A stretch of 64,000 bases of DNA from an uncultured SAR86 cluster bacterium (lineage in GTDB: Bacteria > Pseudomonadota > Gammaproteobacteria > Magnimaribacterales > AG-339-G14), in NCBI GenBank assembly GCA_902635045.1, contig CACPMT010000001.1:280993-344992 (forward strand). Reading direction: 5' to 3'. This document shows positions 1 through 64,000 of this stretch, in pieces. Numbering within the stretch: position 1 is the first letter of the stretch; each line of letters starts with the position of its first letter. Position numbers and translations under genes: made by a program. The notes beneath the pieces are model-generated. The model saw nothing but the letters and a program-made list of their open reading frames with translations. It searched no databases and was not told where the DNA came from.

Positions 1-1
1 A

Positions 2-223
2 AAAGCACTTGGAGATGATATTCAAATAACAGATATCATGGATGAAGTCGCAGGAGTGTATCCAAAAATAATGCAAGAAGGGACCATGGACGCAGGCGCT
101 TGGAGTTGTGGAATGGTTGCAGGCTTGATACATGATATTCCAACTTGTTCTGATCTTGTCGAAAGAATTGTTTCAGATGCAGAAGAAATAATAAAAGCTA
201 GACTTTCAAAATTCGTTGCCTAG
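2..223 (+). CDS. Nitronate monooxygenase-like protein, C-terminal fragment
   Basis: The window opens inside this gene. The open frame runs from base 2 to a TAG at 221-223 and shows the last 73 residues. The stretch GAWSCGMVAGLIHDIPTC followed by a long amphipathic helix is typical of the C-terminus of nitronate monooxygenase (2-nitropropane dioxygenase) family flavoproteins, which oxidise nitronates with FMN. The catalytic half lies outside the window, so the substrate cannot be judged. It lies 7 bases upstream of the NUDIX gene on the same strand, so the two are probably co-transcribed. Confidence 0.7.
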   Translation, partial: KALGDDIQITDIMDEVAGVYPKIMQEGTMDAGAWSCGMVAGLIHDIPTCSDLVERIVSDAEEIIKARLSKFVA

Positions 224-230
224 TTTTTAA

Positions 231-1100
231 ATGGCTAAAGATCAAGAATTTCCTGAAATCTTGTCTAAACAAGAATCTGTAAATATTCAGAAAGCCGAGC
301 CTGGAGCGCCGCCCTCAGATCCTAAACCAGCAGCCACGGTGCTGTTGGTTAGGGCTCCTGAAAACGAAATTGAAGTATTTATGATTAAGAGGAATGCAAA
401 AACTAATTTTGGGGGAGCATGGGTTTTCCCTGGGGGCAAACTTGATCCGGTTGATGAAGAAATAGAAATAAATAGTTTTTGCTCGGGTTTAACTGATGAG
501 ATGGCTTCACAAATTATCAATGTCGAAAGCGGTGGGTTAAATTATTGGATAGCTTGCATAAGGGAATGTTTTGAAGAATGTGGCGTGTTACTTGCTTACA
601 GAGAAAATGGCAATTTATTTGGCGCTTCAGATACAGAAGAGACAAAAATATTAGCCTCATATAGAGATAGACTAAATAATGGCGAGCCAGTTTTGTTAGA
701 GCTGTGTAAAGAATTAAATCTTAAATTAGCAGTTGATAGGTTAGCCTATGTATCACATTGGATTACACCTAAAATGGAAATGAAGCGTTATAGCACAAGA
801 TTTTTTATTGCTTTGGCGCCATCAGATCAAAAAGCAATACATGATGGAAGCGAAGGCGTAGAAAGCACATGGATAACTCCAGAAAATGCTATCAAAGGCG
901 GTGAAAAAGGCAATTTTCCAATAATATTACCGACAATAAGAAATCTTGAGGCAATAGTAGGATTCACATCGACTAACGAGTTATTGGAAAATAAAATTAA
1001 GTGTCAAAGCGAGGTTTCATCAATTGAACCAAAATTTTTTATGAAAGACGGAAAAATGATAGGTTTGCTTCCAGGCGATGAAGGTTATGAAGATCATTGA
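231..1100 (+). CDS. NUDIX hydrolase of the NUDT19-like type
   Basis: This is a 289-residue NUDIX protein. The family hydrolyses nucleoside-diphosphate-linked compounds, and NUDT19-type members act on coenzyme A derivatives. The NUDIX box is split: WVFPGGKLDPVDEE lies near residue 70, and the helix half RECFEECGVLLA follows about 45 residues later. This insertion inside the box is the hallmark of the NUDT19-like subfamily and argues against MutT or ADP-ribose pyrophosphatase. The N-terminal 30 residues are low-complexity and proline-rich. It follows the nitronate monooxygenase-like gene by 7 bases and overlaps the next gene by 23 bases. The substrate is inferred from the subfamily only. Confidence 0.82.
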   Translation: MAKDQEFPEILSKQESVNIQKAEPGAPPSDPKPAATVLLVRAPENEIEVFMIKRNAKTNFGGAWVFPGGKLDPVDEEIEINSFCSGLTDEMASQIINVESGGLNYWIACIRECFEECGVLLAYRENGNLFGASDTEETKILASYRDRLNNGEPVLLELCKELNLKLAVDRLAYVSHWITPKMEMKRYSTRFFIALAPSDQKAIHDGSEGVESTWITPENAIKGGEKGNFPIILPTIRNLEAIVGFTSTNELLENKIKCQSEVSSIEPKFFMKDGKMIGLLPGDEGYEDH

Positions 1101-1902
1101 AATTTCACCTTTGGTAAGAAGAATTACTGCTGACAATGGAGGGGTATTTACAGGTGGGGGTACCAATACATATTTAGTTGGTCATCAAGAAATTACAGTC
1201 ATTGATCCAGGCCCTGCTTCACCAGAGCATGTAGAGAATATCGCAAAAATTTGTGGAGAAGATATTAAACAAATTTTAGTCACTCACACCCATAACGATC
1301 ATTCTCCAGGTGCAAAATTACTTCATCAAAGGACAGCTGCACCCATTATGGGTATGTATCCTTTGCATAAGGAAATGCAAGACCCTACTTTCAAGACAAA
1401 AAAAGAATTGAAACACGGTGATGAAATTAACGAAGCAGAATATACTTTGAAAGTTATTCATACCCCTGGGCACGCTTCCAATCATCTTTGTTTTTTGCTT
1501 GAAGAAGAAAAGTTAATATTTACTGGTGATCATATTATGGATGGATCTACTGTAGTCATAGCTCCTCCTGATGGAAATATGAAGCAATATATTGATTCTT
1601 TAGAATTATTAAAAGAAATAGATTTAAAATATATTGCTCCTGGACACGGTAACGTTTTAGAAAATCCTCATTCAGTAGTTGATTGGATTGTTGGCCATAG
1701 AATGTATCGAGAAAAAAAAGTGATTGATTCAATTACTGAAGCATCTAAAGCAACGATTGATGAACTTATTTACTCTGTTTACGACGATGTTGATAAGAAT
1801 TTATATGGAATAGCTAAATATTCTCTTGAGGCACATCTTAATAAACTCATTGAAGAAGATAGAGTTCTTAAAGACCAAGATAATTATTACTGGAAAGGTT
1901 AA
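1078..1902 (+). CDS. LACTB2-like metallo-beta-lactamase-fold hydrolase
   Basis: The 274-residue protein carries the metal motif THTHNDHSPG (His70, His72, Asp74, His75), a later TPGHASNH and FTGDHIMDG, and a C-terminal winged-helix segment after about residue 220. That domain order matches LACTB2 and related cytosolic hydrolases, whose human member is an endoribonuclease; many bacterial members are of unknown substrate. The start is uncertain. ATG at 1078 overlaps the NUDIX gene by 23 bases and a second in-frame ATG lies at 1087; neither has a well-spaced ribosome site. It is the last gene of a plus-strand run and converges on msrA with a 35-base gap. Confidence 0.78.
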   Translation: MKVMKIIEISPLVRRITADNGGVFTGGGTNTYLVGHQEITVIDPGPASPEHVENIAKICGEDIKQILVTHTHNDHSPGAKLLHQRTAAPIMGMYPLHKEMQDPTFKTKKELKHGDEINEAEYTLKVIHTPGHASNHLCFLLEEEKLIFTGDHIMDGSTVVIAPPDGNMKQYIDSLELLKEIDLKYIAPGHGNVLENPHSVVDWIVGHRMYREKKVIDSITEASKATIDELIYSVYDDVDKNLYGIAKYSLEAHLNKLIEEDRVLKDQDNYYWKG

Positions 1903-1937
1903 AAAATATAATCTCAAGAAGCAAATTAGCTAGTTTT

Positions 1938-2567
1938 TTAATCTTTAAAATTTACTCCACAACCACCATGTCCGCAGTAACCATTAGGATTTTTTGCTAG
2001 ATATTGTTGATGATAGCTCTCAGCATAAAATTCTTCTGAGACGGGTAAGATTTCGGTAACAATTTGACCGAATCCTTTAGCATCAAGCTTAGTTTGGTAG
2101 ATATCTTTTGTTTTAAGTGCCAATTCCTCTTGAGTTTTATCTAAAAAATAAATACCAGATCTATATTGCGTTCCTATGTCGCCACCTTGACGCATGAATT
2201 GGGTAGGATCATGTCCTTCCCAAAAAACTTGCAGCAATTTTTCTAAATTAGATTCATCTTCATATGTCACAAAAACAATTTCCGAATGCGCAGTTAATCC
2301 TGAACAAACTTCTTCATAGGTAGGATTTTGAGTATAGCCAGCGGCATAGCCAACGCCAGTAACTTTTACACAATCCAAATCCCAAAACATTTTTTCAGCC
2401 CCCCAGAAACAACCCATTCCAAAAAGAATTCTTGGTTTGTCTATAGACATACACTCTGACATAGGTGCGCCAGTTACAAAATGATTTTCTGGACTATAAA
2501 TTGGCTGCCTTCTACCTGGAAGACAATCTTCTTCTGAAGGCATTTCTAAGCTTTTAAATCTAAACAT
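1938..2567 (-). CDS. msrA: Peptide methionine sulfoxide reductase A
   Basis: MsrA reduces methionine-S-sulfoxide in proteins using a catalytic cysteine recycled by thioredoxin. The active-site motif GMGCFWGAEKMFW is present near residue 50, and the C-terminus ends in GYCGHGGCGV, supplying recycling cysteines. The 209-residue length and the long N-terminal extension before the catalytic motif match the E. coli form. The start codon touches the acs stop codon, so the gene is probably translated from the same transcript as acs. Repair of oxidised protein is expected to matter for a surface-ocean aerobe, but that is context only. Confidence 0.93.
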   Translation of the reverse strand: MFRFKSLEMPSEEDCLPGRRQPIYSPENHFVTGAPMSECMSIDKPRILFGMGCFWGAEKMFWDLDCVKVTGVGYAAGYTQNPTYEEVCSGLTAHSEIVFVTYEDESNLEKLLQVFWEGHDPTQFMRQGGDIGTQYRSGIYFLDKTQEELALKTKDIYQTKLDAKGFGQIVTEILPVSEEFYAESYHQQYLAKNPNGYCGHGGCGVNFKD

Positions 2568-4496
2568 TTATTTATTTAATCTTTCTTTTATTAGTATGTC
2601 TACGATACTTGGATCTGCAAGCGTTGTAGTATCTCCTAAATTATTTAATTCATTCTCAGCAATTTTTCTTAAAATCCTTCGCATGATTTTTCCTGATCTA
2701 GTTTTTGGTAAATCATAACAAAACTGTATGGAATCAGGTTTAGCAATTGGTCCAATTTCTTTAACAATAATATCAACTAACTCCCTTGTTATTTTATCGG
2801 ATGGATTTGCTTCTTTCATGAGATTTACATAACAGTAAATACCTTGCCCTTTAATCTCATGTTCAAAGCCAACTACCGCCGCTTCTGCAACCGATTCATG
2901 CAAGACTAAAGCGCTTTCTATTTCTGCAGTACCTAGTCTGTGACCAGAAACATTTAAGACATCATCAACTCTTCCAGTAATTCTATAAAAACCATCGGCA
3001 TCTCTTTCCGCACCATCACCAGTAAAATAATAACCTTTGTAATTAGAATAGTAAGTATCAACGCACCTTTGATGATCTCCATAGACGGTTCTTATCTGAG
3101 AAGGCCAAGAACTTTTTATTACTAAGTTACCTCTTCCAGCACCTTCGACTTCTTTCCCTTGTTCGTCAATAAGTGCAGGGTCAATACCAAGAAACGGCTT
3201 GCCTGCACAACCAGGCTTTTGATTAGAAAAACCTGCTAAACCAGAAATCATTATGCTGCCAGTTTCGGTTTGCCACCAAGTATCAACGATTGGACATTTG
3301 CCTTTGCCTACTTCATGATAATACCATTCCCAAGCTTCTGGATTTATGGGTTCTCCTACCGTTCCTAGAACTTTTAATGAATCTCTAGAAGAGGATTTTA
3401 GCGGTGCATTACCATGTGCCATTAGTGCTCTTATCGCTGTGGGAGCAGTATAAAAAATATTAACCTGATATTTATCAATAACATTCCAAAATCTTGAAGT
3501 ATCTGGAAAAGTTGGTATGCCCTCGAACATTAAGGTTGTTGAAGCATTAGCTAGGGGCCCATAAACAATATAAGTGTGACCTGTTACCCAGCCTACATCT
3601 GCTGTACACCAATAAATACTGTCTTCTTCTAAATTAAAAATATATTTATGACTTAAAGCAGCGCCTAATAAATATCCTGCAGTTGTATGTAAAACTCCTT
3701 TGGGCTTACCTGTAGACCCCGAGGTATAAAGGATAAATAATGGATCTTCAGCATCCATTTCTTCGCACGGACATTCTTCATCGAAAGAGTCAATAACTTC
3801 GTAATAATCAATATCAATTTTATTATTCTTAAAAAGAAGGTTGTTTGTTCTATTAATTACCACGACACTATGAACATCGGGACAATCTTGTAAAGCACTA
3901 TCTACATTATTTTTAAGCGGGATTAGTTTTCCCCCTCTTATACCCTCATTCGCTGTAATGACGCTTGTACAATTTGAATCTAAGATTCTGTCTTTTAATG
4001 ACTCTATTGAAAATCCGCCAAAAACAACTGAATGAATCGCACCAATTCTTGCACACGCCAACATTGCATAAGCAGCTTCAGGAATCATCGGCATATAAAT
4101 ACAAACTCTATCCCCTTTTTTAATTTTTCTAGATTTTAGAAGATTTGCAAATTTACAAACATTTTTATGAAGTTCTTCAAAAGATATTTTTTTTGTATCT
4201 TTAGGATCATCGCCTTCCCAAATTATCGCAGTTTTATTGCTATGACTTTTAAGATGACGATCAACACAATTGAAGCAAGCATTTAATTTTCCATTTTTGA
4301 ACCATTCAACTTTACCTTCTTCTAAATTTGAAGATGCGACTTCATCCCAGCTAGAAAACCAATCTAGAGTTGCTTCTGCTTTCTCTTTCCAAAACTTTTT
4401 TGGATTGTTAACTGATTCAAGATAATCTGTCTCAAAATCTTCTTCAGCTATAATAGAGTTTTTCTTTTGTCTCTCGGTTACTGAATATATTTTCAT
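2568..4496 (-). CDS. acs: Acetyl-CoA synthetase (AMP-forming)
   Basis: This 642-residue enzyme activates acetate to acetyl-CoA through acetyl-AMP. Seen in the sequence: the P-loop-like [12 protein letters not shown] near residue 265, the hinge region [10 protein letters not shown], and the C-terminal [11 protein letters not shown], which contains the lysine that is acetylated in the family to switch the enzyme off. Length is normal for Acs. The start is taken at the ATG at 4496; a TTG directly upstream is in frame but less likely. It sits 23 bases after folK and directly before msrA on the minus strand. Confidence 0.95.
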
Positions 4497-4519
4497 CAAA
4501 TAATTTTATCTTGAAAGTT

Positions 4520-4960
4520 TTAGGCAAATCTAAAATTTTTAAATTCCTCTGCCTGACAATTTATTTCCTTCAAAGGTTTAATAAAAAAATCTCGGTTTTG
4601 CCAATCATAATGAGGTATTTTCAACTTAGAAGTATTTATTTTTTCATTATCAAAAAAAACAATATCTATATCAATCGTGCGCGGTTTCATATGTGAATTT
4701 TTATTCCTTTTAAGCTTTTTTTCAATTTGTTGAAATTGGTCAAGCAATTCGAGAGGCAGAAGTTTTGTTTCAACTTCCAATGCAAGATTAAAAAAAAATG
4801 GTTGTTTAACAGGACCATAGGCTTTAGATTTAAAAATCTTGCTTTTTTTTATAATTCTTGTTCGTGGAATTTCATTTATTTCTAACCTTGCATTGGAAAG
4901 ATTTTTATATCTATTACCTAGATTAGTTCCTAAAACTAAATAAGCAGTATGAAAAGACAT
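4520..4960 (-). CDS. folK: 2-amino-4-hydroxy-6-hydroxymethyldihydropteridine pyrophosphokinase
   Basis: FolK transfers pyrophosphate from ATP to hydroxymethyl-dihydropterin in folate synthesis. The N-terminal YLVLGTNLGNRYKNL and the diagnostic KPRTIDIDIVFFD (metal-binding aspartates) are visible. At 146 residues it is slightly shorter than the E. coli enzyme (about 159). Its start codon overlaps the dksA stop codon by one base (TAATG), so translation is probably coupled. In many gammaproteobacteria dksA, pcnB, folK and panBC lie together. Here pcnB is absent from the interval and panBC lies about 46 kb away. Confidence 0.92.
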   Translation of the reverse strand: MSFHTAYLVLGTNLGNRYKNLSNARLEINEIPRTRIIKKSKIFKSKAYGPVKQPFFFNLALEVETKLLPLELLDQFQQIEKKLKRNKNSHMKPRTIDIDIVFFDNEKINTSKLKIPHYDWQNRDFFIKPLKEINCQAEEFKNFRFA

Positions 4961-5565
4961 TAACCAAATTGTTGTTTTTCTTTGATTTCATCTACAGTTT
5001 TACAATCAATGCATTGTGTAGCGGTAGGCCTTGCTTCTAGGCGCTTTATTCCAATTTCTACTCCACAAGTTTCACAAAAACCATAAAGATCGTCTTCTAT
5101 ATCTTTTAAAGATAGTTCAATTTTAGAAATCAGTTTTCTTTCTCTCTCTCGTTTTCTTAACTCGAGCATAAATTCTTCTTCTTTCGATGCTCTATCTAGG
5201 GAATCGGGAAAGTTACTTTGATCTTGTTGAATTAATTTTTCAGTTTTCTCTTGTTCACTATCCAAAGCATTTTTCCAAGAATTTAAAATATTAATAAAAT
5301 GTTTTTGCTGAGATTTATTCATATATTTCTCAGTCTTAGAAATTTTATAAGGAACAAACGACTTGGCAAAAGAATCGTAATCTGATGGATTTACTATTGT
5401 CTTTTTTAAAGACGATTTTCTTTTGGCTGTGATTTTTTTTGTAGTAGATTTCTTTTTTGCTACGACTTTCTTCTTTAAGACTTTCTTCTTAACAGGTTTT
5501 TTCTTAGAAGGAGCTTTAATACTTTTAGTATTTTTAGATGTAACTTTTTTCTTTGCGGCAGCCAT
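4960..5565 (-). CDS. dksA: RNA polymerase-binding factor DksA with a lysine-rich N-terminal tail
   Basis: DksA binds the secondary channel of RNA polymerase and, with ppGpp, retunes rRNA and amino-acid promoters. The core is intact: the coiled-coil tip motif DSLDRAS (DxxDxA), the segment EARPTATQCIDCK, and a zinc finger with CETC and CIDC. The total is 201 residues against about 150 in E. coli. The extra length is an N-terminal tail of roughly 60 residues made mostly of Lys, Ala, Ser, Thr and Val, resembling a histone H1-type tail. The core begins around YMNKSQQKHF. The tail should be disordered and could bind nucleic acid; that is inference. Confidence 0.93.
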   Translation of the reverse strand: MAAAKKKVTSKNTKSIKAPSKKKPVKKKVLKKKVVAKKKSTTKKITAKRKSSLKKTIVNPSDYDSFAKSFVPYKISKTEKYMNKSQQKHFINILNSWKNALDSEQEKTEKLIQQDQSNFPDSLDRASKEEEFMLELRKRERERKLISKIELSLKDIEDDLYGFCETCGVEIGIKRLEARPTATQCIDCKTVDEIKEKQQFG

Positions 5566-5622
5566 AATTATTTAGAGGGAAAGAAATTTATCAAATACAA
5601 AGAAATCTTGCTACTTATTTCT

Positions 5623-6621
5623 TTACATTTTTTCAAATAATTCTTTATTCCTTATGTAATCTTGATCAGGCAATCTTGGCCCGAAGTTTTCCACTCCTTT
5701 TGAGGCTAAAAAACAACCAAATTTTGCCGAGATTTCATATTCGAAACCATTAGAAAGCTGATGAAGTACTCCTCCAGCAAACATATCTCCTGCACCATTG
5801 GTGTCAATAGCGTTAGCTGGGAAACCTTTAATTGAAATTTTTTTATCTTTCGATAATACTACCGCGCCTTTTTTTCCTAAAGTCACAAATGAAGTGTTAG
5901 AGAACTTATTTAATTCTTCTAAAGCAGCATCTAAGTTTGAAGAATTTGAGAACGTTTTTGCTTCTTCTTCATTACAAAATAAAAAGTCTATTTTGTATTC
6001 CATCCATTCTAATAACCTATCTTTAAAATTAGTTACGATGAAAGAATCAGATAGACTTACTGCAATTTTTGTATCGCTTTTTTTTGCAATTTCTATAATT
6101 TTTTTTGTTGTTTCAAAGTTACTATCAGAAGAAACTAAATATGCTTCTAGATAAACAATTTCAGCTTCTTCAATCATATTTTCATCTAAATCACTGATCT
6201 TGAGTTCAGAGCTAATCCCTAAAAAGGTGCTCATCGTTCTTTCTGCATCTGGACTAACCATAACTAGGCAACTTCCTGAAACTCCTTTATCAAGTGACAT
6301 ACATTTGTTTTTGATATTTGCTCCAATCAGATTATCGACATAAAATTTTCCATTAAGGTCATTTGCAACTTTGCCAATAAAACTGCAGCTAGAGCCAAGA
6401 ATTGAAGCTGCATAAATTGTATTGGTAGATGAGCCGCCACAAGCATCTTCGCTTGAACCATATAACTGTGTTAATTTTTCATATATCTGATTTTGTGTTT
6501 CTTGGTCCTTAAGGTCCATTGACCCTTTTTTTAATTTCAGCTCCTCTAAAAGATTATCTTCGATTGAAAATTGACGATCTACTAGCGCAGCTCCGACACC
6601 CAAGACATTAATTTTTTTCAT
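5623..6621 (-). CDS. PfkB-family carbohydrate/nucleoside kinase, probably adenosine kinase-like
   Basis: This is a 332-residue ribokinase-fold kinase. The C-terminal signature DTNGAGDMFAGG holds the catalytic Asp and anion hole, and the N-terminal substrate region GGSSTNTIYAASILG is the family's glycine-rich lid motif. The overall pattern and length resemble bacterial PfkB proteins annotated as adenosine kinases, but adenosine specificity cannot be proven by eye. Sugar kinase activity is the alternative. It overlaps the end of thiE by 14 bases and precedes dksA by 57 bases, so it probably belongs to the thiD-thiE transcript. Confidence 0.8.
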   Translation of the reverse strand: MKKINVLGVGAALVDRQFSIEDNLLEELKLKKGSMDLKDQETQNQIYEKLTQLYGSSEDACGGSSTNTIYAASILGSSCSFIGKVANDLNGKFYVDNLIGANIKNKCMSLDKGVSGSCLVMVSPDAERTMSTFLGISSELKISDLDENMIEEAEIVYLEAYLVSSDSNFETTKKIIEIAKKSDTKIAVSLSDSFIVTNFKDRLLEWMEYKIDFLFCNEEEAKTFSNSSNLDAALEELNKFSNTSFVTLGKKGAVVLSKDKKISIKGFPANAIDTNGAGDMFAGGVLHQLSNGFEYEISAKFGCFLASKGVENFGPRLPDQDYIRNKELFEKM

Positions 6622-7240
6622 TTAAATTTTTAATAATATTTTCAACATCTTTCTTAAAAAAAATTCCTTTAGACATAGCGATTGTCTCATAACCTAGAGA
6701 TAATACTGAATCCATATTTTGATAATTAATTCCTCCAATCGCAACCAATGGCTTTGATGTTATTGATAAAGGAAAAGATTTGTCTCCATCTTCCAAGAAA
6801 CTGACATTCTCCTTTGTCTCTGATTTAAAAAATGCACCAATACCTAAATAATTCCAAGTTATTAAATCCTCTGGAGGATTCTTTATTAATTTGCAATCCC
6901 ACTTACACGAAAGCCCTTTTATATAATCAGAGTTGATCATATCTTTATGCTCTTTGATAAATTTTAAATTTTTAGAGTTTAGATAGTCTTCCATTCCTAG
7001 GTGAAATCCATCCGCACCTATTTCAATAGCAATCTTTGGACTGTCGTTAATTATTAATTTTCCATTATTCTTATTAATAACTTCCAGCATAATACTGGCA
7101 TTAATTTTCATTTGTTCTTCACTTAACCCTTTTTCTCTATATTGAAAAAGTTTTATGCCCATACTCAACATTTTTTCTATTTCTTTAATCAGTTTTTCAA
7201 AATTTACACCTGACGGTGTAATAGCATAAATAGATTTCAT
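6608..7240 (-). CDS. thiE: Thiamine-phosphate synthase
   Basis: ThiE joins HMP-pyrophosphate and thiazole phosphate to give thiamine phosphate. Visible TIM-barrel motifs are KLFQYREKG near residue 35, a phosphate/Mg region FHLGMEDY near residue 80, and VAIGGINYQNM near residue 170. Two positions are unusual: the usual INDR is INDS and LGQED is LGMED, so residues around the pyrophosphate site differ from textbook enzymes. Its 210-residue length is normal. It overlaps thiD by 4 bases. No ThiC or ThiG lies in the window, so this may serve salvage as much as synthesis. Confidence 0.88.
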   Translation of the reverse strand: MKSIYAITPSGVNFEKLIKEIEKMLSMGIKLFQYREKGLSEEQMKINASIMLEVINKNNGKLIINDSPKIAIEIGADGFHLGMEDYLNSKNLKFIKEHKDMINSDYIKGLSCKWDCKLIKNPPEDLITWNYLGIGAFFKSETKENVSFLEDGDKSFPLSITSKPLVAIGGINYQNMDSVLSLGYETIAMSKGIFFKKDVENIIKNLNEKN

Positions 7241-7998
7241 TTTTTAAAATTTAATATATCTTGTCCTTTTGTTTTAATAGAATTTTTTACCAATTGGGAT
7301 AAAAATTTATGAGCTGAAGAACAAGAATCTTCAAAAGATTTTTTATTAACAAGGTTACATAAAATAGCAGTCGATAGGGCACATCCTGTTCCGTGAATAT
7401 TTTTCTTGAGATAAATTGACGAAGTTTCTTTGATAAGAAATCCATTTGAATAAAATGAGTTTATAATTTTATTTTTTTTTACTTTGCCGGTTACATAAAT
7501 ATTCTTAATTCCTTTATCAAAAAGAAATTTTATAGAATCTTCTTCAGATTTATTATTTGAAAGAATTTTTAATTCTTCAATATTTGGAGTAAGAAGGCTT
7601 GAATAAGGATAAAAAGAATCTCTGAAAAAACTTAAATCTCTTTTTTCAATAAATCTTCCCCCACCACCTGCATTGAAAATGGGATCAATTACAATGGGAA
7701 TTTTTGAACTAGAAATTATTTTTATAATTATCTTAGCTATATTTTTATTTGGTACAACACCAACTTTGATTCCAGACAAATTAGTACTTTTAACTATTTC
7801 ATCAATATTTTGTTCAAAAAATTTAATCTTAGTTGGATCTAATTTAAATAACTTTTTTGTTGTTTGAACTGTCTGACATGTAAGACAAGAAACGCAATGA
7901 AAATTAAAAAAATTTGAAGTCAGAATATCTGTTTGTAGGCCTGCTCCTCCTGAAGGGTCATGTCCAGAAATTGATAAAATAACTTCCTTTTTATTCAT
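7237..7998 (-). CDS. thiD: Hydroxymethylpyrimidine / phosphomethylpyrimidine kinase
   Basis: ThiD phosphorylates HMP twice to HMP-PP for thiamine synthesis. The N-terminal SGHDPSGGAGLQTDI and the C-terminal IHGTGCALSTAI (catalytic Cys/anion hole) are diagnostic. Length 253 residues is normal for a single-domain ThiD. It is the first gene of the minus-strand run thiD-thiE-PfkB kinase and is divergent from argC across a 49-base gap, so both promoters must sit in that gap or inside the opposing gene. Confidence 0.92.
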   Translation of the reverse strand: MNKKEVILSISGHDPSGGAGLQTDILTSNFFNFHCVSCLTCQTVQTTKKLFKLDPTKIKFFEQNIDEIVKSTNLSGIKVGVVPNKNIAKIIIKIISSSKIPIVIDPIFNAGGGGRFIEKRDLSFFRDSFYPYSSLLTPNIEELKILSNNKSEEDSIKFLFDKGIKNIYVTGKVKKNKIINSFYSNGFLIKETSSIYLKKNIHGTGCALSTAILCNLVNKKSFEDSCSSAHKFLSQLVKNSIKTKGQDILNFKK

Positions 7999-8047
7999 AA
8001 TTTTTTAATTATAATGCCGCTCTAATAAAGTTAGGATAGTATAAGAA

Positions 8048-9058
8048 ATGGACAAGAAAAATGTTGGAATAGTTGGCGCAACTGGATACGTTGGGGAAGA
8101 GCTTTTGTCTATTTTAGATAACCATGAGAAGGTAAATGTTTCCTTTGTATCTTCACATAATAATCAAGGGAAAATGCTTTTTGAAATCACAAAAAAATTT
8201 TCAAATATAGAAAATTTAACTCTTGATTCAGTAGAAAATATTAAAAATTATGATTTAGATTTAGTTTTTTTTGCGACTAAGCATAATTTTTCGATGAATT
8301 ATGTACCTTTTTTGATTGAAAATGGAATCAAAGTAATAGATTTGTCTGCAGACTTTAGATTCGTTGATGAGCATATTTGGGAAAAAGCATATGGAGAGAA
8401 GCATTCTGCTCCAGAATTGCTTAATCAATCTGTATACGGTTTACCTGAATTTAATGCTGAAAAGATAAAAAAAAGTGACTTAGTTGCAGTTCCCGGGTGT
8501 TATCCAACAGCAAGTATATTAGGTATTTTGCCTTTATTAGATTACATAAAGTCTAATTCTACAATTATTTTAGATGTTAAATCCGGAATAAGTGGAGCAG
8601 GAAGAAATTCCGTAGAGAGCTCATTAGAAAATGATTTGAAAAATAACTTTAAAGCGTATTCCCCTGAGTTTCACAGGCATATGCCAGAAATAAAGTCATT
8701 TTTAGCTTCAATAAAAGGTACAGATAATAAGATTGTTTTTACTCCTCATTTATTGCCTTTATTTAGAGGAGAATATATAACTGCTTACATAGAAGTTGAA
8801 AAATTTAATCAAGACCTTAATGTTTGTTACGAAAAATACTATAATGAAAGTAAATTTGTTAGGGTTTTAAAAAAAGGTACAATACCTGAAGTAGCAAAGG
8901 TACAAAATACAAATTTCTGTGATATTGGTGTTTTTAAAAATGAAAACAGTATCGTAGTTCATTCAGTAATTGATAATTTGATAAAAGGTGCAGCAGGACA
9001 AGCAATTCAATGTTTGAATTTAATGATAGGCGAAAAAGAAGAATATAATTTAAACTAA
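8048..9058 (+). CDS. argC: N-acetyl-gamma-glutamyl-phosphate reductase
   Basis: ArgC reduces N-acetylglutamyl phosphate with NADPH, the third step of arginine synthesis. Seen: the nucleotide-binding start VGIVGATGYVGEELL, the catalytic cysteine in VPGCYPTAS near residue 150, and SGISGAGRNSVE plus the His-rich FHRHMPEI downstream. Length 336 is typical. It is followed after 3 bases by erpA. The previous enzyme of the pathway, argB, lies about 35 kb away in the same window rather than next to it. Confidence 0.95.
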   Translation: MDKKNVGIVGATGYVGEELLSILDNHEKVNVSFVSSHNNQGKMLFEITKKFSNIENLTLDSVENIKNYDLDLVFFATKHNFSMNYVPFLIENGIKVIDLSADFRFVDEHIWEKAYGEKHSAPELLNQSVYGLPEFNAEKIKKSDLVAVPGCYPTASILGILPLLDYIKSNSTIILDVKSGISGAGRNSVESSLENDLKNNFKAYSPEFHRHMPEIKSFLASIKGTDNKIVFTPHLLPLFRGEYITAYIEVEKFNQDLNVCYEKYYNESKFVRVLKKGTIPEVAKVQNTNFCDIGVFKNENSIVVHSVIDNLIKGAAGQAIQCLNLMIGEKEEYNLN

Positions 9059-9061
9059 ATC

Positions 9062-9409
9062 ATGGTAGAAAAATATAAACCTCAAGAACTTAATGTTTCT
9101 GATCAAGCAATTGCAAAAATTAAAAGTCTCCTTGATGAAGAAACAAGAGATAATCTGTCTTTAAGAGTATTTGTTACAGGAGGGGGGTGCTCAGGATTCC
9201 AATATGGTTTTAAATTAGACGATGAACTAGATACTGAAGATACAACAATATTAAATAGCGGAGTTACAGTTGTTATAGATTCCTTAAGTATGCAATATAT
9301 TTATGGATCAACGCTTGATTACACAGAAGATTTAGAAGGATCCAAATTTATAATAGACAATCCTAATGCTTTAACGACATGTGGCTGTGGATCTTCTTTT
9401 TCTATCTAG
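9062..9409 (+). CDS. erpA: Iron-sulfur cluster insertion protein ErpA
   Basis: ErpA is an A-type carrier that delivers Fe-S clusters to apo-enzymes such as IspG/IspH. The three cluster cysteines are visible in [11 protein letters not shown] and in the C-terminal TTCGCGSSF. At 115 residues with no extra domain it matches ErpA/IscA. ErpA rather than IscA is preferred because of the neighbouring anmK, mepM-like and tyrS genes, an arrangement common in gammaproteobacteria, and because no isc genes are nearby. Its stop overlaps the anmK stop by 4 bases on the opposite strand. Confidence 0.88.
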
Positions 9410-10527
9410 AAAATCTCACCCAATAAAGAAGGTTTTGCCCCTGTGGAGTTTATTAAGTCTATTTTCTTTTTCTCAACTCTTTTTTTGCTAAGCCAGGCAA
9501 ATGTGCAGGCCTCTATTAGCATAGGATGAATGCCAAGATCATTAATTTTTTTTATCTCATAGTTCTCATTTAACAAATCACGAATTCTTTTGATCAAAAA
9601 ATTATTTTTACTACCTCCTCCGCAAAAATAAATTTCTACTTTTTTTGCTTTACAGAACTTTTCTAAATCTCTGACGATGCTTAAGGCGGTTATCTCAGTC
9701 ATAGCTGAAGCCCAATCATTAAAAGAGTATTTTTTTAACTTTGATTTAGATATTTTTTTAAAATTAAAATTTATAATTGCCTGACTTTTTGGAAGACTTT
9801 CCAGGAAATAATCTTGAGACAAAAAACTTTCTATTACTTTTTCTAAACCTTTTATATTTCCTTTCTCTGCAATTCGACCCCTATTATCGAATTGATTTTT
9901 TCTTGCAGTGAATTGCTGAACACATTGATCAATTAAGCAATTTCCTGGGCCAGAGTCCCATCCAATTACTTTTTTTCTTGGGATTAATCTTGTGATATTA
10001 GTGATACCTCCAATATTAATAATTACTCGATTAGATTTTTTGGAAAAGAAAATTTCTTTGTGAAATGCAGGTGTAAGTGGAGCGCCTATTCCGCCATTAT
10101 CAATATTAGCCTTCCTAAAATTTCCCACAGTTTTTATATTTGTCTTTTCTGAGATTATTTTTGGACTTCCTATTTGCAGAGAATAAGGATTTTCAATTTC
10201 AGGAAAATGTTGAATTGTCTGACCATGAGATCCAATTGCTTTAATTAATTTTTTATCAATTTTCAATCTAGTTAAAAGTCGATTTATCAAATCGGCAGTT
10301 TCAACAGCAAAATGATCATCGAGCTTCATTAATTTTTTTGTTGGGTGCTTATAAAGATTTTTATTTGAATTCGAAAATTTTATTATTTCTGATTTCAAAT
10401 TCTGAGGAATTTTCTTAGAAATAGATCCAACAACTTTTATTTTTTTTCCTATATCAAATAATGCGGCATCAATTGAATCGGCACTAGTTCCAGATAAAGT
10501 TCCAATGTACAAATTAGAAAATTTCAC
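9406..10527 (-). CDS. anmK: Anhydro-N-acetylmuramic acid kinase
   Basis: AnmK opens and phosphorylates 1,6-anhydro-MurNAc released from the cell wall, giving MurNAc-6-P. The start [15 protein letters not shown] and the internal [13 protein letters not shown] are diagnostic, and [14 protein letters not shown] near the C-terminus completes the ASKHA fold. Length 373 is normal. It follows the M23 peptidase directly on the minus strand (stop and start adjacent), joining two peptidoglycan functions. It converges on erpA with a 4-base overlap. Confidence 0.95.
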
Positions 10528-11820
10528 TTAATCAGTTTCAGCATAAAGCTTTAGATAATAGTCATCCATTTTATTCATTACCTCAATAGCAGTTTTAAAA
10601 AAAGCATCTTTTTCTTTGTCACTTATTGGTTCTGCAGCTGGGAGTTTTACTGTTAATGGGTCCGTATGCATTCCATTGACTCTGAATTCATAATGAAGAT
10701 GCGGACCAGTTGCTCTGCCTGTTCTTCCTACATATCCAATTACTTCCCCTTGATTAACTTTATCTCCAACTTCCAACCCTTTCTTATAACGGGATAAATG
10801 AGCATATCTAGTTGAATAATCTTCAGAATGTTTTACCTCAATGAGCTTTCCATATCCTCCATTATTCCCTCTAAATGCGATTGTTCCATCTCCAGTTGTT
10901 CTTACTGGAGTTCCCGTTGGCGCAGCATAATCAACGCCTGTATGAGCTTTTATTTTGTTTAAGATCGGATGTTTTCTTTTTAAATTATACTTTGAGCTAA
11001 TATAACTGAATTCTACTGGGGACCTAAGAAATGCTTTTTCAACATTTTTTCCCCTTATTGAAAAGAATTCTTTTTGTTCGTTTTCAAGAAAATATCGTAC
11101 AGCGGTGTATACTTTTTTTCCTCTTTTAAATCTTGCTGCTTTAATATCTCCATTCTTTATTTTATTTCCTTTCCAATAATATTCTTCATAAAGCAGATCG
11201 AAGGAATCGCCAGGTCTTATATCAAATATAAAATCTATATCCCATCCAAAAATGTAGACTAAATCCATTATTACGCTATCCGGAATATCAGCCTCCACAG
11301 CAGATTGATATAAAGAATCCTGAATTTCTACTGAAGCAAACCTTTCTAGGACATCTGGCTTTTTTGAAACTTTATATATTGAAAAGAGACCATTATTAAA
11401 ATTAGCATTAATTCCATTGAGTCCATCCGTTGTAAGAAATATATTTTTTGGAATTTGATCCTCGCTTATTTCTATCTCTAAAATATCTCCAATTTTTAAA
11501 TTTGCTAATTTTTCTGAACCCTTTGCTTTTATTAACGCTCTGATATATTTGTTAGAAAGTCCAGATTCGCTCAATAACTCAATTAAAGTATTATTTTTTT
11601 CTACATAAATTATTTGAGTTCTATTTGAAGTTTGCTTATTTTCACCGCCAACTGAAAATACTTCTAAGTCAATGCTAGATCTCTCTATTTCTCTATAATC
11701 AAAACTTTCGTTAACAGAATTAGTTGGGTTTTCTGAACCAAATATTAAGTATAAAAAAATTCCAATAAATAGAATTAAAAAGAGTAAATAGTATCTAATC
11801 TCAAATATAATATTCTTCAT
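10528..11820 (-). CDS. M23-family murein endopeptidase (MepM-like)
   Basis: The 430-residue protein starts with a hydrophobic segment (about residues 8-27), predicted to be a membrane anchor or uncleaved signal. A middle LysM/OapA-like region follows and then a C-terminal LytM domain. Zinc ligands are visible in HTGVDYAAPTGTPV and the HxH of GPHLHYEFRVNG. The family cleaves D,D-crosslinks or acts as a periplasmic amidase activator; intact His ligands favour an active enzyme. Position between anmK and tyrS matches mepM in other gammaproteobacteria. Its start is divergent from tyrS over 69 bases. Confidence 0.88.
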   Translation of the reverse strand: MKNIIFEIRYYLLFLILFIGIFLYLIFGSENPTNSVNESFDYREIERSSIDLEVFSVGGENKQTSNRTQIIYVEKNNTLIELLSESGLSNKYIRALIKAKGSEKLANLKIGDILEIEISEDQIPKNIFLTTDGLNGINANFNNGLFSIYKVSKKPDVLERFASVEIQDSLYQSAVEADIPDSVIMDLVYIFGWDIDFIFDIRPGDSFDLLYEEYYWKGNKIKNGDIKAARFKRGKKVYTAVRYFLENEQKEFFSIRGKNVEKAFLRSPVEFSYISSKYNLKRKHPILNKIKAHTGVDYAAPTGTPVRTTGDGTIAFRGNNGGYGKLIEVKHSEDYSTRYAHLSRYKKGLEVGDKVNQGEVIGYVGRTGRATGPHLHYEFRVNGMHTDPLTVKLPAAEPISDKEKDAFFKTAIEVMNKMDDYYLKLYAETD

Positions 11821-11889
11821 TCTTGATTTTTTAATTCTTTTAAAATGTTAATCTTACTAAATATTGTTAACTAGATCGTATTTTTAGTA

Positions 11890-13104
11890 ATGAAATCAAA
11901 GAAAGAAATTCTAGAAATCCTCCAGAGAGGAGTGGAAGAAATTATTCCTGAAAGAGAATTCAAGACTCTCATAGAATCTAGAAAAAAATTAATAATTAAA
12001 GCTGGTTTTGATCCAACCTCCTCTGATTTACATTTAGGGCATACGGTTCTAATTAATAAACTTAAACAGTTTCAAGATTTAGGGCATAAAATAATATTTT
12101 TAATTGGGGATTTTACTGGTCAAATTGGCGATCCTTCTGGAGTAAATGAAACTCGACCATTAGTATCTAAATCAGACCTCAAAAAGAATGCAAAAACTTA
12201 TTCAGAGCAGGTTTTTAAAATTTTAGATCCCAAAAAAACTAAAATTGAATATAACTCATCCTGGTTTGATAAAATGAAACCTTCTGAAATTATTAAATTA
12301 GCAGCTTCAATGACAGTTGCCCGAATGTTAGAAAGAGATGATTTCAGCAAAAGGTTCAAAAGTAACCGCCCAATTTCTATACATGAATTTTTATATCCTC
12401 TAGTACAAGGGTTCGATTCTTATGCGTTAAAGGCAGACATTGAACTTGGCGGAACCGATCAGAAATTTAATCTTCTGGTAGGAAGAGATATTCAGAGATT
12501 AAACAAAATGAAGGAACAGGTTGTGATGACAATGCCAATTTTAGAAGGGTTAGATGGAGTTAAAAAGATGTCAAAATCCTTAAATAACTATATTGGCCTA
12601 AAAGAAAAACCGGAAATGATGTTTGGAAAAATAATGTCAATTTCTGACGAATTGATGTGGAAATATTTTGATCTCTTAAGTTTTAAGTCTAATAAAGATA
12701 TAAATTCATATAAAGATGAGGTTAAAAAAGGTGCCAATCCAATGAAATTTAAAATCATTTTGGGAGAGGAAATAGTTGAAAGATTTCACAATAAAAAGGC
12801 TGCTCAAATCACTAGAGAAGAATTTAAAAATAGATTTAGCAAAAAAAAGGCTCCTTCAAAAATAAAAAAAGTAACCATCAAAGTTAATTCCAAAGAAATT
12901 TTGCTAATAGATCTTTTAGCGGATCCAAGATTAAAGAAAAATGTTTTGTGTTCTAGCAAATCTGAAGCCAAAAGAATGATCAAACAATCAGCTGTGAAAA
13001 TTGATAATAAACGTATAAATGATGAGCATTTTTCTATAAAAAACGGATCTAAACATACCTATCAAGTTGGCAAGCATAAACATCTGATAATTGATTTAAC
13101 TTAA
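11890..13104 (+). CDS. tyrS: Tyrosyl-tRNA synthetase
   Basis: TyrS charges tRNA-Tyr. The class I motifs are HLGH (residues about 48-51, within [14 protein letters not shown]) and KKMSKS near residues 225-230. The C-terminal 60-70 residues form an S4-type RNA-binding domain ([20 protein letters not shown]). At 404 residues it fits the TyrRS subgroup found in Pseudomonas and relatives. It ends only 16-17 bases before the putative -35 element of the rRNA operon, so its own terminator, if any, must overlap the rRNA promoter region. Confidence 0.96.
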
Positions 13105-13118
13105 GTCCTAATAAAAGC

Positions 13119-13146
13119 TTTGAATTAGCCACAACCCATGTATAAT
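13119..13146 (+). promoter_or_regulatory. Probable rRNA operon promoter
   Basis: A perfect -10 hexamer TATAAT lies at 13141-13146. A -35-like TTTGAA or TTGAAT begins at 13119 or 13120, leaving a 15-16 base spacer as in many rRNA P1 promoters. Bases CCCG follow the -10, giving a C/G-rich discriminator expected for stringent control. Transcription would begin near 13153, about 175 bases before 16S. The assignment is by eye; no second promoter was recognised. Confidence 0.6.
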
Positions 13147-13198
13147 CCCGATTTCGTGTGGCATTAATTGTCTATCGAGAGTTATTTTATAGTTTAGT

Positions 13199-13246
13199 TC
13201 ATGTAATTCGTGCGGGCACTTACCTTTAAATAATTAAGGTTTGTGT
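13199..13246 (+). other. rRNA leader: upstream arm of the 16S processing stem
   Basis: Bases 13199-13223 pair with 14887-14911 beyond the 3' end of 16S. Of 25 positions, 20 are Watson-Crick, four are G-U and one is a mismatch. Pairing resumes after a small gap, with TTGTGT at 13241-13246 facing ACACAG downstream of 16S. This is the expected RNase III processing stem around 16S. A separate local hairpin with perfect 10-base arms and a 3-base loop lies at 13257-13279 in the same leader. Confidence 0.75.
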
Positions 13247-13326
13247 CAATATGTACATCTTTGATTCTTAATCAAAGATCACTCATTTTTTGATATTTTT
13301 TTATATAAAAAATTATCCGTTTAATT

Positions 13327-14860
<1,534 letters not shown>

Positions 14861-15232
14861 ATATTTATACACAGCCTAAATTATTCGTGAGTGTCCGTTC
14901 GAATTATATGAATTTTTACCCTTTTGATTTTTAATTGGGTACGTGTGTTCTTTAAAAGTATTGTAATCCAACGATTAATGAATGAGATTGATGAGATCTC
15001 TTTAATTCATTAATTTCTGATTAATAATTATTGTTATCAATTATTAATCAACTATTTTAAAAGCGATATTTGCTTTTATGATAGATCAAGTTCGGAATAA
15101 ATTTTTTTATTCCAAATTTATACAATAATGTTCTGAAAATTTATTTTCAGAATGCTAATGGCAAATTTAATTGGCGCTTATTATTCAAAAAAGTCTTAAC
15201 ACTTTTTTAAAATTAGTTTTTTAAAAACATAT
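14861..15232 (+). other. 16S-23S internal transcribed spacer without tRNA genes
   Basis: The 372-base spacer contains no tRNA-like cloverleaf, unlike most gammaproteobacterial spacers, which carry Ile/Ala or Glu tRNAs. It holds the 3' arm of the 16S stem (14887-14911), a boxA-like TGTTCTTTAAAA (14946-14957), and a run of hairpins. Their arms are 15018-15029/15039-15050 (12 bp), 15059-15064/15072-15077, 15094-15101/15106-15113 (8 bp), 15131-15140/15143-15152 (10 bp, 2-base loop) and 15187-15194/15201-15208. It also holds the 5' arms of the 23S stem (15156-15167, 15171-15184 and from 15222). Confidence 0.85.
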
Positions 15233-18131
<2,899 letters not shown>

Positions 18132-18140
<9 letters not shown>

Positions 18141-18187
18141 ATGTTTTTAGACAACTAAGATAATAAACGTCAAGCAATTTGCCATTA
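18132..18187 (+). other. Downstream arm of the 23S processing stem
   Basis: Three blocks after and at the 3' end of 23S pair with the spacer before 23S. Bases 18176-18187 pair with 15156-15167 (12 of 12). Bases 18160-18173 pair with 15171-15184 (13 of 14, one being G-U). Bases 18132-18149 pair with 15222-15239 (16 of 18). Together they make a long interrupted stem that brings the 23S ends together, as expected for RNase III maturation. Confidence 0.75.
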
Positions 18188-18220
18188 AAAGATTACAATA
18201 TTTTAAACAAATAAGAATTT

Positions 18221-18338
18221 TGTCCGATGACAATAGCAAGTGTGACCCACCTGATCCATTTCGAACTCAGAAGTGAAACCACTTAGCGCCGATGGTAGTG
18301 TAGTTTTTTCTATGCGAGAGTAGGACATCGTCGGACTT
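18221..18338 (+). rRNA. rrf: 5S ribosomal RNA
   Basis: The terminal stem GTCCGATGAC (18222-18231) pairs with CATCGTCGGAC (18326-18336). The conserved core CGAACTCAGAAGTGAAAC at about 18263 and GCCGATGGTAGTGTAG at about 18287 are unmistakable. Length is about 118 bases. It follows 23S by 80 bases, and a strong terminator follows 13 bases later. No tRNA follows it. Confidence 0.96.
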
Positions 18339-18350
18339 CTTATTTAAAAA

Positions 18351-18377
18351 AAGGCCAGCTTAAGCTGGCCTTTTTTT
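18351..18377. terminator. Bidirectional intrinsic terminator after the rRNA operon
   Basis: AAGGCCAGC (18351-18359), loop TTAA, and GCTGGCCTT (18364-18372) form a perfect 9-bp GC-rich stem. A T-run (18371-18377) follows on the plus strand, and an A-run precedes it, so it also reads as a terminator on the minus strand. The T-run overlaps the stop codon of the convergent pantothenate kinase gene by two bases, so one hairpin probably ends both transcripts. Confidence 0.92.
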
Positions 18378-19179
18378 ATATCGTTCCTAGGCAAATTGCA
18401 TATTCTCCACTTTCGACGAATTCGTAATTTAAATTATATAATTTAAATCCTTCCTCTAAAATATTTGATAGCAATTTGTATTTGGGGGTTCTTCCAATAA
18501 TCGCAATTTCACTGACATCTGAAGAAATCGCGTTCATAATGGTAGTTCGTAAAATAGTTTGGGCAACCATGTTTATCACTCCAGCCGCTAAGTCAGAATT
18601 ATTTGGTTTAAATGAACGGCCTTTTCCAAAGTTTACTGCACTAGAATTTTTTGGAAGATTGCCTATAGGACCAGAAACCACATCTGAAAGAATATGATCA
18701 ACTTTTGTTAGATCTCCTTTCAGAGATAATGAATTAATTTTTATAGGATCATCCTCATTAAACAATAATTTGCATAATCCTCTAATTGTTCCTCCGCCAA
18801 GTCCCGTTCCTCCAACATGAAGATAACCATCATCATTTGCGAGAACACAAGCTGTTCCTGATCCGCAACTTACAACAAGAAAATTACTATTTGATTCTTT
18901 TTTTAAAGCTTTGGCGCCCCTTCCAATTGCTTCTACTTCGTTGAAGTGGACTATAGGTACGTTATCAATTTCATTTGGAAGATCGTTATGTCTCCCACCC
19001 GTAACGCCAATTGTTTCTATGTCGTTAATATTTAAATTTGCTTCCGAAAGGATTTTTTTTAGATGACTTTCAGTCACCTTTTCGGAAATAAAAGTCGAAT
19101 AAGAAATTTGATCATGGTGGGCTGCAACCAAATCAGTATTAGTTATACCAAAATCAATACCGATACTTATTTTACTCAC
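18376..19179 (-). CDS. coaW: Type II pantothenate kinase
   Basis: This 267-residue ASKHA-fold protein has the phosphate loop GIDFGITNTD at the start, an FNEVEA segment (Glu81) aligning with the catalytic Glu of Staphylococcus CoaW, GSGTA at residues 106-110, and the signature GGTGLGGGTIRG at 123-134. It then has the NFGKG segment seen after the dimer region in that family. Type II enzymes phosphorylate pantothenate to start CoA synthesis and are usually insensitive to CoA feedback. Most gammaproteobacteria use type I or III, so this is unusual. It lies 10 bases after the 2OG oxygenase gene, last in a minus-strand cluster. Confidence 0.75.
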   Translation of the reverse strand: MSKISIGIDFGITNTDLVAAHHDQISYSTFISEKVTESHLKKILSEANLNINDIETIGVTGGRHNDLPNEIDNVPIVHFNEVEAIGRGAKALKKESNSNFLVVSCGSGTACVLANDDGYLHVGGTGLGGGTIRGLCKLLFNEDDPIKINSLSLKGDLTKVDHILSDVVSGPIGNLPKNSSAVNFGKGRSFKPNNSDLAAGVINMVAQTILRTTIMNAISSDVSEIAIIGRTPKYKLLSNILEEGFKLYNLNYEFVESGEYAICLGTI

Positions 19180-19189
19180 AAGGCAGTTT

Positions 19190-19804
19190 TCAACTGAATA
19201 GCTTTTTTATAAATGAACTTAAACCATGTCTTATTTTATGGCTTGATACCGACGCTTTTTTTACATAATTCATTTGCATGGAAAGCCTTTTACCTTCTAC
19301 TGGATGAAAACCATGCCAACAATTTTCAGTCACTTTAAATACAACTAGACTTCCAAAAGAGGCTGGAATTTCTTCAATAAAATCTTCTAAATCAAAATTA
19401 TTTTTTAGCATTCTTAATAATCCTTTTTCGTTATCCCATTCTTCATTTAAATACAAAAGAAAAGTCAAAACCTTAGATTTTGAATCGGTATGGATTTTTC
19501 CATCCTTCATTCTTGAGTAGCCTCTGAGAGTTGTAATAACTTCGGTATTGGATAAATCAACTTGAAACTTTTCAGAAAGGATCTCTTTCATTGCGTCGCT
19601 TTCAATTTCTGAAATAAGCTTTTTAATTTTGTCTGAAAGGCCAGGCATGTCGCTTGGGTAGCTTCCGCCTTTTTCTAGATTAGGAAATTCTTTAGCTAGT
19701 GATTTTTCAGTATCTGAGATGCAATTTGGGACCGAGAAAAAAGGAAAAAAGGTATCTTCAACAGGCGCTGATTTAATTGAATCCAAATCAATTAGGGCGC
19801 CCAT
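19190..19804 (-). CDS. 2-oxoglutarate/Fe(II)-dependent oxygenase
   Basis: The 204-residue protein carries the facial triad and 2OG-binding Arg in the expected order: His105 and Asp107 in KIHTDSKSK, His164 in NCWHGFHP, and Arg173 in EGKRLSMQMNYV. The pattern resembles prolyl-4-hydroxylase-like 2OG-Fe(II) oxygenases that modify proteins or small molecules. The substrate is unknown. It has no signal peptide and should be cytoplasmic. It lies 11 bases after the diiron protein gene and 10 before the pantothenate kinase gene, so it is almost certainly co-transcribed with them. Confidence 0.82.
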   Translation of the reverse strand: MGALIDLDSIKSAPVEDTFFPFFSVPNCISDTEKSLAKEFPNLEKGGSYPSDMPGLSDKIKKLISEIESDAMKEILSEKFQVDLSNTEVITTLRGYSRMKDGKIHTDSKSKVLTFLLYLNEEWDNEKGLLRMLKNNFDLEDFIEEIPASFGSLVVFKVTENCWHGFHPVEGKRLSMQMNYVKKASVSSHKIRHGLSSFIKKLFS

Positions 19805-19815
19805 CGAAGATGATG

Positions 19816-20988
19816 TTAACTATTTGCTGCTTCTTGAGCTTTTACAATTTCAGCTAGCATTGCATCAGATTCAGCTTTAACTTGATCTGAAGACTCTAAT
19901 GGCTTAGTAATTTCAGCCCAATCGATTTCAAAGTCACTTGGCGCGTGTTCGTATTCTAAAATTCCTAGCTCCTCGTATTTTGGTCTAACTGAATCAGTTA
20001 AAAGACCAATCTTTTTTAAGTTAGGCATGACTCTTGAAAACAGGAAACTTCTGAATTGGTCCATAGCACCATTACCGAGCTGAAATTCTCTAACTTCTTC
20101 ATCACTCATCTTTAAATACTTTTGCATTGCTTTAGTGTTGATGAGTCTATCTCTAGAGATAACACAGGCTTCGTATGCAAATTGAGCTCTGTCTTCAACT
20201 TCTTCTGGTGAAAGAGTTTTGACAAAATCTTCAAGATAATTGATTCCAAAAGTTACATGTCTGGCTTCATCTCTGATTACATAATGAAGAAGAGTTTTTA
20301 AAAGAGGGTCACGAGCTGATAATTTCATATTGGTAAAGGCTGCAAGAGCTAATCCCTCAATTATTATTTGCATACCAATAAATTTTAAATCCCATCTCTC
20401 ATCAGTAAGAATTTTATCTAACAAAGCTTTTAAATTTGGATTAATTGGGTAATGAAAACCTATTTTTTCTTGAAGATATCTATTAAAAACTTCAACGTGT
20501 CTTGCTTCATCAAATGTTTGAGAAGCCGCGTACATTTTTGCATTGAAAGTAGGAGCACAACTCACGAGTTGAGACGCAACTAAGAGAGCACCTTGTTCGC
20601 CATGTAAAAATTGACTCATAACTTCAGCGGTTTCATGTCTATCGAATTCAATTTTTTCTTCATCAGATAAATTCTTCCAAGCATCTAGTTCCTCATGAGG
20701 ATAGGGAGCTTCATCTATTCCGAGAAGAGGTTCGTCTTTAGGATGGTTGTAACTCCAATCTAAATCAATTGATCCATTCCAATTTAATTCTTTACCTAGT
20801 TCGTAAAGCTTTTTAATACGGTTATCGGCTACTGTGTAATCCCAGTTGTAAGATCCAGTAAGTGGAGTTTTAAAAATTTCAGCCACATCTTCAACATCTT
20901 GAGGGCTTAAATCTAATTCATCATCTTTATATTCTTCATCGAAATAAAGAACGTCCTTAGGAGGACCATCCGTCTTAGTAATTTTCAT
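19816..20988 (-). CDS. Ferritin-like diiron protein (probable oxygenase/oxidase)
   Basis: The 390-residue protein has a complete carboxylate-bridged diiron ligand set: Glu131 (LHGEQG), Glu161 and His164 (DEARHVEVF), Glu211 (IIEGLA), and Glu241 and His244 (DEARHVTFG). The two ExxH motifs 80 residues apart indicate a four-helix ferritin-like bundle of the R2/AurF kind. Known relatives are N-oxygenases, desaturases and R2-type oxidases; the substrate here is unknown. The last 60 residues are acidic and Ala/Glu-rich. It follows cobT by 54 bases, a gap that holds its own good promoter. No ribosome-binding site precedes the ATG. Confidence 0.82.
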   Translation of the reverse strand: MKITKTDGPPKDVLYFDEEYKDDELDLSPQDVEDVAEIFKTPLTGSYNWDYTVADNRIKKLYELGKELNWNGSIDLDWSYNHPKDEPLLGIDEAPYPHEELDAWKNLSDEEKIEFDRHETAEVMSQFLHGEQGALLVASQLVSCAPTFNAKMYAASQTFDEARHVEVFNRYLQEKIGFHYPINPNLKALLDKILTDERWDLKFIGMQIIIEGLALAAFTNMKLSARDPLLKTLLHYVIRDEARHVTFGINYLEDFVKTLSPEEVEDRAQFAYEACVISRDRLINTKAMQKYLKMSDEEVREFQLGNGAMDQFRSFLFSRVMPNLKKIGLLTDSVRPKYEELGILEYEHAPSDFEIDWAEITKPLESSDQVKAESDAMLAEIVKAQEAANS

Positions 20989-20994
20989 AGAAAA

Positions 20995-21022
20995 ATTCTA
21001 GTCTTTTAGGTATTAAAGTCAA
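20995..21022 (-). promoter_or_regulatory. Sigma-70-type promoter giving a predicted leaderless mRNA
   Basis: On the minus strand, TTGACT (21022-21017) and TAGAAT (21000-20995) are separated by 16 bases. Each matches the sigma-70 consensus at 5 of 6 positions. Seven bases downstream of the -10 falls at 20988, which is the A of the diiron gene ATG. With no Shine-Dalgarno sequence present, the transcript may start at the start codon itself. Confidence 0.55.
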
Positions 21023-21042
21023 TAAAAAAGGTACATTAAAAA

Positions 21043-22800
21043 TTAAGAGTTTTTATCAATGAATAATTCTGTGAGCTGTTCAAGCATTACTCCACCCAAT
21101 TCTTCCGCTCGGTGAATAGTAACTGCTTTAGAGTAATATCTTGTAACATCATGACCAATTCCAATCGCGACTAGATCAATATCTGTTTTGTTTTCAATTT
21201 CTTTTATAACTTGTTTTAAATGATTGTCTAGGTAACTCGTTGAGTTTGTTGAAAGAGTGCTATCGTCGACAGGCGCTCCATCTGAAATAACCATTAAAAT
21301 CTGCCTTTGCTCTGGTCGCTTGAATAATCTACCACATGCCCATAACAAAGCTTCGCCATCTACATTTTCTTTTAAAAGGCCTTCTCTAAGCATTAAACCT
21401 AGATTTTTTTTAGCTCTTCGCCAGGCTAAATCAGCGGGTTTAAAGATAATATGTCTTAGGTCATTTAACCTGCCTGGATTACTAGGCTTTCCGCATTCTA
21501 CCCAGAGTTTTCGGCTGTCTCCTCCTTTCCAATGCTTAGTAGTAAAACCTAAAATTTCTGTTTTTATATTACATCTATCCAAGGTTGCTCCTATGATATC
21601 AGCCGAAATTGCCGCCGTTGTCATAGATCTTCCTCTCATTGAACCGGAACTATCTACTAGAATTGTTACGACAGTATCTTTAAATTTGGTATCTTTTTCT
21701 TGTTTAAAGCTGAGCGAAGTTAGAGGGTCGGTAATAATTTTATGAAGTTTCGAGGTATCTAAAATTCCCTCATCTTTGTCATACTCCCAGGATCTATTTT
21801 GTTGAGCAAGCAATAATCTTTGAAGTCTGTTTGCAAGTTTTGCTATCACAGATTTGCTCGGATCAATCAATTGATCTAATCGAGTTCTGAGGCGTCTGAG
21901 TTCTTCTGATGAGCATAAATCCTCAGCATCAATAACTTCATCATAATCTCTAGAAAAAACTTTGTATTCCGATTCTCTTTCTTGACCAAGCAGTTCTTCA
22001 AGTCTTGTTCTATTTTCTAACCATTCCTCTTCGGTTTCTTCTGTTTCTCCATCTTCTACATCGTATTGTTCTGAAGATTCCGCTTCCGCTTCTTGTTGTT
22101 CTGAGGAAGATTCTTCTTCTGATTGATCCTCATCCTGTTCATCTTCGTTATTTGATTCATCTTGGTCCTCTTGATCAGAATTTGTCTCTTCCTCTTCCAT
22201 TTCCTCTTCATGAAAAGAAATTTTTAATTCCTCTAAAATAAGCTGGATTTGACTTAAATATTCTTCTTTTTCATCAAGGACTTCTTTAATTTTGGGTATG
22301 TATTTTCTTTCTAATAAGCTTAAATCCTTTTTAAAAGGCTCCATGAGAGCCTTTTCTTTTGTTGTCAAGTTAGTGCCTAAAAGGTTTTTTTTCAGCCATA
22401 TTTGAAGAGCTTTACTTGTATTTTCATAAGCAGTTTCGGGAGCAAAACTCTCTAAAGAATCTAAAAAATTTTTATGTAAATTCTTTTTTACACCAGCAAA
22501 TTGCAAGGAACCTAAAATATCTAGTCTGATATCATTTTGTTCAAAAAGAATTTGATCTAATTCTTGAATCCCTGTTATTTTGTTTGGTTTTTCAAAAGAA
22601 TATTTTTCTTTCAGAGCAATTTTGTCTGCTTTTCCCCTAGAAGCTATTAAATCTTTTTTTGAAGATGAAACTTTTGGAATAGAATTTCCTGAAAGAGAAT
22701 CCATTCCAAAATTAATTTCAAGCTCTCTTTTTTGAGAAATCGCCCTTGAAGAAGATGAAAGAGCGTCTTTTACAATTTGTTCTCTAGATTTATCGTTCAA
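21043..22800 (-). CDS. cobT: CobT-like VWA-domain protein (cobaltochelatase subunit homologue)
   Basis: This is a 585-residue protein closely patterned on alphaproteobacterial CobT. It has an N-terminal helical part, a very acidic Glu/Asp/Ser/Gln tract at about residues 200-265, then a conserved core ([17 protein letters not shown]) and a C-terminal VWA domain with the MIDAS motif [10 protein letters not shown] near residue 385 and SDGAPVDDS. In aerobic B12 synthesis CobT and CobS are the ATPase partners of CobN in cobalt insertion. No cobN or other corrin gene is in the window, so a different client is likely. It overlaps cobS by 4 bases. Confidence 0.88.
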
Positions 22801-23789
22801 TCCTGATCTACTAAGTTCGAAATTGAGTCGTCAATTTCTATGTCAAAACATCTTTGTAAATATTCCGAAATTATTGATTTTTCAGTTTCATCACACTTAT
22901 TCAAAAAGCTAAGTTCAAAAGATGAGGCAAGGTCAGAAAAGATTTGATAATTTTCTGCCCAACTAATTACGGTTCTTGGCGACATTAAATTTGAAATATC
23001 ACCATTTTTAAAACCTTCTCTTGTTAAATTAGCTAACTCAATCATATTTTTAACCACTTCAGTTCCTTTTTTATTATTAAGTTCTGGAACTTTTGACAGG
23101 ACTACCTTTGTTTCTAAATCAACGGATAAGTAGTTAAGACAAGATACAATTTGCCATCTGTCCATTTGACCCTGGTTAATTTGCTGAGTCCCATGATAAA
23201 GACCAGTACTGTCACCTAAGCCTACAGTGTTAGCAGTTGCGAATAACCTAAAAAAAGGATTTGGAGTAAGAACTCTATTTTGATCAAGCAAAGTTAATTT
23301 ACCATCAACTTCCAGAACTCTTTGAATAACAAACATTACATCAGGTCTTCCTGCGTCATACTCATCAAAAACCAAAGCAGTAGGATTTTGAATAGCCCAA
23401 GGCAGAATACCTTCTTGAAATTTTGTAACCTGTTTGTCCTTCTCAATAACGATTGCATCTTTTCCCAATAGGTCAAGGCGACTGATATGACTATCTAAAT
23501 TAATTCTTATACAAGGCCAGTTAAGCCTAGCAGCGACTTGTTCAATGTGAGTAGATTTCCCAGAACCATGCAAGCCTTGAACCATTACTCGTCTATTATT
23601 GGAAAAGCCAGCTAAGATAGAAAGTGTTGTTGATCGGTCAAAACAATAAGCTTCGTCAATAGCTGGAACGTATTCATTAGAATCTGCAAAAGCAGGAACT
23701 TCAAAATCAGCGTCAAAACCAAAAGTATTTCCAACATTGACTTTAATGTCAGGTGTAGTGTCAGAGAAATTATTATATGTAGTTGCCAT
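22797..23789 (-). CDS. cobS: CobS-like AAA+ ATPase (MoxR class)
   Basis: The 330-residue AAA+ protein has Walker [10 protein letters not shown] (residues 72-80), Walker B ALVFDEYD (138-145), and the conserved [13 protein letters not shown] between them that is characteristic of CobS. MoxR/VWA pairs remodel client proteins, often to insert metals or cofactors. It heads the minus-strand cluster and overlaps cobT by 4 bases. A plausible promoter lies just upstream with almost no leader. The alpha-like sequence in a gammaproteobacterial setting suggests transfer, which is inference without a tree. Confidence 0.9.
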
Positions 23790-23800
23790 GAAAAGAGTTT

Positions 23801-23828
23801 ATTATCCCTTTTTTGGAATAGACAGCAA
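23801..23828 (-). promoter_or_regulatory. Possible cobS promoter
   Basis: On the minus strand, TTGCTG (23828-23823) and GATAAT (23806-23801) are 16 bases apart. The -10 matches 5 of 6 consensus bases; the -35 only 3 of 6. The predicted start near 23794 leaves about 5 bases before the cobS ATG, and no Shine-Dalgarno sequence is visible. Confidence 0.35.
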
Positions 23829-23888
23829 GAATTTATCTGCTTCTTAAAGTAAACTTAACTTAGAATTTTTAATCTAAATCAAAAAAAA

Positions 23889-24677
23889 ATGAAATCTTTA
23901 GAAATTTGGTCTGAAATTAAGGACGAAGCTTCAATTATTGCAAAAACTGATTCTGACGCATCTGTCTTTTTGAACTCTTATATAGACCCTTATGATACTT
24001 TAGGTTCTGCTCTTTCATTCAAGCTATCTAAGGACTTAGCATGCGACGACAATCAAGAGGGTTTTAGTCAAGATTATTTATTTAAGGAGCTAGATAAAAT
24101 CTTTGCCGATGAAGAGATCTTGTCAGGTGTAGTTAAAGATTTAACAGCAGTTAAAAAAAGAGACCCAGCAGCAACGGGTTTTTTGATGACATTATTATTT
24201 TCAAAGGGTTTTTTAGCTTTGCAGTCACACCGAGCAGCAAGTAAGTTTATGGTCTCAAAAAAAACTTTTATGGCTTCTTACTTGCAAAGTCAGTCTTCTA
24301 AAAATTACGGTGTAGATATTCATCCCTCTGCCTCAATTGGAAATGGGGTTATGTTGGACCATGCTACTGGAATAGTTATAGGTGAGACAAGTGTAGTAGA
24401 AGATGATGTTTCTATATTTCAAGATGTCACTCTTGGGGGAACGGGGAAAATAACTGGTGACCGCCATCCTAAAGTAAGAAAAGGAGTATTAATAAGTGCA
24501 GGAGCAAAAATTATAGGAAATGTAGAAATTGGAGAAGGAGCAAAAGTTGCGGCAGGAAGTGTTGTTCTTGAAGATGTAAAAATGAATACAACTGTCGCTG
24601 GAGTTCCAGCAATTACGGTAGGAAAGCCCGCAACTGATTCTCCAGCAAAGACAGTTGATCATTCAATAAAGGATTAA
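23889..24677 (+). CDS. cysE: Serine O-acetyltransferase
   Basis: CysE acetylates serine with acetyl-CoA for cysteine synthesis. The N-terminal helical domain is followed by a left-handed beta-helix of hexapeptide repeats beginning at GVDIHPSASIGNGVMLDHA, with the catalytic His in LDHATG and the segment GDRHPKVRKG (substrate loop). The C-terminal tail after AGVPAITVGKP is short. Length 262 fits CysE. It is divergent from cobS across 99 bases and is followed after 2 bases by tesB. Confidence 0.94.
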   Translation: MKSLEIWSEIKDEASIIAKTDSDASVFLNSYIDPYDTLGSALSFKLSKDLACDDNQEGFSQDYLFKELDKIFADEEILSGVVKDLTAVKKRDPAATGFLMTLLFSKGFLALQSHRAASKFMVSKKTFMASYLQSQSSKNYGVDIHPSASIGNGVMLDHATGIVIGETSVVEDDVSIFQDVTLGGTGKITGDRHPKVRKGVLISAGAKIIGNVEIGEGAKVAAGSVVLEDVKMNTTVAGVPAITVGKPATDSPAKTVDHSIKD

Positions 24678-24679
24678 AT

Positions 24680-25555
24680 ATGACAAACCAAAAACTTTTA
24701 GACGGACTTGTAAAAACATTGGCACTTGAAAAATTTGAAGAAAATTTATTTCGTGGCCAAAGTGAAAAAACATCTTGGGGCCGTGTATTTGGTGGACAAG
24801 TTATTGGGCAAGCTCTAAGTGCGGCAAGCCAAACAGTTGAAAGTTCTAGAGTTGCTCATTCTTTACATGCTTATTTTTTAAGACCTGGACGAGTAGATAT
24901 GCCTATTTTATATAATGTTGAAAGGATAAGAGATGGTAAAAGTTTTACTACTAGAACAGTCAACGCAATCCAGAATGGAGAAATTATATTCAATATGTCA
25001 GTCTCTTTTAAAGTTCAGGAAGATGGTTTAGAACATCAATTTGAGATGCCAGATGTTCCTGGACCTGAAGATTTAAAAAGCGATGCAGAGGTAAGAGAAG
25101 AAGCCAAAGATAAGGTTCCAAAGGAAATGTTGGATGCTTTTTTAAGAGAAAAGCCAATCGAAATAAGAAATGTAGAACCTTGGAATCCATTTGCAGGGGA
25201 AAAGGGACCACCGATCAAACACATGTGGATTAAAGCCGTTGGAAAGTTGTCCGATGACGTATTAGTGCATCAAGCTGTTCTTGCCTATGCATCTGATATG
25301 GGGTTGATGGGGACTAGTCAAAAACCTCATGCTGTAGGTTGGGGTAGCAACAATAGACCTATACATGCTGCAAGCTTAGATCATGCGATGTGGTTTCATA
25401 GAAAATTTCGAGCAGACGAATGGCTGCTTTATGCATTAGATAGTCCAACTGCAAGTAATGCAAATGGATTTAATCGAGGCAGTATTTATACAAGGGATGG
25501 AGTTTTAGTTGCCTCAGCTGTTCAAGAAGGCCTAATTCGACTGATTAAAAAGTAG
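24680..25555 (+). CDS. tesB: Acyl-CoA thioesterase II
   Basis: TesB hydrolyses acyl-CoAs with a double hot-dog fold. The N-terminal GQSEKTSWGRVFGGQVIGQA and SLHAYFLRPG, and the later LAYASDMGLMG (catalytic Asp) and SLDHAMWFHRKF, are family landmarks. Length 291 is normal. It starts 2 bases after cysE, so the two are likely translated from one message. Its last 24 bases overlap the 3' end of tesA on the other strand. The substrate range is not predictable from the sequence. Confidence 0.94.
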   Translation: MTNQKLLDGLVKTLALEKFEENLFRGQSEKTSWGRVFGGQVIGQALSAASQTVESSRVAHSLHAYFLRPGRVDMPILYNVERIRDGKSFTTRTVNAIQNGEIIFNMSVSFKVQEDGLEHQFEMPDVPGPEDLKSDAEVREEAKDKVPKEMLDAFLREKPIEIRNVEPWNPFAGEKGPPIKHMWIKAVGKLSDDVLVHQAVLAYASDMGLMGTSQKPHAVGWGSNNRPIHAASLDHAMWFHRKFRADEWLLYALDSPTASNANGFNRGSIYTRDGVLVASAVQEGLIRLIKK

Positions 25556-26179
25556 AAATTTATCAATATTCTTTTTCATTTCTTTAGCAATTTGAGGTTG
25601 AGCTTTTTTATTGGGATGAATTCCATCAGGCTGCATCAGTTCAGAATTTATTCCAATTTCCTCTAACATAAAAGGAAGCAAATAAACTTCTTCAGTCTGA
25701 GCTAAGTCCACATATATTTTTTCAAAGGCATGCGTATATTTTTGACCGTAATTTGGAGGGATTCTTATTTGCATTAATAAAACTTTTGATTTATTTTGCT
25801 TTGCCAAAGCAATCATTTTTTCTAAATTACTTTTAATAAGATTAATTGAATAACCTCGTAAAGCGTCGTTACCTCCTAATTCAATTAGAACAAAATCAGG
25901 ATTAAATTTTTTTAAGTTCTTTGCCAGTCTTCCTAAGCCACCTCCAGTTGTATCCCCCGATACACTGGAATTGATTAATTTTATGGACTTTCCTTCTTCA
26001 TAAAACTTTTGCTGCATTAAAAAAACCCAGTTATCTTTTTTATTTATGCCGTAACCCGCGCTGATACTATCGCCTAGAATTAGAAGCGTCTCCTCTTCAG
26101 CGATGCTAATATTATGAAAAGAAAAGATAATAAAATAATAAAAAATTACTTTTTTTGAAAACCCAAAAATCTTTGACAT
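25532..26179 (-). CDS. tesA: SGNH-family arylesterase / acyl-CoA thioesterase I
   Basis: The 215-residue protein has an N-terminal signal peptide (a hydrophobic run about residues 10-26 ending near SIAEEE) and the SGNH blocks: GDSISAGYG (nucleophile Ser), ELGGNDALRG, and the C-terminal DGIHPNKKAQ with the catalytic Asp/His. This matches periplasmic TesA, a multifunctional thioesterase/lysophospholipase. Its start codon abuts the ybbA-like start codon on the other strand (CATATG at 26177-26182), an extreme form of the conserved tesA/ybbA divergent pair. It overlaps tesB by 24 bases at the 3' end. Confidence 0.93.
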   Translation of the reverse strand: MSKIFGFSKKVIFYYFIIFSFHNISIAEEETLLILGDSISAGYGINKKDNWVFLMQQKFYEEGKSIKLINSSVSGDTTGGGLGRLAKNLKKFNPDFVLIELGGNDALRGYSINLIKSNLEKMIALAKQNKSKVLLMQIRIPPNYGQKYTHAFEKIYVDLAQTEEVYLLPFMLEEIGINSELMQPDGIHPNKKAQPQIAKEMKKNIDKFLLFNQSN

Positions 26180-26839
26180 ATGATAATTAAAACACGGAAT
26201 TTATCTAAACAAATCCTTTTCAACAAAGAAAAATTAGATATTCTTTCCGACATAAATCTCGAAGTAAATGAGTCTTCATCGATTGCAATTACAGGTCCTT
26301 CGGGCTCTGGAAAATCGACATTATTAAGCATACTAGCCGGCTTAGACCTGCCTTCTTCAGGAGAAATTTTCCTTGATAATAATCCTTTGCACGCTTTGTC
26401 AGAAGAACAAAGAGCAATGGTAAGAAAAGATTCTGTAGCTTTTGTGTTTCAAAATTTTGAGCTATTGCCTGGATTAACAGCAATTGAAAATGTGATGCTT
26501 CCCTTGGAATTAAAGGCAAAAAATAAAGCCAAAGATGTAGCAAAAAACTTTTTAGAAAAAGTAGACCTCTTGGATAGAATCGATCATTACCCTAAACAGC
26601 TTTCTGGAGGAGAGCAACAAAGAGTTGCAATTGCTAGAGCATTTGCTTGTGAATCAAAAGTTCTTTTTTGCGATGAGCCTACAGGAAATTTGGATTCAAA
26701 AAATAGTCAATTAGTTTCAGATTTGCTCTTTGAGTCATATAAAGATTCTTCCAGCGCTTTAGTAATTGTGACGCACGATAAATTGCTTGCTCAGAAGTGT
26801 GATCGGGAACTGGAATTGGTTAATGGAAAAGTAAAATGA
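26180..26839 (+). CDS. ybbA: ABC transporter ATPase, YbbA-type
   Basis: This 219-residue LolD/MacB-class ATPase has Walker A GPSGSGKST near residue 40, the signature LSGGEQQRVAIARA near 140, and Walker B VLFCDEPTGNLD. Its partner is the downstream FtsX-like permease, which it overlaps by 4 bases. Divergent placement from tesA is the same as for ybbA in E. coli. The transported or extracted substrate of YbbAP is not firmly known; the tesA link has suggested hydrophobic molecules. No intergenic promoter exists upstream, so control must come from inside tesA. Confidence 0.9.
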   Translation: MIIKTRNLSKQILFNKEKLDILSDINLEVNESSSIAITGPSGSGKSTLLSILAGLDLPSSGEIFLDNNPLHALSEEQRAMVRKDSVAFVFQNFELLPGLTAIENVMLPLELKAKNKAKDVAKNFLEKVDLLDRIDHYPKQLSGGEQQRVAIARAFACESKVLFCDEPTGNLDSKNSQLVSDLLFESYKDSSSALVIVTHDKLLAQKCDRELELVNGKVK

Positions 26840-29280
26840 CTCTTTTTTTTCTAGCCACTAAAATTTTCTTTAGAGAAATCAAATCAGGTCAAATGATCAT
26901 AATGTTGTTGTCCCTGACAGTTGCAATAGGGATACTTTCTTCAATCGCCTTATTTTCTGACCGACTTCAAAAATCATTAGACGCCGAATCAAAAGAATTT
27001 CTTGGGGGAGATTTTAAATTTGAGACAAGCTATGAAATTCAAGAATCTCAAATTCCAAAAGTCGATTTTATTTCTTCAAAAATCCATATCTTTGGTTCTG
27101 TTTTAGCTTATGAGGACGAATTTAGGCTTGCGACTATTAAAAGTGTGGATTCCACTTATCCTCTTGAAGGAGAAATTGAACTAAATAATGCAATTAGTAA
27201 TTACACAGTTACTGCTCCTCCTAAAAGAGGAGAAATTTGGTTAGACAAAAGAATTTTCGATCTCCTTGGCGCGGAGCTTGGGAAATATATTTCGCTGGGC
27301 GATAAAGAATTTATTGTTTCAAATGTAATTGTGAATGAGCCAGATAGAGGTTCCAGTTCTTTTGCTTTCGCTCCCAGAGCAATTATAAATTCACTTGATC
27401 TAGAAGAAACCAATGTCTTAAAACCTGGATCGAGAGTGAGATATACATATCTTTTTAAAGCAGAACAAAAAGACTTGGATATTTTAGAAAATTACTTTCA
27501 GAACATAAAAAAACCAGGAGATGAAATTGTTTTTTTTAAAAACGAATCTACACCCCTGGGACAATCTTTTTCAAGAGCGTCGAACTTCTTCCTTTTAGGA
27601 GCATTTTTATCGATCATCATCGCTTCTCTAACAGTTTCAATATGTACTCTGCAATTTATAAGAAAACATATCAGTTACGTTGCAATCCTTAAGGCCTTAG
27701 GCTTGTCCCCAAAAAACATTAGGTTCACCTACTTATCAATTTTTATCTTGATAGGATTACTGGCAACATTGGCAGGCATATTGGTTGGCTGGTTAATACA
27801 ATTAAATTTTGTCTTTCTTTTAAAAGACTATTTTCCAACAAATTTTCCATCTGCCGGACCCCAACCTTACCTTATTTCAAGCGCTATTGTTTTTTTCTGC
27901 TTGCTGGTTTTTTCTTATCCTATTTTAAGTCGACTTTTTGCAGTGCCTCCAAACGAAATTTTAAGGAAATCTGAATTTGAAAAATTACCAATTTTTAAAA
28001 TTTTGCTTAATGCTTTTCTAGGTTTAATATTTTTCTATTCCTTACTAGTTTTTTTCACTCAAAACGCATTACTAACAAACATAATATTTTTCTCTATGCT
28101 CGGATTGGTACTTTTTATTTTTGGATTAGTATTTTTTGTTTTTTCAGCAATAAAACCCGAAAGTCTAAATCCTTTAAAACCAATGAGAATGATTTTTTTT
28201 GAGCTGAATAGAAGAAAGCTTTCAAATAGTCTGCAAATTATTTCTCTAACTCTGTCGATCGCTATCAGCTTAATTGCATTTTCGGCTTCCTCTAATTTAA
28301 TTAACGCTTGGAAAACTTCTTTACCAGCGAATGCGCCAAATAACTTTGCGATAAATATCACTGATTCTGAAATTTCAGATTTTTTAGATTTCTTGGAAAT
28401 TAATAACGTTAAATCAGAAAAAATTTATCCTGTTACCAGTGCAAGATTTTTTAAAATAGATCCACAAAGTAACGATGAAGTAATAGATAGAACTTTTAAT
28501 TTTACATGGATGACTGATTTACCTGAGGGCAATCAAATAATTGAGGGTAATTGGTTTGGAGAAACTAAAAATGGCATTTCTATTTCGAGTGAAATCGCTG
28601 AGCGATACGGCTTAAAACTAAATGACAAAATATCGGTAGAAATTTCAGGAACAGAAAAAGAAACTTATGTCCAAAGTATCAGAGAGGTGAACTGGGAAAA
28701 CTTCAGTCCCAATTTCTTTGCAATTGGTTTTAAAGAGGATTTTAAAGACAATGTTTCCACCTATATAACTTCTTTTTTTGTATCGCCTGATAAAAAAGGC
28801 TTTTCAGCAGAGTTTATTAAAAAATTCCCAACGGTTTCTATTATCTCTTTGGCTGAGTTAATTACCGAAATACAAGATATTATTTTAAAAGTTTCAGAAG
28901 CATTTAAGTTAATTCTTGGTTTAACAGTTATTTCTTCTATCTTCTTATTAATCGCTACTGTTCAAGAAAGTTTCAAACAGAGAGAGAAACAAGCAGCCAT
29001 TCTTAAGACAATTGGCGCTTCAAGTAAATTGCTGCAAAAAAATTCTTTTTTAGAATTTTTAAGTTTGGCACTAATAGCTGGTTTTCTTGGAAGTTTGCTA
29101 GCACAAATTACTACTTATTTTTTAGAAAGGAATATCTTTGAAATTGAACCAAAAATTTACCTCAACATTTGGTTTGTTGGAATCTTAGCTTCGGTAATAA
29201 CGATAGGAGCATTGTCGTTAATTTTTTCAAACTTTATAAACAGAAAAACCCCGAAAGAAGTTCTTTACGATAGTACTTAA
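26836..29280 (+). CDS. ybbP: FtsX/MacB-like ABC permease, YbbP-type
   Basis: The 814-residue membrane protein has an N-terminal transmembrane helix (about residues 17-40), a long periplasmic domain, and three helices near residues 250-370. A central hydrophobic pair lies near 390-440, followed by a second membrane-periplasmic-membrane unit ending with three helices in the last 130 residues. This duplicated FtsX arrangement is that of YbbP and other 10-helix permeases. It works with the YbbA ATPase encoded just upstream with an ATGA overlap. The alpha/beta hydrolase gene starts 3 bases later and may be on the same transcript. Confidence 0.88.
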   Translation: MTLFFLATKIFFREIKSGQMIIMLLSLTVAIGILSSIALFSDRLQKSLDAESKEFLGGDFKFETSYEIQESQIPKVDFISSKIHIFGSVLAYEDEFRLATIKSVDSTYPLEGEIELNNAISNYTVTAPPKRGEIWLDKRIFDLLGAELGKYISLGDKEFIVSNVIVNEPDRGSSSFAFAPRAIINSLDLEETNVLKPGSRVRYTYLFKAEQKDLDILENYFQNIKKPGDEIVFFKNESTPLGQSFSRASNFFLLGAFLSIIIASLTVSICTLQFIRKHISYVAILKALGLSPKNIRFTYLSIFILIGLLATLAGILVGWLIQLNFVFLLKDYFPTNFPSAGPQPYLISSAIVFFCLLVFSYPILSRLFAVPPNEILRKSEFEKLPIFKILLNAFLGLIFFYSLLVFFTQNALLTNIIFFSMLGLVLFIFGLVFFVFSAIKPESLNPLKPMRMIFFELNRRKLSNSLQIISLTLSIAISLIAFSASSNLINAWKTSLPANAPNNFAINITDSEISDFLDFLEINNVKSEKIYPVTSARFFKIDPQSNDEVIDRTFNFTWMTDLPEGNQIIEGNWFGETKNGISISSEIAERYGLKLNDKISVEISGTEKETYVQSIREVNWENFSPNFFAIGFKEDFKDNVSTYITSFFVSPDKKGFSAEFIKKFPTVSIISLAELITEIQDIILKVSEAFKLILGLTVISSIFLLIATVQESFKQREKQAAILKTIGASSKLLQKNSFLEFLSLALIAGFLGSLLAQITTYFLERNIFEIEPKIYLNIWFVGILASVITIGALSLIFSNFINRKTPKEVLYDST

Positions 29281-29283
29281 AAA

Positions 29284-30144
29284 ATGGATAAAATTTATAA
29301 AATCACAAAAAATAATAAAATTGTTGCAACCGAATGGGGAGACGTTAAGAATCCAATGGTAATAATGCTGCATGGCGGTGGACAGACTAGACACTCATGG
29401 AAGGGTTCAGCATCAAAAATTGCTAATTTAGGATTTCATGTTATCGCTTATGATTTGCGGGGGCATGGAGAAAGTTTTTGGGATGAAAATGGTGATTATA
29501 CTTTTAACTCTCATAAAGATGATTTGATCGAAATTATCAAACAAAATAATAAAAAGGCCAATTTAGTTGGCGCATCTTTAGGAGGTATGGTTTCTCTTTC
29601 TTTGGCTGGGCATGAAAAAGATAAAAATTTCTGCTCGAGTCTTACCATGGTTGATATAGGTATCAGACCGAATGATAAAGGGTCTGAAAGAATCATTAAT
29701 TTTATGAGATCTGGAATAAATGGATTTTCAAGCGTGGAAGAAGCGGCAGATGCAGTTTCAGCATATTTGCCAAACAGAAAAAGACCGAAAGATGTATCGG
29801 GCTTAGAAAAAAATTTAAGATTGGGAGAAGACAAGAGATATTATTGGCATTGGGACCCACTATTTTTAGCTGATAAGGGTGGAAACATTAAAGAGAGGGA
29901 AGAAAGAGAAGAGAGATTCAGACAACTCGAATTCGCTGCTCAAAATGTTACTGTTCCATCTTTATTAGTGCAGGGAGCATTGAGCGATATTTTGACTGAT
30001 CAAGAAAAAGAGCGCTTTATGTTGACTATACCTCACTCAAAATTTGCGAAAATTGATGATGCAACGCATATGGTAGTTGGCGATAAAAATGATATTTTCG
30101 CAGAAGCAATAGTAAAATTTTTATTGGAAAATGTGAGCAAATGA
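29284..30144 (+). CDS. Alpha/beta hydrolase
   Basis: The 286-residue protein has the oxyanion-hole motif HGGGQTRHSW near residue 30, YDLRGHGES, and a full catalytic triad: Ser98 in VGASLGGM, Asp236 in GALSDILT, and His262 in DDATHMVVGD. The nucleophile elbow is G-A-S-L-G, as in epoxide-hydrolase/haloperoxidase-like enzymes and esterases. There is no signal peptide, so it should be cytoplasmic. The substrate is unknown. It overlaps the following propeller-like gene by 4 bases, so the two probably act in one process. Confidence 0.85.
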   Translation: MDKIYKITKNNKIVATEWGDVKNPMVIMLHGGGQTRHSWKGSASKIANLGFHVIAYDLRGHGESFWDENGDYTFNSHKDDLIEIIKQNNKKANLVGASLGGMVSLSLAGHEKDKNFCSSLTMVDIGIRPNDKGSERIINFMRSGINGFSSVEEAADAVSAYLPNRKRPKDVSGLEKNLRLGEDKRYYWHWDPLFLADKGGNIKEREEREERFRQLEFAAQNVTVPSLLVQGALSDILTDQEKERFMLTIPHSKFAKIDDATHMVVGDKNDIFAEAIVKFLLENVSK

Positions 30145-31460
30145 CAAATTCAGATAGAAAAGAAAAACTTCCTGGTTATTTCGATTCTGCATGGCCAGTC
30201 GAATGCGGCGGTAATAGAAGGCAGAAGGCAGCGACAGGAACATTATCATCTAGAAATTCAAAAACAGAAATGATTTCAACTGTTTCAGACAAATGGAATG
30301 TTATGGTAATTCAAAGAGAAAAAAATGAGTTTTTTCTAGGTGGCACAATGCCATATTTTAACGGTCCAAAACCTTATGGTTGGGTCCAAAAAATAAATCC
30401 CGATACTTTGGAAGTTTTAAATGAAAGTCCTCAATTACCCTGTGGAGATCACGTTTGGTGTGGGGCAATTGCTGCACATAAAAATGGAAGTGTTATTAAA
30501 GTTAATGGCAGCTTTATGCATGTTCTCAGTCCTGATTGTGAGGTGATATTAGAAAAAGAACTTCCTATCAATCAAGCCCACAACGGATTATTAATTTTGT
30601 CGGATGGGACAATAGTCACTAAGGATTGCCGATTAGAAAATCAACAAAATTCCACAATCACTCGTTTGGATCCCAATACTTTAGAACTTTTGCACGAACC
30701 TCTTGCTTTGCCTGAAGGTTCGATGGGCAGAATTGCAAGCGATTTGAATGATGACGGAGAATTTATATATATTCCAGGCATAGAAAGAATTTGGCGAATC
30801 AAAGTATTGCCTGATGCCCTTGAATTAGACGAAGATTGGCAGCCTCAGTATAGAAATGGGAATCAATCACAGGGATTAGCATGGGATGGATGTATTTCTG
30901 AAGATAGTTTATGGGTGATGGATAACGGCGATATAGAATCCGTTCGTTCTATATATGGCGTCAATCCTAATGGCAGGGTTGCTGAAAATACTCATTTAAG
31001 TTGGCGAAGTCCTGCACCGTGGAAAGGCAGACAAAGACTAATAAAATTCGATTTAATGTCTGGAGATAAGACAGCTATTGAACCGTTCGATAAAGAGGGT
31101 GGAGGCATTATTGCTCCACCGGTAAATGTCCCGGAATACGAAATGTGCATTGCTTGGGATAGTATTAATGGCGGTTTGGCAGGAATATCCACAATAGATA
31201 GAAAATTAGCAGTTTCTTGGCAGTTAGATATGCGACCTACTATGCAGCCGGTAGTTTTTCCTGAATCAGGCGAGTTAGTAATTAATAATTTCGAAAACGG
31301 CGAAGATGAATTAATAGTAGTGGATATTGCAACTGGTGAATTATTAAGTCGCGCAAAAGTAAATGCTAGATTGGCGAACGGTATGTTTTTGACACCTGGA
31401 TTTAATAGAGATATTTTCTACTGCACCACAGGTACTTTTTCAAAAGTTACTTGGTATTAA
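30141..31460 (+). CDS. Unrecognised protein, probable beta-propeller
   Basis: I do not recognise this 439-residue protein. It has no signal peptide and no membrane segment. Repeated units of about 40-60 residues contain short strands with patterns such as PNTLELLHEPLALP, GEFIYIPGIERIW, EDSLWVMDNGDIES and GELVINNFENGEDELIVV, which suggests a six- or seven-bladed propeller of the SMP-30/YVTN/PQQ-like kind. Tryptophans and Asn/Asp-Gly turns recur. Several cysteines are present without a metal motif. Its start overlaps the upstream alpha/beta hydrolase by 4 bases (ATGA), pointing to a paired function such as ester or lactone handling. No function is assigned. Confidence 0.7.
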   Translation: MTNSDRKEKLPGYFDSAWPVECGGNRRQKAATGTLSSRNSKTEMISTVSDKWNVMVIQREKNEFFLGGTMPYFNGPKPYGWVQKINPDTLEVLNESPQLPCGDHVWCGAIAAHKNGSVIKVNGSFMHVLSPDCEVILEKELPINQAHNGLLILSDGTIVTKDCRLENQQNSTITRLDPNTLELLHEPLALPEGSMGRIASDLNDDGEFIYIPGIERIWRIKVLPDALELDEDWQPQYRNGNQSQGLAWDGCISEDSLWVMDNGDIESVRSIYGVNPNGRVAENTHLSWRSPAPWKGRQRLIKFDLMSGDKTAIEPFDKEGGGIIAPPVNVPEYEMCIAWDSINGGLAGISTIDRKLAVSWQLDMRPTMQPVVFPESGELVINNFENGEDELIVVDIATGELLSRAKVNARLANGMFLTPGFNRDIFYCTTGTFSKVTWY

Positions 31461-31549
31461 TTTTATTTTTTAAAATTCCTTCTATCCATGGATTAGGGGG
31501 GTTGACAAGTATGCTATTTTTAAAGAAATAACATTTATAGGAGTGATAA

Positions 31550-32761
31550 ATGGAAACCTCTACTTTGGGCAAATTGCCTGTGACTGTGCTGTCTGGTTTT
31601 TTGGGCGCCGGTAAAACGACTGTACTCAGTCATATTCTGAATAATAGAGAAAATAAAAAAGTTGCTGTGATAGTCAACGATATGAGTGAAATTAATATCG
31701 ATGCTGCAACTGTAAAAAGTGAAGTTTCACTCAATCGAAGCGAAGAAAAACTTATTGAAATGAGTAATGGTTGTATCTGTTGCACGCTCCGAGAAGATCT
31801 TTTGGAAGAGGTTAATAAGCTTGCCAAAGAGGGGCGTTTTGATCATTTGGTCATAGAGTCAACTGGCATATCAGAACCTTTACCAGTTGCCGAAACTTTT
31901 ACCTTTGCTGATGAGCAGGGTGCTTCGCTTTCTGATGTTGCAAAGTTAGATACCATGGTAACTGTTGTCGATGCGGTTAATTTTTTAAAGGATTATCAAG
32001 AAGCAAAATATTTAAAAGATAAAGGTGAATCTTTGGGTGAGGACGATGAACGCAGTGTCGCTGACTTGTTGGTAGATCAAGTAGAATTTGCTGATTTAAT
32101 TTTGATTAGTAAAACTGATCTAGTTAATACAGAAGATTTAGAGCGTTTGAAAGCAATTCTTAAAACACTCAATACTGATGCAAAAGTGCTTCCAATTGAG
32201 CATGGTAATGTTGACATAGACAAAGTACTCAATACCGGACTTTTTGATTTTGAACGCGCTCGCCAAGCACCTGGATGGCTGAAAGAAATGCGAGGTGAAC
32301 ATATTCCAGAAACCGAAGAATACGGCATTGGCAGTTTCTGTTATGAAGCACGAAGACCTTTTCATCCAGATAAATTTCATGAGTTTCTTCACAATACAAA
32401 ACAGTATGGAAAGTTGATCCGCTCTAAGGGATTTTTTTGGCTAGCCACTCGACCAGAATATGCTGGACAGTGGAGTCAAGCCGGAGGAATTGCTCGATAT
32501 GGATTTGCAGGTTTGTTCTGGAAAGCTGTTCCTGAAAAAGATTGGCCAGAAGATGAAGAATATTTAGCTTCAATCAAAAATCAATGGGTTGAACCTTTTG
32601 GCGATATGCGTCAGGAACTAGTCTTTATAGGACAGGGCTTAGATCAAGAAAAAATGACTCAAAAACTTGACGAATGTCTTTTGACTGAAGAAGAGGTTTT
32701 AAAGGGAAGAGAATATTGGGAAACTTTAAAAGATCCTTTTCCTGTCTGGGAACAAATTTAA
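31550..32761 (+). CDS. COG0523 (CobW/ZigA/YciC-type) metal-chaperone GTPase
   Basis: The 403-residue GTPase has a P-loop [15 protein letters not shown], the metal-binding GCICC in [13 protein letters not shown], an [11 protein letters not shown] segment and an SKTDL specificity motif (Ser replacing the usual Asn). The C-terminal domain includes [12 protein letters not shown]. Family members deliver zinc or other metals to client enzymes; the length and N-terminal pattern fit the ZigA/YciC subgroup linked to low zinc. A strong ribosome site AGGAG (31539-31543) precedes the ATG. A perfect TTGACA lies at 31502-31507 but no convincing -10 follows. No clear Zur palindrome was found. Confidence 0.88.
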
Positions 32762-32764
32762 ATT

Positions 32765-34216
32765 TTATTCTAAAGTTGTTGCGCCCATTAAATGAAGATC
32801 TACTTCTCTAGCTGCAGCTCGACCTTCATTGATAGCCCAAACGACCAAAGACTGACCTCTGCGACAATCACCTGCAGCAAAGATTTTCGGATGAGAAGTT
32901 TTATGAACATTGTGCTCTGCTTTGAAGTTAGATCTTTCATCAAGCTCTAGATTTAAGTGTTCGTTCAGATAATGCTCTGGACCTAAAAAGCCCATTGCCA
33001 AGAGAATTAAATCAGCTTTCCAAATCTTTTCAGTATCAGGTATTTCTTTGAAGTCTTTGTCGACCTTGACAGTTTTGATACCAGTTAATTTACCATTTTT
33101 ATCTCTAAGGAATTCTTTACCCGATACAGAGTATTCTCTTGGATCTTTACCGAAAACTTCTCTAGATTCTTCATGACCATAATCAACTTTGTAAATCCTT
33201 GGAAAAAGTGGCCAAGGATTATTATCCATTCTTTCCGAAGGTAATTCAGGAAGGATTTCGAAATTAGTCAAAGTCTTACAGCCGTGCCTCAAAGATGTTC
33301 CTAAACAGTCGTTTCCTGTATCACCGCCACCGATGACGATAACATCTTTTCCTTTGGCATCAATGTAATCATTTTCTTTAAGTTCGTGATCAAGCAAACT
33401 TTTAGTATTTTGACCCAAAAACTCCATCGCAAAATATACACCAGCTCCTTCTCTATTTTTAATAGGCAGATCTCTAGGTTTGGTTGCGCCAGTTGACAAT
33501 AACACTATGTCGTTATCATTCACTAAAGCTTCCATAGAAATTGAATTTTCTCCGGTTCCGCCGACGTCAGTATTAACGTGAAATTTTATTCCCTCTTCTT
33601 CCATTATTTCGGTACGCATATCAATAATTGATTTATCTAATTTCATATTCGGTATGCCATACATCATTAGGCCACCGATACGATCAGCTCTTTCATAAAC
33701 TTCAACGTTATGACCAACGCTATTTAGTTGCTGGGCTGCTGAAAGACCCGCTGGTCCCGAACCCACGATGGCTATTTTTTTATTTGTTCTTTTCTTTGGC
33801 GGATTGGCTTTTATCCAACCAGATTCGATGCCTTTATCAGCGATAGCAAATTCCAGATTCTTTATTGCAACTGGTGTTTCAGTTATACCAAGTACACATG
33901 CACCTTCACAGACGGCGGGACAAACTCTTCCAGTAACTTCTGGAAAGTTGTTGGTCTTCATTAAACGATGAAAAGCCTCTTCCCACTTTTCGTTGTAAAC
34001 TAAATCGTTCCACTCAGGTATTAAGTTGTAAACTGGGCAGCCTTCACCAGATTGACAGAAGGGTACACCGCAATTCATGCATCTTGAAGCTTGAGTTCCT
34101 AAAAGAGGTTCATCGTGGTCAGTATAGATTTCTTTGAAATCTAGAATTCTCTTTTTTGCAGGTCGATAAGGTTCTACCGCTCTATCAAATTCTTTAAATC
34201 CTGTTACTTTTCCCAT
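32765..34216 (-). CDS. gltD: Glutamate synthase small subunit
   Basis: GltD feeds NADPH electrons through FAD to the large subunit, which makes two glutamates from glutamine and 2-oxoglutarate. The N-terminal region has the cysteine clusters that hold the 4Fe-4S centres (CMNCGVPFCQ and CPVYNLIPEW; later CPAVCEGAC). The FAD site is VGSGPAGLSAA and the NADPH site is VIGGGDTGNDC. Length 483 is normal. It follows gltB by 3 bases on the minus strand. Its stop is 3 bases from the end of the convergent COG0523 gene. Confidence 0.96.
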   Translation of the reverse strand: MGKVTGFKEFDRAVEPYRPAKKRILDFKEIYTDHDEPLLGTQASRCMNCGVPFCQSGEGCPVYNLIPEWNDLVYNEKWEEAFHRLMKTNNFPEVTGRVCPAVCEGACVLGITETPVAIKNLEFAIADKGIESGWIKANPPKKRTNKKIAIVGSGPAGLSAAQQLNSVGHNVEVYERADRIGGLMMYGIPNMKLDKSIIDMRTEIMEEEGIKFHVNTDVGGTGENSISMEALVNDNDIVLLSTGATKPRDLPIKNREGAGVYFAMEFLGQNTKSLLDHELKENDYIDAKGKDVIVIGGGDTGNDCLGTSLRHGCKTLTNFEILPELPSERMDNNPWPLFPRIYKVDYGHEESREVFGKDPREYSVSGKEFLRDKNGKLTGIKTVKVDKDFKEIPDTEKIWKADLILLAMGFLGPEHYLNEHLNLELDERSNFKAEHNVHKTSHPKIFAAGDCRRGQSLVVWAINEGRAAAREVDLHLMGATTLE

Positions 34217-34219
34217 ATT

Positions 34220-37200
34220 TTAACTAGCTTTTAATTTTTTTTGATCCATTTCTTGAAGAACTCTTTTGTAATCGGTTGGCATTACTTTAGAAAAATGTTT
34301 GATTTCTTTTTTCCAATTCAAAAGAATTTTTTCAGCTACTGTAGATTTAGTATATTTGTAATGATTACTAATTAGTTCTTTCAATTCATTTATGTCTTCT
34401 TTTATAACCAAATCTTCTAATTCAAATGTGCTCGTATTGCATTTCTTAATGAAATTTCCTTTTGGATTATAAACATAAGCAATACCGCCGCTCATTCCAG
34501 CACCAAAGTTTCGACCAGTTTCTCCTAAGATCACTGCTCTACCTCCAGTCATGTATTCACAACCATGATCACCAATGCCCTCTACAACTACACGGGCACC
34601 GCTGTTTCTGACACAAAACCTTTCAGCAGCTATGCCTCTAAAATAAGCTTCACCATCGGTCGCTCCATATAAAGCAACATTGCCGAGCAATATATTTTCT
34701 TCAGGAACAAAATGACTATCTCTTGGCGGATAGATGATAATTTTTCCTCCAGACAAGCCTTTTCCAACAAAGTCATTAGCGTCGCCTTCAAGGTTAAGAG
34801 TCATGCCTTTGGTAATCCAGGCGCCAAAACTTTGACCTGCAGAACCTTCTAAATTAATTTTTACAGTATCATTTGGAAGACCTTTTGCGCCCCATAATTT
34901 AGAGATTTCGTTTGAAATAATGGTTCCGAAAACCCTATTTATGTTGCCGATTTTCATATTTATATTAATTCTCTGTCTATTAACGATGTTGCTTTTAATG
35001 GTCTTAAACAAAGCCATGTCTAAAGAATTTTCCAAATTATGATTTTGTTCTTTGGTATTGAAGACCTCGGTATCTTTGTAAACTATCTCTGCTGGCGTGA
35101 GAATTTTAGAAAGATCTAACCCGTCTCGTTTCCAATGATTTAAAGCTTTTTCCATCTCTAAAAGATCTACTCTACCAATCAGATCATTCACTTTTTTAAT
35201 TCCTAACTTAGCCATGATCATTCTCAATTCTTTCGCAACCATAAAGAGGTAGTTCACAACATTTTCTGGCTTGCCATGGAATTTTTTTCTCAGTTCTTCA
35301 TCTTGTGTCGCAATTCCCACAGGGCATGTATTCAAATGACACTTTCTCATCATAATGCAACCTAAAGTGACTAGAGGAGCAGTAGAAAAACCGAATTCTT
35401 CGGCACCCAAGATGGCAGCAATGGCAACATCTCTTCCAGTTTTCAATTGTCCGTCGGTTTGTAGGACAACCCTAGATCGGAGATTGTTCATGACCAAAGT
35501 TTGGTGAGTTTCAGCTATGCCAAGTTCCCAAGGGAGACCAGCATGCTTAATAGAAGTTAGAGGAGAGGCGCCTGTGCCCCCATCATGACCAGCAATAACT
35601 AGATGATCCGTTTTTGCTTTGACCACTCCCGATGCAATGGTTCCGACACCTATCTCAGATACCAATTTGACACTTATTCTAGATGCACGATTGGCGTTTT
35701 TTAAATCATGGATTAATTGAGCTATATCTTCAATGGAATAAATGTCGTGATGAGGAGGCGGGCTAATTAAGCCTACACCAGGAGTTGAGTGTCTTATTTT
35801 TGCAATGTAATCGTCGACTTTGGTTCCAGGCAATTCTCCACCTTCACCTGGTTTTGCGCCTTGAGCAATTTTAATTTGTAGTTCATCGGAGTTAGTTAAA
35901 TACCACATCGTCACACCAAATCTTCCAGATGCAACTTGTTTAATGGCAGATCTTTTTGATTCACCGTTTTCAAGTGGTTTAAATCTAATTGGGTCTTCAC
36001 CGCCTTCACCTGTATTAGATTTCCCACCTAATTTGTTCATAGCCAGAGCCAATGACTCATGAGCTTCAGTTGAAATTGAACCTAGAGACATGGCACCGGT
36101 AGCAAATCTTTTAACAATTTCTTTTTCGCTTTCAACTTCTTCTAAAGGGATAGGATCTTTTGCATACTTGAAACTCATCAAGCCTCTTAAGGTGCTATTC
36201 TTGGTTGTTTGTTCATTGGCATGATTTGAAAAATTCCAATAAGCAGATTCATCGTTATTTCTTGAAGCCAGCTGCAGTGCAGAAATTGATTTAGGATCCC
36301 ACATATGTGAATCACCGCCATTGCGCCAATGATAATCTCCAGGATTAGGGAGAGTTGTGACTGAATCAGGTTTAATTTTTGGAAAACCAATAGAGTGTCT
36401 TCTTTCAACTTCCTCTGAAAGTACGTCAAAATTAACTCCTTGAACTCTGCTTGGTGTACCAGGGAAAGATTTCTCAATAATTTCATCGGCAAGTCCAACA
36501 GCTTCAAATATTTGACCGCCTTTGTAGGATTGAAGCGTTGAAATACCCATTTTTGCCATAACTTTTAGCATCCCTTTTGCGACACCTTTTTTGTAAGCCT
36601 TAACCAAATCTTTTGAATTTCTTAACGCCTTATCTTTTAGTGCGCCATCTTTTAATGACTTACTTAGAACGTCAAAAGCCAAATAAGGGTTAATTGCATC
36701 AGCACCGTAGCCAATTAATAAACAATGGTGGTGAACTTCTCTAGCTTCTCCTGATTCTAAAATAATACCTATTTGAGTTCTTTTTTCTTTAGTTACCAAA
36801 TGATGGTGAACTGTTGAACAAGCTATAAGAGAACTGAGAGCAATTCTATTTGCATTTATTTCCCTATCGGATAAAACAATAAAGGAAAAACCATTCTTGA
36901 TTGCTTCTTCAGATTCTTTACAAATTCTGTTGAGGGCTTTTATTAGTCCTTTGCTCCCGTTTTCTTTTTCATAAGTTATGTCTATAGTTTTCGTTCGCCA
37001 ACCTTGGGTTTGAAGATTTTTAATCTTCAAAAATTCTTCATTTGACAAGATAGGATGCTGCAATCTCAGACGGTGAGCATTTTCTTTTTCAGTTGATAAA
37101 AGATTGCCTTCAGGACCGATTAGGCATTCTAATGACATAATGACTTCTTCTCTGATTGAATCGATCGGAGGGTTTGTTATTTGAGCAAACAACTGTTTAA

Positions 37201-38767
37201 AGTAGTCATAAATCATCCTTGGTTTATCTGACAGACAAGCTAGAGCAGCATCATTTCCCATGGAGCCTAAAGGGTCTCTAAGTTCTGTTACTAATGGAAG
37301 TAACATAAATTCAAGAGTTTCCGTGGTGTAACCAAAGGCTTTCATTTTGGAAATTAAATCTTTAGTTAATGGTGGATTTTTATTAGTTTTTAGATCTTTC
37401 AAATCTACTATTTGACTTTTATTCCATTCTTTATAAGGGTGCTGACTAGCCACTTGATTTTTAATTTCTTCATCTGGAATTAATCTACCTTTTTCAAAGT
37501 CAATCAAAAACATTTTTCCTGGCTGAAGTCTTCCTTTCTTTAAAACTGACTTGGAATCGACAGGCAAAACACCAACCTCCGAAGCCATGATAACTTTGTC
37601 ATCGTTGGTAACGTAGAATCTGCTAGGTCTTAAGCCATTTCGATCTAAAACAGCCCCAACTTGAGTACCATCGGTGAAAACTATTGAAGCTGGACCATCC
37701 CAAGGTTCCATCAATGAAGAAGAGTATTCATAAAATTCTCTTTTTTTCTTCGACATTTCTTTATCGTTTTGCCAGGCTTCTGGAATCATCATCATCGCTG
37801 CTTCAGGAAGTTTTCTTCCTGACATTATTAGAAGTTCCAGGACATTATCGAAACTCCCCGAATCTGAACAATCAGCTTCTGCAATCGGGAAAAGTTTCTT
37901 AATTTTGTTTCCAAAAAGTTTGCTCGCTGCCTTGCCTTGACGGGCACGCATCAGATTTACATTTCCTTTGAGTGTATTTATCTCTCCGTTGTGACACATG
38001 TATCTGCAAGGCTGAGCTCTATCCCAAGATGGGAAAGTATTGGTACTGAATCTTGAATGAACCATAGCAAGATGAGTTTCAAAATTAGAGTTTTCTAAAT
38101 CTGGGAAAAAAGGGAACAATTGACCGGGTGTAAGCATTCCTTTGTAAACAATGAGTCGAGACGACAAACTACAAGCATAAAGCATTAGTCCTTGAGACAG
38201 GTTTTCGTTATACCTTAGACGGTCACTAAATATTTTTCTGATTAAATATAGTTTTCTTTCAAAGGCATCTTGATCTAAGTTTTTTGAACTACCAATAAAA
38301 ATCTGTTCCATAAAGGGTTGGCACTCCTTAGCTGCTGGACCCACATTGGCCTTTTTAGAGTCTGTTGGCACTTTTCGCCAGCCCAAAAATTGTTGTCCTT
38401 CTTTAGAGACTACTTCTTCAATAACTTTTTTACATTTTTCTCTTTCATTAGCCTTTTGCGGAAGGAAAATATTTCCGACAGCATATTTCCCCGAATTTGG
38501 TAAAGATATTTTTAATTTCTTAGATTCTTCTTGAAAAAAAGAATCTGGTAAAGCCATCAAGATACCTGCTCCATCCCCAGTATTTTCCTCAAAACCACAC
38601 CCGCCTCTATGATCCATTCGGGAGTTAATCAAATAAGCGTTTTCCATAATCTCTCTAGAGGGAACGCCTTTGATATTAGCAACTAAACCAACTCCGCAAG
38701 AATCCTTTTCGAATTCCGGATCATAAAGACCAGATTTAACTGGGCGTTGTTTTAAAAATCTACTCAT
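34220..38767 (-). CDS. gltB: Glutamate synthase large subunit
   Basis: At about 1,515 residues this is a full-length GltB. The N-terminal glutaminase begins at the catalytic Cys in DSCGVGLVANIKG, about 24 residues in, after a short propeptide. The synthase FMN domain includes GHDGGTGASPLTSIKHAG, and the 3Fe-4S cysteines lie in CIMMRKCHLNTCPVGIAT. The C-terminal beta-helix (GXXGG repeats such as GRAVILGETGRNFGAGMSGG) is present. The start is taken at ATG 38767; a GTG at 38776 in frame is possible. The long upstream region carries a promoter, a tandem repeat and a palindrome. Confidence 0.97.
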   Translation of the reverse strand: MSRFLKQRPVKSGLYDPEFEKDSCGVGLVANIKGVPSREIMENAYLINSRMDHRGGCGFEENTGDGAGILMALPDSFFQEESKKLKISLPNSGKYAVGNIFLPQKANEREKCKKVIEEVVSKEGQQFLGWRKVPTDSKKANVGPAAKECQPFMEQIFIGSSKNLDQDAFERKLYLIRKIFSDRLRYNENLSQGLMLYACSLSSRLIVYKGMLTPGQLFPFFPDLENSNFETHLAMVHSRFSTNTFPSWDRAQPCRYMCHNGEINTLKGNVNLMRARQGKAASKLFGNKIKKLFPIAEADCSDSGSFDNVLELLIMSGRKLPEAAMMMIPEAWQNDKEMSKKKREFYEYSSSLMEPWDGPASIVFTDGTQVGAVLDRNGLRPSRFYVTNDDKVIMASEVGVLPVDSKSVLKKGRLQPGKMFLIDFEKGRLIPDEEIKNQVASQHPYKEWNKSQIVDLKDLKTNKNPPLTKDLISKMKAFGYTTETLEFMLLPLVTELRDPLGSMGNDAALACLSDKPRMIYDYFKQLFAQITNPPIDSIREEVIMSLECLIGPEGNLLSTEKENAHRLRLQHPILSNEEFLKIKNLQTQGWRTKTIDITYEKENGSKGLIKALNRICKESEEAIKNGFSFIVLSDREINANRIALSSLIACSTVHHHLVTKEKRTQIGIILESGEAREVHHHCLLIGYGADAINPYLAFDVLSKSLKDGALKDKALRNSKDLVKAYKKGVAKGMLKVMAKMGISTLQSYKGGQIFEAVGLADEIIEKSFPGTPSRVQGVNFDVLSEEVERRHSIGFPKIKPDSVTTLPNPGDYHWRNGGDSHMWDPKSISALQLASRNNDESAYWNFSNHANEQTTKNSTLRGLMSFKYAKDPIPLEEVESEKEIVKRFATGAMSLGSISTEAHESLALAMNKLGGKSNTGEGGEDPIRFKPLENGESKRSAIKQVASGRFGVTMWYLTNSDELQIKIAQGAKPGEGGELPGTKVDDYIAKIRHSTPGVGLISPPPHHDIYSIEDIAQLIHDLKNANRASRISVKLVSEIGVGTIASGVVKAKTDHLVIAGHDGGTGASPLTSIKHAGLPWELGIAETHQTLVMNNLRSRVVLQTDGQLKTGRDVAIAAILGAEEFGFSTAPLVTLGCIMMRKCHLNTCPVGIATQDEELRKKFHGKPENVVNYLFMVAKELRMIMAKLGIKKVNDLIGRVDLLEMEKALNHWKRDGLDLSKILTPAEIVYKDTEVFNTKEQNHNLENSLDMALFKTIKSNIVNRQRININMKIGNINRVFGTIISNEISKLWGAKGLPNDTVKINLEGSAGQSFGAWITKGMTLNLEGDANDFVGKGLSGGKIIIYPPRDSHFVPEENILLGNVALYGATDGEAYFRGIAAERFCVRNSGARVVVEGIGDHGCEYMTGGRAVILGETGRNFGAGMSGGIAYVYNPKGNFIKKCNTSTFELEDLVIKEDINELKELISNHYKYTKSTVAEKILLNWKKEIKHFSKVMPTDYKRVLQEMDQKKLKAS

Positions 38768-38833
38768 ATTTGGCACACATTACAGACTAACTGTAGAGAT
38801 GTTGTAAAATGCCCTTTTTACGCCTGGCAAGCG

Positions 38834-38883
38834 TCACTTTTAATGCATGTGATATGCATCACTTTTAAAGCATGTGATATGCA
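38834..38883. repeat. Two-copy 25-bp tandem repeat upstream of gltB
   Basis: Two abutting 25-base units (38834-38858 and 38859-38883) differ at one position only (T at 38844, A at 38869). Each contains GCATGTGATATGC, a dyad with GCAT arms around GTGAT. Read on the gltB strand as RNA, each unit can also fold as a GCAUAUCAC / GUGAUGC-type hairpin. The block lies about 67-117 bases before the gltB ATG, and just downstream of the predicted transcription start near 38888. It could be a double operator or a tandem leader RNA element. Confidence 0.85.
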
Positions 38884-38894
38884 TTAACAGATAA

Positions 38895-38923
38895 ATATTA
38901 TCTTTTAACTAGAAAAGTGTCGA
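38895..38923 (-). promoter_or_regulatory. Probable gltBD promoter
   Basis: On the minus strand TCGACA (38923-38918; 5 of 6 matches to TTGACA) and TAATAT (38900-38895; 4 of 6) are 17 bases apart. The same -10 hexamer and spacing are seen upstream of the P-II gene in this window. Transcription would start near 38888, giving a leader of about 120 bases that contains the tandem repeat. Confidence 0.45.
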
Positions 38924-38941
38924 ATCCGTTAGCTGTTAAAA

Positions 38942-38958
38942 TGCACTAATTGAGTGCA
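38942..38958. promoter_or_regulatory. TGCACT-N5-AGTGCA palindrome upstream of the gltBD promoter
   Basis: TGCACT and AGTGCA form perfect 6-base arms around five bases. The 17-base geometry TGCAC-N7-GTGCA equals the known NtrC-binding consensus layout. It is centred near -62 from the predicted gltB start. NtrC control would tie gltBD to nitrogen status, but no ntrBC gene is in the window and other dimeric regulators could bind such a site. Confidence 0.45.
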
Positions 38959-38990
38959 AATTATGCTAAAAATTCAAAATTTTTAAATTT

Positions 38991-40070
38991 TTATAAATTT
39001 ATGCTTTTAAGGACTAAGTCTTCAGGCGGATCTTCAGTAATTTCAGCACTTCCAAGGCCTCTAAGGGTTATGAATCTTAATTTCTTATCCAATATCTTTT
39101 TATCTCTACTCATCGCTTCAATAAAATCATTCACATCAAAATTTTCAGGAAGTTTATGGGGCAAACCTGCTGATTTGACTAAATTTTTTACTCTTTCAAA
39201 CTCCTCAGAAGATATTTTTTTTAATAAAAACGATAAATGGGATGCACAAATCATTCCCAACCCCACAGCTTGACCATGTGAAAAACCTTCAAGTGACTGA
39301 ATCGCTTCAAATGCATGGCCGTATGTATGTCCAAAATTTAGCAAAGCTCTATCGCCTTTTTCCTTTTCATCATTTGAAACAACGAATGCTTTGATTAAAG
39401 AGCTTTCATAAACAATTTGTATAAGATCTTCGTCTGATAATTCATTGTTGTTGGAAAAAATATTTTCCAATTTAGTAAATAAATTTTTATCCGCAATCAA
39501 AGAATGTTTGATAATTTCAGCAATACCGTCAGTAAAATTAGACTTTGAAAGTGATTTCAAACAATCTATGTCCATTAAAACAAGTTTTGGCTGATAGAAA
39601 GCTCCAATATTATTTTTTGAACCAGCAAAATTTATTCCGGTTTTACCTCCGATCGCTGCATCGACTTGCGACAGAAGAGTTGTGGGAATTTGAATCAAGT
39701 CAACTCCTCGTAAATAAGAGGCAGCAACAAAACCAACCATATCTGTTGTAATTCCTCCCCCAAGACCAATAAGAAGACAATCTCTATTAAATTTATTTGT
39801 ATTCAAAACTTCAAATATTGGTAATAAACCTTCAAAGCTTTTAGTTTTTTCATTAGTTTCAATTTCTAAAATTTTAATTTCCATGGGCTGCGAGTTTGAA
39901 AGAGCGTTACGCAAGGTTTCTAAAATTTCATTTGGCACCATTGAATCTTTTACTATTAAAATCTGACGATTTTGTACCAACCACTTAAAATTGTAATTAC
40001 CAAGTAATTTACTTCCTATTAGGACTTCATAGTCGCCGGAAGGAGTTCTGACGTTAATCGATTTAGACAT
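38991..40070 (-). CDS. aroB: 3-dehydroquinate synthase
   Basis: AroB converts DAHP to 3-dehydroquinate, step two of the shikimate pathway, using NAD and a divalent metal. The NAD-binding GLGGGITTDMVGFVAASYLRG, the DAAIGGKTGIN segment, and the metal ligands around NFGHTYGHAFE are visible. Length 359 is normal. It overlaps aroK by 8 bases. Between aroB and gltB, where many gammaproteobacteria carry a damX-like SPOR gene, only a 223-base regulatory region remains. Confidence 0.95.
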   Translation of the reverse strand: MSKSINVRTPSGDYEVLIGSKLLGNYNFKWLVQNRQILIVKDSMVPNEILETLRNALSNSQPMEIKILEIETNEKTKSFEGLLPIFEVLNTNKFNRDCLLIGLGGGITTDMVGFVAASYLRGVDLIQIPTTLLSQVDAAIGGKTGINFAGSKNNIGAFYQPKLVLMDIDCLKSLSKSNFTDGIAEIIKHSLIADKNLFTKLENIFSNNNELSDEDLIQIVYESSLIKAFVVSNDEKEKGDRALLNFGHTYGHAFEAIQSLEGFSHGQAVGLGMICASHLSFLLKKISSEEFERVKNLVKSAGLPHKLPENFDVNDFIEAMSRDKKILDKKLRFITLRGLGSAEITEDPPEDLVLKSINL

Positions 40071-40566
40071 TTAAAAAGTTAATTATTTTTTTAACAATAT
40101 CCTCATTAGACAATAAATCAGGACTAAGTTCCAAATTTGAAACTGATTTATATAGTTCTAGCCTGCGCTCATACAAGGACTCTAAAACTTGTCTTGGGTT
40201 ATCGTTATTAAGAAGAGGTCTTTTAGTTTTATCTTTAGTAGCTTGGAATTGACTTTCAACAGAAGCATTGAGAAAAACTACATATTTTTCTTTCTTTAAT
40301 AAATCTCTATTTACAGAAGCTTCTATTATTCCTCCACCGGTAGAGACAACAGCTTCATCAATTTGATTTATTTCAGTTAAAAAACTGATTTCTTTTTTTC
40401 GAAAACTTTCCTCTCCTTCCATAGCAAAAATATCTACAATAGTTTTTTTAAACTTTGCCTCAATTTCTCGGTCTATATCAATGAGATTAAAATTTAATTT
40501 AGATGAGAGGAGTTTGCCAATTTTGGATTTACCTGAGCCCATGGGACCAACTAAGAAAATTTTCAT
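40063..40566 (-). CDS. aroK: Shikimate kinase
   Basis: AroK phosphorylates shikimate. The P-loop GPMGSGKSKIGK (residues 7-18), substrate Asp in IDIDREIE, the VSTGGGII loop, and KRPLL of the lid are visible. Length 167 is normal. It overlaps aroB by 8 bases. In many gammaproteobacteria pilMNOPQ lies between ponA/mrcA and aroK. Here aroK faces mrcA directly over a 51-base gap, so the type IV pilus block is absent from this place. Confidence 0.95.
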   Translation of the reverse strand: MKIFLVGPMGSGKSKIGKLLSSKLNFNLIDIDREIEAKFKKTIVDIFAMEGEESFRKKEISFLTEINQIDEAVVSTGGGIIEASVNRDLLKKEKYVVFLNASVESQFQATKDKTKRPLLNNDNPRQVLESLYERRLELYKSVSNLELSPDLLSNEDIVKKIINFLNV

Positions 40567-40617
40567 GAAAATATTTCTTCCTTTAGAATTAAATAGTTAT
40601 TTTACTTTAAAGAGAAC

Positions 40618-43002
40618 GTGAATAGATTTTTAAATAAAAAAATATTTTTCTTAACATTATTTTTACTTCTTCTGCCGATTCAATTTGCAATGGGGATTTA
40701 TATTTATTTTTCTCCTCAATTGCCTTCAACGGACGATGTCAGGAAAGTTGAACTTCAAGTTCCTTTGAAAATTTTTACTAGTGATGGAAAGTTAATTGGT
40801 GAATATGGAGAAATTCATAGAACTAAGCTCACTTTTGAAGAAATTCCCGAAGATTTAGTGAACGCTTTTTTAGCTGCAGAAGACAGCGGATTTTTTTCTA
40901 ATACTGGAGTGGACTTTTTTAGTTTAATCAGAGCGACCTACGAATATGTAAGAGAAGGAAGAATTGTGAGTGGCGGTGGAACAATTACCATGCAAGTAGC
41001 CAGAAATTATGTACTTTCTAAAGAGCAAACTTTTGAAAGAAAAATTAAAGAAATTTTTATGGCTTTAAAACTTAATTTATCTTTTTCTAAAGAAGAAATA
41101 TTTGAACTTTACGTAAACCAAATTTTTTTAGGTAATAGAGCTTATGGTATCGCTGCGGCTTCAGAAATTTATTATGGAAAAAAATTATCTGAACTATCGT
41201 TAGCCCAAAAAGCAATGATTGCCAGTTTGCCTAAAGCACCGTCCAGAATAAATCCTATCGCAAACCCAAGGAGAGCTCTTATTAGAAGAAATTGGGTCTT
41301 AACCCGAATGGAAGACTTAAATTATATTGATTCCATTAGTTTTGAAAATTCAATTAAAGAGCCTATCACAGCAACTTTTAAAGGAGTTTCCTCAGAAATA
41401 GAGGCTGATTATTTAGCTGAAGAAATTAGAAAATATATGATATCTAGATTTGGTTTGGCTGCTTATAAAGAAGGTTATGAAGTTTATTCAACGATCAACT
41501 CAAAGAACCAATTGGCAGCTAATAAAGCTCTAAAAGAAGGAATAGAAAATTATGAGGTAAGACATGGATTTAAAAAACCAAATAATTTTGTTGATTTGTT
41601 GCCTGAAAACTTTATTCAAAGAAGCGATCTTTTTTATATTATTTCCTATGACCCGGAAAATTTTAAAGATGACTTCGGGATTGCAATAGATTTAAAAAAT
41701 CCTTTTGATGAAGCGCTGGATTTTTTAGCTGACAGCCCAAATTATAATGATTTTTCTCCTCATATAGTTTTATCTTCAGGACTAAAAAAAATAAGCTTGC
41801 TTAGTAAGAGTGGAACCATAGAAACTATTAATTTTTTACAATTAAACAATAAAATTCGACCCAGAATTGATGCTAATAAAAAGGGAAAATTTTTAAGAGA
41901 ATTTAGCTCTTTTTTTGAACCAGGCGACCTAATTTGGGTAAAAGATAAAGGTGATTCGTCTTATGAATTTGGAATTCATCCAGATGTTCAAGCAGCTTTA
42001 GTTAGTCTTGATCCTGATACAGGAAAAATTTTGTCTATGGTAGGAGGATATAACTTTCAAGCAAGTAAATTCAATCGAGTTACTCAAGCTAAACCTCAAC
42101 TAGGATCAAATTTTAAACCTTTTCTTTATGCCGCTGCGTTTGAAAATGACTTTACTCCGGCAAGCTTAATTAATGACGCTCCAATCGTATTTGAAGATGC
42201 AAATTTAGAAGATTATTGGAGACCAAAAAATTCTAGCGGAAGGTTTTATGGCCCTACGAGATTGAGGGAGGCTCTGTTGCAGTCAAGAAATGTTGTATCA
42301 ATTAGATTATTACAAGACTTAGGACTTAATAGGACAAAAAACTACTTAACAAGATTTGGCTTTGAAAAAGATGAGTTACCAAACGATTTATCTTTGGCAT
42401 TGGGATCTTACGGTTTAAGTCCTTTGGAAAATGCATCATATTTTGCAGTGTTTGCAAATGGAGGCAGATCAATTCAACCATTTTTTATTGACAAGATATT
42501 GAAAAGTGAAGAAGAAATTGAATTCTTAGACAAAAAAGAAATTTCTGAAAATTTAATTGAGTCATGGGTTGGGAAAAAATTTTCAAAAAAAGAATCTTTT
42601 ACTATTGATCCAAGAGTTTCTTACATAATCAATGATATTCTTTTAGAAGCTACTAGACGTGGCACTGGAAAAAAAATTCAATCTTTGAATAGAGATGATT
42701 TTGCTGGAAAAACTGGAACCACCAATGATGCTGAAAGTACTTGGTTTACTGGATTCAACAAAAACATTTTAACTACTGTTTGGTTTGGCTATGATCAGCC
42801 AGCTTCTTTAGGTAATAATGAATTTGGAAGTTCAACTGCACTTCCCATATGGCTCAATTATATGGAAGAGATAATTGATGATATTGAATATGGCATTCAG
42901 CCGAGACCATCAGGCCTAATTGCTAAAAAAATTAATTTAAATGATGGTATGCCGGCAAATCCTGAAGATAGTAAGACTATGTTTGAACTTTTCTTAGATT
43001 AA
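40618..43002 (+). CDS. mrcA: Penicillin-binding protein 1A, bifunctional
   Basis: The 794-residue protein starts at GTG with a short cytoplasmic tail and a membrane anchor (about residues 9-29). The transglycosylase domain has the catalytic Glu in AAEDSGFFSNTG (near residue 87) and GGGTITMQVARN. An OB-like insert follows. The transpeptidase has SNFK (Ser about 497), SRN, and KTGT (about 698-701). It polymerises and crosslinks peptidoglycan from the inner membrane. It is divergent from aroK and converges on slmA with a 4-base gap. Confidence 0.96.
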   Translation: MNRFLNKKIFFLTLFLLLLPIQFAMGIYIYFSPQLPSTDDVRKVELQVPLKIFTSDGKLIGEYGEIHRTKLTFEEIPEDLVNAFLAAEDSGFFSNTGVDFFSLIRATYEYVREGRIVSGGGTITMQVARNYVLSKEQTFERKIKEIFMALKLNLSFSKEEIFELYVNQIFLGNRAYGIAAASEIYYGKKLSELSLAQKAMIASLPKAPSRINPIANPRRALIRRNWVLTRMEDLNYIDSISFENSIKEPITATFKGVSSEIEADYLAEEIRKYMISRFGLAAYKEGYEVYSTINSKNQLAANKALKEGIENYEVRHGFKKPNNFVDLLPENFIQRSDLFYIISYDPENFKDDFGIAIDLKNPFDEALDFLADSPNYNDFSPHIVLSSGLKKISLLSKSGTIETINFLQLNNKIRPRIDANKKGKFLREFSSFFEPGDLIWVKDKGDSSYEFGIHPDVQAALVSLDPDTGKILSMVGGYNFQASKFNRVTQAKPQLGSNFKPFLYAAAFENDFTPASLINDAPIVFEDANLEDYWRPKNSSGRFYGPTRLREALLQSRNVVSIRLLQDLGLNRTKNYLTRFGFEKDELPNDLSLALGSYGLSPLENASYFAVFANGGRSIQPFFIDKILKSEEEIEFLDKKEISENLIESWVGKKFSKKESFTIDPRVSYIINDILLEATRRGTGKKIQSLNRDDFAGKTGTTNDAESTWFTGFNKNILTTVWFGYDQPASLGNNEFGSSTALPIWLNYMEEIIDDIEYGIQPRPSGLIAKKINLNDGMPANPEDSKTMFELFLD

Positions 43003-43006
43003 AAAA

Positions 43007-43591
43007 TTAAATAAAAATTGCTTTTTTTATTATTTGCCAATGTTCATTCCAGCTATTTGTGATATCTCTTTTGAACTTGCTTCTGATAAAAATTTGAATT
43101 TGTCCTTCTAAGCAAGAAACGACTAAATCAGCAGCTGAGCTTGCATTTAAGGATAGTTTATTTTTAGTTTCCTTTTCGTAGTTTTGAAATGATTGTTTTA
43201 TTTCTAGAGCCAAACGATCAAATAAAAGATTAACCTTATCTTCTATTTTTGATTCATCAACCGACAGAGCTTCTCTGTTTAATATTTTAGAAATACCTTT
43301 ATTCTTATCACAGAAAGTTAAAATTAACATTACAATATTTCCAGCGACTTCATCTGGAGCAGACTCTTTTTTAATAGATGCAATTCTTGGAAATATACTA
43401 TCCTCAAAAAACTCAACTAATTCCTGATAAATTCTCCTTTTACTTGGAAAATGCCGATAAATTGCTGCTTCGGTAATGTTTGTTCTTTTAGCTAATTCTG
43501 CGGTTGTAATTTTTACAGGTTCTCTATCTTCAAGCATCGAAGCAAGAGTTTGCATTATTTGAATTTTTCTTGAAACTTTCTCTTTTGGCAT
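43007..43591 (-). CDS. slmA: Nucleoid occlusion factor SlmA (TetR family)
   Basis: SlmA binds specific DNA sites and blocks FtsZ assembly over the chromosome. The N-terminal helix-turn-helix (KITTAELAKRTNITEAAIYR followed by HFPSKRRIYQ) and the segment QTLASMLEDREP match SlmA closely. Length 194 is typical. Its place after algC and argB on the same strand repeats the order seen in Pseudomonas (algC-argB-slmA), and its start touches the argB stop. A generic TetR regulator is the less likely alternative. Confidence 0.9.
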   Translation of the reverse strand: MPKEKVSRKIQIMQTLASMLEDREPVKITTAELAKRTNITEAAIYRHFPSKRRIYQELVEFFEDSIFPRIASIKKESAPDEVAGNIVMLILTFCDKNKGISKILNREALSVDESKIEDKVNLLFDRLALEIKQSFQNYEKETKNKLSLNASSAADLVVSCLEGQIQIFIRSKFKRDITNSWNEHWQIIKKAIFI

Positions 43592-44449
43592 TTAATTGGA
43601 TATTAACGTACCTACACCTTTTGTAGTTAAAATTTCTAATAAAACTGCATGAGGGACTCTTCCATCAACAACATGAGCGTTAGAAACTCCCTCATTTAAA
43701 CAATTTATTATAGAACTTAATTTAGGAAGCATGCCTCCTTTAATAGAATTTTTATCTTTCAGGACTTTTTTTGCTTCCATAAAATTCATTTCAGATATTT
43801 TTTTCCCTCTTTTGTCTTTTATTCCTGAAACATCTGTCATTAAAATTATTTTTTCAGCTTTAAGAGCTGAGGCAATAAAACATGCAACATTATCTCCATT
43901 AATATTTAAAGGCTTTAATTCTTTGTCCCAACCAATTGGCGAAATTACTGGAATTTTATTTCTTGATGCATTAAAAATTATTTTTTTTTGAATATTGATT
44001 ATCTCTCCTACTTCACCCAGACGTTTATTAGATATTTTTTTGGCTTTGATAAAGTTAATTCTTTTACCAGCTAGAGCTTGAGCCTTCCCCCCCCAGGAAT
44101 TAATTAAATTCACGATTTCCTTATTTACTTGGTTATCTAATACTTTTTGAACAGTATTTATAATTTCGGGTGAAGTAATCCTTACTCCATTTAAAAAATC
44201 AGATTTGATATTTTTTTTGTCTAATTCTTTTTGAATTTGAGGGCCACCTCCATGGACGATGATAGGATTTATACCAACTGTTTTCATTAAAACAATATCG
44301 CGAGCAAAACTTTTTCTCAAATAAGTATTTCTCATTGCGCTGCCACCATACTTAATGACTATAGTTTTCCCTGAAAACTTTTGTATGTAAGGTAAAGCCT
44401 CGCTTAAAACCTTAGAAATATTTTCTGCACTTTTTTTTGAAACTGCCAT
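43592..44449 (-). CDS. argB: Acetylglutamate kinase
   Basis: ArgB phosphorylates N-acetylglutamate, the step before ArgC. Seen: VIKYGGSAM near residue 30, VHGGGPQIQKELDKK near 65, and the C-terminal KGGMLPKL and THE-like GVSNAHVVDGRVPHA region. Length 285 is that of arginine-sensitive or hexameric enzymes with an N-terminal helix. In some phototrophs this enzyme is activated by P-II, and a P-II gene lies 11 kb away, but there is no direct sign of that here. It lies 3 bases after algC. Confidence 0.94.
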   Translation of the reverse strand: MAVSKKSAENISKVLSEALPYIQKFSGKTIVIKYGGSAMRNTYLRKSFARDIVLMKTVGINPIIVHGGGPQIQKELDKKNIKSDFLNGVRITSPEIINTVQKVLDNQVNKEIVNLINSWGGKAQALAGKRINFIKAKKISNKRLGEVGEIINIQKKIIFNASRNKIPVISPIGWDKELKPLNINGDNVACFIASALKAEKIILMTDVSGIKDKRGKKISEMNFMEAKKVLKDKNSIKGGMLPKLSSIINCLNEGVSNAHVVDGRVPHAVLLEILTTKGVGTLISN

Positions 44450-44452
44450 AAC

Positions 44453-45829
44453 TCAATTAATTTTAATTTCAAGCTTATCATCTATAGCGAATAAGGCATT
44501 TTGAAATACTTCAATTATTTTTTGTAATGCTTCCTTGGATTCTCCTTCAAATCTAAAAACTAATGATGGAGTTGTATTAGATGCTCTTGCTAAGCCCCAT
44601 GAAGTATCATTTTCTAACCTTATCCCATCAATTAAGACCTTTTTGAAACCATTAAATTCAAACTCTTTTTTTAATCTTTCAATGATTTCAAATTTTTTAT
44701 CATCTGTTGTGCTGAGATTAATTTCAGGAGTGTTGAACAATTGAGGGAATTTATTAAAAAATTCAGAAGAAGAATTTTTAGATTCAGAAATAATTTCAAT
44801 CAATCTAAGTGCTGAATAAATGCCATCGTCAAAACCATACCAATCATCGTTAAAAAAAATATGGCCACTCATTTCTCCACCTAAAATAGCGCTTTGATTA
44901 AAGATTTCATTTTTAATAAAAGAATGCCCAGTTCTTGTCATGACTGGAATACCTTTACTTTCAATAATTGATTCTTTGAGTTTTGAAGAGCACTTTACAT
45001 CGTAGATAACTTTTCGTCCCGGATTTCCTTTTAAAACGTGATCAGCCAATAAAGACATATACTGATCCGGATAGATTATTTTACCTAGATTATCTACTAC
45101 TCCTAATCTATCAGCATCTCCATCCAGAGCAATTCCTAGATCAGCATTAATTTCACAAACTTTACTAATTAAATCTTTTAGGTTTATTGGGTTTCCTGGA
45201 TCAGGATGATGATTAGGAAAATTTCCATCAATATCGCTATAAAGTTCAATTAATTCTATACCTAAATCTTTAAAAAGAGTTGGTGCAACTGATCCTCCAG
45301 CTCCATTGCCACAATCAAGCACAACTTTGAGATTTTTTTTAAGTTTAATTTTAGCTTTGATCTCTTTTTTATAGTCTTCTAGTATAGGAGTCTTTATTTC
45401 TTTACCTTTTCCAGAAATGAAATCCTCGTTTTCAACAAGATCTTTTAATTCAATAATCGACTCTCCTGAGAGAGGTTTTTGATCAAAAACTATTTTGAAT
45501 CCATTATATTCCTTAGGGTTGTGACTGCCGGTGATCATCACTCCGTTTCTAATAGATGATTTGAATGTCGAATAATAAAGCAAAGGAGTGGGTCCTAAAT
45601 TTAAATTATAGATATCGCATCCAGTTGAAAGAACTCCTTTAATAAATAATTTTGATATATGCGGTCCTGAGAGTCTGCCGTCTCGACAAATATTTAAAGA
45701 ATTTAAATTATTTCTCTGAAGTTTGGTGCCAATAGCTTTTCCTAATTTTTCAATTAATTCATCTGAAAGCTCTGTTCCAACGATTCCCCTAATATCATAG
45801 GCTCTAAAAACTTGAGAATTGACTTTCAT
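44453..45829 (-). CDS. algC: Phosphomannomutase / phosphoglucomutase
   Basis: This 458-residue alpha-D-phosphohexomutase interconverts hexose-1- and hexose-6-phosphates for LPS and polysaccharide precursors. The catalytic phosphoserine loop MITGSHNPKEYNGFK, the Mg site LDGDADRLGVVD, the sugar loop GGEMSGHIFF and the phosphate loop RASNTTPSLVFRFE are all present in order. The argB-slmA neighbourhood supports AlgC. It is divergent from ilvE across 42 bases that contain a TATAAT at 45846-45851. Confidence 0.95.
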   Translation of the reverse strand: MKVNSQVFRAYDIRGIVGTELSDELIEKLGKAIGTKLQRNNLNSLNICRDGRLSGPHISKLFIKGVLSTGCDIYNLNLGPTPLLYYSTFKSSIRNGVMITGSHNPKEYNGFKIVFDQKPLSGESIIELKDLVENEDFISGKGKEIKTPILEDYKKEIKAKIKLKKNLKVVLDCGNGAGGSVAPTLFKDLGIELIELYSDIDGNFPNHHPDPGNPINLKDLISKVCEINADLGIALDGDADRLGVVDNLGKIIYPDQYMSLLADHVLKGNPGRKVIYDVKCSSKLKESIIESKGIPVMTRTGHSFIKNEIFNQSAILGGEMSGHIFFNDDWYGFDDGIYSALRLIEIISESKNSSSEFFNKFPQLFNTPEINLSTTDDKKFEIIERLKKEFEFNGFKKVLIDGIRLENDTSWGLARASNTTPSLVFRFEGESKEALQKIIEVFQNALFAIDDKLEIKIN

Positions 45830-45871
45830 ATAAATCTCTCCTGCTTATAATGTTCCATCTTATAAACAAAC

Positions 45872-46795
45872 ATGGATACTTTAGCAAATAGGGAAGGATT
45901 TATATGGATGGACGGCCAATTAATTGACTGGGCCGAAGCAAAAGTCCATGTTCTGACTCATACCTTGCATTATGGTCTTGGTGTTTTTGAGGGAGTCAGA
46001 GCATATTCAACTCCAGAAGGCACAAAGATTTTCCGATTAAATGACCATACTAAGAGGCTTTTTGAATCTGCAAAAGCAGTAAATATGAAAATTCCTTTTT
46101 CTGAGCATGAAATAAATGAGGCGCAAAAGGAGGTTTTCAGAGTAAACGAATTGGATGAGGGTTATATAAGACCAATGTGCTTTTATGGGTCTGAAGGCAT
46201 GGGTTTAAGAGCTGATAACTTAAAAGTTCACTGCATGGTTGCAGCTTGGGAGTGGCCAAGCTATATGTCTCCTGAAGCATTTGAAAAAGGAATAAACATT
46301 AAGATTTCATCTTATAAAAGAGAAACGGGAAATATTGTTTCAAGATCAAAGGTTAACGGTAATTACGTAACTTCAATAATGGCTCTTCAAGAAGCTATGA
46401 AGGAAGGCTATGATGAGGCCCTACTTTTGGACGATGAAGAAAATATCTCAGAGGGCTCTGGAGAAAACTTTTTTATTGTAAAGAACAAAATTCTTTTTAC
46501 TCCAGATCTTGATGCATCTTTAGATGGAATAACAAGAAAAAGCATTATTAGTTTGGCAGAAGAATTAAATATAAAGGTCGAAATAAAAAAAATTAAGTTG
46601 CAAGATGTTTTAGAGGCAGACGAACTTTTCTTTACTGGAACAGCTGCTGAGGTCGTTCCGATTAGAAGTGTAGATAAAAAACTTATCTCAGATGGTGAAA
46701 GAGGAGAGATAACAACTATTCTTCAAAAAAATTACTTTGATCAAGTTAGAGGAAAAAGAAATTCTTTTTCTGAATGGCTCTACTCAATAGACTAA
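45872..46795 (+). CDS. ilvE: Branched-chain amino acid aminotransferase
   Basis: The 307-residue fold-type IV PLP enzyme has FEGVRAYSTPEG near residue 40, the PLP lysine in SRSKVNGNYVTSIMAL (about 160), and EGSGENFFIVK and TGTAAEVVPIRSVD in the C-terminal half. It makes Leu, Ile and Val from their keto acids with glutamate. Length and motifs match IlvE rather than D-amino acid transaminase. The glycosyltransferase gene follows 12 bases later, and could be co-transcribed although the functions differ. Confidence 0.94.
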   Translation: MDTLANREGFIWMDGQLIDWAEAKVHVLTHTLHYGLGVFEGVRAYSTPEGTKIFRLNDHTKRLFESAKAVNMKIPFSEHEINEAQKEVFRVNELDEGYIRPMCFYGSEGMGLRADNLKVHCMVAAWEWPSYMSPEAFEKGINIKISSYKRETGNIVSRSKVNGNYVTSIMALQEAMKEGYDEALLLDDEENISEGSGENFFIVKNKILFTPDLDASLDGITRKSIISLAEELNIKVEIKKIKLQDVLEADELFFTGTAAEVVPIRSVDKKLISDGERGEITTILQKNYFDQVRGKRNSFSEWLYSID

Positions 46796-46807
46796 ATTTT
46801 AATAAGA

Positions 46808-48046
46808 ATGAAAAAACTCAGGATCGCTTTCCTTAGTTACAGAAGCAATCCTTTCTCGGGCGGACAAGGAATTTACGTAAAGTATGTGACTAAGGCTCTG
46901 GCTGATTTGGGGCATGAAGTTACCGTTTTTTCAGGACCACCATACCCAGACTTAGATTCACGAGTGAAACTTGAAGTTGTGCCAAGTCTTGATCTTTATT
47001 CGAAAGCTAGTAAATTTAAAGACGTAAACCTTAAAGATCTTTTAATTCCTATAAATTTTTTTGAATGGTTCAGTATCAATTCGGGTGGTTTTGCAGAGCC
47101 TTATACCTTTGGAAAAAGAATAAAAAAAATTTTAAAAAATAGATTGAATGAATTTGACGTTATTCATGATAACCAAAGTCTTTGCTATGAGTTGTTGTTT
47201 TTTCAAAAGAAAATTCCTTTAGTGACAACCATCCATCATCCAATTTCTAAAGATTTAAAATTTCAACTTAAAAGCACTAAATCAATTTTTTTAAAATTAC
47301 TGATGATTAGATGGCACTCTTTTTTAAGAATGCAAATAAGAGTGGCTAAAAAATTAAAATCTGTAATTGTAGTTTCAAAGTCTTCAAAACAAGATATTCA
47401 TGAAGATTTTGGTTTAAAAAAAGAAGTTATGAAGGTTATTCTCAATGGAATAGATACGGAAGCTTTTTTTCCAGATAAAAATATAAAAAAAATCCCTTTT
47501 AGAATCGTAACTACTGCTAGCGCAGATGTGCCGTTGAAAGGATTAGATTATTTGCTTGAAGCTTTCTCTAAAGTTGTTCAAATTTTTCCAGAATTAACAC
47601 TTGAAGTTATAGGCAGTTCAAAAAAAGGAGGACATACTACAAGGAAGATCGAAGATTTAAGCATTAAAGACAAAGTTCATTTCAATAAAGATCTTTCTTT
47701 CAAAGAAGTAAGAGATTTGTATTGTTCCTCAGATATTGTTGTAATACCTTCTCTTTATGAAGGTTTTGGATTTGCCATTGGAGAAGCAATGGCATGTCGA
47801 GTTCCAGTAATAACAACTTCAGGTGGAGCCATTCCAGAAGTCATTGGAAATTGCGGCATTACAGTTGCACCCGGTAACTCTAAAGAGTTGGAAGAAGCTA
47901 TGCTTAAACTACTTCCGGACGCGAATTTAAAGAATTCTTTGGCTGAAAAAGGATTCAATAGAATTATTGAGCATTTGCAGTGGAAAGAAGCAGCAAAACT
48001 TGTGACAGAATCTTACGAAGCAGAAATTAAAAGGATGACTGAATAA
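46808..48046 (+). CDS. Glycosyltransferase family 4
   Basis: This is a 412-residue GT-B enzyme. The N-terminal YRSNPFSGGQGIYVKYVTKA is the acceptor-side glycine-rich loop; the C-terminal half has the nucleotide-sugar EX7E motif within PSLYEGFGFAIGEAMACR (Glu about 318 and 326) and TSGGAIPEVIG. No signal or membrane helix is obvious. The donor and acceptor are unknown. It is followed with no gap by a methyltransferase gene (start adjacent to stop), then a toroid protein, so these three act as one translational unit. Confidence 0.88.
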   Translation: MKKLRIAFLSYRSNPFSGGQGIYVKYVTKALADLGHEVTVFSGPPYPDLDSRVKLEVVPSLDLYSKASKFKDVNLKDLLIPINFFEWFSINSGGFAEPYTFGKRIKKILKNRLNEFDVIHDNQSLCYELLFFQKKIPLVTTIHHPISKDLKFQLKSTKSIFLKLLMIRWHSFLRMQIRVAKKLKSVIVVSKSSKQDIHEDFGLKKEVMKVILNGIDTEAFFPDKNIKKIPFRIVTTASADVPLKGLDYLLEAFSKVVQIFPELTLEVIGSSKKGGHTTRKIEDLSIKDKVHFNKDLSFKEVRDLYCSSDIVVIPSLYEGFGFAIGEAMACRVPVITTSGGAIPEVIGNCGITVAPGNSKELEEAMLKLLPDANLKNSLAEKGFNRIIEHLQWKEAAKLVTESYEAEIKRMTE

Positions 48047-48757
48047 ATGCAAACTATTGATTTAAAAAAACTTAAGCTAGAGCCAAATTCTAAGTTTTTA
48101 GATTTAGGATGCGGTGAGGGTAGACATTGTTTTGGGGCCTATATGTCTGAAAATATCGATGTATTTGGGTTTGATATGAGCTTATCCGATGTGTCAAAAG
48201 CAAAAACAAATTTTGATCAATTTAATGAAAATAAATTCTCAAAAAGTTGTAATTTTGGTGTTGCAGACGCTAAAAAGTTGCCATTCAAAGACAATACTTT
48301 TGATTACATAGTATGTTCCGAAGTTTTAGAACACATAATAGATTACCAAAGCGCTCTGTCTGAAATTAATAGAATCTTAAAACCTCAGGGCAAGTTAGCT
48401 GTAAGTGTTCCAAAATTTTTTCCTGAATGGATCTGCTGGAAACTTAGTTTAGATTACCGAAATACTCCAGGAGGACATGTCAGAATATTTAAGTTTAAAA
48501 AACTAAAGAAAGATATAGCAAACTATGGTCTGACTTTTACTAAAAGGCATTGGGCTCATGCTTTACACTCACCTTACTGGTGGCTCCAATGTTTATTTTG
48601 GAACTCAAAAGAAAATTCAAAAATAGTAAATCTTTATCATGAGTTTCTTGTTTGGGATATGATGAAAAAACCGGTATTGACTAAAATTCTAGAATTTATT
48701 CTTCAGCCATTAATAGGGAAAAGTGTAGTTTTGTATTTTGATAAAGATAAAATATGA
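48047..48757 (+). CDS. Class I SAM-dependent methyltransferase
   Basis: The 236-residue protein has motif I LDLGCGEGRH at about residues 19-28, an acidic end of strand 2 in GFDMSLSDV, and VCSEVLEHIIDY for motif III, typical of Methyltransf_11. The C-terminal half contains Trp-rich HALHSPYWWLQCLFW, which could bind membrane or glycan. The substrate is unknown. It starts at the base after the glycosyltransferase stop and overlaps the next gene by 4 bases. Confidence 0.85.
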   Translation: MQTIDLKKLKLEPNSKFLDLGCGEGRHCFGAYMSENIDVFGFDMSLSDVSKAKTNFDQFNENKFSKSCNFGVADAKKLPFKDNTFDYIVCSEVLEHIIDYQSALSEINRILKPQGKLAVSVPKFFPEWICWKLSLDYRNTPGGHVRIFKFKKLKKDIANYGLTFTKRHWAHALHSPYWWLQCLFWNSKENSKIVNLYHEFLVWDMMKKPVLTKILEFILQPLIGKSVVLYFDKDKI

Positions 48758-49749
48758 TAAATAAGTCCATAAATACATTCGGTTATTTAGGGGAATATAT
48801 AGTCTCATGTCAGGAAGAAAACGGCGCCATAGCTTGGGAACCAAGCTCTAAAATTGACCCATGGGATCACATCGAATCAGCCATGGGATTAGACGTTTTG
48901 GGTTTCGAAGATAATTCAAAAAAAGCTTACAAATGGCTTGCTGATTCGCAAGAAAGTGATGGATCTTGGTTTAGCGAATATAAAAAAGAAAAAGTTACTA
49001 AATTCAGGAAAGAAACTAATTTTTCTGCTTACATAGCTGCTGGCGCTTGGCATCATTATATTAATTTTGAAAATAAAAAGTTTCTGAAGGATTTGTGGCC
49101 TACAATTCAAAAATCGATAAATTTTGTTCTTGAGGGACAAACCATGGATGGTGATATTTTATGGGCAAAAGATAAATCTAATGAATGGATGGATGATTCA
49201 CTTCTTACTGGTTGTTCTTCAATTTATAAGAGCTTAGTTTGTGCTCAAAATATTTCTCGTGAACTAGGTCATAAAAAAGATGCTTATAAAGAAGAAATTT
49301 CAAAAATTTCAGATGCAATAAAGAATAAACCCGAAAGATTTGATAGAACCTGGGAGAGCAAAAGTAGATATAGTATGGATTGGTATTATCCAATTTTATG
49401 TGGAGTTATCGTTGGCAAGGAAGCCCAAATAAGAATCAATGATGGCTGGAATAAATTTGTTGTCAAAGATCTAGGTTGTAAATGTGTTGAAGAGGAACCT
49501 TGGGTTACCGCAGCCGAATCATGCGAACTTGTTCTTGCGTTGAACAAAATTCGTGAAAAAGAAAAGGCAGAGATTTTATTTAATAATGTACTAAATTTAG
49601 CTGACCCAAAAAGCAATCTTTTTTGGACGGGCTATGTTTACAAAGATAAAAAGTACTGGCCTATAGAAAAACCAAGTTGGACAGCGGCAGCAGTTATTTT
49701 GGCTGCTAATTCACTTTATAAATATACAAAAGCTTCAGACTTTTTCTAG
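48754..49749 (+). CDS. Alpha/alpha-toroid protein (prenyltransferase/six-hairpin-like), function unknown
   Basis: The 331-residue protein is made of repeated helical hairpins with conserved short motifs: EENGAIAWEP, DSQESDGSWF, ESAMGLDVLGF, TAAESCELVLAL and PSWTAAAVILAANSLY. This is the pattern of alpha/alpha barrels found in squalene-cyclase/prenyltransferase-like and six-hairpin glycosidase-like proteins. The catalytic DxDD of cyclases is not seen. Trp and Asp residues lining the repeats suggest carbohydrate binding or lysis. It overlaps the methyltransferase by 4 bases and its 3' end overlaps the opposing methyltransferase by 15 bases. Confidence 0.65.
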   Translation: MINKSINTFGYLGEYIVSCQEENGAIAWEPSSKIDPWDHIESAMGLDVLGFEDNSKKAYKWLADSQESDGSWFSEYKKEKVTKFRKETNFSAYIAAGAWHHYINFENKKFLKDLWPTIQKSINFVLEGQTMDGDILWAKDKSNEWMDDSLLTGCSSIYKSLVCAQNISRELGHKKDAYKEEISKISDAIKNKPERFDRTWESKSRYSMDWYYPILCGVIVGKEAQIRINDGWNKFVVKDLGCKCVEEEPWVTAAESCELVLALNKIREKEKAEILFNNVLNLADPKSNLFWTGYVYKDKKYWPIEKPSWTAAAVILAANSLYKYTKASDFF

Positions 49750-50337
49750 AACAGCCAAGGATTTTATAAGTTCAATTTCTTTAAATTTGTTGGACTCCTT
49801 TGCAATGCAAAATATTTCATAAGGAGGTCTGCCACCATCCTTGGGATTTGGGAAAACGTCATGAATAGCAAGTATACCGCCGGAAACTATATGCTTGCTC
49901 CAATAGTCAAAATCGTTTTTAGCAGCTTTCATACTGTGGCCCCCATCGATAAATAAAAGACCCAAAGGAATTTTCCAGTTTTTGGAAACTTCCACTGAAT
50001 CACCAATAATTGGAATTATATTTTCAGAAAAAGGAGATTTTTCAATATTTTTTAGAAATTCAGGTAAAGAGTTAAATTTGTTTAATCTGACATCAAATAG
50101 TTCTTCATCATGATACTCTTCACCAACTTGATGCTCTTCTGAGCCAATATGATGATCTAAAGTAAAGATATAGCTATTGTTTTTATGGCATACTTCAGAA
50201 AATATCATAGCTGACTTTCCACAATAAGTTCCAATTTCTAGAGCAGGACCTAAGGAAGAAGTTTTACCAATTAAACTTGAAAGTTTTTTTGCTTCAGTAT
50301 CATCAAGAAAACCTTTAACCTTATCCAAATATTTCAT
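49735..50337 (-). CDS. Methyltransf_24-like SAM-dependent methyltransferase
   Basis: The 200-residue protein has a motif I of the O-methyltransferase/Methyltransf_24 kind (GPALEIGTYCGKSAMIF, about residues 30-46), TLDHHIGSEEHQ after strand 2, and LLFIDGGHSMKAAKNDFD, whose DGGH is typical of this family. Members are often encoded beside glycosyltransferases and act on sugars or their aglycones. It faces the GT/methyltransferase/toroid set and overlaps the toroid gene by 15 bases, suggesting a linked role. The start is 22 bases from the divergent hydrolase gene. Confidence 0.78.
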   Translation of the reverse strand: MKYLDKVKGFLDDTEAKKLSSLIGKTSSLGPALEIGTYCGKSAMIFSEVCHKNNSYIFTLDHHIGSEEHQVGEEYHDEELFDVRLNKFNSLPEFLKNIEKSPFSENIIPIIGDSVEVSKNWKIPLGLLFIDGGHSMKAAKNDFDYWSKHIVSGGILAIHDVFPNPKDGGRPPYEIFCIAKESNKFKEIELIKSLAVLEKV

Positions 50338-50359
50338 ATTAAATATAGTTTAAAAAATA

Positions 50360-51265
50360 ATGACTGATAAAGCCAAAGTGTCTAGAGAAAAAATCTCATT
50401 GCATGAGGAAAGCTTTTCTTATCTTTTTTTTAAGGGTCGCTCTAAAAATAATCCAATTATTTTTTTTCACGCAACTGGACTTAATGCTGCAACTTATTTG
50501 AATTTATTGACAAAGATCTATGATAATTTTGATGGAGAAAGATCTATTTATGCTTTTGATCAAAGAGGCCATGGGTTAAGTGAAGCTGAAGCCGATCATA
50601 AAAAATTAAAATCTTGGAGACAGTTTTCAAAAGAGGCTATTACTTTTTTAAATGCTTTAGGCCACGAGAGTGTTGAATTAATGGGACATTCAATGGGTGG
50701 AATTGTAGCTTCAGAAATAGCTAGTCAATTAAAACTTAAAGTTAATAACTTAATTATGCTCGAGCCAGTTCTATATTATGAGCCAAAAGAAGTAATAAAA
50801 TTAAAAATAAAAAAGTTTTTACAATTTAGTGACTTAAGTGCTTCAAATAAATCTTCAGGCGCAAGGCAAAGACGAAATAATTTTGCTAGTTTTGACGAAG
50901 CCGTTGAGCATTTTACTGGGAGAGCGATGTTTGTCAGTTGGCCTGAAGAATCTATTAAGAGTTATTTGAAAGGGGGGCTGGTAAAAAGAGAAGGAAGCTT
51001 TTTCCTTTCTTGTGATCCAGCTTGGGAAGCAAAAACTTTTGAAACAGTAACTTTTGATACTTACAGATTTCTAAAAAAAGCAACTTGTCCAGTTTTAATA
51101 ATAAGAGGAGATAAAGAGACTTCAACTTTTACTGATGAAGCAAAAAAGGCCTTATCGAAAAAGAATAATATATTGATTGAAGAATACAATGGAACTCATT
51201 TTCTTCCTATAGAAAATGTTGAATTAGTTTCCTCTAGAGTAGTTGATTTTTTAAGCAAAGATTAA
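50360..51265 (+). CDS. Alpha/beta hydrolase
   Basis: The 301-residue protein carries an oxyanion motif FFHATGLNAATY, FDQRGHGLSEAE, and a complete triad: Ser111 in MGHSMGGIVAS, Asp251 in IIRGDKETS, and His280 in NGTHFLPIE. There is no signal peptide. The family includes esterases, haloperoxidase-like enzymes and lactonases; no finer call is justified. It is divergent from the Methyltransf_24 gene by 22 bases and is followed after 24 bases by panB. Confidence 0.82.
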   Translation: MTDKAKVSREKISLHEESFSYLFFKGRSKNNPIIFFHATGLNAATYLNLLTKIYDNFDGERSIYAFDQRGHGLSEAEADHKKLKSWRQFSKEAITFLNALGHESVELMGHSMGGIVASEIASQLKLKVNNLIMLEPVLYYEPKEVIKLKIKKFLQFSDLSASNKSSGARQRRNNFASFDEAVEHFTGRAMFVSWPEESIKSYLKGGLVKREGSFFLSCDPAWEAKTFETVTFDTYRFLKKATCPVLIIRGDKETSTFTDEAKKALSKKNNILIEEYNGTHFLPIENVELVSSRVVDFLSKD

Positions 51266-51289
51266 TGTTAAAGTTATTTTTTATTTCAA

Positions 51290-52105
51290 ATGGCTAAATC
51301 GCAATCTAATAAAACAGTATCCTTACAGACATTCAGAGACCTTAAGCAAAAAGGAGAAAAATTTGCTGCTTTGACATCTTATGAAGCTACCTTATCTTCC
51401 ATGATGTGTGATGCTGGCATAGAACTTATCCTTGTGGGCGATAGTTTAGGTATGGTAATTCAAGGACACGATTCTACAGTTCCAGTTTCGATGGAAGATA
51501 TTTTGTATCATTTAAGATGCGTAAAATCGGGAAACAAAGGCGCCCATTTAATGGCAGATATGCCTTTTATGAGTTATGCAACTGAAAAACTTGCTTATGA
51601 GAATGCCACTAGGCTTATGCAAGCTGGGGCAAATTCAGTAAAAGTCGAAGGTGGAGAAGTAATACTTAAAATAACAGAACTTTTATCTGAAAGGGGAATT
51701 CCAGTTTGCGCTCATATGGGACTTACTCCTCAATCAGTTAATAGAATAGGTGGATTTTTTGTACAGGGCAGGGATCCTTCATCCCATTCAAAAATAATAG
51801 AAGAAGCTTTGAGTTTAGAAAGGGCAGGAGCTGAGCTTTTATTATTAGAGTGCATTCCTGACGAATTGACAAAAAAAATCTCTAAGGCCATAAAAATTCC
51901 AACAATTGGAATTGGGGCAGGATTGGAAACGGACGGACAAATAATGGTAGTACATGACTTGCTAGGAGTCTCTTGCTTAGAAAAACCGCCAAAGTTTATA
52001 AAAAATTTCCTTGAAAGAAATAACTCTATTTTTGAAGCTTTTGAGGATTACGTTAATTCGGTAAAATCTTCGACATTTCCAGCAAAAGAAAATTGGTTTG
52101 AATAG
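51290..52105 (+). CDS. panB: 3-methyl-2-oxobutanoate hydroxymethyltransferase
   Basis: PanB makes ketopantoate from 2-oxoisovalerate and methylene-THF, the first committed step to pantothenate. Visible: TSYEATLSSMMCDAG, VGDSLGMVIQGHDSTVPVS with the Mg-binding Asp, KVEGG, the AHMGLTPQSVNRIGGF segment and PTIGIGAG. Length 271 is normal. It overlaps panC by one base (TAGTG). The CoA route continues with the type II pantothenate kinase about 33 kb upstream in this window. Confidence 0.96.
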   Translation: MAKSQSNKTVSLQTFRDLKQKGEKFAALTSYEATLSSMMCDAGIELILVGDSLGMVIQGHDSTVPVSMEDILYHLRCVKSGNKGAHLMADMPFMSYATEKLAYENATRLMQAGANSVKVEGGEVILKITELLSERGIPVCAHMGLTPQSVNRIGGFFVQGRDPSSHSKIIEEALSLERAGAELLLLECIPDELTKKISKAIKIPTIGIGAGLETDGQIMVVHDLLGVSCLEKPPKFIKNFLERNNSIFEAFEDYVNSVKSSTFPAKENWFE

Positions 52106-52956
52106 TGAAAGTTATTGAAAGGATTAATGATTTAAAAATTATTGATCAAAAAAGACCTATAGCTATGATTCCTACTATGGGAAACCTGCACGAAGGCCAT
52201 TTAAGTTTAGTTAAACAATCTATAGAACTTCAATTAAATCCTCTAGTAACCATTTACGTCAATCCTCTTCAATTTGGCCCTAATGAAGATTTTGAAAAAT
52301 ATCCAAGAACTATTAACCAAGACAAAAAAAATCTTGAAAAATATAAATGTGCTTATCTCTATCTCCCTGAAAAAATGGAACTATTAGAGGGAATAAAAAA
52401 ATTGAAAGCACCATATTCAAAATTTTTATGCGCAAAAAAAAGACCCGGACATTTCGATGGCGTAATAACAATAGTGAATCGCTTTCTTGAATTAATAAAA
52501 CCAGAATATTGTTTTTTTGGACAAAAGGATTTTCAACAACAACTTATTATTCAAAATCATTTAAAAGCAAATAAATTATCTACAAAATTAATTGTTGGTG
52601 AGACAGTTAGAGATGAAAATGGACTGGCATTATCTTCTCGAAATAATTACCTAACTCAAACTGAAAAAAAAGATGCATCTATAATTTATAAGTACCTAAA
52701 TGAAATAGCCGACCAACTAAAAAAAATCCATCAAGACACTTTTAATGATATTTCCAAGAGCACTTCAATAATTTGCAAAGAATATAAAAATAAGTTTAAA
52801 GAAAAAGGTTTCGATGTTGATTACTTAGCAATTGTTAATTCTAAAAACTTAGAAAAAATTAGAAAAGATGAGACAGATTTGCTGATTGCCATTGCAGTAC
52901 ACTATAGAGGTGTAAGATTGATAGATAATTTACTTTGTGATTTATCTCTTCCTTAG
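52105..52956 (+). CDS. panC: Pantothenate synthetase
   Basis: PanC condenses pantoate and beta-alanine using ATP. The HIGH-like nucleotide motif is in PTMGNLHEGHLSLVKQS (residues about 24-40), VNPLQFGPNEDFEKYPRT binds pantoate, FFGQKDFQQ is the signature, and LSSRNNYL contains the KMSKS-equivalent serine-arginine. The start is GTG at 52105, coupled to the panB stop. Length 283 is normal. Its last 15 bases overlap the convergent acyltransferase gene. Confidence 0.96.
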   Translation: MKVIERINDLKIIDQKRPIAMIPTMGNLHEGHLSLVKQSIELQLNPLVTIYVNPLQFGPNEDFEKYPRTINQDKKNLEKYKCAYLYLPEKMELLEGIKKLKAPYSKFLCAKKRPGHFDGVITIVNRFLELIKPEYCFFGQKDFQQQLIIQNHLKANKLSTKLIVGETVRDENGLALSSRNNYLTQTEKKDASIIYKYLNEIADQLKKIHQDTFNDISKSTSIICKEYKNKFKEKGFDVDYLAIVNSKNLEKIRKDETDLLIAIAVHYRGVRLIDNLLCDLSLP

Positions 52957-53832
52957 CAAGTTCTCAGGATAAAAAGAGGCTTCCCCATCGGGTCTATTTT
53001 TAAACCGTCTATGTGACCAAAGATAATTATCCGGATTTTTTCTAATAACCTCTTCTATTTCAAAGTTTATTGTTCTTAAATCCTCTTCTAAATTTTTTCC
53101 GAAAACGTTTAATTTTTTAAAATTGGCAAAATATTTTTGATTATTTCTTTCCAATGAAAACAGGTAGACATCGCAGTTAGTTCTTCTCGCAGCAATGTAA
53201 GGAAATTTTACAGTTAATGCCTTATTTCCAAAGAAGTCTACAAAGGTAGAGTTTTTAAAGCCATAATCTTGATCAGGCGCATACAAACAGGCTTTACCTT
53301 TTTTTAAAAAATCCATGAGTTCTAAAATTTCTCTTGGATTGAAAATTCTTTCTGTAAATTTTTCTCGACTTGCTTTAAATAAGTTATCAATAATTTTATT
53401 TTTCTGTTTTTTAGCCATACCTGAAACAGGCATGAATAAAGATGTCGCCCTTACTACCAAGTCAAGGTTTGGATTGTGCATAAATAATAAAAGTTTTCCT
53501 TTTGAGTTATCCATATCAAAACATGCTTTCTCAACGTAATCGAAATTTACTATTAATTTTTTTAGCTCCTTGTCAGACATCCAAAACGCATTTAAAAATT
53601 CAAATAAAGCCTCACCCAGTCTGAAAAAACTAGCTTTTAAAATTAAATTAATTTCAATTAAGTCTTTTTCAGGAAAACATTTTTCTAAATTCCATCTAGC
53701 AATTTCTTTTCTTTTTTTTGAAAGTAAAAATAAAACGAAACCAAAAAATTTTCCCAGGAGAAGTTGAAGTTTCCGAGGAAGTGAGTTCAGAATTTTTAGT
53801 AAAAAGTAAATTAAGTATTCTTTGAATTTCAT
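52942..53832 (-). CDS. LpxL-like lipid A acyltransferase
   Basis: The 296-residue inner-membrane protein has an N-terminal hydrophobic region (about residues 8-38) and the acyltransferase motif HNPNLD (HX4D) near residue 118. The rest follows the LpxL/HtrB family: APDQDYG, then TNCDVYLFSLER and YLWSHRRFKNRP near the end. It adds a secondary acyl chain to Kdo-lipid A. Which position it acylates cannot be told. It is divergent from waaA by 61 bases, joining two lipid A steps, and overlaps the panC 3' end by 15 bases. Confidence 0.88.
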   Translation of the reverse strand: MKFKEYLIYFLLKILNSLPRKLQLLLGKFFGFVLFLLSKKRKEIARWNLEKCFPEKDLIEINLILKASFFRLGEALFEFLNAFWMSDKELKKLIVNFDYVEKACFDMDNSKGKLLLFMHNPNLDLVVRATSLFMPVSGMAKKQKNKIIDNLFKASREKFTERIFNPREILELMDFLKKGKACLYAPDQDYGFKNSTFVDFFGNKALTVKFPYIAARRTNCDVYLFSLERNNQKYFANFKKLNVFGKNLEEDLRTINFEIEEVIRKNPDNYLWSHRRFKNRPDGEASFYPENLLRKR

Positions 53833-53893
53833 TACTGCTACTTATAAATCTGTATATTTATAACATGATCTTATTTAGTCTAGAATCACTCAT

Positions 53894-55156
53894 ATGATCT
53901 TTTTCTACAATTTACTAACCTTATTTTATTTGCCAATTGCTTTTATAAAATTATTCTATAAAAAGAATTTTTCTTTCGAAGAATTCAAAAGAATAAGGGA
54001 AAGACTTGGGTCTTCTAAAACCTTTAAATTTAATAAAAACAAAAATATTATTTGGGTGCATGCAGTGTCTGTTGGAGAAGTTAATGCCTCAGTTAATCTA
54101 ATTAGAAAATTAAAGAAGGTTTTTCCAAATTCTGATATTTTAGTAACTACTACAACTCAGACTGGCTCAAAAAGATTGAAACAAGTTTTTGATGAAGAAG
54201 TTTTTCATCAGTATTTACCTTTCGATGTTATTTATTTTGTAAAAAGTTTTTTGCGTTATTGGAAGCCACATTGCCTGATTTTAATTGAGACAGAAATATG
54301 GCCGAATATAATTAATCAATGTTTTTCCAGGAAAATCCCAATTTTGTTACTAAATGGCAGACTTTCAAACAAGTCTCTTAAAAATTATCAGAGATTAAAA
54401 AATCTTTCTGCAGTTACTTTTTCTAAAATAGATATGATTATTTCTCAATCTGATCGTGATAGGAAAAATTTTATTACTATTGGAGCAAATTCAAATATTA
54501 TTCATGTTGATTCTTCACTTAAGTTCGATGCTTTAGATTATGGTTCTTTAGCCGCTACTTTTTCTTATGACGAAAACTTGATTAAAAAAAAGAAAATAAT
54601 TACTTGTGCAAGCACACACCCAAAAGAAGAGGAGATTCTTTTTGAAAGTTTTCAAGTTTTAAATGATGATTCTGCGCATTTGGTTCTGGCTCCTAGGCAT
54701 CCAGAAAGATCTAATGAAATCTCTGAGTTTTTGATTAGGTCAAATATTTCTTTTGCTTTTTTGAATAATGATGGGTTCAATCATTTAAATCTTAAAAACA
54801 AAGTAACTGTTGTTAATGAAATAGGACATTTGAATTTTCTTTATTCTATTTCACATACGGCTTTTATAGGAGGAACATTAATAGAGCATGGAGGGCAAAA
54901 TTTTTTAGAGCCTGTGAAATATGGAATTCCATTATCATCCGGAAATAGTAAATATAATTTTCAAGAGATAGCCGATCAATTAATTGAATTAAATATTCTC
55001 AAATGTGGAAGCAATGTTGAAGAAATAAGTTCGATATGGAAGATGGCATTGAAAGAAGATAACCCTGAATTAATAAAACAAAAAAGTGCTGATTACATTA
55101 TCTCAAAATCGGGATCGGTAGATAGATCAATTGAGAAGATAAAGAAATATATTTGA
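53894..55156 (+). CDS. waaA: 3-deoxy-D-manno-octulosonic acid transferase
   Basis: WaaA (KdtA) adds Kdo to lipid IVA at the cytoplasmic face of the inner membrane. An N-terminal membrane segment (about residues 2-20) is followed by WVHAVSVGEVNASVNLI (catalytic Glu), TTTTQTGSKR, ETEIWPN, LNGRLSNKSLKNY, and the donor-side APRHPER and FIGGTLIEHGGQNFLEP. Length 420 is normal. The number of Kdo residues added is not predictable. It is divergent from the LpxL-like gene. Confidence 0.95.
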   Translation: MIFFYNLLTLFYLPIAFIKLFYKKNFSFEEFKRIRERLGSSKTFKFNKNKNIIWVHAVSVGEVNASVNLIRKLKKVFPNSDILVTTTTQTGSKRLKQVFDEEVFHQYLPFDVIYFVKSFLRYWKPHCLILIETEIWPNIINQCFSRKIPILLLNGRLSNKSLKNYQRLKNLSAVTFSKIDMIISQSDRDRKNFITIGANSNIIHVDSSLKFDALDYGSLAATFSYDENLIKKKKIITCASTHPKEEEILFESFQVLNDDSAHLVLAPRHPERSNEISEFLIRSNISFAFLNNDGFNHLNLKNKVTVVNEIGHLNFLYSISHTAFIGGTLIEHGGQNFLEPVKYGIPLSSGNSKYNFQEIADQLIELNILKCGSNVEEISSIWKMALKEDNPELIKQKSADYIISKSGSVDRSIEKIKKYI

Positions 55157-55167
55157 TCCTAAATATT

Positions 55168-57197
<2,030 letters not shown>

Positions 57198-57280
57198 TTT
57201 TTTCTCCCAATAGCTTTTTTAATGTTATTTTTTATTCTAAGTTATCATTTAACTTAATTGGAACTCAAGATAATTTATTA

Positions 57281-58198
57281 ATGGAAATTTCAAATCCAAT
57301 CATTTCTATAATGGGCCCTACAAATACTGGCAAAACGTCTCTTGCGATTCAACTATCTCAGAGGCTAAACGCAGAAATTATTTCGGTAGATTCAGTTCAA
57401 ATATACAAATATGCAAATGTAGGTAGCAATAAATTAAAACCTGACAGTTTGAGAGATTATCCACACCATTTAATAAATATTTTAGAACCTACTGATTCAT
57501 ATTCTGTAGGAAATTTTAGGAGTGATTTTTTAAAAATTATTGACTCTCTTGATAAAAAAAATAAATCAGCAATTCTTGTTGGAGGAACAATGATGTACTT
57601 CCATGCACTATTTAATGGGATTTCAGTTTTGCCTAAAAGTGATCCAGAAATTAGAAAAAAACTTGATGAAGAGCAAAAAAAGCTTGGACTCAAACATCTC
57701 TTTAATAAGCTTAAGAAGTTAGATAAAGAATCTGTAAAAAATATTCATGAAAATGATCAACAAAGAATAAAAAGATCTTTAGAAATTTATTTATTGACTG
57801 GCAAAACTCATACTGAATTAAAAAAAAATATGCTGAATCCTTTTTTAAACAGAAACTTTATGAATTTTGCAATTGTTCCAGAGAATAAAAAAATATTTAA
57901 AAAAGATTTAAGAGAAAGGTTTATCAAAATGTTAGATGATGGACTTATTGAAGAAACAAAATTTTTAATTGATAAGTTTTCAAAAAATATAAAAATTCTC
58001 AGTTCAGTGGGATACAAACAAGTTTTAGAGTATTTAGAAAATAAAATTTCTGAAGAAGAAATGATTGAAAAAGCAACCAATGCTAACTACCAACTTTCCA
58101 AGAGACAAATTACCTGGTTAAAAAAATTTGAATTGAAAGAGACCTTTTTTGCAAATCAATCGAATATGGTTATAAAAATTCTAAATTATTTAGAATAG
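57281..58198 (+). CDS. miaA: tRNA dimethylallyltransferase
   Basis: MiaA adds the isopentenyl group to A37 of tRNAs reading UNN codons. The P-loop GPTNTGKTSLAI, the DSVQIYKYANVGSNKL region, VGGTMMYFHALFNG and the tRNA-contact RSLEIYLLTGK are visible. The start is taken at ATG 57281, giving 305 residues with the P-loop starting at residue 11, as usual. The open frame continues upstream to 57179 into the start of the acyl-CoA synthetase gene, but that extension is hydrophobic and unlike the family. hflK follows; miaA-hfq-hflX-hflKC is a common order, though hfq and hflX are missing here. Confidence 0.93.
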   Translation: MEISNPIISIMGPTNTGKTSLAIQLSQRLNAEIISVDSVQIYKYANVGSNKLKPDSLRDYPHHLINILEPTDSYSVGNFRSDFLKIIDSLDKKNKSAILVGGTMMYFHALFNGISVLPKSDPEIRKKLDEEQKKLGLKHLFNKLKKLDKESVKNIHENDQQRIKRSLEIYLLTGKTHTELKKNMLNPFLNRNFMNFAIVPENKKIFKKDLRERFIKMLDDGLIEETKFLIDKFSKNIKILSSVGYKQVLEYLENKISEEEMIEKATNANYQLSKRQITWLKKFELKETFFANQSNMVIKILNYLE

Positions 58199-58238
58199 TT
58201 AAGTTCCATTCTTATCTTGAAAGCCTTAGAATAGCCTC

Positions 58239-59381
58239 ATGTCTTGGAATGATAATGGTAAAAATGGCTCAAGAGATCCATGGGGTAACAGAAACGATGC
58301 CCCTGATATAGATGAAGCCATAAAAAAATTTAAATCTTTAGTTGGTTCTTTTGTAGGCGGTAGTGGCGGAGGAGATTCCTCAGGCAGCTCGCCTTCTTTT
58401 AAAAAAATACTTCCTTCGGCTCTAGTGATTTTAATTGTGTTGTACTCTGCGTTAGGTATCTACACAGTTGATGCACAAGAAGAAGCAGTAATTTTAAGAT
58501 TTGGAAAATATTCAACTACTAAAGGACCTGGAATACATTGGAATCCCCCATTTATTGATAACAGATTTATAGTTAATACAGAAAAATTATTCACTCACAC
58601 TACTAATTCTTCGATTCTTACAAAAGACGAGAACATCGTTAATGTTGAAACCGCAGTTCAATATAAGAGGTCTAATCCAGTTTTTTATCTTTTAGAGGCT
58701 GCTTCTCCTGAGGATAGCATTGCACAAGCTTCTGAATCCGCTTTAAGGCATGTAGTCGGAAGTAATTCAATGGATAGTGTTTTAACGACTGGTAGGGAAC
58801 AGATAGCCATTGATGTTAGAAAAAGATTGCAGGAAAGATTGAATGCTTATTTCACTGGAATTGAGGTTGTTACTGTAAGCATAAGAGAGTCAAGACCACC
58901 TGAAGCAGTGAGAGAGGCATTTGATGATGTGGTAAAAGCAAGGGAAGATGAGGTTACGCTAAGAAACGAAGCTGAGACTTATGCAAACGAGGTTGTGCCA
59001 ATTGCCCGAGGTGCCGCAAAAAGAGCCATTCAAGATGCCGAAGGTTACAAAGCAAAAGTAATAGCTGAAGCAGAGGGTGAAGCAACAAGATTTGATCAAT
59101 TGCTTAAAGAATATTCTAAGGCCCCGGATGTAACAAGAAAACGTCTCTACATAGATGCTGTTCAGTCAGTTATGTCAAACAGTACGAAAGTCATGATTGA
59201 TGTGAAAGATGGAAACAATATTATGATGCTTCCGCTTGATCAAGTTGCAGCAGCTTCAATTGCAAGAAGCAACCAAGATACAGAAGCACAATCTGATTCA
59301 GGAACATTAACTGGAACAGCAATTCAAAACTTGACCGATCAGGTTATCGAAGAAATCAGAAAAAGACAGGAAAGGAGATAA
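58239..59381 (+). CDS. hflK: HflK, SPFH-domain regulator of FtsH
   Basis: HflK and HflC form a membrane ring around the FtsH protease. The 380-residue HflK has the typical N-terminal Asn/Gly-rich cytoplasmic part (DPWGNRNDAPDIDEAIKKF then a GGSGGG linker), one transmembrane helix (about residues 60-80), and the SPFH domain with EEAVILRFGKYS and GPGIHWNPPF. The C-terminal half is a coiled coil rich in Glu/Ala/Arg. It ends 3 bases before hflC. The hflK-hflC-hisZ-purA order is standard for gammaproteobacteria. Confidence 0.95.
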   Translation: MSWNDNGKNGSRDPWGNRNDAPDIDEAIKKFKSLVGSFVGGSGGGDSSGSSPSFKKILPSALVILIVLYSALGIYTVDAQEEAVILRFGKYSTTKGPGIHWNPPFIDNRFIVNTEKLFTHTTNSSILTKDENIVNVETAVQYKRSNPVFYLLEAASPEDSIAQASESALRHVVGSNSMDSVLTTGREQIAIDVRKRLQERLNAYFTGIEVVTVSIRESRPPEAVREAFDDVVKAREDEVTLRNEAETYANEVVPIARGAAKRAIQDAEGYKAKVIAEAEGEATRFDQLLKEYSKAPDVTRKRLYIDAVQSVMSNSTKVMIDVKDGNNIMMLPLDQVAAASIARSNQDTEAQSDSGTLTGTAIQNLTDQVIEEIRKRQERR

Positions 59382-59384
59382 TTT

Positions 59385-60272
59385 ATGAGATCTTTTGGAA
59401 TTGGATTTGTCATTGGCATATTGGCTTTAATTATTCTTCTAGCTAATAGTCTTTATATTGTCACTGACAAACAAACCGCAATACTTTTAAGATTTGGAGA
59501 AATTATTGATCCTAAAATTGAATCCGGTCTTCATTTCAAAGTGCCTATTTTAAATACCGTAAGAAAATTCGATTCAAGAGTTTTAACTCTTGATGCTATT
59601 CCTCAGCCTTACTTTACAGAGGAAAAGAAAAGACTCATTGTTGACGCTTTTGTGAAATGGAGAATAAGCGACAACGAGCAATTCTATATTACTTCCTCAG
59701 GGGGACAATTGAGCGCGCTTAGAACACTTCTCACACAACGTGTCGATGAGGGTCTCAGGAACCAATTTGGTAAACGAACTGTCCAAGATGTTATCTCAGG
59801 CGAACGTGATGAATTAATGAGAGTTTTAACCGCAGATCTAAACAAAGTAGCAAATGCAGAACTTGGTGTTGAAGTAATTGACGTTAGGGTTAAAAAAATT
59901 GAGCTACCTACAGAGGTAAATGATTCTGTCTATAATCGAATGCGAACAGAAAGAGAAAGGTTGGCCCAAGAACTTAGAGCTGAAGGAAATGAAATTGCAG
60001 AAGAAATTAGAGCTAATGCTGATAAAGAAAGAACTGTTATTTTAGCTGATGCCTATAAGACTGCTGAAATTATCAAAGGTGAAGGTGATGCGGCAGCTAC
60101 CAGTACCTATGCAAAAGCATTCAATAAAAATCCTGAATTTTATGAATTTACAAGAAGCTTATCTGCCTATCAGTCTACCTTTGAGAACAAATCAGATGTT
60201 TTGCTAATTGATCCTGAAAGTGACTTTTTTAAATATCTTGATAGCTCTTTCGGCACTTCCAAAAGCGAATAA
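59385..60272 (+). CDS. hflC: HflC, SPFH-domain partner of HflK
   Basis: The 295-residue protein has an N-terminal transmembrane helix (about residues 4-24), then the SPFH domain beginning at DKQTAILLRFGEI and SGLHFKVPILN, and a long coiled coil containing RMRTERERLAQELRAEGNE and GEGDAAATSTYAKAF. It pairs with HflK in the periplasm around FtsH. Its stop is 2 bases before the hisZ ATG, so these three genes and purA are probably one operon. Confidence 0.95.
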   Translation: MRSFGIGFVIGILALIILLANSLYIVTDKQTAILLRFGEIIDPKIESGLHFKVPILNTVRKFDSRVLTLDAIPQPYFTEEKKRLIVDAFVKWRISDNEQFYITSSGGQLSALRTLLTQRVDEGLRNQFGKRTVQDVISGERDELMRVLTADLNKVANAELGVEVIDVRVKKIELPTEVNDSVYNRMRTERERLAQELRAEGNEIAEEIRANADKERTVILADAYKTAEIIKGEGDAAATSTYAKAFNKNPEFYEFTRSLSAYQSTFENKSDVLLIDPESDFFKYLDSSFGTSKSE

Positions 60273-60274
60273 TT

Positions 60275-61231
60275 ATGACAACAGATTACTTCAATCTTCC
60301 CGACGGGGTGGAAGATATACTTTCTGAGCGAGCATTAGAATTAGAAAGCCTTAGAAGAACTTTGATTGATCTTTACTCGAAAAAAGGATTCAGTTTAGTT
60401 TACCCTTCAATTATCGAATATGCCGATGCTATTGGAGGAGATGTTAATTCAGAATTAAAAAAAAGAGCATTTACTTTTTCAGACAATTCCATTTCAAACG
60501 ACATTGCAATTAGACCTGATATCTCCCAGCAAATAGCTCGAATTGATCAAGCAAACAATTCAAAAGAAATAAAAAAATATTGTTACACTGGAGAAGTAAT
60601 AAAAAAAAGAAAAGATTCATTCGCTAAATCTATACTAGCTATAAAATCAGGCGTAGAAATATTTGGTTCAAATAATTCAGAAATAGAAATTTTAGATTTA
60701 CTTCTTGAAAGTCTTGATTCGGTAGGTTTGACTTCATCTTGCTTATCACTGGGAAGAACAGAAGTTCTTGATGAAATAATTAAAGATGAGAATTTATCAA
60801 AACCCAAAGAAAAAAAACTTAGAGAAATTATTTCCAATAGATCTGAATCCAATTTAATTGAGTGGAGCGATTTAAACAAGATAAAAAAAAGTTCTTTAGA
60901 AAAAATAATTATTCTTATGCATGCTTATGGAGATATCCGCTGTTTAGAAAAAATAAGCAGTTTTAGTAAGCTGGCTAAAAATTCGGTAGAAAGCCTTAAA
61001 GTTATAGTTGAAAAAATAAGTCACGAAAATATTCATATTGATATGACTGATTTTCCCGGATTTAATTATCATGAGGGTTTAGTTTTTTCAGTTCATGCAG
61101 ATAACTTTGGATTTGCGATTGCAAATGGCGGACAATATTCTTATCAACAAGCTTCATCAGAAAAAAGATCTGCTATCGGTTTCGATATTGACTTAATTTC
61201 TTTGTTGAATATTAAAGAGAATGGCAAATGA
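60275..61231 (+). CDS. hisZ: HisZ-like ATP phosphoribosyltransferase regulatory subunit
   Basis: HisZ is a histidyl-tRNA synthetase paralogue that activates short-form HisG in histidine synthesis. The N-terminal LPDGVEDILSERALELES and the class II motif 2-like RPDISQQIARI are visible, while HisRS active-site motifs and the anticodon domain are missing. At 318 residues it is shorter than typical HisZ (about 390). hisG is not in the window. It overlaps purA by 4 bases. A non-histidine role cannot be excluded. Confidence 0.85.
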   Translation: MTTDYFNLPDGVEDILSERALELESLRRTLIDLYSKKGFSLVYPSIIEYADAIGGDVNSELKKRAFTFSDNSISNDIAIRPDISQQIARIDQANNSKEIKKYCYTGEVIKKRKDSFAKSILAIKSGVEIFGSNNSEIEILDLLLESLDSVGLTSSCLSLGRTEVLDEIIKDENLSKPKEKKLREIISNRSESNLIEWSDLNKIKKSSLEKIIILMHAYGDIRCLEKISSFSKLAKNSVESLKVIVEKISHENIHIDMTDFPGFNYHEGLVFSVHADNFGFAIANGGQYSYQQASSEKRSAIGFDIDLISLLNIKENGK

Positions 61232-62514
61232 AAGCTAAAAACCTTGCCGTTTTAGGATTGCAATGGGGAGATGAAGGCAAAGGTAAAATAGTTAATTTTC
61301 TTTCAGATCGAGCAGATGCTGCTTGTAGATATCAAGGAGGTCATAATGCAGGCCACACCCTTATAGTCAATGGAAAAAAAATTGTATTACATTTATTGCC
61401 TTCTTCGATCTGCCACCAAAATGCAAGTTCATTAATTGGAAGAGGAGTCGTTGTTTCTTGCGAAGCTCTTTTTGCAGAAATTGAAGAGATAGAACCAATT
61501 GCTGGCGGGATAATGGACAGATTAAAAATAAGTCCGGCTTGCACTTTAATCCAGCCATATCATATTTTGTTGGATCAGTTGAAAGAAAAGTCCAATAGTT
61601 TTACCACCATTGGAACTACCTTGAGGGGTATAGGACCGGCTTATGAAGACAAAGTAAGCAGAAAAGCGGTAAGAATTATAGATACGCTTTCTGAAGAAAA
61701 ATTAAATTCAAAGCTAGAAGAAACTTTGGCGTTTTATAACTTTCTATTCAAAGAATATTTTGGAAAAAAAGAATTAGATTTTAATGAGGTCAAAGATAAG
61801 AATCTCGAATATGGGAGCAAACTATCGCCTTTGCTTGCAGATGTTTCCAATGAAATATTTACAATGAATCAAAATAACAAAAGAGTTTTATTTGAAGGAG
61901 CTCAAGGCGCCTTGTTAGATGTGGATCAGGGAACCTATCCTTATGTTACCTCAAGCAACTGCTCTCCTGCGGGTATAGCTTCAGGAGCAGGTTGCGGTCC
62001 TTTAGATGTTGGGTATATTCTTGGAGTGGTAAAAGCTTATGTTACAAGAGTTGGCGAAGGCCCAATGCCGACAGAAATAGACGGTAACTTAGGACAAGAG
62101 ATTGCCAAAAAAGGAGGCGAAGTTGGTGCTACTACAGGTAGGCCAAGAAGATGTGGATGGTTTGATGCTGTAAGCGTAAAGAGAATAATCCAATCAAATA
62201 GTGTCTCTGCTTTGTGCTTAACAAAAATAGATGTTCTTGATGGTTTAGAAAATATAAAAATTTGCACTGATTATGACGAAGACGCTTCAAAAAAAGCCTT
62301 TGCAGAGTGTATGGAACTTGAGGATGTAAAACCTTCTTATATCGAAATGGAAGGGTGGTCTGACCCTACTGCGGGTATTAACAATTACGAAGATTTTCCA
62401 GAGAAAGCAAAAAAGTTTATCGATAAAATTTCGGAGGTTTGCGAAGTGCCTGTCGATATTGTCTCTACCGGACCGGATGACGCTAGTACAATTTTAATTA
62501 ATCAAGAAATTTAA
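61228..62514 (+). CDS. purA: Adenylosuccinate synthetase
   Basis: PurA joins IMP and aspartate with GTP on the way to AMP. The N-terminal GLQWGDEGKGKIVNFLSDRA, the GGHNAGHTL loop, TTLRGIGPAYEDK and TTGRPRRCGWFD are diagnostic. Length 428 is normal. It ends 2 bases before the stop of the convergent nusB gene. It is the last gene of the hflK-hflC-hisZ-purA unit. Confidence 0.97.
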   Translation: MKAKNLAVLGLQWGDEGKGKIVNFLSDRADAACRYQGGHNAGHTLIVNGKKIVLHLLPSSICHQNASSLIGRGVVVSCEALFAEIEEIEPIAGGIMDRLKISPACTLIQPYHILLDQLKEKSNSFTTIGTTLRGIGPAYEDKVSRKAVRIIDTLSEEKLNSKLEETLAFYNFLFKEYFGKKELDFNEVKDKNLEYGSKLSPLLADVSNEIFTMNQNNKRVLFEGAQGALLDVDQGTYPYVTSSNCSPAGIASGAGCGPLDVGYILGVVKAYVTRVGEGPMPTEIDGNLGQEIAKKGGEVGATTGRPRRCGWFDAVSVKRIIQSNSVSALCLTKIDVLDGLENIKICTDYDEDASKKAFAECMELEDVKPSYIEMEGWSDPTAGINNYEDFPEKAKKFIDKISEVCEVPVDIVSTGPDDASTILINQEI

Positions 62515-62516
62515 AG

Positions 62517-62912
62517 TTATTTAGCTGCTTTATCTAAAAGGGCATTTATAAATTTATGACTAGCATCTTGCCCAAATCTTTTTGATAATCGTATCGCTTC
62601 ACTAATAATAATTGGACTATCTAATTTGTTTAGATTTAATTCATAGATTGCCTGCCTCAAAATAGCTAATTCGATTTTACTAATTTGTTCTATATCAACA
62701 TCAGTGTGTTTTTCTATGGTTGAGTTTATTTCCAAAATACCTTTTTTAATTTCTTTTAGACTGTCTTCAAATTTTTCTAAATTGAAACCACGATTGGTTT
62801 GTTTAAATTGTTTTATCAGGTCGGTGTTTGAGGAACCAGATATTTCTTTCTGGTACAAGGCTTGCATAACTAATTCCCGAAGCTTCGCCGGAGAGGGGGT
62901 TTTTTTAGCCAT
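62517..62912 (-). CDS. nusB: Transcription antitermination factor NusB
   Basis: NusB binds boxA RNA with NusE (S10) to support rRNA antitermination; a boxA-like site is present in the rRNA spacer of this window. The protein has the all-helical NusB pattern: KLRELVMQALYQKEIS, ISKIELAILRQAIYEL and IISEAIRLSKRFGQDASHKF then INALLD. The start is taken at ATG 62912 (131 residues, MAKKTPSPAK), which overlaps the ribH stop by 8 bases; an in-frame start at 62933 would add seven hydrophobic residues. ribH-nusB is a common pair. Confidence 0.93.
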   Translation of the reverse strand: MAKKTPSPAKLRELVMQALYQKEISGSSNTDLIKQFKQTNRGFNLEKFEDSLKEIKKGILEINSTIEKHTDVDIEQISKIELAILRQAIYELNLNKLDSPIIISEAIRLSKRFGQDASHKFINALLDKAAK

Positions 62913-63366
62913 CAAAAACAATATCAAGAACACTTAGCGTACTTAACGCAAGCTCTTTTCCTTTATAAGATGCTCTTTCTTTTGCCTGATCAGCACTGTT
63001 TGTTGTTAAAACTCCAAAAATAATTGGTATTTTGCCGCGCATATTTGCTTGCAGGATTGAATCACTTATAGACTGGGAAATAATTTCAAAATGAGGCGTT
63101 TCACCTCTAATAATTGCTCCCATAGTGATGATTGCATCAAAGTAGGGACGTTCATAATTGAGATATTTGCCTACAATGTATGGAATTTCGTATGCTCCAG
63201 GTACAGATAAAACATGTACATTAGCTTTGTACTCCTCGAGTAGGTCCTGACAATCTCTCACCATTGGTTTAATTATTTCTGAGTTCCAATGAGTATCGAT
63301 GATGACTATTTTTTTCTTAGAATAATCATCTCTATAAAGTTTGATATCTAAATTTTCGGTTTTCAT
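62905..63366 (-). CDS. ribH: 6,7-dimethyl-8-ribityllumazine synthase
   Basis: RibH condenses the ribityl-pyrimidine with dihydroxybutanone phosphate to lumazine. Motifs VLSVPGAYEIPYIVGK, IITMGAIIRGETPHFEII and PIIFGVLTTN are clear. Length 153 is normal. It overlaps ribBX by 4 bases upstream and nusB by 8 bases downstream, so the three should be co-translated. Confidence 0.95.
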   Translation of the reverse strand: MKTENLDIKLYRDDYSKKKIVIIDTHWNSEIIKPMVRDCQDLLEEYKANVHVLSVPGAYEIPYIVGKYLNYERPYFDAIITMGAIIRGETPHFEIISQSISDSILQANMRGKIPIIFGVLTTNSADQAKERASYKGKELALSTLSVLDIVFDG

Positions 63367-64000
63367 TTTTGTATATATTTTATTACTTCTAAACCAAAAC
63401 CTGAAATAGATGGATATCTAGTCTCTGAGCCCATGAGAATTAGTTTCTTTACTCCAAGATCCCTTAAAATTTGAGAACCAGCTCCTATTCTTCTTACGTC
63501 AATACCTACTTGTGAAGATTGTTTATACGGCTTTTTTAAAAGTTTAATTTCTTCAGGAATGTTGTCTTTGCTATGACCGCCATCTATTAGAATTATCAAA
63601 CCAGAACCGGCTTTGTTTATTTTTTTCATTGCATCGCCAAGCGACCACCTCGAGCCAAATTCGTCAATCTTTAAAAGATCATGCATGACGTTTGTTTGTT
63701 GAACTCTTACTAAAACAGGTTTTGATTTTGTTATTTTACCTTTCTTAAAAACGACATGAGTCTCACCCGTAATTGAATCTTTATATAAAATTAAAGAAAA
63801 TTTTCCAAATTCAGTATTGACAATTTTTTGCTCAATCTTTTCTACTGTTTGTTCGTTGATAATTCTGTAATTTATCAGATCCGCAATGGTTCCGATTTTA
63901 AGACTGTGTTTTTTGCTAAATTCTAATAACCCTTCTTTTCTGGCCATAGTTCCATCTTCATTCATAACTTCACAAATAACAGCAGATTCAGTTAGTCCCG
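63363..64000 (-). CDS. ribBX: RibB with degenerate RibA-like domain (RibBX), 5' part outside window
   Basis: The frame continues off the right edge. About 211 C-terminal residues are visible. They begin in the end of the dihydroxybutanone-phosphate synthase domain (SAVICEVMNEDGTMARKEGL) and pass into a GTP cyclohydrolase II-like domain. The zinc cysteines of true RibA (C-x10-C-x-C) are absent; the matching region reads HDLLKIDEFGSRWSLGDAM and has no Cys at all. This fits the RibBX form, in which only the DHBP synthase half is active and a separate RibA supplies GTP cyclohydrolase. It overlaps ribH by 4 bases. Confidence 0.85.
   Translation of the reverse strand, partial: GLTESAVICEVMNEDGTMARKEGLLEFSKKHSLKIGTIADLINYRIINEQTVEKIEQKIVNTEFGKFSLILYKDSITGETHVVFKKGKITKSKPVLVRVQQTNVMHDLLKIDEFGSRWSLGDAMKKINKAGSGLIILIDGGHSKDNIPEEIKLLKKPYKQSSQVGIDVRRIGAGSQILRDLGVKKLILMGSETRYPSISGFGLEVIKYIQK

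What the first reader, a model, noticed from the sequence alone, without database searches (positions are those of the whole stretch)
38834..38883. Near-perfect 25-bp tandem repeat in the gltBD leader
Two abutting 25-base units differ by one base. Each holds a GCAT-GTGAT-ATGC dyad, and each can fold on the gltB strand into a GCAUAUCAC/GUGAUGC hairpin. They lie just downstream of the predicted transcription start. In a genome where most gaps are under 60 bases, a 223-base control region is striking. It could be a double operator or a tandem leader RNA sensing glutamine or nitrogen status.
Basis: partly seen in the sequence, partly recalled or inferred. Interest (0 to 1): 0.6.

Follow-up and report, generated by a model that had tools for sequence, protein, structure and literature searches.

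The report
Tandem pseudoknot RNA controlling nitrogen genes
The repeated DNA before a nitrogen-assimilation gene of an ocean bacterium (SAR86) encodes a row of tiny knotted RNA structures, not in the RNA library or papers searched here, which also stand directly in front of known glutamine-sensing RNA switches in related bacteria and so probably report nitrogen status to the cell.

Summary
The repeat is real: two abutting 25-base units with one mismatch, on the gltB strand, 3' of a plausible promoter. It is two of three consecutive H-type pseudoknot modules (S1 5 bp, one-base L1, S2 4 bp, UUAAAA L3) in the gltBD leader of a SAR86 bacterium. Across 48 distinct modules 97.7% of pair cells are standard pairs (shuffles 72.7%), and six of nine pairs show compensatory changes. 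This argues strongly for RNA and against a DNA operator.

All SAR86 relatives whose gltB leader I read in genera g1-g3 carry two or three modules. In sister genus g4 the same place holds a glutamine riboswitch (RF01739). In two other SAR86 families one to three modules lie directly 5' of glutamine riboswitches before glnA, glnII, a Gcw_chp protein and a TonB receptor: 43 of 44 hits at E<0.008. Tandem arrays also precede tiny ORFs in a SAR11-like order and in T4-like marine viral contigs. Nothing in Rfam 15 or the papers searched describes it.

Best reading: a new class of tandem pseudoknot leader RNA responding to nitrogen status, possibly a third glutamine riboswitch class. The pseudoknot and nitrogen link are well supported; ligand binding, ligand identity and the switching step are inferred.

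The parts
38859..38882 (-). pseudoknot module 1: S1 GCAU(38882-38879)/AUGC(38873-38870); L1 A38878; S2 UCAC(38877-38874)/GUGA(38862-38859); L3 UUUAAAA
   Evidence: R2 match 35.6 bits; conserved in relatives; covariation across modules
38834..38858 (-). pseudoknot module 2: S1 UGCAU(38858-38854)/AUGCA(38848-38844); L1 A38853; S2 UCAC(38852-38849)/GUGA(38837-38834); L3 UUAAAA
   Evidence: R2 match 36.0 bits, E 1.8e-6
38810..38833 (-). pseudoknot module 3 (diverged): S1 CGCU/GGCG, S2 UGCC(38829-38826)/GGCA(38813-38810); in relatives CGCAU-N-GUCC-AUGCG-UUAAAA-GGAC
   Evidence: aligned third module in relatives; weak R2 match 13.9 bits, E 0.51
38804..38811 (-). 5' arm (CAUUUUAC) of the hairpin that ends on the gltB start codon; shares C38811 and A38810 with the S2 strand of module 3
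   Evidence: 85.9% of cells paired in 8 variants, one pair with changes on both sides; slid versions 21-50%; modest support
38776..38783 (-). 3' arm (GUAAUGUG) of that hairpin; last base is the first base of the GUG start codon
38895..38900 (-). predicted -10 TAATAT (with -35 TCGACA at 38923-38918, spacer 17); start predicted near 38888
   Evidence: kept in genus members
38942..38958 (-). upstream dyad TGCACT-N5-AGTGCA, NtrC-like spacing, conserved in genera g1 and g3
   Evidence: sequence; match to the NtrC consensus is from memory
34220..38776 (-). gltB, large subunit of glutamate synthase; start GTG 38776, in-frame ATG at 38767
   Evidence: start compared across relatives
32765..34216 (-). 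gltD, small subunit, same operon
   Evidence: assignment by sequence inspection

Best explanation
The repeat encodes two of three tandem 25-nt H-type pseudoknots at the 5' end of the gltBD mRNA. Each module is a 5-bp hairpin whose 5-nt loop pairs (4 bp) with the tail that follows a UUAAAA linker. Shown by sequence: tandem modules, compensatory changes in both helices, position between promoter and start codon, and association with nitrogen genes and glutamine riboswitches. Inferred: the array is a cis-acting regulator that reports nitrogen status. It most likely binds a small molecule (about 60%), glutamine being the leading candidate (about 35%), and tandem copies make the response steeper. 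In gltB the last module abuts a hairpin that pairs the first base of the start codon, so making or breaking the last pseudoknot would set translation initiation.
For: Covariation: 48 distinct modules, 97.7% of cells paired against 72.7+-1.5 in shuffles and <=41% for slid partners; 106 cells with both sides changed against 33.6+-4.8; six of nine pairs compensatory; S2 seen as UCAC/GUGA, GUCC/GGAC, CUCC/GGAG, UAAC/GUUA, AGUC/GACU, UCUC/GAGA, UCGC/GCGA, CAGC/GCUG, CCCC/GGGG (first set). Control independent of S2: a pattern fixing only S1-inner bases, linker and spacing found 58 stretches in 84,980 species; every one from SAR86-order genomes had 4/4 S2 pairs, none of the others did. A two-module model hits only the gltB leader in 25 of 40 family genomes. 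Genus g4 has RF01739 (63-65 bits) in the gltB leader instead. Of 44 R2 hits at E<0.008 in the other SAR86 families, 43 lie beside a RF01739 match; in those read, 48-130 nt 5' of it on the same strand, before glnA, glnII, Gcw_chp or TonB-receptor genes. Arrays precede small ORFs in a SAR11-like order and marine viral contigs.
Against: No binding, expression or structure data. With L1 of one base and L2 of zero the module leaves little obvious room for a ligand pocket. In two SAR86 families it co-occurs with a glutamine riboswitch, so sensing glutamine again would be redundant. The hairpin at the gltB start has modest support and shares only about two bases with module 3; blocking the module-3 strand frees the start codon in some leaders but not in genus g2. 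R2 hits were partly chosen with the model, although S2 pairing was not in it. The 43-of-44 count was made by comparing the two hit lists by eye. The modules are related by descent and are not independent samples.
Confidence: 0.6

Rival explanations
1. The pseudoknots are recognised by an RNA-binding protein rather than a metabolite. A trans-acting protein, host or phage, binds the repeated modules and represses or stabilises the mRNA, as gp32 does at its own mRNA pseudoknot.
For: Small repetitive modules with an invariant AU/AU, C and AAAAG frame and free choice elsewhere look like protein sites; Weinberg et al. argue this for simple tandem elements such as mini-ykkC and pan (PMC2864571). Arrays also occur in T4-like viral contigs.
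Against: Adjacency to glutamine riboswitches in 43 of 44 sites and replacement by one in genus g4 point to a metabolite signal. No candidate protein was sought or found.
Confidence: 0.25
2. The array is a constitutive 5' element: stable pseudoknots close to the transcription start protect the mRNA from decay or give ribosomes a standby site, with no sensing.
For: In all leaders read the modules are the first conserved structured element after the promoter. Copy number varies from one to four.
Against: Restricted to nitrogen-assimilation and neighbouring uptake genes and small ORFs instead of highly expressed genes in general. Base identity is conserved well beyond what stability needs.
Confidence: 0.13
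3. Double DNA operator: each 25-bp unit binds a dimeric transcription factor.
For: Dyads GCAT-N5-ATGC spaced 25 bp; TGTGA-N6-TCACT across the junction resembles a CRP site; a separate dyad lies upstream at 38942-38958.
Against: Compensatory changes between loop and tail alter the sequence from module to module while keeping pairing. The CRP-like junction exists only where two copies abut. Orientation is constant and the place is inside the predicted transcript.
Confidence: 0.02

Closest known systems
Glutamine-I riboswitch (glnA RNA, RF01739)
   Same: Same gene set (glutamine synthetase, glutamate synthase, nitrogen genes); occupies the same gltB leader site in genus g4; often in tandem; adjacent in other SAR86 families.
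   Different: About 53 nt, three-way junction with loop E; the 25-nt module has none of its conserved sequence and RF01739 does not match the window.
Glutamine-II riboswitch (Downstream-peptide, RF01704)
   Same: Pseudoknot-based; precedes very short ORFs, as the arrays do in the SAR11-like order; glutamine-II is an ON switch near the start codon (PMC6698751).
   Different: One about 50-nt unit with CGUUCA and GGAACGGG elements and a separate P1 stem-loop; no match in the window or leaders.
STAXI motif
   Same: A pseudoknot repeated two or three times in tandem (PMC2864571).
   Different: UUCG tetraloops frequent inside the repeat; beside DNA-manipulation genes; no Rfam match here.
preQ1-I and SAM-II/SAM-V riboswitches
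   Same: Small H-type pseudoknots with an A-rich loop crossing S1; SAM-II/SAM-V are used in tandem by SAR11.
   Different: Larger loops with a ligand pocket, different conserved bases, other gene sets; comparison partly from memory; no Rfam match.

Membership tests
Glutamine-I riboswitch (RF01739) | Match to the Rfam covariance model above 35 bits at the gltB leader | tested here: not met
   no match at the window leader (the control, the g4 gltB leader, scores 63-65 bits)
Glutamine-II riboswitch (RF01704) | Match to the Rfam model | tested here: not met
   no match at E<=5 in the window; none at E<=1 in relatives
STAXI | Match to its Rfam model; UUCG loops inside the repeated pseudoknot | tested here: not met
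   no match; no UUCG in the modules
Riboswitch (general) | Conserved structured RNA in the 5' UTR of metabolically coherent genes | tested here: met
Riboswitch (general) | Direct binding of a metabolite | not testable with these tools
   needs in-line probing or ITC
Riboswitch (general) | Expression platform whose pairing is exclusive with the aptamer | tested here: inconclusive
   start-codon hairpin conserved with modest covariation; overlap with module 3 about 2 nt
H-type pseudoknot | Loop of a hairpin pairs with its 3' flank, both helices kept by compensatory change | tested here: met
   S1 97.5%, S2 97.9% of cells paired, three compensatory pairs each
DNA operator | Conserved base identity in the dyad | tested here: not met
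   S2 and outer S1 bases change freely but in pairs

The most novel reading that the evidence does not exclude
A third class of natural glutamine riboswitch, built from 25-nt pseudoknots used as repeatable beads (one to four per leader), shared by SAR86, a SAR11-like order and T4-like marine phages, and exchanged with or stacked on glutamine-I riboswitches.
Probability: 0.33. Interest if true: 0.92.

Novelty: new variant of a known kind. Interest (0 to 1): 0.82.

Why it matters
SAR86 and SAR11 are among the most abundant ocean bacteria, and SAR11 lacks the usual PII/Ntr nitrogen regulators (from memory). A shared, very small pseudoknot RNA tied to glutamine synthetase, glutamate synthase and glutamine riboswitches would explain part of how streamlined marine bacteria and their phages sense nitrogen. 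If it binds a ligand it would rank among the smallest natural aptamers, and its bead-like copies give a natural series for testing how tandem copies shape a response.

Tried and rejected
Rfam on the window leader: only a chance U4 match, E 2.5. DNA operator and CRP-like site: rejected by compensatory changes. Nested inter-unit hairpin: not conserved where one unit is present. R2 hits outside leaders, mostly inside coding regions, at E about 0.001-0.05 (L208-L212, L216, L219, L220, L223-L229, L239-L259): almost all lack S2 complementarity and were treated as chance. Small ORFs after arrays: no Pfam match and no convincing NCBIfam or PDB match. Homologues of the C-terminal half of the 67-aa ORF occur in 23 phage records, mostly pelagiphages, but the eight loci read have no pseudoknots. 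A suspected likeness of one small ORF to cyanobacterial glutamine-synthetase-inactivating factors rests on memory and was not tested. The named-phage search for two viral leaders gave nothing. A direct comparison with a plasmid-borne STAXI element was dropped because the plasmid accession tried is not held.

Full report
OBSERVATION. The two 25-base units at 38834-38858 and 38859-38883 differ at one base, form the best tandem repeat of the window, and have no counterpart in random windows. They lie in the 214-nt gap between gltB (start GTG 38776, minus strand) and the gene upstream, just 3' of a predicted -35/-10 (38923-38895).

RELATIVES. The genome belongs to the SAR86 cluster: pattern loci whose contig lengths equal those of its closest relatives carry SAR86 titles. 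gltB leaders of its family keep the element. The g1 members most like the window have two copies of module A (GCAU-N-UCAC-AUGC-NNN-AAAA-GUGA) plus a third module B; two g1 members and most of g2 and g3 have one A and one B; three g3 members have two A and one B. Module B in most relatives is CGCAU-N-GUCC-AUGCG-UUAAAA-GGAC or GGGC; in the window it has diverged to CGCUUGCCAGGCG-UAAAAAG-GGCA.

STRUCTURE. Every module reads as an H-type pseudoknot: a hairpin (S1), and a loop whose last four bases pair (S2) with the bases following a UUAAAA linker. The first alignment, within the family, varied little. Adding other families made the case: 16 modules, covariation score 0.645 against 0.172+-0.036 in shuffles; 48 modules, 97.7% paired, six of nine pairs changed on both sides, slid partners at most 41% paired. 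As a control that does not use S2, a pattern fixing only the frame (TTAAAAG, CAT-N5-ATG, TTAAAAG) was scanned over 84,980 species. Every stretch from a SAR86-order genome had four of four S2 pairs; none of the stretches from other organisms did. The fold shows competing nested hairpins, so the pseudoknot is asserted from covariation, not from energy.

LINK TO GLUTAMINE. In genus g4 of the same family the gltB leader carries the glutamine riboswitch RF01739 (63-65 bits) where g1-g3 carry pseudoknots. RF01739 is common in the order (101 of 203 genomes at E<=0.01, 81 over the cut-off). A two-module model (R1) hit gltB leaders in family f1 and, weakly but always at one place, 13 genomes of family f4, directly 5' of RF01739. 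A single-module model (R2) over 203 genomes extended this: in families f2-f4, 43 of 44 sites at E<0.008 lie beside an RF01739 match (lists compared by eye; those read lie 48-130 nt 5' of it on the same strand), before glnA (L084, L213), glnII (L089, L091-L094, L214, L217, L218), Gcw_chp proteins (L202, L215, L069-L073) and a TonB receptor (L203-L207). The exception (G167, L208) has no riboswitch nearby.

BEYOND SAR86. R2 over 398 genomes of the phylum found a tandem pair in G907, and over its order six more strong sites: ACCAU-U-UCAC-AUGGU-UUAAAA-GUGA followed by CCGAU-C-UAC-AUCGG-UUAAAA-GUAG, or in two further genomes UCUC/GAGA with UCGC/GCGA, shortly before the start of a 63-68 aa or 48 aa ORF. 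The order is probably Pelagibacterales: 0.8-1.5 Mb genomes, SAM-V riboswitches in three of nine tested, and relatives of the 67-aa ORF in pelagiphages. The tool gives it no name. Viral-collection contigs carry two to four modules before ORFs of 29-41 aa; neighbours look like T4-type phage genes in three of them (L265, L269, L278, by sequence inspection only), while others (L260-L266) carry sdhB-like genes and may be cellular.

MECHANISM. Shown: the array lies between a predicted promoter and the start codon and covaries as pseudoknots. Inferred: it senses nitrogen status. Exchange with, and adjacency to, glutamine riboswitches favours a metabolite, glutamine first. A hairpin CAUUUUAC/GUAAUGUG ending on the first base of the start codon is kept in the family with modest support (85.9% of cells), and shares two bases with the S2 strand of module 3. 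Blocking that strand in folding calculations raises start-codon accessibility in most g3 and L031-type leaders, slightly in g1, and hardly in g2. So an ON switch through a stabilised module 3 is plausible and unproven.

KNOWN SYSTEMS. Closest are glutamine-I and glutamine-II riboswitches (gene sets, short downstream ORFs) and STAXI (tandem pseudoknots). None of their Rfam models matches. The literature search found no description; subscription papers, including Ames and Breaker 2011 and Weinberg 2017, and preprints are not held, so novelty is relative to what was searched.

Noticed in passing
window 38942-38958: Dyad TGCACT-N5-AGTGCA upstream of the gltB promoter, NtrC-like spacing, conserved in genera g1 and g3; its centre lies near -62 in g1 and near -40 in g3 by my promoter assignment, as an activator site would.
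   Followed up: partly
L110 (G000:C5:58857-58939, minus): Sub-threshold glutamine riboswitch (29.9 bits) with a much enlarged P3 before a 54-aa YRG peptide (weak DUF4278 match, E 0.00027); the same arrangement in genus g2 and family f2.
   Followed up: partly
L033, L035, L036, L038, L039: SAR86 family f2 gltB leaders share a different conserved leader (about CCUGCGCAACUCUCAG...CUGAGGGUCCACAACCCAC) right after a TACAAT -10, with no Rfam match; possibly another structured RNA.
   Followed up: no
L231-L238 and L222, L234: Uncharacterised 63-68 aa and 48 aa ORFs directly after the arrays in the SAR11-like order; the C-terminal NANGT..Y..K.G.NKGK part is shared with proteins of many pelagiphages.
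   Followed up: partly
L268, L273, L278: Four tandem pseudoknot modules before a 29-aa basic ORF in marine viral contigs.
   Followed up: partly
L085, L099 (glnII leaders): Degenerate versions of the module: L085 keeps CUCC/GGAG but has lost the S1 partner.
   Followed up: no
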